From Clostridia bacterium DTU025 (GTDB lineage: Bacteria; Bacillota; DTU025), in assembly GCA_001513145.1 (NCBI GenBank), contig LFSP01000006.1, positions 1-37,018 of the forward strand: a stretch of 37,018 nt of DNA, read 5' to 3'. Every line of letters begins with the position of its first letter. The first letter of the stretch is position 1. A program made the position numbers and the translations under genes. The notes beneath the pieces were generated by a model. The model ran no database searches, was not told the origin of the DNA, and worked only from the letters and a program-made list of their open reading frames with translations. This document shows, piece by piece, positions 1 through 37,018 of the stretch.

Positions 1-1002
1 GGCGCCAGCGTGGAGGAAGTACAGGAGAAGCTGAACGCGATGAAGCGCGATTGGCTCTTAGGCCTGCCGGTGGGAGAGAAACAGCAGACAGTCAGCGAGT
101 ACCTCATCCGCTGGCTGGAAGATGCGGCTCGGCCCTCGATCCGCCCCACTACTTACCAGCGATACGCCACTCTGGTCAGAAACTACATTTCACCGCGAAT
201 CGGCACCGTGGAGCTGGGCAAACTGTCGCCCGTGCACGTCCAGGCCCTATATGCCGACTTGGAGCGGGACGGGGTATCGCCCCGGATGCGCCAGTTTATC
301 CACGCCGTCCTGCACCGGGCGATGGAGCAAGCGGTTAAGTGGCAACTCATAGCCCGCAACCCCTGCGCCGCCGTGGAGCGGCCGCGGGTCCCCCGCAAGG
401 AGTTTCGGGTTCTCGACGCCGATGAAGCCCGCCGGCTCTTGGAGGCTGCGAAGGGGGACCGGCTGGAAGCCCTTCTGGTCCTCGCCCTCACCACAGGGAT
501 GCGCCAGGGCGAGCTATTGGGCCTCCAATGGGAGGATGTAGACTTGAAAAACGGCACCATCTACGTCCGCCGCACCCTACTGGAAGTGGACGGTCGGCTC
601 ACCACGGGCGAAACGAAGTCAGGCCGGAACCGCCGGCTGGACCTCCCGGAAATCGCCGTGGAAGCACTCCGAGAGCACCGCAAGCGCATGATGGCCGAAG
701 GGCACCCTGGGCCGTGGGTCTTTTGCGATACCAAAGGCGGCCCGATCCGAAAGAACAACCTCATCCGCCGCTGGTTTAAGCCGCTGCTGGAGAAGGCCGG
801 TCTGCCGGAGATTCGCTTCCACGACCTCCGGCACACCGCCGCCACGTTGCTTCTCACGTTGGGCGTCCATCCCAAGGTGGTGCAGGAGCGGCTAGGCCAC
901 TCACAGATCAGCGTCACGCTGGACACCTACAGCCATGTGCTTCCGTCCCTGCAAAAGCAGGCCGCTAGCAAACTTGACGCCATGTTCCGGTCGGGATCAT
1001 AG
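1..1002 (+). CDS. Tyrosine recombinase / phage-type integrase (5' end cut by window edge)
   Basis: Site-specific recombinase that would insert and excise a mobile element by DNA breakage and rejoining through a tyrosine. The frame is open to base 1, so the N-terminus probably lies outside; the first in-window start is a GTG at base 10, from which 330 residues are read. Counting from there, an N-terminal SAM-like core-binding domain covers about residues 28-125 and the catalytic domain about 130-325. The full catalytic set is visible: R165 (TGMRQGE), K203 (TKSGRNR), H271 and R274 (HDLRH), H297 (LGHS) and Y307 (DTYSHVLP). It reads toward the 3' end of tRNA-Lys, 87 bases beyond its stop, the usual arrangement for an element integrated in a tRNA gene. 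The rest of the element would lie to the left. Family assignment is secure; element type (phage or ICE) is not visible. Confidence 0.93.
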   Translation, partial: GASVEEVQEKLNAMKRDWLLGLPVGEKQQTVSEYLIRWLEDAARPSIRPTTYQRYATLVRNYISPRIGTVELGKLSPVHVQALYADLERDGVSPRMRQFIHAVLHRAMEQAVKWQLIARNPCAAVERPRVPRKEFRVLDADEARRLLEAAKGDRLEALLVLALTTGMRQGELLGLQWEDVDLKNGTIYVRRTLLEVDGRLTTGETKSGRNRRLDLPEIAVEALREHRKRMMAEGHPGPWVFCDTKGGPIRKNNLIRRWFKPLLEKAGLPEIRFHDLRHTAATLLLTLGVHPKVVQERLGHSQISVTLDTYSHVLPSLQKQAASKLDAMFRSGS

Positions 1003-1047
1003 GCACACTTTAGGCACACATTTCAGCCCGTCACACTCATGGCACAC
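1001..1047. repeat. GGCACAC short direct repeats after the integrase gene
   Basis: GGCACAC occurs at 1002-1008, 1013-1019 and 1041-1047, with a one-base variant (GTCACAC) at 1030-1036. The steps between them are 11, 17 and 11 bases, near multiples of a helical half-turn or turn. Short direct repeats between an integrase gene and its attachment site are typical of arm-type integrase binding sites; that role is inferred. Confidence 0.5.
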
Positions 1048-1082
1048 AAAAAGCCCTCCAGGAAACCCGCTCCTGAAGGGCT
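1048..1082 (-). terminator. Rho-independent terminator of tRNA-Lys
   Basis: Read on the minus strand, an 11-bp stem (1072-1082 with 1052-1062, one G-U pair) with a 9-base loop is followed by TTTTT at 1052-1048. It lies just downstream of the tRNA 3' end. It sits between tRNA and integrase, so it may have been carried or rebuilt by the inserted element. Confidence 0.75.
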
Positions 1083-1088
1083 ATTCGT

Positions 1089-1164
1089 TGGTGAGCCGCG
1101 CGGGACTCGAACCCGCGACACCCGGATTAAAAGTCCGGTGCTCTACCAGCTGAGCTAGCGGCCC
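1089..1164 (-). tRNA. tRNA-Lys (anticodon UUU)
   Basis: A 76-base cloverleaf on the minus strand. The acceptor stem GGGCCGC pairs with GCGGCTC, with one G-U at 2-71. The D arm contains AGCTCAGCTGGTAGAGC. The anticodon loop is CTTTTAA, giving anticodon TTT (lysine), and the T loop is GGTTCGAGTCC. Discriminator A and the CCA end are encoded (1092-1089). The 3' half faces the integrase gene, making it the probable attachment site of the element at the left edge. Confidence 0.96.
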
Positions 1165-1186
1165 ACCTAAAGGAGTATCGTATGAT

Positions 1187-1216
1187 ATTATAACACGAAC
1201 GGAACAGCCCCTGCAA
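1187..1216 (-). promoter_or_regulatory. Sigma-A-type promoter for tRNA-Lys
   Basis: On the minus strand TTGCAG (1216-1211), an 18-base spacer and a perfect TATAAT (1192-1187) lie 22 bases before the tRNA 5' end. It separates the tRNA from dnaB, which ends at 1253. Confidence 0.65.
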
Positions 1217-1252
1217 TCATGCGGGAAGACCCAAAATACCAGCTCACAGGCG

Positions 1253-2614
1253 TTAACCTATGACGGCCCGCGCCCTTTCGAGGTTGCGGAACCTGGTGTA
1301 CTCCCGCTGCCACAGCAGTTCGAAGAAGCCGGTGGGTCCGTTGCGCTGCTTGGCGATGATGATCTCGGCGATACCGCGGCGCTCGGGCTCGATGTCGGGC
1401 TTGTAGTAGTCTTCCCTGTAGATGAAGGCCACCACGTCTGCGGACTGCTCGATCTCGCCGCTTTCCTTGAGGTGCGAAAGCAGCGGGCGCTTATCGCTTG
1501 TGGCCTCCACAGCCCTGCTGAGCTGGGCCAAAGCCACCACCGGCACCTCCAGCTCCCTGGCCAGGGCCTTCAAGGACCTCGTGATCTCCGCGATCTCTTG
1601 CTGCCTGTTCTCAACCCGGGCACGGCCCTGCACGAGCTGGAGATAGTCTATGATCACGAGCGCCAGGCCGTGCTCGGCCTTGACCCGCCTGGCGCGGGTG
1701 CGGATCTCCAGGGCGGTGATGGCGGGCGTATCGTCGATGAAGATCGGGGCCGAGCTCAGCTTACCGATGGCGAAGGAAAGCCTGTTCCAGTCCTCGTCGG
1801 AGAGGTTGCCGCGCCTGAGCTTCTGGCCGTCGACGGTAGCCTGGGAGCAGAGCATCCTCTGGGCCAGCTGCTCACAGCTCATCTCCAGGCTGAACACCAG
1901 CACTGGCTTGCGCTCCACGAGGCCCACGTGCTCCGCGATGTTCAGCGCGAACGCCGTCTTGCCCATGCTGGGTCTGGCCGCGACGACGATGAGCTCGGAA
2001 GACTGCAGTCCGGAGAGCATGTTGTCCATCTCGATGAAGCCGGTGGGCAGTCCGGTGAGAGCCCCCTTGCTGGCGTAAAGCCGTTCGATTCGGTCGAACG
2101 TGGACATCATCACCGACTTCATATCGGAGACGGTAGCCGTCTCTCCGCGTTGAGAGATCCTGAAAACCAGCTGTTCGGCCTTGTCGAGCGCCACGTCGAC
2201 CTCGGAAGACGGATCATACCCCAGGGCAGCTATCTGGGCACCTGCGTTCACCAGCGACCTGAGGATCGACTTGTTCTTGACGATCTTCGCGTAATACTCG
2301 CAATTTGCCGAAGTGGGCACGGAGTTCGCCAGCGTGCTGATGTAAGAGGCGCCACCCACCTGCTCCAGGGCGTTCTTGGCCTTCAGGGCCTCGGTGACCG
2401 TGACCAGGTCGGCGGGCTCGCCCCTGTTGAACAGCTCGATGAGGGTGTCGAAGACCACCCTGTGCGACTCCCGGTAGAAGTCCTCGGCTACAAGGAGCTC
2501 AGCAGCGATGGCGATGGCCTCTTTGTCAAGCAACATTGAACCCAGTGTAGACTGCTCCGCCTCCAGGCTCTGAGGCGGGACCCTTTCAGCGACAGCTGCT
2601 ATAGGCGCCGTCAT
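1253..2614 (-). CDS. dnaB: Replicative DNA helicase DnaB
   Basis: Hexameric 5'-3' helicase that unwinds DNA at the replication fork. The 453-residue length is normal for DnaB. The N-terminal DnaB domain covers about residues 13-115 (LEAEQSTLGSMLLD) and the RecA-like ATPase domain about 180-450. The Walker A motif ARPSMGKTA is near residue 215, followed by FSLEMS and a Walker B segment VIIDYLQL. The ATG lies behind GGGAG and only 6 bases after the lonC stop, so it is probably cotranscribed with lonC and rplI. The order rplI-lonC-dnaB replaces the rplI-dnaC arrangement seen in Bacillus. No intein or frameshift is visible. Confidence 0.97.
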   Translation of the reverse strand: MTAPIAAVAERVPPQSLEAEQSTLGSMLLDKEAIAIAAELLVAEDFYRESHRVVFDTLIELFNRGEPADLVTVTEALKAKNALEQVGGASYISTLANSVPTSANCEYYAKIVKNKSILRSLVNAGAQIAALGYDPSSEVDVALDKAEQLVFRISQRGETATVSDMKSVMMSTFDRIERLYASKGALTGLPTGFIEMDNMLSGLQSSELIVVAARPSMGKTAFALNIAEHVGLVERKPVLVFSLEMSCEQLAQRMLCSQATVDGQKLRRGNLSDEDWNRLSFAIGKLSSAPIFIDDTPAITALEIRTRARRVKAEHGLALVIIDYLQLVQGRARVENRQQEIAEITRSLKALARELEVPVVALAQLSRAVEATSDKRPLLSHLKESGEIEQSADVVAFIYREDYYKPDIEPERRGIAEIIIAKQRNGPTGFFELLWQREYTRFRNLERARAVIG

Positions 2615-2620
2615 GCGCTT

Positions 2621-4576
2621 TCACTCCCTAGACCTGACGAAATCCAGCGGACCATCGAACACGTGTGAGATGGCCTCTTCAACCCGGCTCACCGGGATGA
2701 CCTCTATCCCCGTGATGTCAGATGGCACGTCCTTGGTGTTCTCAGCAGGCACGATTACCTTGGCGATGCCGGCCTGGCGGGCGCCGTATATCTTCTCGAA
2801 TATGCCGCCTACTTCCCGCACATGGCCCTGGATGGAGAGCTCGCCGGTGACGGCCACATCCTGCCTGATGGGGACGCCGTACACCGCGCTCAGCAGGGCG
2901 AAGAGTATTGCCGTGCCTGCCGACGGGCCGTCGATGTCGCCGCCCCCGACCACGTTGACGTGGACGTCGTAGTCGGAGATGTCGGCTCCGGTGAGCAGCC
3001 TGAACACGGAGGCGGCGTTGAACACGGAGTCCTTGGCCATGCTGCCGGCGGTCTCGTTGAACCTGATGGCGCCCTTGCCCTCCTCGCGGGCAGGGAAGGC
3101 CACCGCCTCAATCTCGATGACCGAACCGAGGAAGCCGGCGACGCCCAGGCCGAAGATCTTGCCCTTCATCGAGGCGTCGGAGGCCTTGGCGCGCACGTAC
3201 GGTGACAGTCTTCCCAGACGGATGCTCTCTTCAACATCCCGTACGGTGATGGTGAGGTCTTTGGCGGAGTCCTCGTGACGCTGGCCGGCGCGGAGCAAGG
3301 CGACGCCATAGGCATCTACCAGCAGATTTGTGGCCTTGCGCCCCTCAATGGTGTAGTCGCTGACAAGCTCAGGCACCCCGGGCTCCATCTTCACGCCCAG
3401 CTTGGCCGCGGCGTTGCGCACTATCTCCTGTATGTGCCTCTGCGTCAGCGGCTCGAAGAACACTTCGGCCGTTCTGGAGCGCAGGGCCGGATTGAGCTCT
3501 GAGGGGTCGCGGGTGGTGGCCCCGATCAGCACGAAGTCGGCCGGCGCCCCCTCGGCGAAGAGCCTCTTGATGTAAGTTGGGACGTTGGGATCGCTCGAGT
3601 CGAAGTACGACGACTCGAAGGTCACCCGCTTGTCCTCCATCACCTTCAGCAGCTTGTTCAGGAGGATAGGATCCATCTCGCCGATCTCGTCGATGAAGAG
3701 CACGCCGCCGTGGGCTTCAGTGACGAGGCCCAGTTTGGGCTCGGGCACGCCGCCCTCGGCCAGGTCCCTGCGTGCCCCCTGATAGATGGGGTCATGCACT
3801 GAGCCTAGGAGGGGGTTGGTGACCTCCCTGGGGTCCCAGCGCAGGGTGGTGCCATCCACCTCGACGAACTTGGCCTCCTCAGCGAACGGCGAGAACTGGG
3901 ACTTCTTAGCCTCCTCCAGGGCGAGGCGCGCGGCTGTGGTCTTGCCGACTCCCGGAGGGCCGTACAATATCACGTGCTGCGGGTACGGCGAAGCTATCTT
4001 CGCCAGGAGGGCCCTGACCGCGCTGTCTTGCCCCACTATCTCCGACATGGAGCTGGGCCTGATGATCTCCATGGCCGATTTCGCCAGACGCCTGCCCTCG
4101 AGCTTCTCCAGCTCCTCAAGCTTGCGCAGGGCCTCCGGGGTGTCAGGGCCAGCGTCTTCGCGCAGGATCTGCATCCTGATCTCGTTCACGTAGTCCTCGT
4201 GGCGCTGCTGCATCCGATCGTTGATGCGCCGCTCGATCTTCTCCTCCAGGCGCCGGCGGGCGACGATATCGGCGATCTCCTCTTCGATGCTGGAGAGCGC
4301 CGCCTCGATGCCGTCAGGGCTCGGAGGGGCTTCTATGGTGGGATCCTCGAACACCAGCCGCTGCAGAGCCAGCACCCTGTCCTCTATCCTGGACGACCGC
4401 ATGAGCTCGAGGGCGTCCAGCTTGCCGGCTTTCAGCACCAGCTTATCGGGTCCGTAAAGCTCCGACAGCATGGTGAACAACGCCATGACCTGCCTGGCCA
4501 GCTGCTCATCATCTTGCAGCTTGTCGGCGAGGTTCTTGCTCCCGATGCTGCGGAAACGTTCAACGAGTGACTTCAT
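2621..4576 (-). CDS. lonC: Lon-family ATP-dependent protease, LonC (spore_lon_C) type
   Basis: AAA+ serine protease of 651 residues. It lacks the classical N-terminal LON substrate domain and instead has about 170 residues of helical, charged sequence, matching the LonC subfamily common in spore formers. Walker A GPPGVGKTT is near residues 206-214, and Walker B LFIDEIGEMD is intact with its D-E pair, so ATPase activity is plausible. The C-terminal protease domain carries the Ser-Lys dyad: S552 (DGPSAGTA) and K595 (FEKIYGA), 43 residues apart as in E. coli Lon (S679/K722). The ATG is preceded by AGGAGGATC and a second copy of the same sequence 15 bases further up. It lies between rplI and dnaB with small gaps, suggesting one operon. 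Substrates are unknown. Confidence 0.93.
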   Translation of the reverse strand: MKSLVERFRSIGSKNLADKLQDDEQLARQVMALFTMLSELYGPDKLVLKAGKLDALELMRSSRIEDRVLALQRLVFEDPTIEAPPSPDGIEAALSSIEEEIADIVARRRLEEKIERRINDRMQQRHEDYVNEIRMQILREDAGPDTPEALRKLEELEKLEGRRLAKSAMEIIRPSSMSEIVGQDSAVRALLAKIASPYPQHVILYGPPGVGKTTAARLALEEAKKSQFSPFAEEAKFVEVDGTTLRWDPREVTNPLLGSVHDPIYQGARRDLAEGGVPEPKLGLVTEAHGGVLFIDEIGEMDPILLNKLLKVMEDKRVTFESSYFDSSDPNVPTYIKRLFAEGAPADFVLIGATTRDPSELNPALRSRTAEVFFEPLTQRHIQEIVRNAAAKLGVKMEPGVPELVSDYTIEGRKATNLLVDAYGVALLRAGQRHEDSAKDLTITVRDVEESIRLGRLSPYVRAKASDASMKGKIFGLGVAGFLGSVIEIEAVAFPAREEGKGAIRFNETAGSMAKDSVFNAASVFRLLTGADISDYDVHVNVVGGGDIDGPSAGTAILFALLSAVYGVPIRQDVAVTGELSIQGHVREVGGIFEKIYGARQAGIAKVIVPAENTKDVPSDITGIEVIPVSRVEEAISHVFDGPLDFVRSRE

Positions 4577-4581
4577 GAACT

Positions 4582-4606
4582 GATCCTCCTGATACCGATC
4601 CTCCTG
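4582..4606 (-). repeat. Doubled ribosome binding site in front of lonC
   Basis: The 10-base string CAGGAGGATC occurs twice on the minus strand (4606-4597 and 4591-4582), 15 bases apart. Only the copy nearer the ATG at 4576 is well spaced for initiation. Confidence 0.6.
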
Positions 4607-4615
4607 CTACTCTGG

Positions 4616-5062
4616 CTACTCCGGGACGACCTTGACTGCCACGTCAGCACTCACCCCAGGGTACACTCGAACGGTCACCACATGCTCCCCGACTTCCTTG
4701 ATGGGATCGCGAAGCTCAACCTTCCGGCGATCCACCTCGATGCCGATGACTTCCCTGATGGCGTCGGCAATGTCTTTGGACGTAATGGAGCCGTAGAGCT
4801 TTCCGGCCTCGCCTGTCTTGGCCCTGATGGTGATGCCTGTGGACTTGAGCTTTCGGGCGGCCTCCCGCGCCTTCGCTTCCTCCTTGGCCTCACGCCGCCT
4901 CTCCACCTCGCGTAGCGCCTCGATGCGCTTGAGCTGGCCAGACGATGCCGGGATCGCCAGGCCCCTGGGGATGAGGTAGTTGCGGGCGTACCCCTCGGCC
5001 ACTTCCACCACGGTGTCACGCTTGCCCAGGCCGGCAACGTCCTTCTGAAGAACTACTTTCAT
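4616..5062 (-). CDS. rplI: 50S ribosomal protein L9
   Basis: Structural protein of the large ribosomal subunit that binds 23S rRNA at the base of the L1 stalk. The 148 residues match the usual length. The start is the ATG at 5062, giving MKVVLQKDVAGLGKRDTVVEV, which is the canonical L9 N-terminus; the open frame extends further upstream but that part does not resemble L9. AAGGGGG precedes the ATG. The N-domain (to about residue 50), the connecting helix rich in E/K/R/A and the C-terminal domain (KLYGSITSKDIADAI) are all present. It follows the yybS-like gene after 35 bases and precedes lonC. Confidence 0.97.
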   Translation of the reverse strand: MKVVLQKDVAGLGKRDTVVEVAEGYARNYLIPRGLAIPASSGQLKRIEALREVERRREAKEEAKAREAARKLKSTGITIRAKTGEAGKLYGSITSKDIADAIREVIGIEVDRRKVELRDPIKEVGEHVVTVRVYPGVSADVAVKVVPE

Positions 5063-5097
5063 GATTCCGCCCCCTTTGCCATGAGGTGCCCACGGCC

Positions 5098-6063
5098 CTA
5101 ACCCTGTCTGCGCCGCACGAGCCTTCGGAAGTCCACCCATCCATCCAGGAGCCCGGCCAGGGTGAGGGCCCAGTTGAACGGGGGAGTGACATACACCATG
5201 AACAGCAGGAACGCCCTGAAGCCCACCGGCACCCTGAAGTGCTCCATCACGCCCCAAGCCACTGCCATCCCGAACACCGTGTACAGCAGCACGTACATCA
5301 TAACCACGTTGCTCACCAGGCGCCCGAGAATCTCGCCGCCCACTGAGGATAGCAACTGCCCGACGAGCAGCGCCGCGATGAGGCCCCACGCCCACTGCCA
5401 GCCCAAACGCCACTGCCCGAAGGGAGGGAGCGCTTCCACTTCCACCTTCGTGCGCCTGAGGATCCAACGTGCCGTGGAGTAGGCTATCAGCGCAGCAAGC
5501 AGCGCGCCGCCCATCAGAATGGTTGGCAGGAACATCTCAAACCACTGCGGAAGCAGCTCTGCCATGGCTTTGGCCTGTTCCAGAGCCTGCTGGGGGACGC
5601 CCAGTCTCTCATACATGGCCGAGCTCTGAGATGCTGCCTCCGCCATGGCGTTCTGGAGCCGCTCCAACATGGCAGACGGCGACAGGCCTGACGTTGCCGC
5701 GACTATCAGGAAGTCAGTGATGACCACTCCCGCCTGTGCCGCCGCGGTCGCCAGGAGCGTCGTCATCGCCCGCGCCGGCTTGGCCATGAGCCCGCCCATC
5801 ACCAGCCCCACCAGGGCCACCCGTATGAGCACCGTGATGCCGTCGATGGGGCCCAACACTAGGCCGACACCTAGAGCCGACACAACGCTCGCCACCGCCC
5901 CGGCGCGGAGGCCGTTTCTCACCACCAGGATGGCCACGGGCACCGGGATCACGTATATCAAGAGCTGCGTATATACATTGGCCACATACAGAACGATGGT
6001 CAGCGCGGCGAGCAGGGCACCTTCGGTAAGGGCTCTGGTGCCCTGGCTATGTCGTGAACTCAA
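5098..6063 (-). CDS. YybS-like DUF2232 multi-spanning membrane protein
   Basis: Integral membrane protein of unknown function, 321 residues. The start chosen is a TTG at 6063: it overlaps the stop of the MazG-like gene (TTGA arrangement) and has AGGAAGGGG about 8 bases upstream. The longer frame up to 6219 overlaps that gene and looks non-native. About seven or eight hydrophobic segments are visible: two near residues 15-60, then a run including GLVLGPIDG, VGLVMGGLMAKPARA and the C-terminal VYVTPPFNWALTLAGLLDGW. Position between rpsR and rplI matches yybS in Bacillus-type gene orders, which supports the DUF2232 assignment. Confidence 0.8.
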   Translation of the reverse strand: MSSRHSQGTRALTEGALLAALTIVLYVANVYTQLLIYVIPVPVAILVVRNGLRAGAVASVVSALGVGLVLGPIDGITVLIRVALVGLVMGGLMAKPARAMTTLLATAAAQAGVVITDFLIVAATSGLSPSAMLERLQNAMAEAASQSSAMYERLGVPQQALEQAKAMAELLPQWFEMFLPTILMGGALLAALIAYSTARWILRRTKVEVEALPPFGQWRLGWQWAWGLIAALLVGQLLSSVGGEILGRLVSNVVMMYVLLYTVFGMAVAWGVMEHFRVPVGFRAFLLFMVYVTPPFNWALTLAGLLDGWVDFRRLVRRRQG

Positions 6064-6377
6064 ACGGAACGCCCCTTCCTGTGCGCGGCCAATGACGTGA
6101 AGTCGCCGTACCACTCTTCGATCTCGTGGCCGTTTTGGATGTTCTCCCTGATGTTGGCGTCTATCTGTGCGTCCAAAGCAGCGTACCCTATGCCCAGGTG
6201 CTTTGCCAACAGGTAGCATCCGATGACGACATTGGCCATGTCGGCAACCCTCGGGCCGTCGTCGGCGCCGGCCAACGAGCGGTGGATCTGGGCCACGCTG
6301 CTCAGCAGCTCTGCTTTGAGCCAGTCGACGGTCTTGTAGTTGCGCGCAATGTCATTGTCGCGCCCGTACAACATCAT
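6060..6377 (-). CDS. MazG-like family protein
   Basis: Small soluble protein of 105 residues resembling the MazG-like family found in spore-forming Bacillota. It is related to all-alpha NTP pyrophosphatases, but the function of this short form is not established. Visible features: DWLKAELLSSVAQIHRSL, then a metal-site-like segment ADMANVVIGCYLLAKHLGI, and an acidic helix EIEEWYGD. Two consecutive ATGs (6377 and 6374) lie behind GGGGAGGA; the second has better spacing. Its stop overlaps the start of the yybS-like gene, so the two are translationally coupled. Confidence 0.75.
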   Translation of the reverse strand: MMLYGRDNDIARNYKTVDWLKAELLSSVAQIHRSLAGADDGPRVADMANVVIGCYLLAKHLGIGYAALDAQIDANIRENIQNGHEIEEWYGDFTSLAAHRKGRSV

Positions 6378-6452
6378 GATTCCTCCCCGACCAACAATGC
6401 ACCTATGTCCGTTCTCGATGGTCGGCCCGAACTCCTGCCGCGCTCATCTGCG

Positions 6453-6484
6453 AGAAAACTCTTTGACGCAGGGCGCCAAAGAGT
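6453..6484 (-). terminator. Rho-independent terminator after rpsR
   Basis: On the minus strand ACTCTTTG (6484-6477) pairs with CAAAGAGT (6465-6458), an 8-bp stem followed by TTTTC. It separates the rpsF-ssb-rpsR operon from the MazG-like gene. The T tract is short, so some read-through is likely. Confidence 0.65.
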
Positions 6485-6522
6485 CTTCCCCATCATCATA
6501 TTAGCACACTGAGCAGCTTCAG

Positions 6523-6750
6523 CTATTCAGCAGTGAAGGGCAAGAGTGCCACGATCCTCGCCCGCTTGACAGCCACCGTCATCTGACGCTGATGCTTTGC
6601 GCAATTGCCCGAAATGCGTCTGGGAATGATCTTCCCCCGTTCTGAGATGTACCTGCGAAGGCGGGCTACGTCCTTGTAGTCGATGCTCTCGACCTTATCT
6701 ACACAGAACGAGCAGACGCGCCTTCTGGACCTTCGTCTTTCACGCTTCAC
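6523..6750 (-). CDS. rpsR: 30S ribosomal protein S18, zinc-binding (C+) form
   Basis: Small-subunit protein that forms a heterodimer with S6 on the 16S rRNA platform. It has 75 residues. C13 and C16 (CSFC), C50 and H53 (CAKH) form the zinc-ribbon set known for C+ versions of S18. The core [21 protein letters not shown] is canonical. The start is GTG at 6750 behind GGAGGG. It is last in rpsF-ssb-rpsR, the conserved operon order, and is followed by a terminator. Confidence 0.96.
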
Positions 6751-6804
6751 TTGTGAAGTCCCTCCGTTAATGAGGCTGTGTGCACGCTTCGAACAGAACG
6801 CGAG

Positions 6805-7236
6805 CTACCAGGCAAGGTCAGTCTGGTCGCCGAAGGTTTCGCCCCCTTCGGGCTCGAAGTCGTCGGCGGCGAACGGAACGGGTTCCTCTACGCTGCTCGC
6901 AGGCGCCTCAGCCGGGCCAGCGGCCCTGTCGAGGAACTGCACTCGGTCGGCCACCACTTCGTAGAAGGTGCGCTTCTGGCCGTCAGGCGTCTCATAGTTT
7001 CTAGTCTGGAGACGACCATCGACCCCTGCCAGCCGGCCTTTCCTCAGGTACTGGCTCACCGTTTCAGCCTGTTTGCCCCAGACCACGATGTCGATGAAGT
7101 CGGCCTCGCGCTTGCCCTCTGCGTTCGGGCGGGGCCTGTCCACAGCAAGGCGCATCCTTGTCACCGAAATGCCCGACTGCGTCACCCTGAGTTCGGGGTC
7201 ACGGACCAGACGGCCTATGAGTACCACTCTGTTCAT
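6805..7236 (-). CDS. ssb: Single-stranded DNA-binding protein SSB
   Basis: Binds single-stranded DNA during replication and repair. 143 residues: an OB fold in about 1-105 (MNRVVLIGRLVRDPELRVT, FIDIVVWGKQAE, GRLAGVDGRLQTRNYE), then a short acidic linker. The C-terminus reads DQTDLAW, not the usual DDD(I/L)PF tip that recruits replication partners. The acidic residues are thinned out and the final Pro-Phe is replaced by Ala-Trp. The stop codon at 6805-6807 was checked base by base and no single-base frameshift obviously restores a PF end. It sits between rpsF and rpsR, the standard context for the main SSB. Confidence 0.95.
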   Translation of the reverse strand: MNRVVLIGRLVRDPELRVTQSGISVTRMRLAVDRPRPNAEGKREADFIDIVVWGKQAETVSQYLRKGRLAGVDGRLQTRNYETPDGQKRTFYEVVADRVQFLDRAAGPAEAPASSVEEPVPFAADDFEPEGGETFGDQTDLAW

Positions 7237-7278
7237 TGCAGCACCACCCTGCCTCTGATTTGGGCTAGACTGCAGGAC

Positions 7279-7566
7279 CTAGTCGTCCTTGCGGACGATC
7301 AGGTAGCGTATCACCGCATCGGTAATCCTGTAGACGCGCTCAAGCTCGGCCACGAGATTACTGGGCGCGTTGAAATAGTGGACCGTGTACCATGCTTCGG
7401 TACTGCCCTCTATCTCATACGCCAGCCTGCGCCTACCCATACGATCGGTCTTCGTTACCTCGCCCCCGTTGCTCTGGATGAGTTCGGCGAACCTGTTTAC
7501 CATGGCCTCGTATTCCTCTTCCGACAGCGACGGGTTCAACAGGAACATGGTTTCGTAGGCGTGCAC
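7279..7566 (-). CDS. rpsF: 30S ribosomal protein S6
   Basis: Small-subunit protein, partner of S18. The 95-residue form starts at GTG 7566, giving MHAYETMFLLNPSLSEEEYEA, which aligns with typical S6 N-termini (xxYETMYIL). GGAGGTG lies 8 bases before this GTG. The open frame to 7719 runs through the promoter and leader and is not coding. It is first in the rpsF-ssb-rpsR operon, with a clear promoter 62 bases upstream. Confidence 0.96.
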   Translation of the reverse strand: MHAYETMFLLNPSLSEEEYEAMVNRFAELIQSNGGEVTKTDRMGRRRLAYEIEGSTEAWYTVHYFNAPSNLVAELERVYRITDAVIRYLIVRKDD

Positions 7567-7595
7567 TGACTTCACCTCCCCTCGGACTTCGGCCC

Positions 7596-7622
7596 CGCAA
7601 CCTGTGCGGAGCAGGGATTGCG
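7596..7622 (-). promoter_or_regulatory. Hairpin in the rpsF leader, possible S6:S18 autoregulatory element
   Basis: On the minus strand CGCAA (7622-7618) pairs with TTGCG (7600-7596), and CCTG with CAGG inside it, with a 2-base bulge and a 7-base loop containing CCG. Leaders of rpsF that bind the S6:S18 complex are known in many bacteria. Whether this hairpin matches that motif is inference; only the base pairing is seen. Confidence 0.35.
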
Positions 7623-7627
7623 AATGC

Positions 7628-7656
7628 ATTATAACACCGGGACCACAGGCGCGCAA
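7628..7656 (-). promoter_or_regulatory. Sigma-A-type promoter of rpsF-ssb-rpsR
   Basis: On the minus strand TTGCGC (7656-7651), a 17-base spacer and a perfect TATAAT (7633-7628). Transcription would start near 7621 and include the leader hairpin. Confidence 0.7.
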
Positions 7657-7690
7657 CTCGCCCACTAGGGTGAATTTTCCTGTCCGTTGC

Positions 7691-8815
7691 CTATACGTTG
7701 AACCTGAACAACACCACATCTCCGTTCTGCATGGCGTAATCCCTTCCCTCGGTGCGAACCCGGCCCCTCTCCCGGGCCACCGCGAACGAACCTATGCTCA
7801 ACAGCTCCTCGCTGGATATGACCTCGGCCCTGATGAAGCCCCGTTCCATGTCGGAGTGGATCTTGCCGGCGGCCTCCGGCGCCGTCGTGCCGCGGCGGAT
7901 GGTCCAGGCCCTGGTCTCCTCGCCCTTGATGGTGTAGAACGTGATCAGGTCAAGCACCCGCCGACCGGCCCTTATCAGCTCCGAGAGGGCGGACCCGTTC
8001 AGGCCCAGCTCCTGCAGGTATTCGCTGGCCTCCTCGGGGGCGAGCTCGCACAGCTGCGCCTCCAGCTGCGCACAGACCGGTACCACCGCATCGCCCTGCG
8101 CTTCCTGAACCAACGCCGCCACTTCCGGCACCATCCTGTCGGCACCGGCTATGCCCGCAGCCGTGAGCATCGCCGCCTCGATGCTTGCCTCATCCACGTT
8201 GGCCACGTAAACCAAAGGCTTCATGGTGAGCAGGAAGAGCTCTCTAGCCATGCGGAGGCTGTCTTCATGCAGCTGCGCCCGGCGCAGGGGCGTGCCCGCC
8301 TCCAGTGTCTGCCGGAGGTGACTAAGCACCTCCATCTCCAAGGCGTACCTCTTGTCGCCCGACTTCAGCATCGGTTCAACCTTATGGATCCTACGCATCA
8401 CGGCCTCTAGGTCCGCCATCACCAGTTCGGTCTCGACGACCCCCATGTCCCTCGCGGGATCGGTCGCCCCATCCACGTGAACCACAGAGTCGTCTGCAAA
8501 GCACCTGACAACGTGCACAATGGCGTCCATCTCGCGGATGTGCGCTAGAAAGCGATTGCCGAGACCCTCGCCGTGACTAGCCCCCCGCACCAGGCCAGCT
8601 ATATCCACGAACTGGATGGTCTCTGGGGTGATCCGCTTGGCGCCTGCCAAAGCCCCTATCTGCGGGAGGATGGGGTCCGGCACATCCACGATCCCACGGT
8701 TCGGATCGATGGTGGTGAACGGGTAATTGGCAACCTGCGCGTTTCCGCGCACGAGCGCGTTGAACAGCGTGGACTTGCCCACATTGGGAAGCCCGACGAT
8801 GCCGAGACTAAACAC
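7691..8815 (-). CDS. ychF: Redox-regulated ATPase YchF (Obg-like P-loop protein)
   Basis: Ribosome-associated P-loop NTPase of the OLA1/YchF group, which prefers ATP over GTP. The preferred start is GTG 8815 (MFSLGIVGLPNVGKST), as family members begin 3-5 residues before GIVGLPNVGKS; an ATG at 8833 would add six residues. G1 is at about residues 8-15. The usual NKxD motif is replaced by N206-V-D-E, the hallmark of YchF's ATP preference. The coiled-coil insertion lies around residues 130-200 and the C-terminal TGS domain at about 280-374 (LITFYTIKGEETRAW). It overlaps the DUF951 gene by 8 (or 26) bases, so the two are coupled. It is a Bacillus yyaF equivalent beside rpsF, which supports the identity. 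Confidence 0.96.
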   Translation of the reverse strand: MFSLGIVGLPNVGKSTLFNALVRGNAQVANYPFTTIDPNRGIVDVPDPILPQIGALAGAKRITPETIQFVDIAGLVRGASHGEGLGNRFLAHIREMDAIVHVVRCFADDSVVHVDGATDPARDMGVVETELVMADLEAVMRRIHKVEPMLKSGDKRYALEMEVLSHLRQTLEAGTPLRRAQLHEDSLRMARELFLLTMKPLVYVANVDEASIEAAMLTAAGIAGADRMVPEVAALVQEAQGDAVVPVCAQLEAQLCELAPEEASEYLQELGLNGSALSELIRAGRRVLDLITFYTIKGEETRAWTIRRGTTAPEAAGKIHSDMERGFIRAEVISSEELLSIGSFAVARERGRVRTEGRDYAMQNGDVVLFRFNV

Positions 8816-9035
8816 CTCTTCGGTCGCTCCCATCCTCTGCAGGCGCGACCAGCACCTCCTTGATGTCTTTGACCAGGTCGAACCTGGACAGCATCACGAT
8901 GCGGCCACATCCCTGGCACTTGATGCGTATGTCCGCGCCAACCCTGAGGATCTCCCACAGGTGGTTGCCGCACGGGTGCGGCTTCTTGAGGCGCACCCTG
9001 TCACCGACACGGAGGTGGATCGACTTGTTTGTCAT
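8808..9035 (-). CDS. DUF951 small protein with a CxxC motif
   Basis: 75-residue protein of a conserved Bacillota family of unknown function. It has a compact beta-rich start (VGDRVRLKKPHPCGNHLW), then C40-x-x-C43 (CQGCGR) with C22 as a possible third ligand, followed by MLSRFDLVKDIKEV. The cysteines suggest zinc or nucleic-acid binding, which is inference. Its ATG overlaps the stop of the mscS-type gene by 4 bases, and its end overlaps ychF, so all three look translationally coupled. Position next to ychF is conserved in many relatives. Confidence 0.85.
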   Translation of the reverse strand: MTNKSIHLRVGDRVRLKKPHPCGNHLWEILRVGADIRIKCQGCGRIVMLSRFDLVKDIKEVLVAPAEDGSDRRGV

Positions 9036-9970
9036 TCCGCACTCTCCCCGGGGGTTTCTTGCCCTCTGGCATCAGCCCCGCCTTCGTCATCTGCATCGTA
9101 TGATGCGGCCCCGAAGTACGCGGACTCTCCATCGTTACCCTTCAGGATTATGGTGCGTGGGTACGGCACTTGGATCCCATTCTCGGCAAGGATCTCAACT
9201 GTCAGAAGTTTCAGCGCCCGGCCCACAGCCCACTGCTGCATCGGCACCGCCTTTGCCCATACCCTCAGGGCCATACCGGCAGTGCCAAGGTCCTGCACTC
9301 CCAGCACACGGGGGCCTTCCACTATGTTCTCAATCTCGGACGCCCGCTCGTCGTAACCGCGCTGGAGCACCTTGATGGTTTGTGACGGGTTGGCCGAGTA
9401 TGGAACCACCACATCGAACATCACCCTCATGGACTGCCCTCTGTAGTTGGTAACACGGTCTATGACTCCGTTGGGTATGATATGGACTTCCCCGGCGAAG
9501 TCCCTCAACTTCGTTATGCGCAGGCCCATCTCTTCGACTATCCCACTGATGCCTGCTATCGTCACGTAATCGCCCACCGCGTACTGGTCCTCAAACAGGA
9601 CGAAGAACCCCGAGAGCACGTCCCGCACAAGGTTCTGCGCCCCGAAGCCCAGCGCCACGCCGACGATTCCTGCGCCTGCCACCAGGCTCGCCGTGTCCAC
9701 TCCCAACTCAGACAGGATCATCAGACCGCCTACGAAGTAGAGGGCGTAGCGGATGATGCTCTTCGTGAGAGACCGGAGCGTGCCGAGCTTGCGCTGGTCT
9801 CCCAGGAACTTGGCTTTGTCTCCGTTCCGCGGTTGAAACACCCGATCCACGATTTTCGAAAGGATGCGGCCTGCAACGTAGGCGCCGACGGCGATGAGGC
9901 CTATGCGTATGATCACGTCGGTGGCCTCTAGCACCCACGCTGCTAGCTCGCGATCGTTCGCGTTCGACAA
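9032..9970 (-). CDS. Small-conductance mechanosensitive channel, MscS family
   Basis: Membrane channel that opens under tension and releases solutes on hypo-osmotic shock. 312 residues. Transmembrane segments are at about residues 17-37 and 72-90, and the pore helix TM3 at about 95-125 (GAGIVGVALGFGAQNLVRDVLSG) has the Gly/Ala packing pattern of MscS. The MscS beta domain follows (EDQYAVGDYVTI, IPNGVIDRVTNY) and then an alpha/beta C-terminal domain ending in an acidic Gly-rich tail. The start is TTG 9970 behind GGGGGTG. It is the first gene of a coupled set with the DUF951 gene and ychF. Confidence 0.93.
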   Translation of the reverse strand: MSNANDRELAAWVLEATDVIIRIGLIAVGAYVAGRILSKIVDRVFQPRNGDKAKFLGDQRKLGTLRSLTKSIIRYALYFVGGLMILSELGVDTASLVAGAGIVGVALGFGAQNLVRDVLSGFFVLFEDQYAVGDYVTIAGISGIVEEMGLRITKLRDFAGEVHIIPNGVIDRVTNYRGQSMRVMFDVVVPYSANPSQTIKVLQRGYDERASEIENIVEGPRVLGVQDLGTAGMALRVWAKAVPMQQWAVGRALKLLTVEILAENGIQVPYPRTIILKGNDGESAYFGAASYDADDEGGADARGQETPGESAE

Positions 9971-10038
9971 GTTCCGTCACCCCCAAATATACCTGCTATA
10001 CTGTTTGACATCGCCCATCCTTGTCCTCCCCACAATAG

Positions 10039-10069
10039 AAAAACCCCTCCCGGCTCGTGCCGAAAGGGG
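10039..10069 (-). terminator. Rho-independent terminator after the holin-like gene
   Basis: On the minus strand an 11-bp stem (10069-10059 with 10054-10044, two G-U pairs) with a 4-base loop is followed by TTTTT. It separates the holin-like gene from mscS. Confidence 0.85.
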
Positions 10070-10103
10070 GTGCACAAGGGCACCTGCTGTTTCACCTGAA
10101 GCT

Positions 10104-10439
10104 TTACCGAAGAGTCGTTGGCACGAACATGTCCACGATGCCGATTACCAGCGCCGCAATGAGGGCTCCACCCACGGTTACCGAGAATCCCGTCACTATG
10201 AGGCTGGCCACGTATATAACCAGAGCCGACACCAGAAACCCGACGATCCCCCTTGCGTAAGGCGACACCGTCCTGCCCATTACAGCTTCTACCAGCCATC
10301 CCAGCAGCGTGATGACTATAGCAGCAACCACTGCCGTCGTGAACGAGGCGGTCATGAAGCCCGGTACCAGAAAGGAAACAAACATCAACACTAGCGCCGA
10401 CACGACTAGTCTCACGATGTGCCTTAACCACTGACCCAT
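10104..10439 (-). CDS. Small four-helix membrane protein, 'phage holin family' (PF04020-type)
   Basis: 111-residue hydrophobic protein with four membrane segments (about residues 8-27, 33-52, 63-83 and 88-107) separated by short polar turns such as GRTVSPYARG. The LVPGF and VTGF repeats after helices one and three suggest an internal duplication. The pattern matches a common bacterial family annotated as phage holin-like (YvlD type), whose members are chromosomal and mostly not phage lysis genes. Nothing around it is phage-like. The ATG lies behind GGGGGG and the gene ends at a strong terminator. Function unknown. Confidence 0.75.
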   Translation of the reverse strand: MGQWLRHIVRLVVSALVLMFVSFLVPGFMTASFTTAVVAAIVITLLGWLVEAVMGRTVSPYARGIVGFLVSALVIYVASLIVTGFSVTVGGALIAALVIGIVDMFVPTTLR

Positions 10440-10525
10440 CTGCTATGCCCCCCAACTCAGTGTGCTGGCATTGATAGCCTAATGCGGTTACAGTATGTCC
10501 AGCCAACGTGAGACTATCCCATTAT

Positions 10526-11521
10526 TCAGCATGCATCGGCAGAAACTAGCGCTCTTAAGTATCTGGCGGCATCCTCGGGTATGGCGGCGTTTATGAAGAC
10601 ACCGGTACCCATCTCGAAACCGCCGTACGAGACCAGGCGCGGCACTATGTCGATCCTCCAGTGATAGCTGGCGCAGGCGGCAGGGCCATCCGCAGGCGCC
10701 GACGTATGCACCACCAAGTTGAAGGGGGGATCGCCCCATCCCCGGCGCAGCCCATTCGCTATGGCTCGCAGCGCATCCGCGAGCAGAAGCGCCGAGCCCT
10801 GATCCAGCTGGCCGAAGGACCGGCTATGTGCCATCGGCAGTATCCACATCTCGAACGGCATTTTCGAGGCGAAGGGCGTAACGGCGATAAAGGCGTCGTT
10901 GGAGTAAACGATCCTGTTCCCGTCAGCCATCTCGTGCTCTATGAGGTCGCAGAGCATGCACGTGCCCCGCGACCTGTGATATTCCTCCGCGCGGATAAGC
11001 TCCCGATCCACCTGAGCCGGCACGAACGGCACGGCGATGATCTGGGAGTGGGGATGCCCGAGCGATGCCCCTGAGCCCTGGCCGTGGTTCTTGAGTATCT
11101 GGACGTACTTGAAGCGCGGATCGCGAAACAGCTGGTTATGCCGCTCTGCCCACACCCCCAGTACCCTGGCGAGATGCTCTACGGCGTAAGTGGCCAGGCC
11201 GTCATCGTGCACGGGGGACTCCACCACCACGTCGTGCGCGCCCACTCCCGTCATGGTCGAGTACGGGCCAACATGGCCCTCCGTGGGCGTGCCTTCAGGC
11301 GTCAGCGCCGGGAACTTGTTTGGCACCACGCGGATCGCCCAGTCGCATCCTAAGACGGCGTCTCCGTCCACCACCAGCACCGGGTCGGGCGTGCGCTCCT
11401 CGTTCCCCGGGCAGAACGGACAGCGCGACCGTTCCGCTCCATGGTCATGGGGACGCTTCGCCCTCTCCTGCGCCAGGATCACCCATTCACCGGTGACCAA
11501 GTTCTGCCTGAACTCAGGCAC
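10526..11521 (-). CDS. galT: Galactose-1-phosphate uridylyltransferase family protein
   Basis: GalT-class HIT-fold nucleotidyltransferase, exchanging UMP between UDP-glucose and a hexose-1-phosphate. The start is GTG 11521 (MPEFRQNLVTGEWVILA), behind AGGGGGT; the frame to 11587 runs on but shows no homology. 331 residues. Zinc ligands C34 and C37 (CPFC) and the active-site segment N145-H146 through H156-P-H158 (GHPHSQ) are visible; the second His is the uridylylated nucleophile in the family. A second Cys pair (CMLC) and a C-terminal GalT domain (YHWRIDIVPR) follow. There are no other Leloir-pathway genes here, so the sugar substrate may differ from galactose. Confidence 0.87.
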   Translation of the reverse strand: MPEFRQNLVTGEWVILAQERAKRPHDHGAERSRCPFCPGNEERTPDPVLVVDGDAVLGCDWAIRVVPNKFPALTPEGTPTEGHVGPYSTMTGVGAHDVVVESPVHDDGLATYAVEHLARVLGVWAERHNQLFRDPRFKYVQILKNHGQGSGASLGHPHSQIIAVPFVPAQVDRELIRAEEYHRSRGTCMLCDLIEHEMADGNRIVYSNDAFIAVTPFASKMPFEMWILPMAHSRSFGQLDQGSALLLADALRAIANGLRRGWGDPPFNLVVHTSAPADGPAACASYHWRIDIVPRLVSYGGFEMGTGVFINAAIPEDAARYLRALVSADAC

Positions 11522-11558
11522 ATGAACACCCCCTGTGCACCTTGCAGAAGTTCGCCAA

Positions 11559-11564
11559 TATAAT
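11559..11564 (+). promoter_or_regulatory. Isolated TATAAT in the galT/chromate-transporter gap
   Basis: A perfect -10 hexamer on the plus strand without a recognisable -35. It would place a transcript start near 11571, upstream of the small open frame at 11614. It could equally be chance or part of the minus-strand galT promoter (TATTAT/TATATT read the other way). Confidence 0.25.
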
Positions 11565-11613
11565 AGAGTGCCGCACGCACACGACACTCCTACTCAGCCG
11601 AGGAGGGATCAAC

Positions 11614-11703
11614 TTGTGGAGGCTGCTGGAATCCATCGCGAGCCCGTGGTTTAGGTGGCGAGGACGCACGTGCATACTGCTGATCAGGTCAGGGAGAAAA
11701 TGA
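11614..11703 (+). CDS. Possible 29-residue small protein
   Basis: A TTG-started frame reading MWRLLESIASPWFRWRGRTC and nine more residues, with an unusually good ribosome binding site (GAGGAGGG, 6 bases before the start). It lies on the plus strand opposite the general direction and overlaps the end of the downstream chromate transporter gene tail-to-tail by 20 bases. Composition is basic and aromatic; no family is recognised. A GTG two bases later opens a different, shorter frame. Support is only the ribosome site and the upstream TATAAT. Confidence 0.2.
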   Translation: MWRLLESIASPWFRWRGRTCILLIRSGRK

Positions 11704-12211
11704 CCGCCCCGAGCACCCCCGACAGCGCCAGAACCAGTATGGGGTCGAGTTTCGCCCAGAACATCATGGCTGCGGCCGCCAAACCGATGAGCAGCGAACG
11801 CACGTCCGAGTAGGCCACGCGGCTGATGGAAAAGACCGCCGCCGCGATCAGCCCCACCACTGCCGGTCGCATTCCGGCCCTGACGTGCGCAAGGCGCTGG
11901 TTCCCCTTGAGCCTGCTGGCCATGGCCGCCAGAGTCATCACGATCAGAATAGACGGAGTGATCACCCCTAGAGTAGCCACTACGCCGCCGATCACCCCTG
12001 CTAAGCGGTAGCCCACGAAGGTAGCAGTATTGACGGCGATGGGTCCAGGCGTCACCTCAGCGATGGCCACCACGTCAGTGAACTCCGCCAACGTGAGCCA
12101 CTGCTTCTCCTCGATGATGTACCTCTCGATGAGGGGCAGCATGGCATAGCCTCCACCGAAAGTGAACAAGCCCACCCTGGCGAAGGCCAGGAACAGCCTC
12201 ACGAGGATCAC
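11684..12211 (-). CDS. chrA: Chromate transporter family protein, second half-size subunit
   Basis: 175-residue membrane protein of the CHR family (short-chain type, one CHR domain). The start is GTG 12211, overlapping the stop of the preceding half (GTGA), behind GGGAGG. The family motif FTFGGGYAMLPLIER is at about residues 14-28, followed by TPGPIAVNTATFVGYR. About six hydrophobic segments are visible. It must work with the upstream half as a pair. Known members export chromate, but many Bacillota pairs have untested substrates, so chromate is an annotation by family only. Confidence 0.88.
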   Translation of the reverse strand: MILVRLFLAFARVGLFTFGGGYAMLPLIERYIIEEKQWLTLAEFTDVVAIAEVTPGPIAVNTATFVGYRLAGVIGGVVATLGVITPSILIVMTLAAMASRLKGNQRLAHVRAGMRPAVVGLIAAAVFSISRVAYSDVRSLLIGLAAAAMMFWAKLDPILVLALSGVLGAVIFSLT

Positions 12212-12801
12212 TTGGCCCCGCCTCCCGTCTTCAACGCGACTCCAACCATCGCAGCGGCGATTATCACCAGGGGCGGAGCCACCTTCAGAACCGCCACGGC
12301 CAGACACGCCAACGCTGCCATCACCAGGTCCAGCCTCGACCTCAAGATGGGCTTACCTATCCTGATGACCGCGGAAAGGATCAGCACGACTACGGCAGGC
12401 CTGACTCCGGCGAAGGCCGCCTGTACCACCCGCATCGACGCCACCTGTGAGAACACGGCGGCCACCAGCGTGATCACCATGATGGACGGCAACACACACC
12501 CCAGCGTCGAGACCAGCGAACCGATAGCTCCCCGCAGCTCGTACCCTACATAGGTTGCCGTGTTCACCGCTATGGGCCCTGGCGCAGTTTGCGCCACCGC
12601 CAGGACATCGATGAACTCATCGCGCGTAAGCCATCCCCGCCTGTCCACTATGTCCTTCTGGATCAGCGGGATCATGACGTACGCACCACCTATGGTGAAG
12701 GCACCGATCCTGAAGAAGGTCCAGAACAGTCCCGATAGTGAAGCCTGCGGTCTCTGCGCCGGTTCTGCCATAACGATTTCCGCCTCTGATCTGCCACCCA
12801 T
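12208..12801 (-). CDS. chrA: Chromate transporter family protein, first half-size subunit
   Basis: Membrane protein of up to 197 residues, CHR family, short-chain type. The motif FTIGGAYVMIPLIQKDIV lies near residue 35, then TAPGPIAVNTATYVGYE and about six membrane segments. Two starts are possible: ATG 12801 (GGGAGG 13 bases upstream) or ATG 12771 (GAGGCGG closer by), and the N-terminal ten residues are not conserved-looking. It is coupled to the second half by a 4-base overlap. The two halves share motif order but have diverged, as usual for paired short-chain transporters that form a heterodimer. Confidence 0.88.
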   Translation of the reverse strand: MGGRSEAEIVMAEPAQRPQASLSGLFWTFFRIGAFTIGGAYVMIPLIQKDIVDRRGWLTRDEFIDVLAVAQTAPGPIAVNTATYVGYELRGAIGSLVSTLGCVLPSIMVITLVAAVFSQVASMRVVQAAFAGVRPAVVVLILSAVIRIGKPILRSRLDLVMAALACLAVAVLKVAPPLVIIAAAMVGVALKTGGGAK

Positions 12802-12819
12802 CGCTTCGCGTCGTCCTCC

Positions 12820-13029
12820 CTATCTGCCCCGTCCCCTGGAACCGCCGTTCCTCCTCGTCATCCTGTTCACCGACTGCTTGACGCTGAGCGCGCCCGACAG
12901 CACGCCTAGCAGAAACCCAATGATGGCACCCCATGGCCTGCTGCTGGTTCGACTGTCAACATACATGCCGATGACGAAGCCCATAACCACCGTGGTGCCG
13001 AACTCCACTGCAAGCCACAGGTGGTTCAT
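12820..13029 (-). CDS. AtpZ/AtpI-like two-helix membrane protein
   Basis: 69-residue protein. The start chosen is ATG 13029 (MNHLWLAVEFGTTVVMGFVI), because the upstream extension overlaps the VanW-family gene. Two membrane helices (about residues 5-24 and 34-52) flank a polar loop containing YVDSR and RPWGAIIGFLLG. The glycine-spaced helices with a YxD turn are the pattern of the AtpZ/AtpI family, which assists F0F1-ATP synthase assembly or ion import. No ATP synthase genes are in the window, so the role here is uncertain. It starts 4 bases after the VanW-family stop and ends with a basic tail. Confidence 0.65.
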   Translation of the reverse strand: MNHLWLAVEFGTTVVMGFVIGMYVDSRTSSRPWGAIIGFLLGVLSGALSVKQSVNRMTRRNGGSRGRGR

Positions 13030-13033
13030 TTCC

Positions 13034-14437
13034 TCAGCGCACCCCCTGCGGAGCCGAAGGAGCCTGTGAACCTGAGGCAGGGCCAACTGTGATCACGGAA
13101 GGCTTCGGCTTGTACCTGTCGTTCGATATGAGCTCGCGGCTGAACTCGACCCCGTCTATCTTCGTTATCCTGTAGACTGACACCCGGTATCCGGGAGCGC
13201 CCTCCTCCGTGACCTTGCTGCTTCCAGGGGGCGCAGACGGGTCCACCCGCTGTATGGAACCGGGCTCTATCCTCTCCGTCACCTCGGTCTGGACGCTGAT
13301 GTCTACGCCCTCCGGCATGTCTCCGAAGATCTTCACCGTGATGGTATCGTCGTCAGTGCCGGCCTTGATCAGCACGTACCCTGACGTATTGTTGCGGAAC
13401 TTGAGGTCGATGGCGCCATAACTCACCGTGGCATCCCTACCCAAAGGCACGTAGGACACAGGCAGAGAGTGATTCATCCTCGACACGATCTCCAGCCCTG
13501 CCAGAAGGGCGGCATTGTACAACGTCGTCGACACCTGGCAGATGCCGCCGCCCACGCCAGGCACCAGCTCAGAGTTGACTATCACATCAGCCTCAAGAAA
13601 TCCCCTGTCCGCCGTCCTGGGACCCACCACGTCATTGAAGGAGAATACGCCACCGGGCGGGACCAGCACACCGTCGATATGGCGGGCTCCCAGCCTCACG
13701 TTGGTCGTCCGCGTGTGGTTCTCGGGATTGAACTTGGTGGTGAACCTGGCTACCAGCCTGCGCAGGCCCATCGCCTCAAGGTCTGCGGTGCTCACAGCCG
13801 GCCGGAGCACGTCCACCGGAAGGTCGATGATCCTGTCTTCAGGGTTCAAAGTGGCCTCGCGAAACCGCTCGGTGAGCTTCCGCACTATGAGGCCGCGCCC
13901 TTCGCTGGAAGGCTCAATGACCACCTGGTCGTCGTCGGTTATCGTTAGCCTGGCGTCGACAGGATCCCTCCGAACTTCGGCGGATATCGCGAACGACATG
14001 TCCGTGAGCCTCTGAGGGTCCACTGTGATTATCAGCGGGATCTCAATGCCTTCACGAGCTGCGGTCTTTCTCTGAACGTGCCTTGCCCAGAGGGAACCGG
14101 TCCTTCCCACCGCGTACGCGCCGGATAGCGCCGCCTCCACGTGGATCTCGGTGCCGACATCCCGCGGGAAAGCTATCCACGCCTCGTCCATGAGGCGCAT
14201 CTCCACGGGGCTGTTGATACACCTGTACGCGTAGTCCTCCAACAGGCGTCTTGCCTCCGCCAGGCTCAGGCCGCTGAGGTCGAAGCCTGCCACTGTGACC
14301 CCCTCGGCTATCGTCCGGTCGTCGAAGAGGACAGGCAGGGCACACCTGGCCGCGGCCGCGAACCCGACCACGAGGCACAGCGCTGCGATGATGGCCGCAG
14401 TCTTCAGAATGTTCCCCGTTCCACGCCTTGCGCTCAT
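13034..14437 (-). CDS. VanW family protein with G5 domain (YoaR-like)
   Basis: 467-residue, probably membrane-anchored extracytoplasmic protein. A single hydrophobic segment lies at about residues 12-32, followed by a peptidoglycan-binding-like domain at about 60-210 (GVTVAGFDLSGLSLAEARRLL). The VanW domain at about 240-375 (FNPENHTRTTNVRLGARHIDG, PPGGVFSFNDVVGPRT, GGGICQVSTTLYNAALLAGL) is clear, and a G5-like beta region runs to about 445. Known relatives are cell-surface proteins of spore formers; the biochemical activity is not established. It is the first gene of a minus-strand set with the AtpZ-like protein and the transporter pair, divergent from yyaC. Confidence 0.9.
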   Translation of the reverse strand: MSARRGTGNILKTAAIIAALCLVVGFAAAARCALPVLFDDRTIAEGVTVAGFDLSGLSLAEARRLLEDYAYRCINSPVEMRLMDEAWIAFPRDVGTEIHVEAALSGAYAVGRTGSLWARHVQRKTAAREGIEIPLIITVDPQRLTDMSFAISAEVRRDPVDARLTITDDDQVVIEPSSEGRGLIVRKLTERFREATLNPEDRIIDLPVDVLRPAVSTADLEAMGLRRLVARFTTKFNPENHTRTTNVRLGARHIDGVLVPPGGVFSFNDVVGPRTADRGFLEADVIVNSELVPGVGGGICQVSTTLYNAALLAGLEIVSRMNHSLPVSYVPLGRDATVSYGAIDLKFRNNTSGYVLIKAGTDDDTITVKIFGDMPEGVDISVQTEVTERIEPGSIQRVDPSAPPGSSKVTEEGAPGYRVSVYRITKIDGVEFSRELISNDRYKPKPSVITVGPASGSQAPSAPQGVR

Positions 14438-14497
14438 GACCTCAACGCTGCCTCCTCTTTACCTGCCTCTTCATCTACATACTCGTCTGCCTGGGCT

Positions 14498-14505
14498 CAT
14501 ATACT
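14498..14505 (+). promoter_or_regulatory. Possible yyaC promoter -10 region
   Basis: CATATACT lies about 52 bases before the yyaC start. It contains TATACT (sigma-A-like) and CATA (reminiscent of sigma-F/G -10 elements), with ACATA 16 bases upstream. yyaC is a sporulation gene in relatives, so a forespore promoter is expected, but the match is weak. Confidence 0.25.
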
Positions 14506-14556
14506 GCAACTGTCGGAACGGCTCGGAGTCCAATCTACAGAGATGGAGGCGCCGCA

Positions 14557-15171
14557 GTGGGATCTCCCGACAATCACAACGCATCGGCACTGCCGCTGGA
14601 CATGGCCAACGCCGTCTCCACCTGCCGGTGCAGGACGGCCCACGACACTCCCGGTGTCGGCAGGATCATCGCCGATGCCCTTCATCGCTGCCTCGGTCCC
14701 CATCCCAGATGCGCCGGAGGCCTTCTTCACATAATCTGCGTTGGCACCGACCGCTCCACCGGTGATGCCCTGGGCCCACTGGTTGGAACCAAGCTTCGCG
14801 CTTTCCTGGACCAGGGATACGACACGAAACTGTGGGGAACCCTTGACGAGCCAGTCCACGCGGGCAACCTCGCCCAGGTGCTCTCCGTGCTGGCCCTGGA
14901 GAGGGACCACAGGCACGCCGTGCTTGCGGTGGATGCCTGCCTCGGAAAGGTCGGCAGCGTCGGCCAGATCACCGTCAACTCGGGCCCGCTCCGTCCAGGG
15001 GCAGGAGTGGCCAAGAACCTGCCGCCGGTGGGCGACGCGCACATCGCCGGCGTCGTGAACGTAGGCGGGTTCATGGAGTACCTCGTCCTGCAGAACACCA
15101 GGCTGGCTACGGTGATGCGGATGGCCGATGCCATAGCCCGTGGCATTTCGCTCTACGTGTCGGGCTCCTGA
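14557..15171 (+). CDS. yyaC: Spore protease YyaC (DUF1256, HybD-like fold)
   Basis: 204-residue member of a sporulation-associated family related to the germination protease GPR and hydrogenase-maturation proteases. The diagnostic segment CVGTDRSTGDALGPLVGTKL is at residues 61-80, followed by GTLDEPVHAGNL, VLAVDACLG and GVVNVGGFMEYLVLQNTRL. The start is GTG 14557 behind GGAGG (7-base spacing). The first 25 residues are variable. It is the one firmly supported plus-strand gene in a long minus-strand run and lies close to the parB side of the origin, as in Bacillus. It overlaps the phosphoribosyltransferase gene tail-to-tail by 19 bases. Confidence 0.93.
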   Translation: MGSPDNHNASALPLDMANAVSTCRCRTAHDTPGVGRIIADALHRCLGPHPRCAGGLLHIICVGTDRSTGDALGPLVGTKLRAFLDQGYDTKLWGTLDEPVHAGNLAQVLSVLALERDHRHAVLAVDACLGKVGSVGQITVNSGPLRPGAGVAKNLPPVGDAHIAGVVNVGGFMEYLVLQNTRLATVMRMADAIARGISLYVSGS

Positions 15172-15809
15172 CGTGAGGCCCAGGCATCCTCCAGCATCTG
15201 CCGCACGTCGGCGTCGGTGAGCTGGGAGAAGTCCATGTAGAACTGACCGACTGATCCGAAGTCCGACGGCTGACGCAACACCAAGACCAGGTCGACGCTG
15301 TTTTCCAACCTGGGGACAACGTCTGCCGGACATACGGGGGCCGCGATGCATAGCAGCGACGCGCCCTGGCCCGCAAGAGAGCGACCTGCGGAGAGCAGCG
15401 TGTGTCCGGTGGCGATGCCGTCATCCACCAGTATCACATCCCTGCCTGCGAGCGAAGGCATTGGCCGCTGACCACGGTACTCGGCCGCACGGCGCCGCGC
15501 CTCCGTAGCTGCGGCCTGAATCTTCTGCTTCAGGTACTCCTCCGTAACGCCGTAGACGCGCAAGGCCCTGTTGTCGATGACAGCTACTCCGTTGACATCC
15601 ACCGCTCCCAGAGCTAGCTCGGGGTTGAAGGGGGCTCCGATCTTCCGCGAGACGACAATGTCCACATCGGCCCCGATGGCATCGGCCACCTCGATGGCCA
15701 CCGGGACTCCACCGCGGGGCAGCCCCAACACTATCGGCCTATTCCACGTGCGCTTGGCCAGGAGTTGCCCTAGCAACCTCCCTGCCTCGCGTCTATCGCG
15801 AAAAAGCAT
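15153..15809 (-). CDS. Phosphoribosyltransferase-fold protein
   Basis: 218-residue type I phosphoribosyltransferase. The PRPP-binding loop is VILVDDGIATGHTL (residues 125-138), and the N-terminal part has VLGLPRGGVPVAIEVADAIG and VSRKIGAPFNPELALGAV, features of a widespread family of stand-alone PRTases of unknown base specificity (not upp, apt or hpt). The ATG lies behind GGAGGGGGG. It lies 63 bases after the DUF4446 gene and its 3' end overlaps that of yyaC. Confidence 0.88.
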   Translation of the reverse strand: MLFRDRREAGRLLGQLLAKRTWNRPIVLGLPRGGVPVAIEVADAIGADVDIVVSRKIGAPFNPELALGAVDVNGVAVIDNRALRVYGVTEEYLKQKIQAAATEARRRAAEYRGQRPMPSLAGRDVILVDDGIATGHTLLSAGRSLAGQGASLLCIAAPVCPADVVPRLENSVDLVLVLRQPSDFGSVGQFYMDFSQLTDADVRQMLEDAWASRQEPDT

Positions 15810-15872
15810 GGCCCCCCTCCGCTCACCGGCAATTCGGGTATCTTGCGTACATTCTTCCCCGCACAGAGGCCA

Positions 15873-16391
15873 TCAACCTTGAGGCCTATCCTTGGAGCCC
15901 TCAGTGGCCCTGGCTATGGCCTCCGTTTCCTCTTTGGACAGCGCGTGAGCCGAGCGCCCTGCTGTAACGGCCTTGGCGTACATACGGGTCTCGTACCTTC
16001 CAGCCATCGAGGTGATCACTACTCCGTTCTTGGCTCCGTCCAGCAGCGCCAGGGAAAAGCTGAGGGCGCCTCCGACATCGTCGAAGGCGTCGTAACGCAC
16101 CACTCCAACGTGCTGCACATGGCCTACGCTGGCGGCCTCAAGCTTGTCCAATCGCCCCTGGGTGGCGTCGAGGGAGGATGAGAGACGCTCGACTCTGCCC
16201 ATGAAGTCGAGTAGCAATTCCTGGGCATCCCCATGACTCTCAGCGCCCAACAGTCGCTGATAGCGCTTTTCCAGTCTGCGGAGCCTCGTGGTGATGCCCA
16301 TGACAACCCCAAGGGCAATAACTAGGACAATGGCTAAGACGATTGGTATGACGTATCCATCATACGCCAGTAGCTCTGACAACGAGTTCAC
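15873..16391 (-). CDS. DUF4446 membrane-anchored protein
   Basis: 172-residue protein of unknown function. The start chosen is GTG 16391 (spacing 7 from GGGAGG); a GTG at 16397 is too close to the same site. One N-terminal membrane helix (about residues 11-33), a charged coiled-coil-like stretch (RLRRLEKRYQRLL to about residue 85), then the DUF4446 core VGVVRYDAFDDVGGALSFSLALLD and NGVVITSMAGRYETRMYAK. Position just downstream of parB is conserved in many Clostridia-like genomes, which supports the family call; a link to segregation is inference. Confidence 0.85.
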   Translation of the reverse strand: MNSLSELLAYDGYVIPIVLAIVLVIALGVVMGITTRLRRLEKRYQRLLGAESHGDAQELLLDFMGRVERLSSSLDATQGRLDKLEAASVGHVQHVGVVRYDAFDDVGGALSFSLALLDGAKNGVVITSMAGRYETRMYAKAVTAGRSAHALSKEETEAIARATEGSKDRPQG

Positions 16392-16414
16392 GGTCACGCC
16401 TCCCTCGAACTGGC

Positions 16415-17308
16415 CTAAGCCCGCACTGTCTCTGCAGTACCAAGAATGATCTCGAGAATCCTGTCAAGATCTTCTGCTGCGTAGAACTCTATCTGTATCA
16501 CACCTTTGTGTGGCGTGCCCGTCAGCTTCACCTTGGTTCCCAGGCGTTCGGACAGCCTGCCTGCCAGTAGCGCCGCGTCAGGATCCTGGACCTCCCTCTT
16601 CGCCTGCCGTTTTGTTTCACGTGAAACATTCTCCGTGAGTCGACGGACGAGCTGTTCCGTCTGCCTTACGTTCAGTCCGTCCTTCACGATCCGGTCGGCA
16701 AGACTGGTCTGGAGCTGTGCGCCGGGAAGGGTCAACAGACACCGGGCGTGCCCAGCGGTGATCCTGCCTTCGGCCAGCTGATCCTGCACCTGTTGGGGCA
16801 GGTTCAGCAGCCTAACCGCGTTGGCTATGACTGGCCGGCTCTTGCCTACGGCAGTTGACAGCTCCTCCTGGGTCAGGCCGAACTCATCCATTAGCTTCCT
16901 GTAAGCCACGGCCTCCTCGATGGGGTTCAAGTCTTCACGCTGCAGATTCTCTATGAGCGCCACCTGCATCATGGAGGAGTCGTCCATCTGCTTCACCAGC
17001 GCCGGGATCGTGCTCAGCCCCGCTGCCTTAGCCGCACGCCACCTTCGTTCGCCAGCTATGATCTGGTAGGCGCCGTCCTTCTTTCTCACCACTATGGGCT
17101 GAAGCACCCCGTGGGCCTTGATGGAATCCGCGAGCTCGGCAAGGGCTTCCGCGTCGAACTTCCGCCGAGGCTGATACGGATTAGGACTCAGCTCGTCGAT
17201 GGGGAGTTCCACCGGAGTAAGCCCTGGTCCGTCAAGGCTCACGTTGTCCCGCTGGAATATGGCGCCGAGCCCCTTTCCCAGGGCCTTGGATTTGGCCGCC
17301 ATGCTCAT
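16415..17308 (-). CDS. parB: Chromosome-partitioning protein ParB / Spo0J
   Basis: CTP-dependent DNA clamp that loads at parS, slides, and recruits SMC. 297 residues. The N-terminal ParB/Srx domain (about 33-120) carries the CTP-pocket motif GERRWR at residues 86-91. The helix-turn-helix that reads parS is at about 140-200 (GLTQEELSTAVGKSRPVIANAVRLLNLP), and a C-terminal dimerisation domain completes it. The ATG at 17308 overlaps the parA stop by 4 bases; a second ATG at 17302 is also possible. A perfect parS lies within the gene. ParAB with nearby parS marks this as the chromosomal, origin-proximal system. Confidence 0.97.
   Translation of the reverse strand: MSMAAKSKALGKGLGAIFQRDNVSLDGPGLTPVELPIDELSPNPYQPRRKFDAEALAELADSIKAHGVLQPIVVRKKDGAYQIIAGERRWRAAKAAGLSTIPALVKQMDDSSMMQVALIENLQREDLNPIEEAVAYRKLMDEFGLTQEELSTAVGKSRPVIANAVRLLNLPQQVQDQLAEGRITAGHARCLLTLPGAQLQTSLADRIVKDGLNVRQTEQLVRRLTENVSRETKRQAKREVQDPDAALLAGRLSERLGTKVKLTGTPHKGVIQIEFYAAEDLDRILEIILGTAETVRA
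16613..16628. promoter_or_regulatory. parS site 1 (inside parB)
   Basis: TGTTTCACGTGAAACA, a perfect 16-bp palindrome identical to the bacterial parS consensus bound by ParB/Spo0J. Location inside parB itself mirrors Bacillus subtilis. About 9-10 kb from the origin. Confidence 0.95.
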
Positions 17309-18072
17309 GCTCCCTCCCCTTTCATGATCTCTAGCGCAAGGTTCCTGTAAGCTTCCGCACCCTTAGACTTACTGTCGTAAAGCGGGATGGGAAGGCCGTA
17401 GCTGGGCGCCTCGCTCAGCCGCACGTTCCGGGGAATGGTGGTCTCGAATACCCTTTCCCCGATGTTGCGCCTGACGTCCTCCACCACTTGCTGTGACAGA
17501 TTGGTCCTGGAGTCGTACATGGTTAGCACAACCCCTTCGATCTCCAGCCCAGGGTTGAGATGGTATCGCACCATCTCGATGGTACGCAGCAACTGACTCA
17601 ATCCCTCAAGGGCATAAAACTCGCACTGGATGGGCACAAGCACGCTGTCGGCTGCAGTAAGGGCATTGATGGTAAGCAGCCCAAGTGAGGGAGGGCAATC
17701 CACCAGCACGTAGTCGAAAGATATGCGCACCTCAGACAGCGCTCTCTTCAATCGCTGCTCCCTGGACATCAGGTTGACGAGCTCGATCTCGGCACCAGCC
17801 AGACTCAGAGTTGCCGGTGCCACCAGAAGCCCCTCCACTCCGGACGGCACCATCACCGACTTGAGCGGCACGTCCTCGATGAGCACGTTGTAGACGCATG
17901 CTTTCAGTTTCCGCTTGTCAATGCCGAACCCTGATGTCGCGTTTCCCTGTGGATCCATGTCCACCAGCAGCACCCTCCTGCCCGACATGGCGAGGTAGGC
18001 GGCAAGATTCACCGCGGTGGTGGTTTTGCCCGTGCCACCCTTCTGGTTCGCAACTGCTATGACCTTCCCCAC
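17305..18072 (-). CDS. parA: Chromosome-partitioning ATPase ParA / Soj
   Basis: Deviant-Walker ATPase that moves ParB-bound origins and, in Bacillus, modulates DnaA. The start chosen is GTG 18072 (MGKVIAVANQKGGTGKTTTA), because GGGGGG is 7 bases upstream; a TTG at 18087 would add five residues. 255 residues. The signature KGGTGKTT is at 11-18 with the deviant lysine K11, followed by LLVDMDPQGNATSGFG and VLVDCPPSLGLLT. No N-terminal DNA-binding extension, so it is the short chromosomal type. Directly coupled to parB. Confidence 0.97.
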   Translation of the reverse strand: MGKVIAVANQKGGTGKTTTAVNLAAYLAMSGRRVLLVDMDPQGNATSGFGIDKRKLKACVYNVLIEDVPLKSVMVPSGVEGLLVAPATLSLAGAEIELVNLMSREQRLKRALSEVRISFDYVLVDCPPSLGLLTINALTAADSVLVPIQCEFYALEGLSQLLRTIEMVRYHLNPGLEIEGVVLTMYDSRTNLSQQVVEDVRRNIGERVFETTIPRNVRLSEAPSYGLPIPLYDSKSKGAEAYRNLALEIMKGEGA

Positions 18073-18148
18073 TGCTGTACCCCCCAAGGATGCTGCTTAA
18101 CACTTCGCCGACGTATCGCGATGTCCTTCCGAAAACTGGCCTCGGGCA

Positions 18149-18160
18149 TGGGCTAGCCCA
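18149..18160. repeat. 12-bp palindrome in the rsmG-parA gap
   Basis: TGGGCTAGCCCA, a perfect palindrome between the rsmG stop and the parA start. It lacks a T tract on either strand, so it is not a clear terminator. Role unknown. Confidence 0.35.
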
Positions 18161-18168
18161 GGGTGATT

Positions 18169-18903
18169 TTAGAGAGGGTTCTTGGCAATGACGGCATGTC
18201 TTCGGGGAAACCGTGAAGCTGTCCGCTTTTCCTTCCTTATAGAGATGAGCTTGCGTTCACCGTGTCCATACGGCAACACCACTTCCAGGACTTCCGGCAT
18301 AGCTCCCCCCAGCTGTTGAGCTGCCCTGACGCCCTGCTCCAACTCTTCGTCCGCGCGAGGGCCTTTCATGGCCAGGAACCATCCGCCGATACGAACGAAG
18401 GGCAGGCAGTACTCGGCTAGAGGCGAGAGCTTGCTGACGCCTCTTGCCACAGCTAGATCGAAGCTCTCTCGGTACTCCACCTTTTTCGCCAGGTCCTCGG
18501 CCCGTCCATGCACCGCCTCAACGTTCTCCAGCCCTAGCTCTCTGCAGACGTGCTGCACAAAGCTGACCTTCTTCCCGACGCTGTCGATGAGGAGCGTATG
18601 CCGGGAAGGTCTGACGATGTGCAGCACCAGCCCGGGGAACCCTGCGCCTGTTCCTACATCCACCAGGCTCGAGTAGTCGGCCGCGGCGGGGCTCAGGATG
18701 CATGTCAGCGAGTCGACGAAGTGACGCAATGCGATGCCCTCATCATCGGTGATGGAGGTGAGGTTCATGACCTCGTTGGCCGCCAGCAGCAGCCGGCGGT
18801 ACTCCTCAAACATGTCCAGGGCTTCCTGGGTCACCTCGATGCCCAGCTGGCCGGCTGCGGTTGCTATCAGGTCGCGGAAGCAGAGACCGTCCCTTTCAGT
18901 CAT
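18169..18903 (-). CDS. rsmG: 16S rRNA (guanine527-N7)-methyltransferase RsmG
   Basis: SAM-dependent methyltransferase that modifies G527 in the decoding region of 16S rRNA (loss gives low-level streptomycin resistance in other bacteria). 244 residues. The SAM motif VDVGTGAGFPG is at 81-91, then LLIDSVGKKVSFVQ and the later AVARGVSKLSPLAEYCLP. The N-terminal segment NLTSITDDEGIALRHFVDS is characteristic. The ATG overlaps the mnmG stop by 8 bases and lies behind GGAGAGG. Order mnmE-mnmG-rsmG-parA-parB is the conserved origin set. Confidence 0.97.
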   Translation of the reverse strand: MTERDGLCFRDLIATAAGQLGIEVTQEALDMFEEYRRLLLAANEVMNLTSITDDEGIALRHFVDSLTCILSPAAADYSSLVDVGTGAGFPGLVLHIVRPSRHTLLIDSVGKKVSFVQHVCRELGLENVEAVHGRAEDLAKKVEYRESFDLAVARGVSKLSPLAEYCLPFVRIGGWFLAMKGPRADEELEQGVRAAQQLGGAMPEVLEVVLPYGHGERKLISIRKEKRTASRFPRRHAVIAKNPL

Positions 18904-20629
18904 CGGTCCTCTCCATTTCGCGCAGATGGATGATGAGAGCCATCACATCCGCCGGTGTGATCCCGGGGAGCCGGGAAGCCTGGCCAACTGATGACGGCCT
19001 AGCTTCGGACAGCCGCTCTCGCCCCTCTGCTGATATCCTATGCAAGGCGGAGTAGTCAACGTCGGAAGGGATCGCCCACCTCTCGAGTTTCTGGAACTCC
19101 TCCACCTGGCGCCGTTGCTTTGCAATGTAACCGGCAAAGGAGCGTTCCACAGCCACCTGTTGAGCAGCCTCGTCGGCGTAATCTCGCAGGTTGTCGGGAA
19201 GCTCCCGACCTTCCCGCACGCAGGCTATTGCGGCCGAGCGCTGAGAGAACCGGCGCCACCTTTCGTCATCCACCAGGCCCATCCTCCTTCCCAGCGGCGT
19301 GAGCCTGAGGTCCGCATTGTCCTGCCTCAACAGCAGACGGTACTCGGCCCTGGCCGTCATCAGCCGGTATGGTTCGTCGGTGCCCTTTGACACTAGGTCG
19401 TCGATGAGCACTCCGATGTACGCCTGCGACCGGTCCAACACAAGCCGCTCGTCCTTGCCTATGCAGCTCAGTGCGGCGTTGATGCCCGCGATAAGCCCCT
19501 GCGCCGCCGCCTCCTCATAGCCTGACGTCCCGTTGATCTGTCCTGCGAAATAGAGGCCAGGGTGATACTTGCTCTCCAGGGTTGGCTTGAGCTCTCTGGG
19601 GTCTATCACGTCGTACTCGATGGCATATCCGTACCTGATGATGTGGACATCCGCGAGGCCCGGGATAGTCCGTATCATCTCGTCCTGAACTTTCGAAGGC
19701 AAGCTGGTGGAGATCCCCGCAAGGTACACCTCGTTTGTGAACCTGCCCTGCGGCTCCACGTACACCTGGTGGCGTTGCCGGTCGGGAAACCGCACCAGCT
19801 TTGTCTCGATGGACGGGCAGTAGCGCGGGCCTGTGCCGGTGATCGCGCCGGAGTACATCGCTGCCCGGTGGAGATTCTCCCTGATCACGCGGTGGGTTTC
19901 CTCGTTGGTGTACGTTATCCAGCAATCCATCTGCTCCCTCGGCTCAGGAGGCCGCAAGAAGGAGAATCCCCAGATGGACTCGTCACCAGGCTGCCTCGTC
20001 ATGGCGTCGTAGTCGATGGTGCGACCGTCCACCCGGGCGGAGGTTCCGGTCTTGAACCTGCGCATGCGGTAGCCAAGCCGGGCTAGCTCCCGCGCCAGCC
20101 CAATGGAAGGCTGCCTCCGGTCCGGTCCGGATTCAGCCTGCCAGTCGCCTATGAACACCTTTCCCCCAAGGTAGGTACCGGTCGCTATGATCACGGCCCG
20201 CGCGCTGATCTCACCCTGTTCGGTGATGACGCCGAGCGCGACGCCGTCCCTTACCATCAGGCCTTCGACAGAGGTCTGTCGCAGCCGCAGCCCCTCCTGG
20301 AGTTCCAGGGCCCTCCGCATCCGCGCAGAGTACATCGACTTGTCGATCTGCGCCCGCAAGGCCTGCACTGCCGGACCCTTGGAGGTGTTCAACATCCGTA
20401 GTTGAAGATAGCACTCGTCAGCGGCCAATCCCATCTCTCCGCCTAAGGCATCGATCTCCCTCACCAGATGCCCCTTGGCAGGGCCGCCTATGGAGGGATT
20501 GCACGACATGGACGCAATGGCGTCGATCGTTGAGGTGATGCCCAGGGTGCGTAGCCCCAATCGCGCGCATGCCAGCGCCGCCTCGGCGCCTGCATGACCG
20601 AGACCCACAACGATCACGTCAAAATCCAC
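18896..20629 (-). CDS. mnmG: tRNA uridine-5-carboxymethylaminomethyl modification enzyme MnmG (GidA), short form
   Basis: FAD-dependent partner of MnmE that builds the cmnm5 group on U34 of several tRNAs. The N-terminal FAD motif VGLGHAGAEAA and CNPSIGGPAKGHLVREIDALGG are canonical, and the C-terminal helical region RPSSVGQASRLPGITPADV is intact. At 577 residues it is about 50 shorter than usual (about 620-630). The missing part falls between RWRRFSQRSAAI and LPDNLRDYADEA, where relatives carry a helical stretch ending in an LxxRPExxY motif. The frame is open throughout, so this is a deletion and not a frameshift. The start is GTG 20629 behind GGAGGTG. Confidence 0.95.
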   Translation of the reverse strand: MDFDVIVVGLGHAGAEAALACARLGLRTLGITSTIDAIASMSCNPSIGGPAKGHLVREIDALGGEMGLAADECYLQLRMLNTSKGPAVQALRAQIDKSMYSARMRRALELQEGLRLRQTSVEGLMVRDGVALGVITEQGEISARAVIIATGTYLGGKVFIGDWQAESGPDRRQPSIGLARELARLGYRMRRFKTGTSARVDGRTIDYDAMTRQPGDESIWGFSFLRPPEPREQMDCWITYTNEETHRVIRENLHRAAMYSGAITGTGPRYCPSIETKLVRFPDRQRHQVYVEPQGRFTNEVYLAGISTSLPSKVQDEMIRTIPGLADVHIIRYGYAIEYDVIDPRELKPTLESKYHPGLYFAGQINGTSGYEEAAAQGLIAGINAALSCIGKDERLVLDRSQAYIGVLIDDLVSKGTDEPYRLMTARAEYRLLLRQDNADLRLTPLGRRMGLVDDERWRRFSQRSAAIACVREGRELPDNLRDYADEAAQQVAVERSFAGYIAKQRRQVEEFQKLERWAIPSDVDYSALHRISAEGRERLSEARPSSVGQASRLPGITPADVMALIIHLREMERTDD

Positions 20630-20653
20630 GAGCCATCGTCACCTCCAGACCCC

Positions 20654-22048
20654 TTACTTGCCCACACAGAACTCCGAGAACAATAGGTCGATAACATCCT
20701 CCCTCGTGGTCTCGCCGGTTATCTCGCCAAGGGCGTCCAGTGCCGCACGGAGATCTATGCTCAGCACGTCAAGAGGATAGCCTACAGAAGCCCCCTCTGC
20801 GGCTTCATCAAACGCCGCAGCAGCCCTCTGGATGCAATCGAGCCTGTGGCGGGAGAGAGTGGCACCATCGCACCTCTCCGACACAGACCGCGAGAGCGCA
20901 AGGGACTCGATGGCGTCCTCTAGGCGATCCAGTCCGCTGCCGGTAAGGGCGGACGCCCGGATCCACAACCGACCGCCTGCGGCGGCCTCTATCTCATCCG
21001 AGCTGATGGCAGACGGCAGGTCTGACTTGTTAACCACCAGGATGCTGCGCTCCTCCGTGGTTGACTGGACTATCTCCAAGTCCTCGGCCTCGAGCGGCCG
21101 GGAGCCGTCCACCACGGCCAGAGCTATGTCCGCGTCGGCCAGCGCTCCACGGGCGCGCTCCACGCCCATCGCTTCAATGGCGTCGGCACACCGGCGCATT
21201 CCAGCAGTGTCAACAAGCTTCACCGGGATGCCCCTTATGTTTGCCACCTCCGACACGATGTCCCGCGTGGTGCCTGGCTGGTCCGACACTATCGCCCTCT
21301 CTTCGCCCAGCAGTGCGTTGAGCAATCTTGACTTGCCGACGTTCGGCCTTCCCACGATGGCCACACTGACGCCTTCCCACAGAACCCTGCTCATGGCGGC
21401 TTCCCGGGCAGCCTGATGCAGGGAATGCGCCAGTTCGGCGCACTGGCTCCGCAGGGCCTCCTCGTCCACAGGGGGCACATCGTCTTCGGGGAAGTCGATC
21501 CACGCCTCGATGGCAGCCATCAGCCTCATGCCTTGCTCCCGCGCCTTGAGGATAACCTCGCCGCCGCGCCCCCGCAGGAAGCGCGACGCCTCATGCCGCG
21601 CCCGCTCCGTTCGGGCGTTCACCATCTGGAGCACGCCTTCAGCCTCCAGCAGGCTGATCCGGCCGTTCAACACGGCCCTCTTGGTGAACTCCCCGGGGGC
21701 AGCCCTTCGCGCCCCTGCACTAATGATGGCCTCCAGGACTGCCGCCGCCACAGCGGTGCCCCCGTGACAGCTGATCTCCGCCACGTCCTCCCTGGTGTAT
21801 GAGCGCGGGGCTGGCATCGTCAGAAGGATCGCCTCGTCAATGAACACGCCATTCCCGTCGTGCACTCGGCCGTAGCGGGCCTGCCATCCTCGCGTAGCCT
21901 TCCTGCGAGGGGATGCCGGCGTGAACACCTTATTGGCCACGTGGAACGCTCCCGGCCCGGATATCCTAATAACGGCGATTCCGCCTGTGCCCGGTGGCGT
22001 GGATATGGCGGCTATTACGTCTCCGCTGCTCCCCAGCATGGATTCCAT
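20654..22048 (-). CDS. mnmE: tRNA modification GTPase MnmE (TrmE)
   Basis: GTPase that binds a tetrahydrofolate one-carbon donor and acts with MnmG on tRNA U34. The start chosen is ATG 22048, behind GGAGGG; the frame to 22117 would run through a parS site and an unrelated leader. 464 residues. The N-terminal folate domain starts SSGDVIAAISTPPGTGGIAVIRISG. The G domain lies inside the helical domain with P-loop GRPNVGKS near residue 230, GTTRD, and VDTAGMRR. The C-terminal catalytic motif FCVGK is intact (C461). It is 24 bases upstream of mnmG. Confidence 0.97.
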   Translation of the reverse strand: MESMLGSSGDVIAAISTPPGTGGIAVIRISGPGAFHVANKVFTPASPRRKATRGWQARYGRVHDGNGVFIDEAILLTMPAPRSYTREDVAEISCHGGTAVAAAVLEAIISAGARRAAPGEFTKRAVLNGRISLLEAEGVLQMVNARTERARHEASRFLRGRGGEVILKAREQGMRLMAAIEAWIDFPEDDVPPVDEEALRSQCAELAHSLHQAAREAAMSRVLWEGVSVAIVGRPNVGKSRLLNALLGEERAIVSDQPGTTRDIVSEVANIRGIPVKLVDTAGMRRCADAIEAMGVERARGALADADIALAVVDGSRPLEAEDLEIVQSTTEERSILVVNKSDLPSAISSDEIEAAAGGRLWIRASALTGSGLDRLEDAIESLALSRSVSERCDGATLSRHRLDCIQRAAAAFDEAAEGASVGYPLDVLSIDLRAALDALGEITGETTREDVIDLLFSEFCVGK

Positions 22049-22069
22049 TGCAAGCCCTCCATCACCCGT

Positions 22070-22085
22070 TGTTTCACGTGAAACA
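22070..22085. promoter_or_regulatory. parS site 2 (upstream of mnmE)
   Basis: A second perfect TGTTTCACGTGAAACA, between the terminator after jag and the mnmE ribosome binding site. About 4 kb from the origin core, thus probably the main loading site nearest the origin. Confidence 0.95.
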
Positions 22086-22092
22086 ATCGATG

Positions 22093-22138
22093 AAAACGAA
22101 AACGGGGAAGCACGCATCGCAGTGCACGCACTTCCCCG
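22093..22138 (-). terminator. Rho-independent terminator after jag
   Basis: On the minus strand CGGGGAAG (22138-22131) pairs with CTTCCCCG (22110-22103), extended inward by weaker wobble pairs, followed by TTTTCGTTTTC. It ends the rpmH-to-jag transcript before mnmE. Confidence 0.8.
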
Positions 22139-22159
22139 AACGTCATCCCGGCAGGAGAA

Positions 22160-22936
22160 CTATTCCGCGCCAGGGCCGACCCGAGATATCACTATTCTCC
22201 TGAAAGGCTCTCGGCCTTCGGAGTGCGTGGCGATGCCCTCCACATCCTTCAGCGACAGGTGAACCACGCGACGTTCCAGAGGTGACATGGGTTCCAGGGC
22301 CTGATCCTTTCCATCCTCCAGGACCCGCCTGGCAACCGCGTGTGCCAGCTCCTTGAGGTCCTTCTCTCTCTTGCGCCTGTATCCGGCCACATCCACGACG
22401 TACCTGGCCCGCACCCCATCTCCGCTGAGGTGCGCGCGCTTGTTCGCCGACAGGTTCACCAGGTATTGGATGGCATCCAAAGTTTCTCCATGGCGACCGA
22501 TGAGAACGCCGAGGGCTTTTCCCTCGACCTCCAACAGTGTCACGCCCTCGGACTCTTTCTCAGTGACCGTGGCTTCCAATCCCATCCTCTGGATCAGTCC
22601 CTGCAGATACTCCAGCCCAGGCGAGCCCTGTTCGGCGCCGGCCTCAGCTGCAACCCCCTGGCTTTCTGGCTCGGGGTCGCCCGATTCGGTGGCATCATCA
22701 TCCGCTAGATCGCCTATTCCCAGCCATGTCCTAACCAATTCCCTGTGGTTGGGTTCCTTCTCCGCCACCCGGCTCACCAGCTTGACTCTGGCATGACGAA
22801 ACCCGATCCCGAGGAAACCCCTCGAGCCTTCGTCCAACACCTGGACGTCCACTTCATCTCTGGACAGCCCGAGCCTGTTCAGCCCGGAGTGAACCGCTTC
22901 CTCAACGGTTTTCCCGAAGGACTCTATCTCCCGCAT
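22160..22936 (-). CDS. jag: RNA-binding protein Jag / KhpB (Jag-N, KH, R3H)
   Basis: Single-strand RNA-binding protein encoded next to yidC; in other Bacillota (KhpB/EloR) it influences cell elongation and sporulation. 258 residues. The Jag-N domain is about 1-50 (ESFGKTVEEAVHSGLNRLGL, GSRGFLGIG), followed by an acidic Gly/Glu-rich linker to about 105. The KH domain is at about 110-180 (IGRHGETLDAIQYLVNL) and the R3H domain at about 190-255 (HSEGREPFRRIVISR). Its ATG directly abuts the yidC stop (TAGATG), with AAGGAGGTG 11 bases upstream. Confidence 0.95.
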   Translation of the reverse strand: MREIESFGKTVEEAVHSGLNRLGLSRDEVDVQVLDEGSRGFLGIGFRHARVKLVSRVAEKEPNHRELVRTWLGIGDLADDDATESGDPEPESQGVAAEAGAEQGSPGLEYLQGLIQRMGLEATVTEKESEGVTLLEVEGKALGVLIGRHGETLDAIQYLVNLSANKRAHLSGDGVRARYVVDVAGYRRKREKDLKELAHAVARRVLEDGKDQALEPMSPLERRVVHLSLKDVEGIATHSEGREPFRRIVISRVGPGAE

Positions 22937-23572
22937 CTACTTGGCCACCTCCTTCTTGGCGCCAAGCTGGATCTTTATCACCCAGTGCTGGATCATGGTG
23001 ACGATGTTGGTCACTACCCAGTAGATGGCGGCACCTGCAGGCATCTGCGTGGCAAACCAGCCCATCATCAGCGGCATGATTATGGTCATGCTCTTCTGAG
23101 ACTGGTCGGTTATGGTCTGCGCCATCGACAGCCACGTGGTCGCCGCAGACAGTATCGGCATGATGTACGTGGGATCGGCCACCGAGAAATCGCGCATCCA
23201 CAGAAAGCCTTCTGCGGCACCCTTGAGGCTCAGGACGAACTCGCGGTTCTGGAGCACCCTGAAGAAGACTATCAGAATGGGCAGCGGTATCAGGCTGGGC
23301 AGGCATCCTGCCAGCGGGTTGATCTTGTTGTCACGGTACAGTTCAGCCAGTCTACGCTGGTATTCCTGAGGCTGTCCCTTGTACTTGGCCTCAAGCTCCT
23401 TCACCTTCGGCGTGACGACCTTGATCTGTTCCATCGACCTGATCTGGCTCACCGAAAGAGGATGCGTGATGATCTTGATGAGGACTGTGACGATGATTAT
23501 AGACCATCCCGGATTGCCCGTGAGGTCAGCGAAGTATCTTATGATGCTTTCCATTATTGAAGTGATGCTCAA
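22937..23572 (-). CDS. yidC: Membrane protein insertase YidC / Oxa1
   Basis: Inserts proteins into the cytoplasmic membrane alone or with SecYEG. 211 residues, the short Oxa1-like form with no large periplasmic domain and no lipobox. Five hydrophobic segments are visible. The conserved cationic residue in the first core helix, usually Arg, appears as K33 (VTVLIKIITHPLS). A charged cytoplasmic hairpin follows (IKVVTPKVKELEAKYKG). The start is TTG 23572 (AAGGGGG upstream); an internal ATG at 23554 has no ribosome site. Downstream of yidD and coupled to jag. Confidence 0.94.
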   Translation of the reverse strand: MSITSIMESIIRYFADLTGNPGWSIIIVTVLIKIITHPLSVSQIRSMEQIKVVTPKVKELEAKYKGQPQEYQRRLAELYRDNKINPLAGCLPSLIPLPILIVFFRVLQNREFVLSLKGAAEGFLWMRDFSVADPTYIMPILSAATTWLSMAQTITDQSQKSMTIIMPLMMGWFATQMPAGAAIYWVVTNIVTMIQHWVIKIQLGAKKEVAK

Positions 23573-23623
23573 CGAGGCGCATCCCCCTTTCAGGCGCTAG
23601 CCTGCTGAATTGAACCCCAGCTC

Positions 23624-23842
23624 TCACCTGGGCACCGGATCGTATCCGCCTTTGCAGAATGGATGGCAACGCAGAACCCGTCTCACGGCGAGATACGTGC
23701 CTTTCAACGCCCCATGAAGCCTGATAGCCTCGAAGGCGTACTCCGAGCAGGTAGGCACGAAACGGCATGTGGGGCCCTTCTTCAGAGGGGAAACGAACTT
23801 TCTGTATAAGCTGATAACGAACAGCTCAGCCCTGGCGATCAT
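23624..23842 (-). CDS. yidD: Membrane protein insertion efficiency factor YidD
   Basis: Small amphipathic protein that helps YidC-dependent insertion. 72 residues starting at ATG 23842 ([20 protein letters not shown]), because GGGGGG is 8 bases upstream; a second ATG six bases earlier is too close to it. The conserved cysteine pattern is complete: [10 protein letters not shown], then [17 protein letters not shown]. Lies 16 bases after rnpA, in the standard rpmH-rnpA-yidD-yidC order. Confidence 0.95.
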
Positions 23843-23858
23843 GCCCATCGCCCCCCGG

Positions 23859-24203
23859 CTACACATTCTCTGAGAGGCCCATTCTCTCGAACACCGCTTC
23901 AAGGTCAGCCAGTACAAGGTCGCAATGCGGCCGCTCAAGGGCCATGCTCCCGCGCGGCACCAGGACCAGGTCATAGCCTGATCTCGGCGCTCGGGAAGAC
24001 AGGCGAAGCGATTCCCGAAGCAGCCTTCTGATCCTGTTACGCTGCACGGCGCCTCCGTACTTCCTGCCTACAGGATATCCGGCGCGCGTCTCTGACAGAC
24101 CATTCGGTACAGCGTAAACCACAACGTACTTTCCCGCCTCAGACTTGCCCTGGCGGTACGCCCTTTGAAACTCAGCGCGTCTGCGTAAGGTCTGCCTGCG
24201 CAC
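23859..24203 (-). CDS. rnpA: Ribonuclease P protein component
   Basis: Basic protein subunit of RNase P that assists 5' maturation of tRNAs. The start is GTG 24203 ([20 protein letters not shown]), behind GGAGG; upstream codons in the open frame do not resemble RnpA. 114 residues. The RNR signature [19 protein letters not shown] spans residues 47-64, followed by DLVLVPR. It follows rpmH after about 80 bases. Confidence 0.95.
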
Positions 24204-24285
24204 CAGTGCCTCCGGTAGCAAGAGTTCCGCATAATGAAAGGAAAAGCCGTCGCGCGACGGCATCATAACAGGCGGCGCCCTGGCA

Positions 24286-24420
24286 CTACACTGTTAGACG
24301 GACTCTTCCTCTGGCTCTTCTTCTCCTGATGACGTTGCGCCCTCCGGGAGTGCGCATCCGCGCCCGAAAACCGTGAACGCGCGCGCGGCGCCTCACCTTA
24401 GGCTGATATGTTCTCTTCAT
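24286..24420 (-). CDS. rpmH: 50S ribosomal protein L34
   Basis: 44-residue, very basic large-subunit protein. [20 protein letters not shown] is the canonical N-terminus and fixes the ATG at 24420, behind GGGAGG. The frame continuing to 24507 runs through the promoter and is not coding. First gene of the rpmH-rnpA-yidD-yidC-jag set. Confidence 0.97.
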
Positions 24421-24468
24421 GAATACCTTATCCTCCCTGCCAGCAGCACCGATAGTATACCGGACTAA

Positions 24469-24497
24469 ATTATAAGCGAGGGCCCATAGGCTGTCAA
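24469..24497 (-). promoter_or_regulatory. Consensus sigma-A promoter of rpmH
   Basis: On the minus strand TTGACA (24497-24492), exactly 17 bases, then TATAAT (24474-24469): a perfect vegetative promoter. Transcription would start near 24462, about 42 bases before rpmH. Confidence 0.92.
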
Positions 24498-24582
24498 GAA
24501 ACCACAAATTCCCATATTGTGCCGTTGGTGGCCCTGCCTACCACTGCCTCGGCCGCGTGCCGTCGGCGCCGCTCCAGCCACT

Positions 24583-25197
24583 TCAGGGGCTCATCCTTTC
24601 CCTTCGTCCCGGCTCGTTCCCTGCGCCGCCCGGCCCACCCGGCTTCACCGGCCAGCCCGCGGCGCCCAGTCTCATCCACACCCCGGCGGCGGCGATGCAC
24701 TTCAGGACATCTCCCGGAAGGTAGGGGATCACGCCTACGGATACGGCCTGCGCGAGGCCGATCCTGGCCACCTGTGCCAACCGCGCCACTCCCAGCATGT
24801 CCACGACGACTATGCCTCCGACGGCAGCACCTAAAGCGCCCGCCGCAGCCCTCCCCAGCTTTCCGCCTGGCCCCATCCGCAGGGCCAGCCTAGCCACCAG
24901 TGAGCACACCGCTGCCCCGGGGACGAACCCCACAAGGTAGCCTCCGGTTGGGCCCAGGATCATCCCTGCTCCAGACCTGCCCCCTGAGAACACCGGCATG
25001 CCCAGGGCGCCCGCCAGCAAGTACACCACCTGGCTCAGCGCGGCTTCACGCGGCTCAAGGAGAAGCCCGCTCAGCATCACTCCGAGCGTCTGCGCCGTGA
25101 CTGGGACGGGGCTCCACGGCAGGTCGACGGCGATCCAAGATAGCACAGCCGTCACGGATGCCATCAGCGCGACTCTGGCCATGTTCCTCAGCATCAT
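24583..25197 (-). CDS. bioY: BioY biotin ECF-transporter S component
   Basis: Substrate-binding membrane subunit for biotin uptake. 204 residues starting at ATG 25197 (a second ATG follows at 25194), with GAGGGG upstream; the 21 extra codons further up cross a leader hairpin. Family motifs: SPVPVTAQTLGVMLSGLLLEP, QVVYLLAGALGMPVFSGG, GPTGGYLVGFVPGA and IPYLPGDVLKC. About six membrane segments. No EcfA/EcfT genes are present here, so it would share the energising module or act alone. The C-terminal tail is basic and Gly/Pro-rich. It lies between rpmH and the origin, not a usual place, suggesting insertion of a singleton gene. Confidence 0.92.
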   Translation of the reverse strand: MMLRNMARVALMASVTAVLSWIAVDLPWSPVPVTAQTLGVMLSGLLLEPREAALSQVVYLLAGALGMPVFSGGRSGAGMILGPTGGYLVGFVPGAAVCSLVARLALRMGPGGKLGRAAAGALGAAVGGIVVVDMLGVARLAQVARIGLAQAVSVGVIPYLPGDVLKCIAAAGVWMRLGAAGWPVKPGGPGGAGNEPGRRERMSP

Positions 25198-25220
25198 AGC
25201 GCCGCCCCTCTCTTCTGCGC

Positions 25221-25260
25221 GTGGCATGCACCGCGCAGCGTTCCGCGCGGTGCTGGCCAC
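25221..25260 (-). promoter_or_regulatory. Long hairpin at the 5' end of the bioY transcript
   Basis: A 9-bp perfect inverted repeat (GCACCGCGC at 25228-25236, GCGCGGTGC at 25245-25253; 8-base loop) is extended past a 2x2 mismatch by a further 5 bp (GTGGC/GCCAC, 25221-25225 and 25256-25260). It would begin within a base or two of the predicted bioY start of transcription. No T tract follows, so it is not a simple terminator. Confidence 0.55.
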
Positions 25261-25298
25261 ACACTAAGAAGTGTAACGTCCATTGGGGGCGGCATCAA
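25261..25298 (-). promoter_or_regulatory. bioY promoter with a small palindrome over the -10
   Basis: On the minus strand TTGATG (25298-25293), 17 bases, then TACACT (25275-25270). ACACT-aaga-AGTGT (25261-25274) overlaps the -10 and start site and could be an operator. It does not match the usual BirA operator. Confidence 0.45.
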
Positions 25299-25308
25299 CC
25301 GCGGAACG

Positions 25309-25326
25309 TGAAAAGCCCGCTTTTCA
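25309..25326. repeat. Palindrome TGAAAAGC-CC-GCTTTTCA
   Basis: An 8-bp perfect inverted repeat with a 2-base centre, just upstream of the bioY -35 and before the plus-strand promoter candidate at 25344. Protein-binding site or hairpin; role unknown. Confidence 0.4.
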
Positions 25327-25343
25327 GGACGGCCCGGCTCCGA

Positions 25344-25373
25344 TTGCCTCCTGACCTGCGGCTCTGGTATGAT
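25344..25373 (+). promoter_or_regulatory. Possible plus-strand promoter at the left edge of the origin
   Basis: TTGCCT (25344-25349), 18 bases, TATGAT (25368-25373). Transcription would run through the DnaA-box region toward the GHKL-HTH gene, about 540 bases away. Confidence 0.4.
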
Positions 25374-25385
25374 GGAAATCGCAAA

Positions 25386-25404
25386 CCGGTGAATATTTCA
25401 CCGG
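25386..25404. promoter_or_regulatory. Operator-like palindrome CCGGTGAA-TAT-TTCACCGG
   Basis: Perfect 8-bp arms with a 3-base centre, located about +6 to +24 relative to the preceding promoter candidate. Such a symmetric site just after a start of transcription suggests a repressor site. It is not followed by a T tract. Confidence 0.45.
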
Positions 25405-25445
25405 CGACCGCTTACATCTGTGAGTATTGCCAGCCCTGGGCCGTT

Positions 25446-25868
25446 TTATGCACAGTCTGTGGATTGTTCTGTGGACAACGTGTGCGAATTGCGTGGGTTT
25501 TCCCCGAACGCCCGATAATGGGCGCGATCCATCGAGAAATCTCCTGTGGGCAAAGGCATAAAAACCCCCTTACCTCGGGTTTCGCAGGTGAAAGCGTTCA
25601 CATTAGTCTGCTCCAATGGCGGTAGGATATCCACAGTTGGATGTGGAATACTTGTGTATGATGTGTGGGCGACCGGCGGGTCGCGAGTACCTGCTGAAGA
25701 GTTTTCAACATGTGTGGAAAACGCTGTGGATAACTTGGAGCCCGGATCGAGGGCGCGTGGGCTCCCGACGATAGGCGCTAGCAGGTTTCGGAGAAAGGAG
25801 TATAATAGTCGGTCAATTTCGAACATCTCTAGCTGGCGTCCCTTTTGTCCACAGATCTCTGTGGATTG
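25446..25868. other. oriC: Origin of replication, left DnaA-box cluster
   Basis: Matches to TTATnCACA: TTATGCACA at 25446-25454 (perfect) and, on the other strand, TGTGGATAA at 25725-25733 (perfect TTATCCACA). One-mismatch copies: 25470-25478, 25627-25635, 25713-25721 and 25845-25853. Weaker two-mismatch copies: 25458-25466, 25642-25650 and 25860-25868. The stretch has no convincing gene; the 116-codon open frame at 25546 simply reads across the boxes. This cluster, left of dnaA, plus the one right of dnaA form a bipartite origin as in Bacillus. Confidence 0.88.
25778..25806 (+). promoter_or_regulatory. Promoter candidate for the GHKL-HTH gene and dnaA
   Basis: A perfect TATAAT at 25801-25806 with a poor -35 (CTAGCA) 17 bases upstream. 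It lies between the strongest DnaA box (25725) and two more (25845, 25860), so DnaA could regulate it. It is 118 bases before the gene at 25924 and is the nearest good -10 upstream of dnaA. Confidence 0.45.
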
Positions 25869-25923
25869 CCTGTTGAAAGGTGTCGCGGTGACATGATCCC
25901 GAAAGGGCGGAGGGCACTTAGGA

Positions 25924-26970
25924 ATGAGCTTCTTCAAGCTGTGGTTTGGCAAAGTGGATAAGTCTCCAGCCCAGCTAAACACGGTTGCGGCCGAGGCGCC
26001 GTCGCCTGTAGAAGCGCATACTCCGTCATACAGCGTACGCATAGCATCGTATGATTCCCTAACGTCTCTGCCCCGCACATTCGATCTTGCAGGTTCCGAC
26101 TTCAGCAAGGTAGTGGAAGATGCATCCGCCAAGGTGTACGCGCTCTGCCGCGAAAAAGGCGGCAGTATCCCATATATAGTGCTGCGCGAAGCCCTTGAGA
26201 ATCTCATTCACGCCGACTTTCGTGACGCCATCGTCACCGTGTTCCCCGACGGTAACACGGTGCGCATCTCGGACCACGGTCCAGGCATATCTGACGTCCG
26301 CCGGGCGTTCCAGCCTGGATTCACTACGGCCTCAGGAAAGCTGCTGTCTAACATAAAAGGCGTGGGCTCCGGTCTCCCAATAATAAAGGAATCCATGGAG
26401 CTGATGGGGGGCACCGTCACGATCGAAGAGAACCTGGACTGCGGCTGTGTGCTGACCATCTCGTCCACGCATGTGCCGCCACCCGCCTCCGAACCCGATG
26501 CGGATCCGTCCGATCATGAGCGGGGCCAGGAGCCAGACTTCGAAGCTCCGTCGCGGTTTCCCGAATCTTCGAAAGCCTCTTCCTCCGCTGAATTGCGCAA
26601 GCGGTCTGGGGATATGCTAACTTCTGCCATGCCGGCTAGCGCGGCTGATCCGATGCAGGAAGTCCAGGCCGTTCAGTCGAAGATGGAGCAGGGTCAGCCG
26701 AAATCGAAAGCATCCGGTGATGGCCACGAGCTTTCTGACGAGGCCATCGACGCCGCCCTGACGTCACGCCAGAAGAAGGTTTTCCTGCTCATAGCGGAGA
26801 TGGGGGAGGTGGGCCCCTCCGTGGTCACCAAGGAGCTGGACATAAGCCTGAGCACTGCTTACAGAGACCTGGTGACGCTGGAGGAGCTCAACCTGGTGGT
26901 GAGCATGGAAGGCGGCAAACGCAAGCTGACCCGCAGAGGCATCGACTTCCTCGGCTACATCTTCAAGTAG
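25924..26970 (+). CDS. GHKL-type ATPase domain fused to a C-terminal helix-turn-helix domain
   Basis: 348-residue protein encoded inside the origin, immediately upstream of dnaA. The ATP-binding domain of the histidine-kinase/anti-sigma/GyrB superfamily occupies about residues 60-185. The N box is E89-ALE-N93 (REALENLIHA), G1 is D117-HGPGI, and G2 is G146-VGSGL. No phospho-accepting His domain, receiver or membrane helix is visible, so it is not a standard sensor kinase. A polar, probably disordered linker (about 190-275) leads to a winged-helix domain (about 276-348: LTSRQKKVFLLIAEMG, SVVTKELDISLSTAYRDLVTLEELNLV). The ATG lies behind GGAGGG. It is probably cotranscribed with dnaA 39 bases downstream. 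Inference: an ATP-responsive DNA-binding regulator of initiation or sporulation. I know no named family. Confidence 0.8.
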   Translation: MSFFKLWFGKVDKSPAQLNTVAAEAPSPVEAHTPSYSVRIASYDSLTSLPRTFDLAGSDFSKVVEDASAKVYALCREKGGSIPYIVLREALENLIHADFRDAIVTVFPDGNTVRISDHGPGISDVRRAFQPGFTTASGKLLSNIKGVGSGLPIIKESMELMGGTVTIEENLDCGCVLTISSTHVPPPASEPDADPSDHERGQEPDFEAPSRFPESSKASSSAELRKRSGDMLTSAMPASAADPMQEVQAVQSKMEQGQPKSKASGDGHELSDEAIDAALTSRQKKVFLLIAEMGEVGPSVVTKELDISLSTAYRDLVTLEELNLVVSMEGGKRKLTRRGIDFLGYIFK

Positions 26971-26983
26971 ACATGGTCCATGT
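26971..26983. promoter_or_regulatory. Palindrome between the GHKL-HTH gene and dnaA
   Basis: ACATGG-T-CCATGT, a perfect 6-1-6 inverted repeat that starts on the base after the GHKL-HTH stop codon, in the 39-base gap before dnaA. With a one-base centre it cannot form a good hairpin, which favours a protein-binding site; which protein is unknown. Confidence 0.45.
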
Positions 26984-27009
26984 ATTTCTGTCATGTGAGG
27001 GGTAACTAA

Positions 27010-28494
27010 GTGTCCCAAGAGATCTTTGCGCTTTGGGCAGACGTTCTTCAAGTGCTGGAAGGGGAACTGTCCCGTCCAAGCTTCGATGCTTGGCTGAGGA
27101 CGAGTGTCCCTGTGGCTTGGTCAGACGATACCATCGTCGTCCAGGTGCCGCACGATTTCGCCCGCGACTGGCTGGAGACGCGATACTCTCACTTGATCGC
27201 TTCCACCATGCGCGATCTGGCCGGCAAACCGTATACCGTGCGCTTCGTTGCCAAGGAGGCCGGCGCGGCCAGCGCCACCGCGCAGGCGCAAGGCCAAACC
27301 CAGGCCCAGGCCCCCGCGGCAAGCCCAGATCAAGCGGCGGAGCACCGAGATGGCTCGCAGCGAGGCCCTGAGGCGAGGTCTGGCGGGAGCGATGCCCCAA
27401 AGCAGACAGCGACTGCGTCTGACGCGCGACCTGCGCCGAGCGTAGCCGTGACTGACGACGCGCCGCCCACCACCGTCTTGAACCCGAAATACACTTTTGA
27501 GACTTTCGTCGTCGGCCTCTCCAATCGGTTTGCCCATGCCGCGGCCATGGCGGTGTCGGAAGCCCCGGGCAAGACCTACAATCCTCTTTTCGTGTACGGA
27601 GGGGTGGGCCTAGGAAAGACCCACTTGATGCAGGCCGTAGGCCACCAGGTGCTGCAGCTGTATCCAGGCGCCAGGGTAGTGTATGTTCCATGCGAGCAGT
27701 TCACCAATGAGCTGATCAACGCCATCCGCTTCGAGACCACCGATGCCTTCCGCGAGCGGTACCGTAACGTTGATGTGCTGCTCATCGACGACATCCAGTT
27801 TCTCGCCGGCAAGGAGCGCACTCAGGAGGAGTTCTTCCACACGTTCAACACCCTCTACGAGGCTGGCAAGCAGATAGTGATCTCGTCAGACCGCCCTCCC
27901 AAGGACATCGCCACCCTCGAGAGCAGGCTGCGCTCGAGGTTCGAATGGGGCCTGATCACCGACATCCAGGCTCCCGACTTTGAAACGAAGATGGCTATCC
28001 TGAACAAGAAGGCCGCCGCTGAGGGCCTCGACGTGCCGCAGGACGTTTTCCAGTATATCGCCCAGCACGTGCATTCAAACATCCGCGAGCTGGAAGGCGC
28101 CTTGATCCGCGTGACGGCCTTCGCCGCCCTGAACAAGAAGCCCCTCAGCGTGGAGGTGGCGGCCGAGGCGATGCGCGACATCCTGCCCTCGGCCAGGTCC
28201 AGGCAGCTGACGGCGGAGATGATTCAGCAGGTGGTGGCGGACTATTACCACATCGACGTCGCCGAAATGAAATCGAAGACGCGCGTGCGCATGGTGTCTC
28301 TGCCCAGGCAGATCGCCATGTACCTCTGCCGTGAGCTCACTGACATGTCGCTTCCGAAGATCGGCGAGGAGTTCGGCGGGCGCGACCATACCACCGTCAT
28401 CCACGCCTGCGAGAAGATCCAGCAGGATCTCAGGAACGATGCGGCACTGGAGGCCGACATCAAAGACATAATCGCCCGTCTCCACAAGAGATAG
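27010..28494 (+). CDS. dnaA: Chromosomal replication initiator protein DnaA
   Basis: AAA+ initiator that binds DnaA boxes and opens the origin. 494 residues, start GTG behind GAGGGG. Domain I is about 1-85 (LWADVLQVLEGELSRPSFDAWL). Domain II, about 88-150, is long and low-complexity, rich in Ala, Gln and Pro. Domain III has Walker A GGVGLGKT with K203 and Walker B LLIDDIQFL with D260-D261. Domain IV carries the DNA-recognition signature GGRDHTTVIHA with R458-D459-H460. It lies between two DnaA-box clusters, with dnaN downstream. Confidence 0.98.
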   Translation: MSQEIFALWADVLQVLEGELSRPSFDAWLRTSVPVAWSDDTIVVQVPHDFARDWLETRYSHLIASTMRDLAGKPYTVRFVAKEAGAASATAQAQGQTQAQAPAASPDQAAEHRDGSQRGPEARSGGSDAPKQTATASDARPAPSVAVTDDAPPTTVLNPKYTFETFVVGLSNRFAHAAAMAVSEAPGKTYNPLFVYGGVGLGKTHLMQAVGHQVLQLYPGARVVYVPCEQFTNELINAIRFETTDAFRERYRNVDVLLIDDIQFLAGKERTQEEFFHTFNTLYEAGKQIVISSDRPPKDIATLESRLRSRFEWGLITDIQAPDFETKMAILNKKAAAEGLDVPQDVFQYIAQHVHSNIRELEGALIRVTAFAALNKKPLSVEVAAEAMRDILPSARSRQLTAEMIQQVVADYYHIDVAEMKSKTRVRMVSLPRQIAMYLCRELTDMSLPKIGEEFGGRDHTTVIHACEKIQQDLRNDAALEADIKDIIARLHKR

Positions 28495-28514
28495 GCTCAG
28501 GGTGTTGATGTCTT

Positions 28515-28744
28515 TGTGGACATGCTGTGAAAAGCGTGTTGAAAAGCGGTTGAAAGCTGCCCTGCCTTTCTCCTCCTGTGGATATGTGTGAGGATCTGCT
28601 ATCAAATCCTCTTTGCAATCCACAGGGCTTTCCACCACCAGGCGCCAAGCGTAGCTGTGGAGTTAACACTTATCCAGATATCCACAGGCTCTACTACTAC
28701 GACGGCTGACGTACATTATCCTAATAAGGTATTACTCATAGTAG
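28515..28744. other. oriC: Origin of replication, unwinding side (DnaA boxes, DnaA-trio-like element, AT-rich stretch)
   Basis: Between dnaA and dnaN. DnaA-box-like sites: TGTGGATAT (28577-28585), TTATCCAGA (28670-28678) and ATATCCACA (28678-28686), each one mismatch from TTATCCACA; weaker two-mismatch copies at 28515-28523, 28616-28624 and 28656-28664. The last strong box is followed by GGCT and then CTACTACTAC (28691-28700), the spacing and sequence expected of DnaA-trio elements that load DnaA on single strands. An AT-rich stretch with TACATTATCC and TAATAAGGTATTACT (28712-28735) follows as the probable melting region. The layout matches the basal unwinding system known from Bacillus. Confidence 0.85.
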
Positions 28745-28787
28745 CCAGGTATGCCTGTCAGACAGGTTTCTGGGGAGGTTAGGTAGC

Positions 28788-29921
28788 GTGAAAATCTCTT
28801 GCTCTAAAGCGGCCCTTGTAAACGGAATACAAGCGGTGTACAGAGCCGTGGCAGCCAAACCGGCCATGGCCGTGCTTTCCGGGATCCTCATGGAGACTAC
28901 ATCGCAGGGGCTGCGCATCGTAGCCTACGATCTCGACCTCGGCATCGAGACTTTCATCCCCGTCACCATCGAACGAGACGGAGCCATGGTGCTACCGGCC
29001 AGGTACATCTCCGACATCACCAGGAGGCTTCCTCACGCGGAGGTGTCAATCACGTACCGCGAGGACATCCACGCGGCGGAAATCGTCTCGGAGAGGTCTT
29101 CCTTCACGGTGAAGACCATGCCCGCTGCGGAGTACCCGGCGCTGCCGGAGATCGCCGCGAGCCACACTTGGATGATCCCGGAGACGGGGCTGAAGACCAT
29201 GATCAGGAGAACACTGCCGGCCGCTGCCACCGATGATTCCAGGGCGGTCCTGACCGGTCTGTCCATCACTTTGGAGCGAGACAGGCTGATGATGATCGCC
29301 ACCGACTCGTTCCGCCTGGCCCATCGCGTGATGGCGCTAGAGGGTGGGCTGGAGGAAACGGCCTCAGCCGTGATCCCTGCGAAGGCCATGGCAGAGATCG
29401 AGAGGAACCTGTCCGCTGAGGGCGACCGGCTGGTGTCTCTGGCCCTCACCGACAAGTACGCCATGGTGCAGGTGGGGCCCACCACCTACATAACCAGGCT
29501 GCTGGAGGGGCAGTTCCCCAACGTCAAGCAGGTGTTCCCGCAGAACATCCCCACGAAGATCACGTGCGACAGGCTTCAGCTCCTGGAGTCTGTGGACAGG
29601 GTGTCCATAATGTGCAAGGACGAGCTCAGTGCCGTTCGCATGTCGTACACTGGCGATCAGGGAATGGCCTCCGGCTTCCTCACCATAAGCGCCGTGACGC
29701 CCGAGGCTGGCCACGCGGTGGAGGACATACCCGTGTCACTGCAGGGGGCCGCCGACGTGCAGGTGGCGATGCGCGCCAGGTACATAAGGGACGTGTTGCG
29801 CGTGCTTGACGGCGAAGAGGTGACGCTGGGATACACCAGCTTCCGTCACCCAGTTGAGGTCAAGGACCCTTCCGATACTGACTACACGTACCTGTTGATG
29901 CCGGTGACGTCCCCAGCATGA
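28788..29921 (+). CDS. dnaN: DNA polymerase III beta subunit (sliding clamp)
   Basis: Ring-shaped processivity clamp, 377 residues in three repeats of the clamp fold (about 1-125, 126-250 and 251-377). MKISCSKAALVNGIQAVYRAV, the mid-protein ATDSFRLAHRVM, and the C-terminal YTYLLMPV, which forms the partner-binding pocket edge, are canonical. The start is GTG 28788 behind GGGGAGG. It follows the unwinding region and overlaps yaaA by 4 bases. Confidence 0.97.
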   Translation: MKISCSKAALVNGIQAVYRAVAAKPAMAVLSGILMETTSQGLRIVAYDLDLGIETFIPVTIERDGAMVLPARYISDITRRLPHAEVSITYREDIHAAEIVSERSSFTVKTMPAAEYPALPEIAASHTWMIPETGLKTMIRRTLPAAATDDSRAVLTGLSITLERDRLMMIATDSFRLAHRVMALEGGLEETASAVIPAKAMAEIERNLSAEGDRLVSLALTDKYAMVQVGPTTYITRLLEGQFPNVKQVFPQNIPTKITCDRLQLLESVDRVSIMCKDELSAVRMSYTGDQGMASGFLTISAVTPEAGHAVEDIPVSLQGAADVQVAMRARYIRDVLRVLDGEEVTLGYTSFRHPVEVKDPSDTDYTYLLMPVTSPA

Positions 29922-30145
29922 TGACGACGCTGCGGATCCACACCGACTACATCCAGCTGGGGGCAGCCCTCAAGCTTGCCGGGCTCGTGGGGGCCGGGAG
30001 CGAGGCCAAGCACTGGATCTCCGATGGTGCCGTGAAGGTCAACGGCCAGGTGGAGACCAGGCGCGGGCGCAAGCTCCGTCCGGGCGACGTGTTGGAGTTC
30101 GCAGGCAAGCAGGTGATGATTCGCAGTGTGGGTGAATCGGATTGA
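29918..30145 (+). CDS. yaaA: S4-domain RNA-binding protein YaaA (RlbA)
   Basis: 75-residue protein consisting of a single S4 domain (IQLGAALKLAGLVGAGSEAK, then VKVNGQVETRRGRKLRPGDVLEF). In Bacillus the equivalent gene lies between dnaN and recF and is linked to ribosome assembly. The ATG overlaps the dnaN stop, and its own end overlaps recF by 20 bases, so the three are coupled. Confidence 0.94.
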   Translation: MMTTLRIHTDYIQLGAALKLAGLVGAGSEAKHWISDGAVKVNGQVETRRGRKLRPGDVLEFAGKQVMIRSVGESD

Positions 30146-31254
30146 GCTTACGGACTTCCGCAACTTCCGGCACGTTGCGATCGAGCTGGCGAAGGGCCTC
30201 AACCTCTTCCTCGGCCTGAACGCGCAGGGCAAGACCAACCTGCTGGAGTCGGTCTACGCTGCGTCCACAGGCGGGAGTTACCGCGCTGCCCGCGACGCCG
30301 ACATGATCCGATGGGGGCAGCCGCTGTTCCGGATCCAGCTGCAAGTCCAAAGGAGCCTGGGGCCGGTACGGCTGGAGCTCAGCGTTTCGGCGTCAGGTCG
30401 CCGGTTGGCAAGGGTGAACGGATCCAGGAGGGTGCGGCCATCGGAGCTCTCGGACTACCTCAACGTGGTGATGTTCACGCCGGATCACCTCAACCTGGTG
30501 AAGGGTCCTCCCTCCGAAAGGCGGCGCTTTCTTGACGTTGAGATAAGCCAAGTCAGCCCGGCCTATCGCAGCTGGCTAGAGACCTATAACAAGGCGCTGG
30601 CGCAGCGAAACGCCCTGCTGAAGCAGATGGGCCAGGGAAGGTTCAGCGTGAAGACGGATCCAAGCGCCGAAGGGCAGCTGCTGAGGGCCTGGGACCAGCA
30701 GCTGGTGGGTGCCGGGGCGAGGATTACGGTGCGCAGGGCCCAGGTGGTGCTGGACTTGAGCGGGCGGGCCCGTGACGCCCACAGGAGGATAGCCGGGGAC
30801 GAAGCTGAGCTGGCGCTGGTCTATCGCCCATCGGTGGAATGCCCGGAAGGCGGCGTCGAAGAGGTGGCGGAGGCCTTCAGGCTCCGCCTTGCGCAGCTTC
30901 GCCAGGCGGAGCTGACGCGCGGCGTCACGCTGGCAGGGCCTCACAGGGATGACTTCAGGTTCGAGCTGGACGGCGTCGATCTGGGCGCCTTCGGATCGCA
31001 GGGGCAGCAGAGGAGCGCGGTGCTGGCGCTGAAGCTGGCCGAAGTGGACTTCATCACCGAAAGGGTGAGCGAACGGCCTGTCCTGCTTCTTGACGACGTG
31101 CTCTCGGAGCTGGACGCCGGCAGGCGGATCCGCCTCATGGAGCTTGTGGAGAGCGGGTGCCAGGCCCTCTTGACCAGCGTGGAGCCGGGTTGCGTGGGGC
31201 TGATGCCCGACGGCGCCAGAGTGTTCGCCATAGCACACGGGGAGGTTTCTGACA

Positions 31255-34235
<2,981 letters not shown>

Positions 34236-34264
34236 TGATTCGATTTGAGTAGAGGTGTGAACGC

Positions 34265-36712
34265 GTGACAGAGCCTACTGGCGGCAAGATAGTACCCATC
34301 GACATAGAACACGAGATGCGCAAGTCGTACCTGCTCTACTCCATGAGCGTCATCGTGAGCAGGGCCCTGCCGGATGTGCGCGACGGGCTTAAGCCGATTC
34401 ACCGGCGCATCCTCTATGCGATGCATGATATAAACCTCACGGCTGACAAGCCCTACAGGAAGAGTGCCACCCTGGTGGGCGAGGTGATGGGTAAGTACCA
34501 TCCCCATGGCGATGCCGCCATATACGACGCCATTGTCAGGATGGCGCAGGACTTCTCCATGAGGTATACGCTGGTGGACGGGCACGGCAACTTCGGGTCA
34601 GTCGACGGGGATCCGCCTGCGGCATTGCGTTACACGGAAGTGCGCATGGCCAGGCTGTCAGAGTACATGCTGGCAGACATAGAGAAGAACACGGTGGACT
34701 TCGTGCCCAACTTCGACGCGTCGCTGAAGGAGCCTTCGGTTCTGCCGTCGCGCTTTCCGCAGCTTCTGGTGAACGGCTCATCCGGCATCGCGGTGGGCAT
34801 GGCCACGAACATACCCCCCCACAACATGAGGGAGGTCATCGATGCGGTGGTGCACCTCATCGATCAGCCTGACGCCACCGTGGCCGACTTGATGCAGTTC
34901 ATCAAGGGCCCTGACTTTCCCACCGGCGGCATCATCCTGGGCACCGACGGCCTGCGCGAGGCCTACACCACAGGCAGGGGAAGCATCAAGGTGCGGGCTC
35001 GCGCCAGGATAGAGCCGATGAGCGGCCACAGGCAGCGCATCGTGGTGACGGAGATCCCGTACCAGGTTAACAAGGCCAAGCTGATCGAACGCATCGCGGA
35101 TCTGGCCAGGAACAGGCAGATCGAGGGCATCAGCGACCTGAGGGACGAGTCGGACCGAGAGGGCATGCGCATCGTCATAGAGCTCAGGCGCGACGTCAAC
35201 GCCAACGTCATCATGAACCAGCTATACAGGCACACCCCAATGGAGCAGACGTTCGGCGCCAATATGCTGGTGCTGGTCAACGGCGAGCCCAGGGTGCTTG
35301 ACCTGCGCGACATGATACGGTACTACGTCGCCCATCAGGAGGACGTGGTGACGCGGCGCACCCAGTACGACCTGAACAAGGCCAAAGAGCGCGCTCACGT
35401 GCTGGAGGGCTTGCTGATCGCGCTGGACCACATCGACGAGATCGTGGCCCTGATCCGCGGCTCCCGCACCACGGACGATGCCAAGGCCGGTTTGATGCAG
35501 AGGTTCGGTCTGACGGAGCGGCAGGCCACGGCCATCCTCGAGATGCGCCTCAGGAGCCTCACCAGCCTGGAGCGGGGCAAGATAGAGCAGGAGTACGCCG
35601 ACGTCAACAAGCTCATCGGGGAGCTCGAGGCCATCCTGGGAGACAGGTCGCGGCTCTTCGGTGTGATCAAGCGGGAGCTTCTGGAGGTGCGGGACAAGTT
35701 CGGAGACGACAGGCGGACGGAGATCACCGAGGTCTACTCCGAGCTGGAGATGGAGGACCTCATCGCCCGCGAGGACGTGGTGGTCACCATGTCGCACTCC
35801 GGGTACGTGAAGCGTCTGCCGGTGAACACCTACAGGGCCCAGCGCAGGGGAGGGCGCGGCGTCACCGGGATGGCGACGAAGGAAGAGGACTTCGTGGAGC
35901 ACCTCTTCGTGACCAACACCCACGACACGCTGCTCTTCTTCACCAACAAGGGCAAGGTGTACAGCCTCAAGGGCTATGAGCTTCCGGAGGCCAGCAGACA
36001 GGCGCGGGGAACGCCCATCGTCAACCTGATAGAAGTTGATCCCGGCGAGAAGGTCACAGCACTGATGCCGGTGGCGAAGTTCTGCGACGACGTGTTTGTG
36101 CTGATGGCCACGTCAGGGGGCACTGTCAAGAAAACGGAGCTCTCGGCCTTCGCCAGCATACGCAGGAACGGCCTGATCGCCGTGAGCCTCGCCCCTGGAG
36201 ACAACCTGGTAGGGGTCAAACTGGTGCAGGGCGAGGATGAGGTGCTGCTCGTCACGAAAGACGGCATGTCGATCCGGTTCCACCACGATGAGGTGAGGCC
36301 GATGGGCAGGACGGCCGCGGGGGTGAAGGGCATAGACCTGGAGTCCGGCGACGAAGTGGTGGGGATGGACATCGCGCGCAACACCGCCGACGTCCTCATC
36401 ATCACCAGCGCTGGATTCGGAAAGCGCACGCCGGTGACGGAGTACCGCAGCCAGCGCAGGTCAGGCAAGGGCCTCAAGGCCATAGGGCTCTCGCCGAAGA
36501 CCGGCAGGATCGTCGGGGTGAAGCTGGTGCGGCAGGAGAACGAGGTCATGCTCATGACGGCCATGGGCTACGTCATAAGGTTCCAGATCAAAGACATCCC
36601 TCAGATGGGCCGGTACGCCCGGGGCGTCAAGGTGATGACTCTCGAAGGCGGCGACGAGATCGTCGGCATCGCCCGGGTGTCGGGAAAGAGCGGGGACGAC
36701 CTGGACGACTGA
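34265..36712 (+). CDS. gyrA: DNA gyrase subunit A
   Basis: DNA-cleaving subunit of gyrase. 815 residues. The start is GTG 34265 behind GAGGTGT. The winged-helix region includes HPHGDAAIYDAIVRMAQDFSM and the catalytic Y123 (LRYTEVRM). The GyrA box Q526-RRGGRG, which separates gyrase from topoisomerase IV, is perfect, and six beta-propeller repeats follow to the C-terminus, which ends in a short acidic tail. In the quinolone region the sequence reads HPHGDAAIYD: the usual Ser of E. coli position 83 is Ala here, as in some bacteria with naturally lower sensitivity. Confidence 0.98.
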   Translation: MTEPTGGKIVPIDIEHEMRKSYLLYSMSVIVSRALPDVRDGLKPIHRRILYAMHDINLTADKPYRKSATLVGEVMGKYHPHGDAAIYDAIVRMAQDFSMRYTLVDGHGNFGSVDGDPPAALRYTEVRMARLSEYMLADIEKNTVDFVPNFDASLKEPSVLPSRFPQLLVNGSSGIAVGMATNIPPHNMREVIDAVVHLIDQPDATVADLMQFIKGPDFPTGGIILGTDGLREAYTTGRGSIKVRARARIEPMSGHRQRIVVTEIPYQVNKAKLIERIADLARNRQIEGISDLRDESDREGMRIVIELRRDVNANVIMNQLYRHTPMEQTFGANMLVLVNGEPRVLDLRDMIRYYVAHQEDVVTRRTQYDLNKAKERAHVLEGLLIALDHIDEIVALIRGSRTTDDAKAGLMQRFGLTERQATAILEMRLRSLTSLERGKIEQEYADVNKLIGELEAILGDRSRLFGVIKRELLEVRDKFGDDRRTEITEVYSELEMEDLIAREDVVVTMSHSGYVKRLPVNTYRAQRRGGRGVTGMATKEEDFVEHLFVTNTHDTLLFFTNKGKVYSLKGYELPEASRQARGTPIVNLIEVDPGEKVTALMPVAKFCDDVFVLMATSGGTVKKTELSAFASIRRNGLIAVSLAPGDNLVGVKLVQGEDEVLLVTKDGMSIRFHHDEVRPMGRTAAGVKGIDLESGDEVVGMDIARNTADVLIITSAGFGKRTPVTEYRSQRRSGKGLKAIGLSPKTGRIVGVKLVRQENEVMLMTAMGYVIRFQIKDIPQMGRYARGVKVMTLEGGDEIVGIARVSGKSGDDLDD

Positions 36713-36811
36713 GGTGGGTGCGGGAGCTCAGGTGCCGGGCGCCGAGAGCCGAGGACGGGGAGCCGGACGCGGGGGTGGCCTGGGTTTGACGCAGGGTACA
36801 TGGATGGAATT

Positions 36812-36875
36812 GGCTGTTGACTTGGAACTCGCGTCGAAATAGAATGGCCTTCGCGAGCTGAACCGGTCAACAGCC
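36812..36875. repeat. 10-bp inverted repeat around the first rRNA promoter
   Basis: GGCTGTTGAC (36812-36821) and its exact complement GTCAACAGCC (36866-36875), with a 44-base gap. The left copy contains most of the -35 of the promoter at 36817. Confidence 0.5.
36817..36845 (+). promoter_or_regulatory. rRNA operon promoter P1
   Basis: TTGACT (36817-36822), 17 bases, TAGAAT (36840-36845). First of two promoters after gyrA and before a leader typical of rrn operons. Confidence 0.7.
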
Positions 36876-36908
36876 GGCCGGGCGGCAAGAGAAGCGGCCC
36901 AGTTGGTG

Positions 36909-36938
36909 TTGACAAGTTCGCGGGCAAGGTGCTAACAT
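36909..36938 (+). promoter_or_regulatory. rRNA operon promoter P2
   Basis: TTGACA (36909-36914), 18 bases, TAACAT (36933-36938). Tandem promoters of this kind are usual upstream of 16S genes in Bacillota. Confidence 0.7.
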
Positions 36939-36948
36939 AATGAATGCA

Positions 36949-37018
36949 GCGGCGAGAAGCCGCGGATGTTCCTTGAAAACCAAACAGCGTGGAGCCTTTG
37001 AGGTCGATTGCAAGGGTT
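36949..37018 (+). promoter_or_regulatory. rRNA leader with hairpin and boxA-like antitermination element
   Basis: A hairpin GCGGC-gagaa-GCCGC (36949-36963) is followed by TGTTCCTTGAAAACC (36967-36981), which closely resembles the TTCTTTGAAAACT element found just before 16S (and 23S) genes in Bacillota. The window ends before any 16S sequence, so the rRNA gene itself is predicted and not seen. The stretch 36713-36811 between gyrA and P1 holds only GC-rich sequence with no gene. Confidence 0.7.

Follow-up and report, generated by a model that had tools for sequence, protein, structure and literature searches.

What does an ATPase gene do inside a bacterial replication origin? Control of initiation is known chiefly from E. 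coli, B. subtilis and Caulobacter, and for most other lineages we know of no recognised DnaA regulator. In the window (the whole 37,018-nucleotide stretch of Clostridia bacterium DTU025 DNA analysed here), an open reading frame for a protein with a GHKL ATPase domain and a winged helix (GHKL-wHTH) lies between an array of DnaA boxes and dnaA (Table 1), as the original prediction had placed it. Since the gene adjoins dnaA wherever this could be checked and its product appears to combine an ATP switch with a DNA-binding head, it probably helps to set the timing or strength of the start of DNA replication in the bacteria that carry it. Our preferred reading of the sequence data, to which we assign a probability of about 0.5, is that the protein is dedicated to the dnaA operon and the origin, which it would regulate by ATP-gated DNA binding. 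Replication and the energy state of the cell could be joined by a missing link for which this gene, single-copy, linked to dnaA in two phyla and encoding a near-invariant ATP site and a DNA-binding head, is a direct candidate. The carriers include Coriobacteriia, in which a genetic test may be possible.

Table 1 Features of the origin region and of the GHKL-wHTH gene, in window coordinates.
Feature	Position	Strand	Remarks
bioY	24583-25260	-	in the window and L032 only, placed between rpmH and the origin
Promoter-like site TTGCCT-18-TATGAT	25344..25373	+	TG before the -10; ahead of the DnaA-box array
Palindrome CCGGTGAA-TAT-TTCACCGG	25386..25404	.	just past the promoter; candidate operator
DnaA-box array, left half of oriC	25446..25868	.	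ten boxes
Conserved non-DnaA block AGTCGGTCAATTTCGAACATCTCTAGCTGGC	25807..25837	.	contains TAGCTGG/CCAGCTA; candidate site
GHKL-wHTH protein	25924..26970	+	ORF, 348 aa; HATPase_c 4e-12
N-terminal hydrophobic/basic segment MSFFKLWFGK	25924..25953	+	in many Bacillota members, not in Actinomycetota
GHKL (Bergerat) ATPase domain	26014..26469	+	~residues 31-182; Pfam, AF2, conservation in 44 + 142 relatives
Polar linker	26470..26724	+	residues 183-267; length varies among relatives (alignment)
Winged helix	26734..26967	+	residues 271-348; AF2, Foldseek; Pfam on relatives
dnaA	27010..28494	+	39 bp downstream of the GHKL-wHTH gene
dnaA-dnaN intergenic	28495..28787	.	further DnaA-box-like sites (read by eye); probable right half of oriC
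DciA-type helicase-loader gene	31255-32193		between recF and gyrB

Structure prediction indicates that the protein is a GHKL ATPase domain joined to a winged helix through a flexible linker. The start codon matches that of three relatives (L032, L004 and L005). Pfam HATPase_c covers residues 85-179 above its cut-off, and the whole domain is ordered in AlphaFold (AF2 pLDDT mostly 80-97). The motifs E89-x3-N93, D117-x-GPG and G146-x-G-x-G supply the N, G1 and G2 boxes of a Bergerat fold, which places the protein in the GHKL ATPase superfamily. Most of the linker is modelled as disordered, with a mean pLDDT of ~40 across most of residues 200-266. The C-terminal domain, modelled alone, reaches a pLDDT of 93.6 and has the wHTH fold of winged-helix DNA-binding proteins; the nearest folds found by Foldseek are the PhiH1-repressor-like protein 3b73, MarR proteins and the AspA centromere-binding protein. 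Its recognition helix lies around LSTAYRDLVTLEE and its wing is GKRKLT. Models of 30 family sequences repeat the pattern of ordered GHKL domain, disordered linker and ordered C-terminal domain. Pfam wHTH matches are sub-threshold on the window protein and clear on relatives (best E-values: TrmB 1.6e-7, HTH_IclR 5e-7, HVO_A0261_N 3.8e-8); among 44 members HATPase_c is matched in all 44 and wHTH families in most, with HVO_A0261_N in 28, HTH_IclR in 25 and TrmB in 18. Pfam matched neither a DHp nor a receiver domain in the window protein, and no HisKA-type match was found in the 44 members at E 0.01. Intact ATP-site motifs, a polar linker, a C-terminal winged helix and a lack of DHp and receiver domains had all been proposed from the sequence, and each has held up. 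The N-terminal segment, which could be a membrane anchor or docking peptide, takes forms such as MSFFKLWFGK, MVLFRLLF and MASFLLRLFGK in Bacillota members, with a helical moment of ~0.4-0.7.

The ATP site is near-invariant. Across 142 relatives, G146 and G150 are both present in all 142, N93, D117, G119 and G121 in 141 each, and E89 in 139; H96, A97 and G163 are also invariant or nearly so. Conservation extends to the wHTH, where R314 is kept in 132 relatives, L316 in 136 and L319 in 139. An E-x3-N motif and G boxes as in active GHKL enzymes could also point to a protein kinase of the SpoIIAB, RsbW or CapK kind, which would phosphorylate Ser/Thr of a partner, either DnaA or a regulator encoded elsewhere, while the wHTH brings the protein to the origin. 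Weak spIIAB matches in 3 of 44 members and the CapK precedent (PMC13373217) argue for such an enzyme; a score of 20.7 bits against the spIIAB cut-off of 135 and the lack of an adjoining STAS or sigma-factor gene in the window argue against it, and we consider it improbable. An anti-sigma factor of the SpoIIAB/RsbW type was rejected because of the same score and because no STAS or sigma-factor gene lies alongside in the window or in relatives, where the neighbours are rpmH, rnpA, bioY, dnaA and dnaN.

Carriers of the gene make up 32 of 399 sampled Bacillota genomes (E <= 1e-20) and 155 of 397 sampled Actinomycetota genomes (E <= 1e-15), among them Coriobacteriia, Thermoleophilia and Candidatus Hydromicrobium, and the gene is missing from many genomes of both phyla. 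One carrier record titled Acidobacteria (L056) has a sequence close to Miltoncostaeales and is probably mis-binned. In a de-duplicated set of 142 loci from the two phyla (~61 lineages when grouped at 65% protein identity), all 140 testable loci have dnaA immediately after the gene and co-directional with it, mostly across a gap of less than ~100 bp. In the record dnaA lies directly downstream at 133 of the 142; at seven of the other nine the gene closes a complete chromosome record whose base 1 is the start of dnaA or is within ~110 bases of it, and two with too little sequence were left out. The gene is thus encoded at oriC in every testable locus, and the family is linked to dnaA across two phyla. 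The original prediction had named homologues scattered at random loci as the outcome that would count against it; no such scatter was seen. Extra matches in carrier genomes were weak generic GHKL proteins, with no second copy away from dnaA. In the window the 39 bp before dnaA contain no terminator-like site, so that the two genes probably share an operon, in line with the common transcript that had been suggested.

Upstream, 124 of the 142 loci have divergently oriented genes of the rpmH-rnpA-yidD-yidC-jag block, and 17 of the 18 loci without it have ~1.5 kb or less of upstream sequence, most of them far less. The remaining locus is a rearranged origin (L154, Actinomycetota genome G580, 1-6468) in which dnaN, recF and rpmH have moved: the first two are found on one side, reversed in direction, and rpmH is found on the far side; the GHKL-wHTH gene and dnaA are still adjacent and co-directional. 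This bears on the possibility that the protein is an ordinary one-component transcription factor for unrelated genes, with the dnaA neighbourhood merely an inherited gene order. Gene order near dnaA is generally conservative, as the rpmH-rnpA-yidD-yidC block illustrates, but a link that spans two phyla and outlasts the L154 rearrangement, together with candidate sites that are single-copy in the genome, makes this explanation a poor one, about as doubtful as the kinase. An anti-phage or mobile-element origin was also rejected: PADLOC matches were at the wHTH level only, viral contigs and phages contained no family member, and the single plasmid match was a generic ATPase fragment, with no full-length relative. 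The protein tree shows strong clusters by phylum and family and leaves the deep branching order unsettled, a pattern that fits old, mostly vertical descent, and the regulator is best read from these sequences as ancient. In three genomes of the window's order (G009-G011) DnaA is highly diverged, with ~41% identity and a very long branch, and the GHKL-wHTH gene still adjoins it. One genome (G018, locus L208) is without the gene, yet has a long rpmH-dnaA gap and a carrier-like CCAGCTAGATGGCT site upstream of dnaA, possibly reflecting recent loss.

The origin region suggests where such a protein might bind. The DnaA boxes, at 25446, 25458, 25470, 25545, 25627, 25642, 25713, 25725, 25845 and 25860, occupy matching positions relative to the gene start, give or take a few bases, in eight members of the window's family, whose proteins are 48-67% identical to the window protein. 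The extended -10 of the promoter-like site (TG-n-TAT-n-AT) is kept in relatives whose sequence extends that far. Of two palindromes in the original prediction, the one at 26971-26983 was conserved in none of the relatives examined and was set aside. The other, beside the promoter, is real and lies in an operator-like position, but only its core TGAAT-N-TTTCA is retained, in the three nearest relatives; at up to two mismatches it has no other copy in the genome. Two relatives in which no bioY was found, L004 and L005, also keep the core, so it is probably not a biotin operator. The block at 25807-25837 is a candidate site for the GHKL-wHTH protein or another origin factor. Its CCAGCTA/TAGCTGG word is the clearest non-DnaA-box word among those most enriched upstream of the gene, in 12 lineages against 1.7 expected (0.30 versus 0.031 per kb). 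Among Bacillota families with the gene, 8 of 13 contain CCAGCTA, compared with 2 of 34 genomes that lack the gene (Fisher p = 1.4e-4, a test that ignores phylogeny and the longer intergenic regions of carriers). The full 19-mer of the block has no second copy in the genome. Both sites are therefore single-copy at the thresholds used, which fits a local role rather than a regulon. As binding sites they are leads: neither is conserved throughout the family, DnaA boxes dominate the enriched words and a search for an operator common to the whole family found none. The leader gave no Rfam match to an RNA element. Further along the window, the DciA-type frame continues for ~220 residues past its Pfam domain and into the longest gyrB frame; where the gene really ends may therefore need to be checked.

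Several lines of evidence thus favour a regulator of the dnaA operon: the unbroken dnaA linkage, the intact L154 pair, the near-invariant ATP site, the modelled repressor-like wHTH, the conserved extended -10, the lack of phage or plasmid relatives among those searched and the CCAGCTA enrichment near the gene. Counted against it are that synteny by itself is no proof of a replication role, that the candidate sites are not family-wide and that many genomes of the same phyla do without the gene. In the mechanism we propose, this single-copy regulator would be made from the start of the operon that it probably controls. Its GHKL domain would bind ATP, and the nucleotide state, possibly together with a partner protein, would alter lid closure and dimerisation; these in turn would set DNA binding by the tethered winged helix just upstream of, within or beside the DnaA-box array. 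Once bound, the protein would either activate or repress the regulator-dnaA operon; a direct effect on orisome assembly is also possible, since the sites fall within oriC.

One alternative has the protein working directly on DnaA or the orisome, with the wHTH serving only to dock it at oriC and with minor effects on transcription. YabA, SirA and Soj act on DnaA or the orisome in B. subtilis, YabA as a DnaA inhibitor, and in a stronger form of this proposal YabA took over the job in later-branching Bacillota. The position of the gene inside oriC is consistent with direct action, as is the distribution of YabA, which was searched for in Bacillota and found in 0 of 32 carriers against 187 of 367 non-carriers, and in another sample in 0 of 19 against 23 of 42. 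The DnaA tree, however, puts YabA in one crown group and carriers mostly on earlier branches. With very few independent events on that tree, the exclusion suggests replacement and is no proof of it; it may be one clade-level event, and its use as statistical proof was dropped because phylogenetic control left too few independent pairs. We regard direct action on initiation as unlikely, if less so than the kinase. Possible, and tentatively put forward from the same sequence comparisons, is a broader version of the operon-regulator reading: an undescribed class of initiation regulators, shared by Bacillota and Actinomycetota, through which ATP state would govern origin firing and the expression of dnaA, and which would have been lost from those later-branching Bacillota in which YabA is used.

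A specific link to sporulation, also raised by the original prediction, is not supported. A sensor for sporulation entry would agree with the presence of Spo0A in 12 Bacillota carriers, the window genome among them; Spo0A is absent from two Bacillota carriers and from all 13 Actinomycetota carriers tested. With 15 of 27 tested carriers lacking Spo0A, a sporulation role is not general, and as such it is largely refuted and very improbable. The window genome (G000), like many relatives, encodes two proteins with a Spo0A C-terminal domain (contigs C13:2496-2807 and C35:84234-84545).

Compared with known systems, the protein is built from parts of known kinds, and our searches turned up no described family that has this architecture beside dnaA. 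The window protein reached no NCBIfam model (best 25.9 bits against a cut-off of 60.2), matches of relatives fell on general kinase or wHTH parts, and neither Pfam, NCBIfam and PADLOC nor exact-term searches of open-licence papers returned a description, which could exist in the literature under another name; a named family with an unrelated role, which would have spoken against the original prediction, was likewise not matched. In both sequence and fold, the ATPase domain comes closest to histidine kinase catalytic domains (CpxA, HK853, PhoQ). Unlike these kinases, the window protein has no DHp, sensor or receiver; its identification as a sensor histidine kinase was rejected for want of a DHp and because the C-terminal part is a wHTH. 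SpoIIAB and RsbW share the GHKL fold, the E-x3-N motif and the lack of a DHp, but are short single-domain proteins paired with STAS antagonists, whereas the window protein carries a wHTH. The top Foldseek entry to span both domains in the same order, over 339 columns, is DIP2311 (PDB 3lmm). In this protein, which we take to belong to the AlbA_2/HATPase_c_4 family (COG2865), a GHKL-like fold precedes a winged helix. That target is longer and aligns poorly (10-14% identity, rmsd up to 11.7); neither AlbA_2 nor HATPase_c_4 was matched by Pfam on the window protein or the 44 members, and a regulator of this type was rejected since the N-terminal AlbA_2 domain is lacking. YabA, never in the same genome as the GHKL-wHTH gene in our samples, may be a functional counterpart, but it is a small unrelated protein encoded away from dnaA, with no homology to the window protein. 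The CapK/CapS pair consists of a GHKL kinase and a MarR-like wHTH repressor and controls the operon that the two head (PMC13373217). These are two proteins beside immune operons, CapK being HTH-STAS-GHKL and CapS STAS-wHTH (PMC13373217), whereas the window family is a single GHKL-linker-wHTH protein beside dnaA; this domain order and the absence of a STAS match in Pfam on the window protein or the 44 members led us to reject identity with CapK. By analogy, CapK/CapS is nonetheless the closest experimental precedent for a GHKL domain and a wHTH that together control the operon they head.
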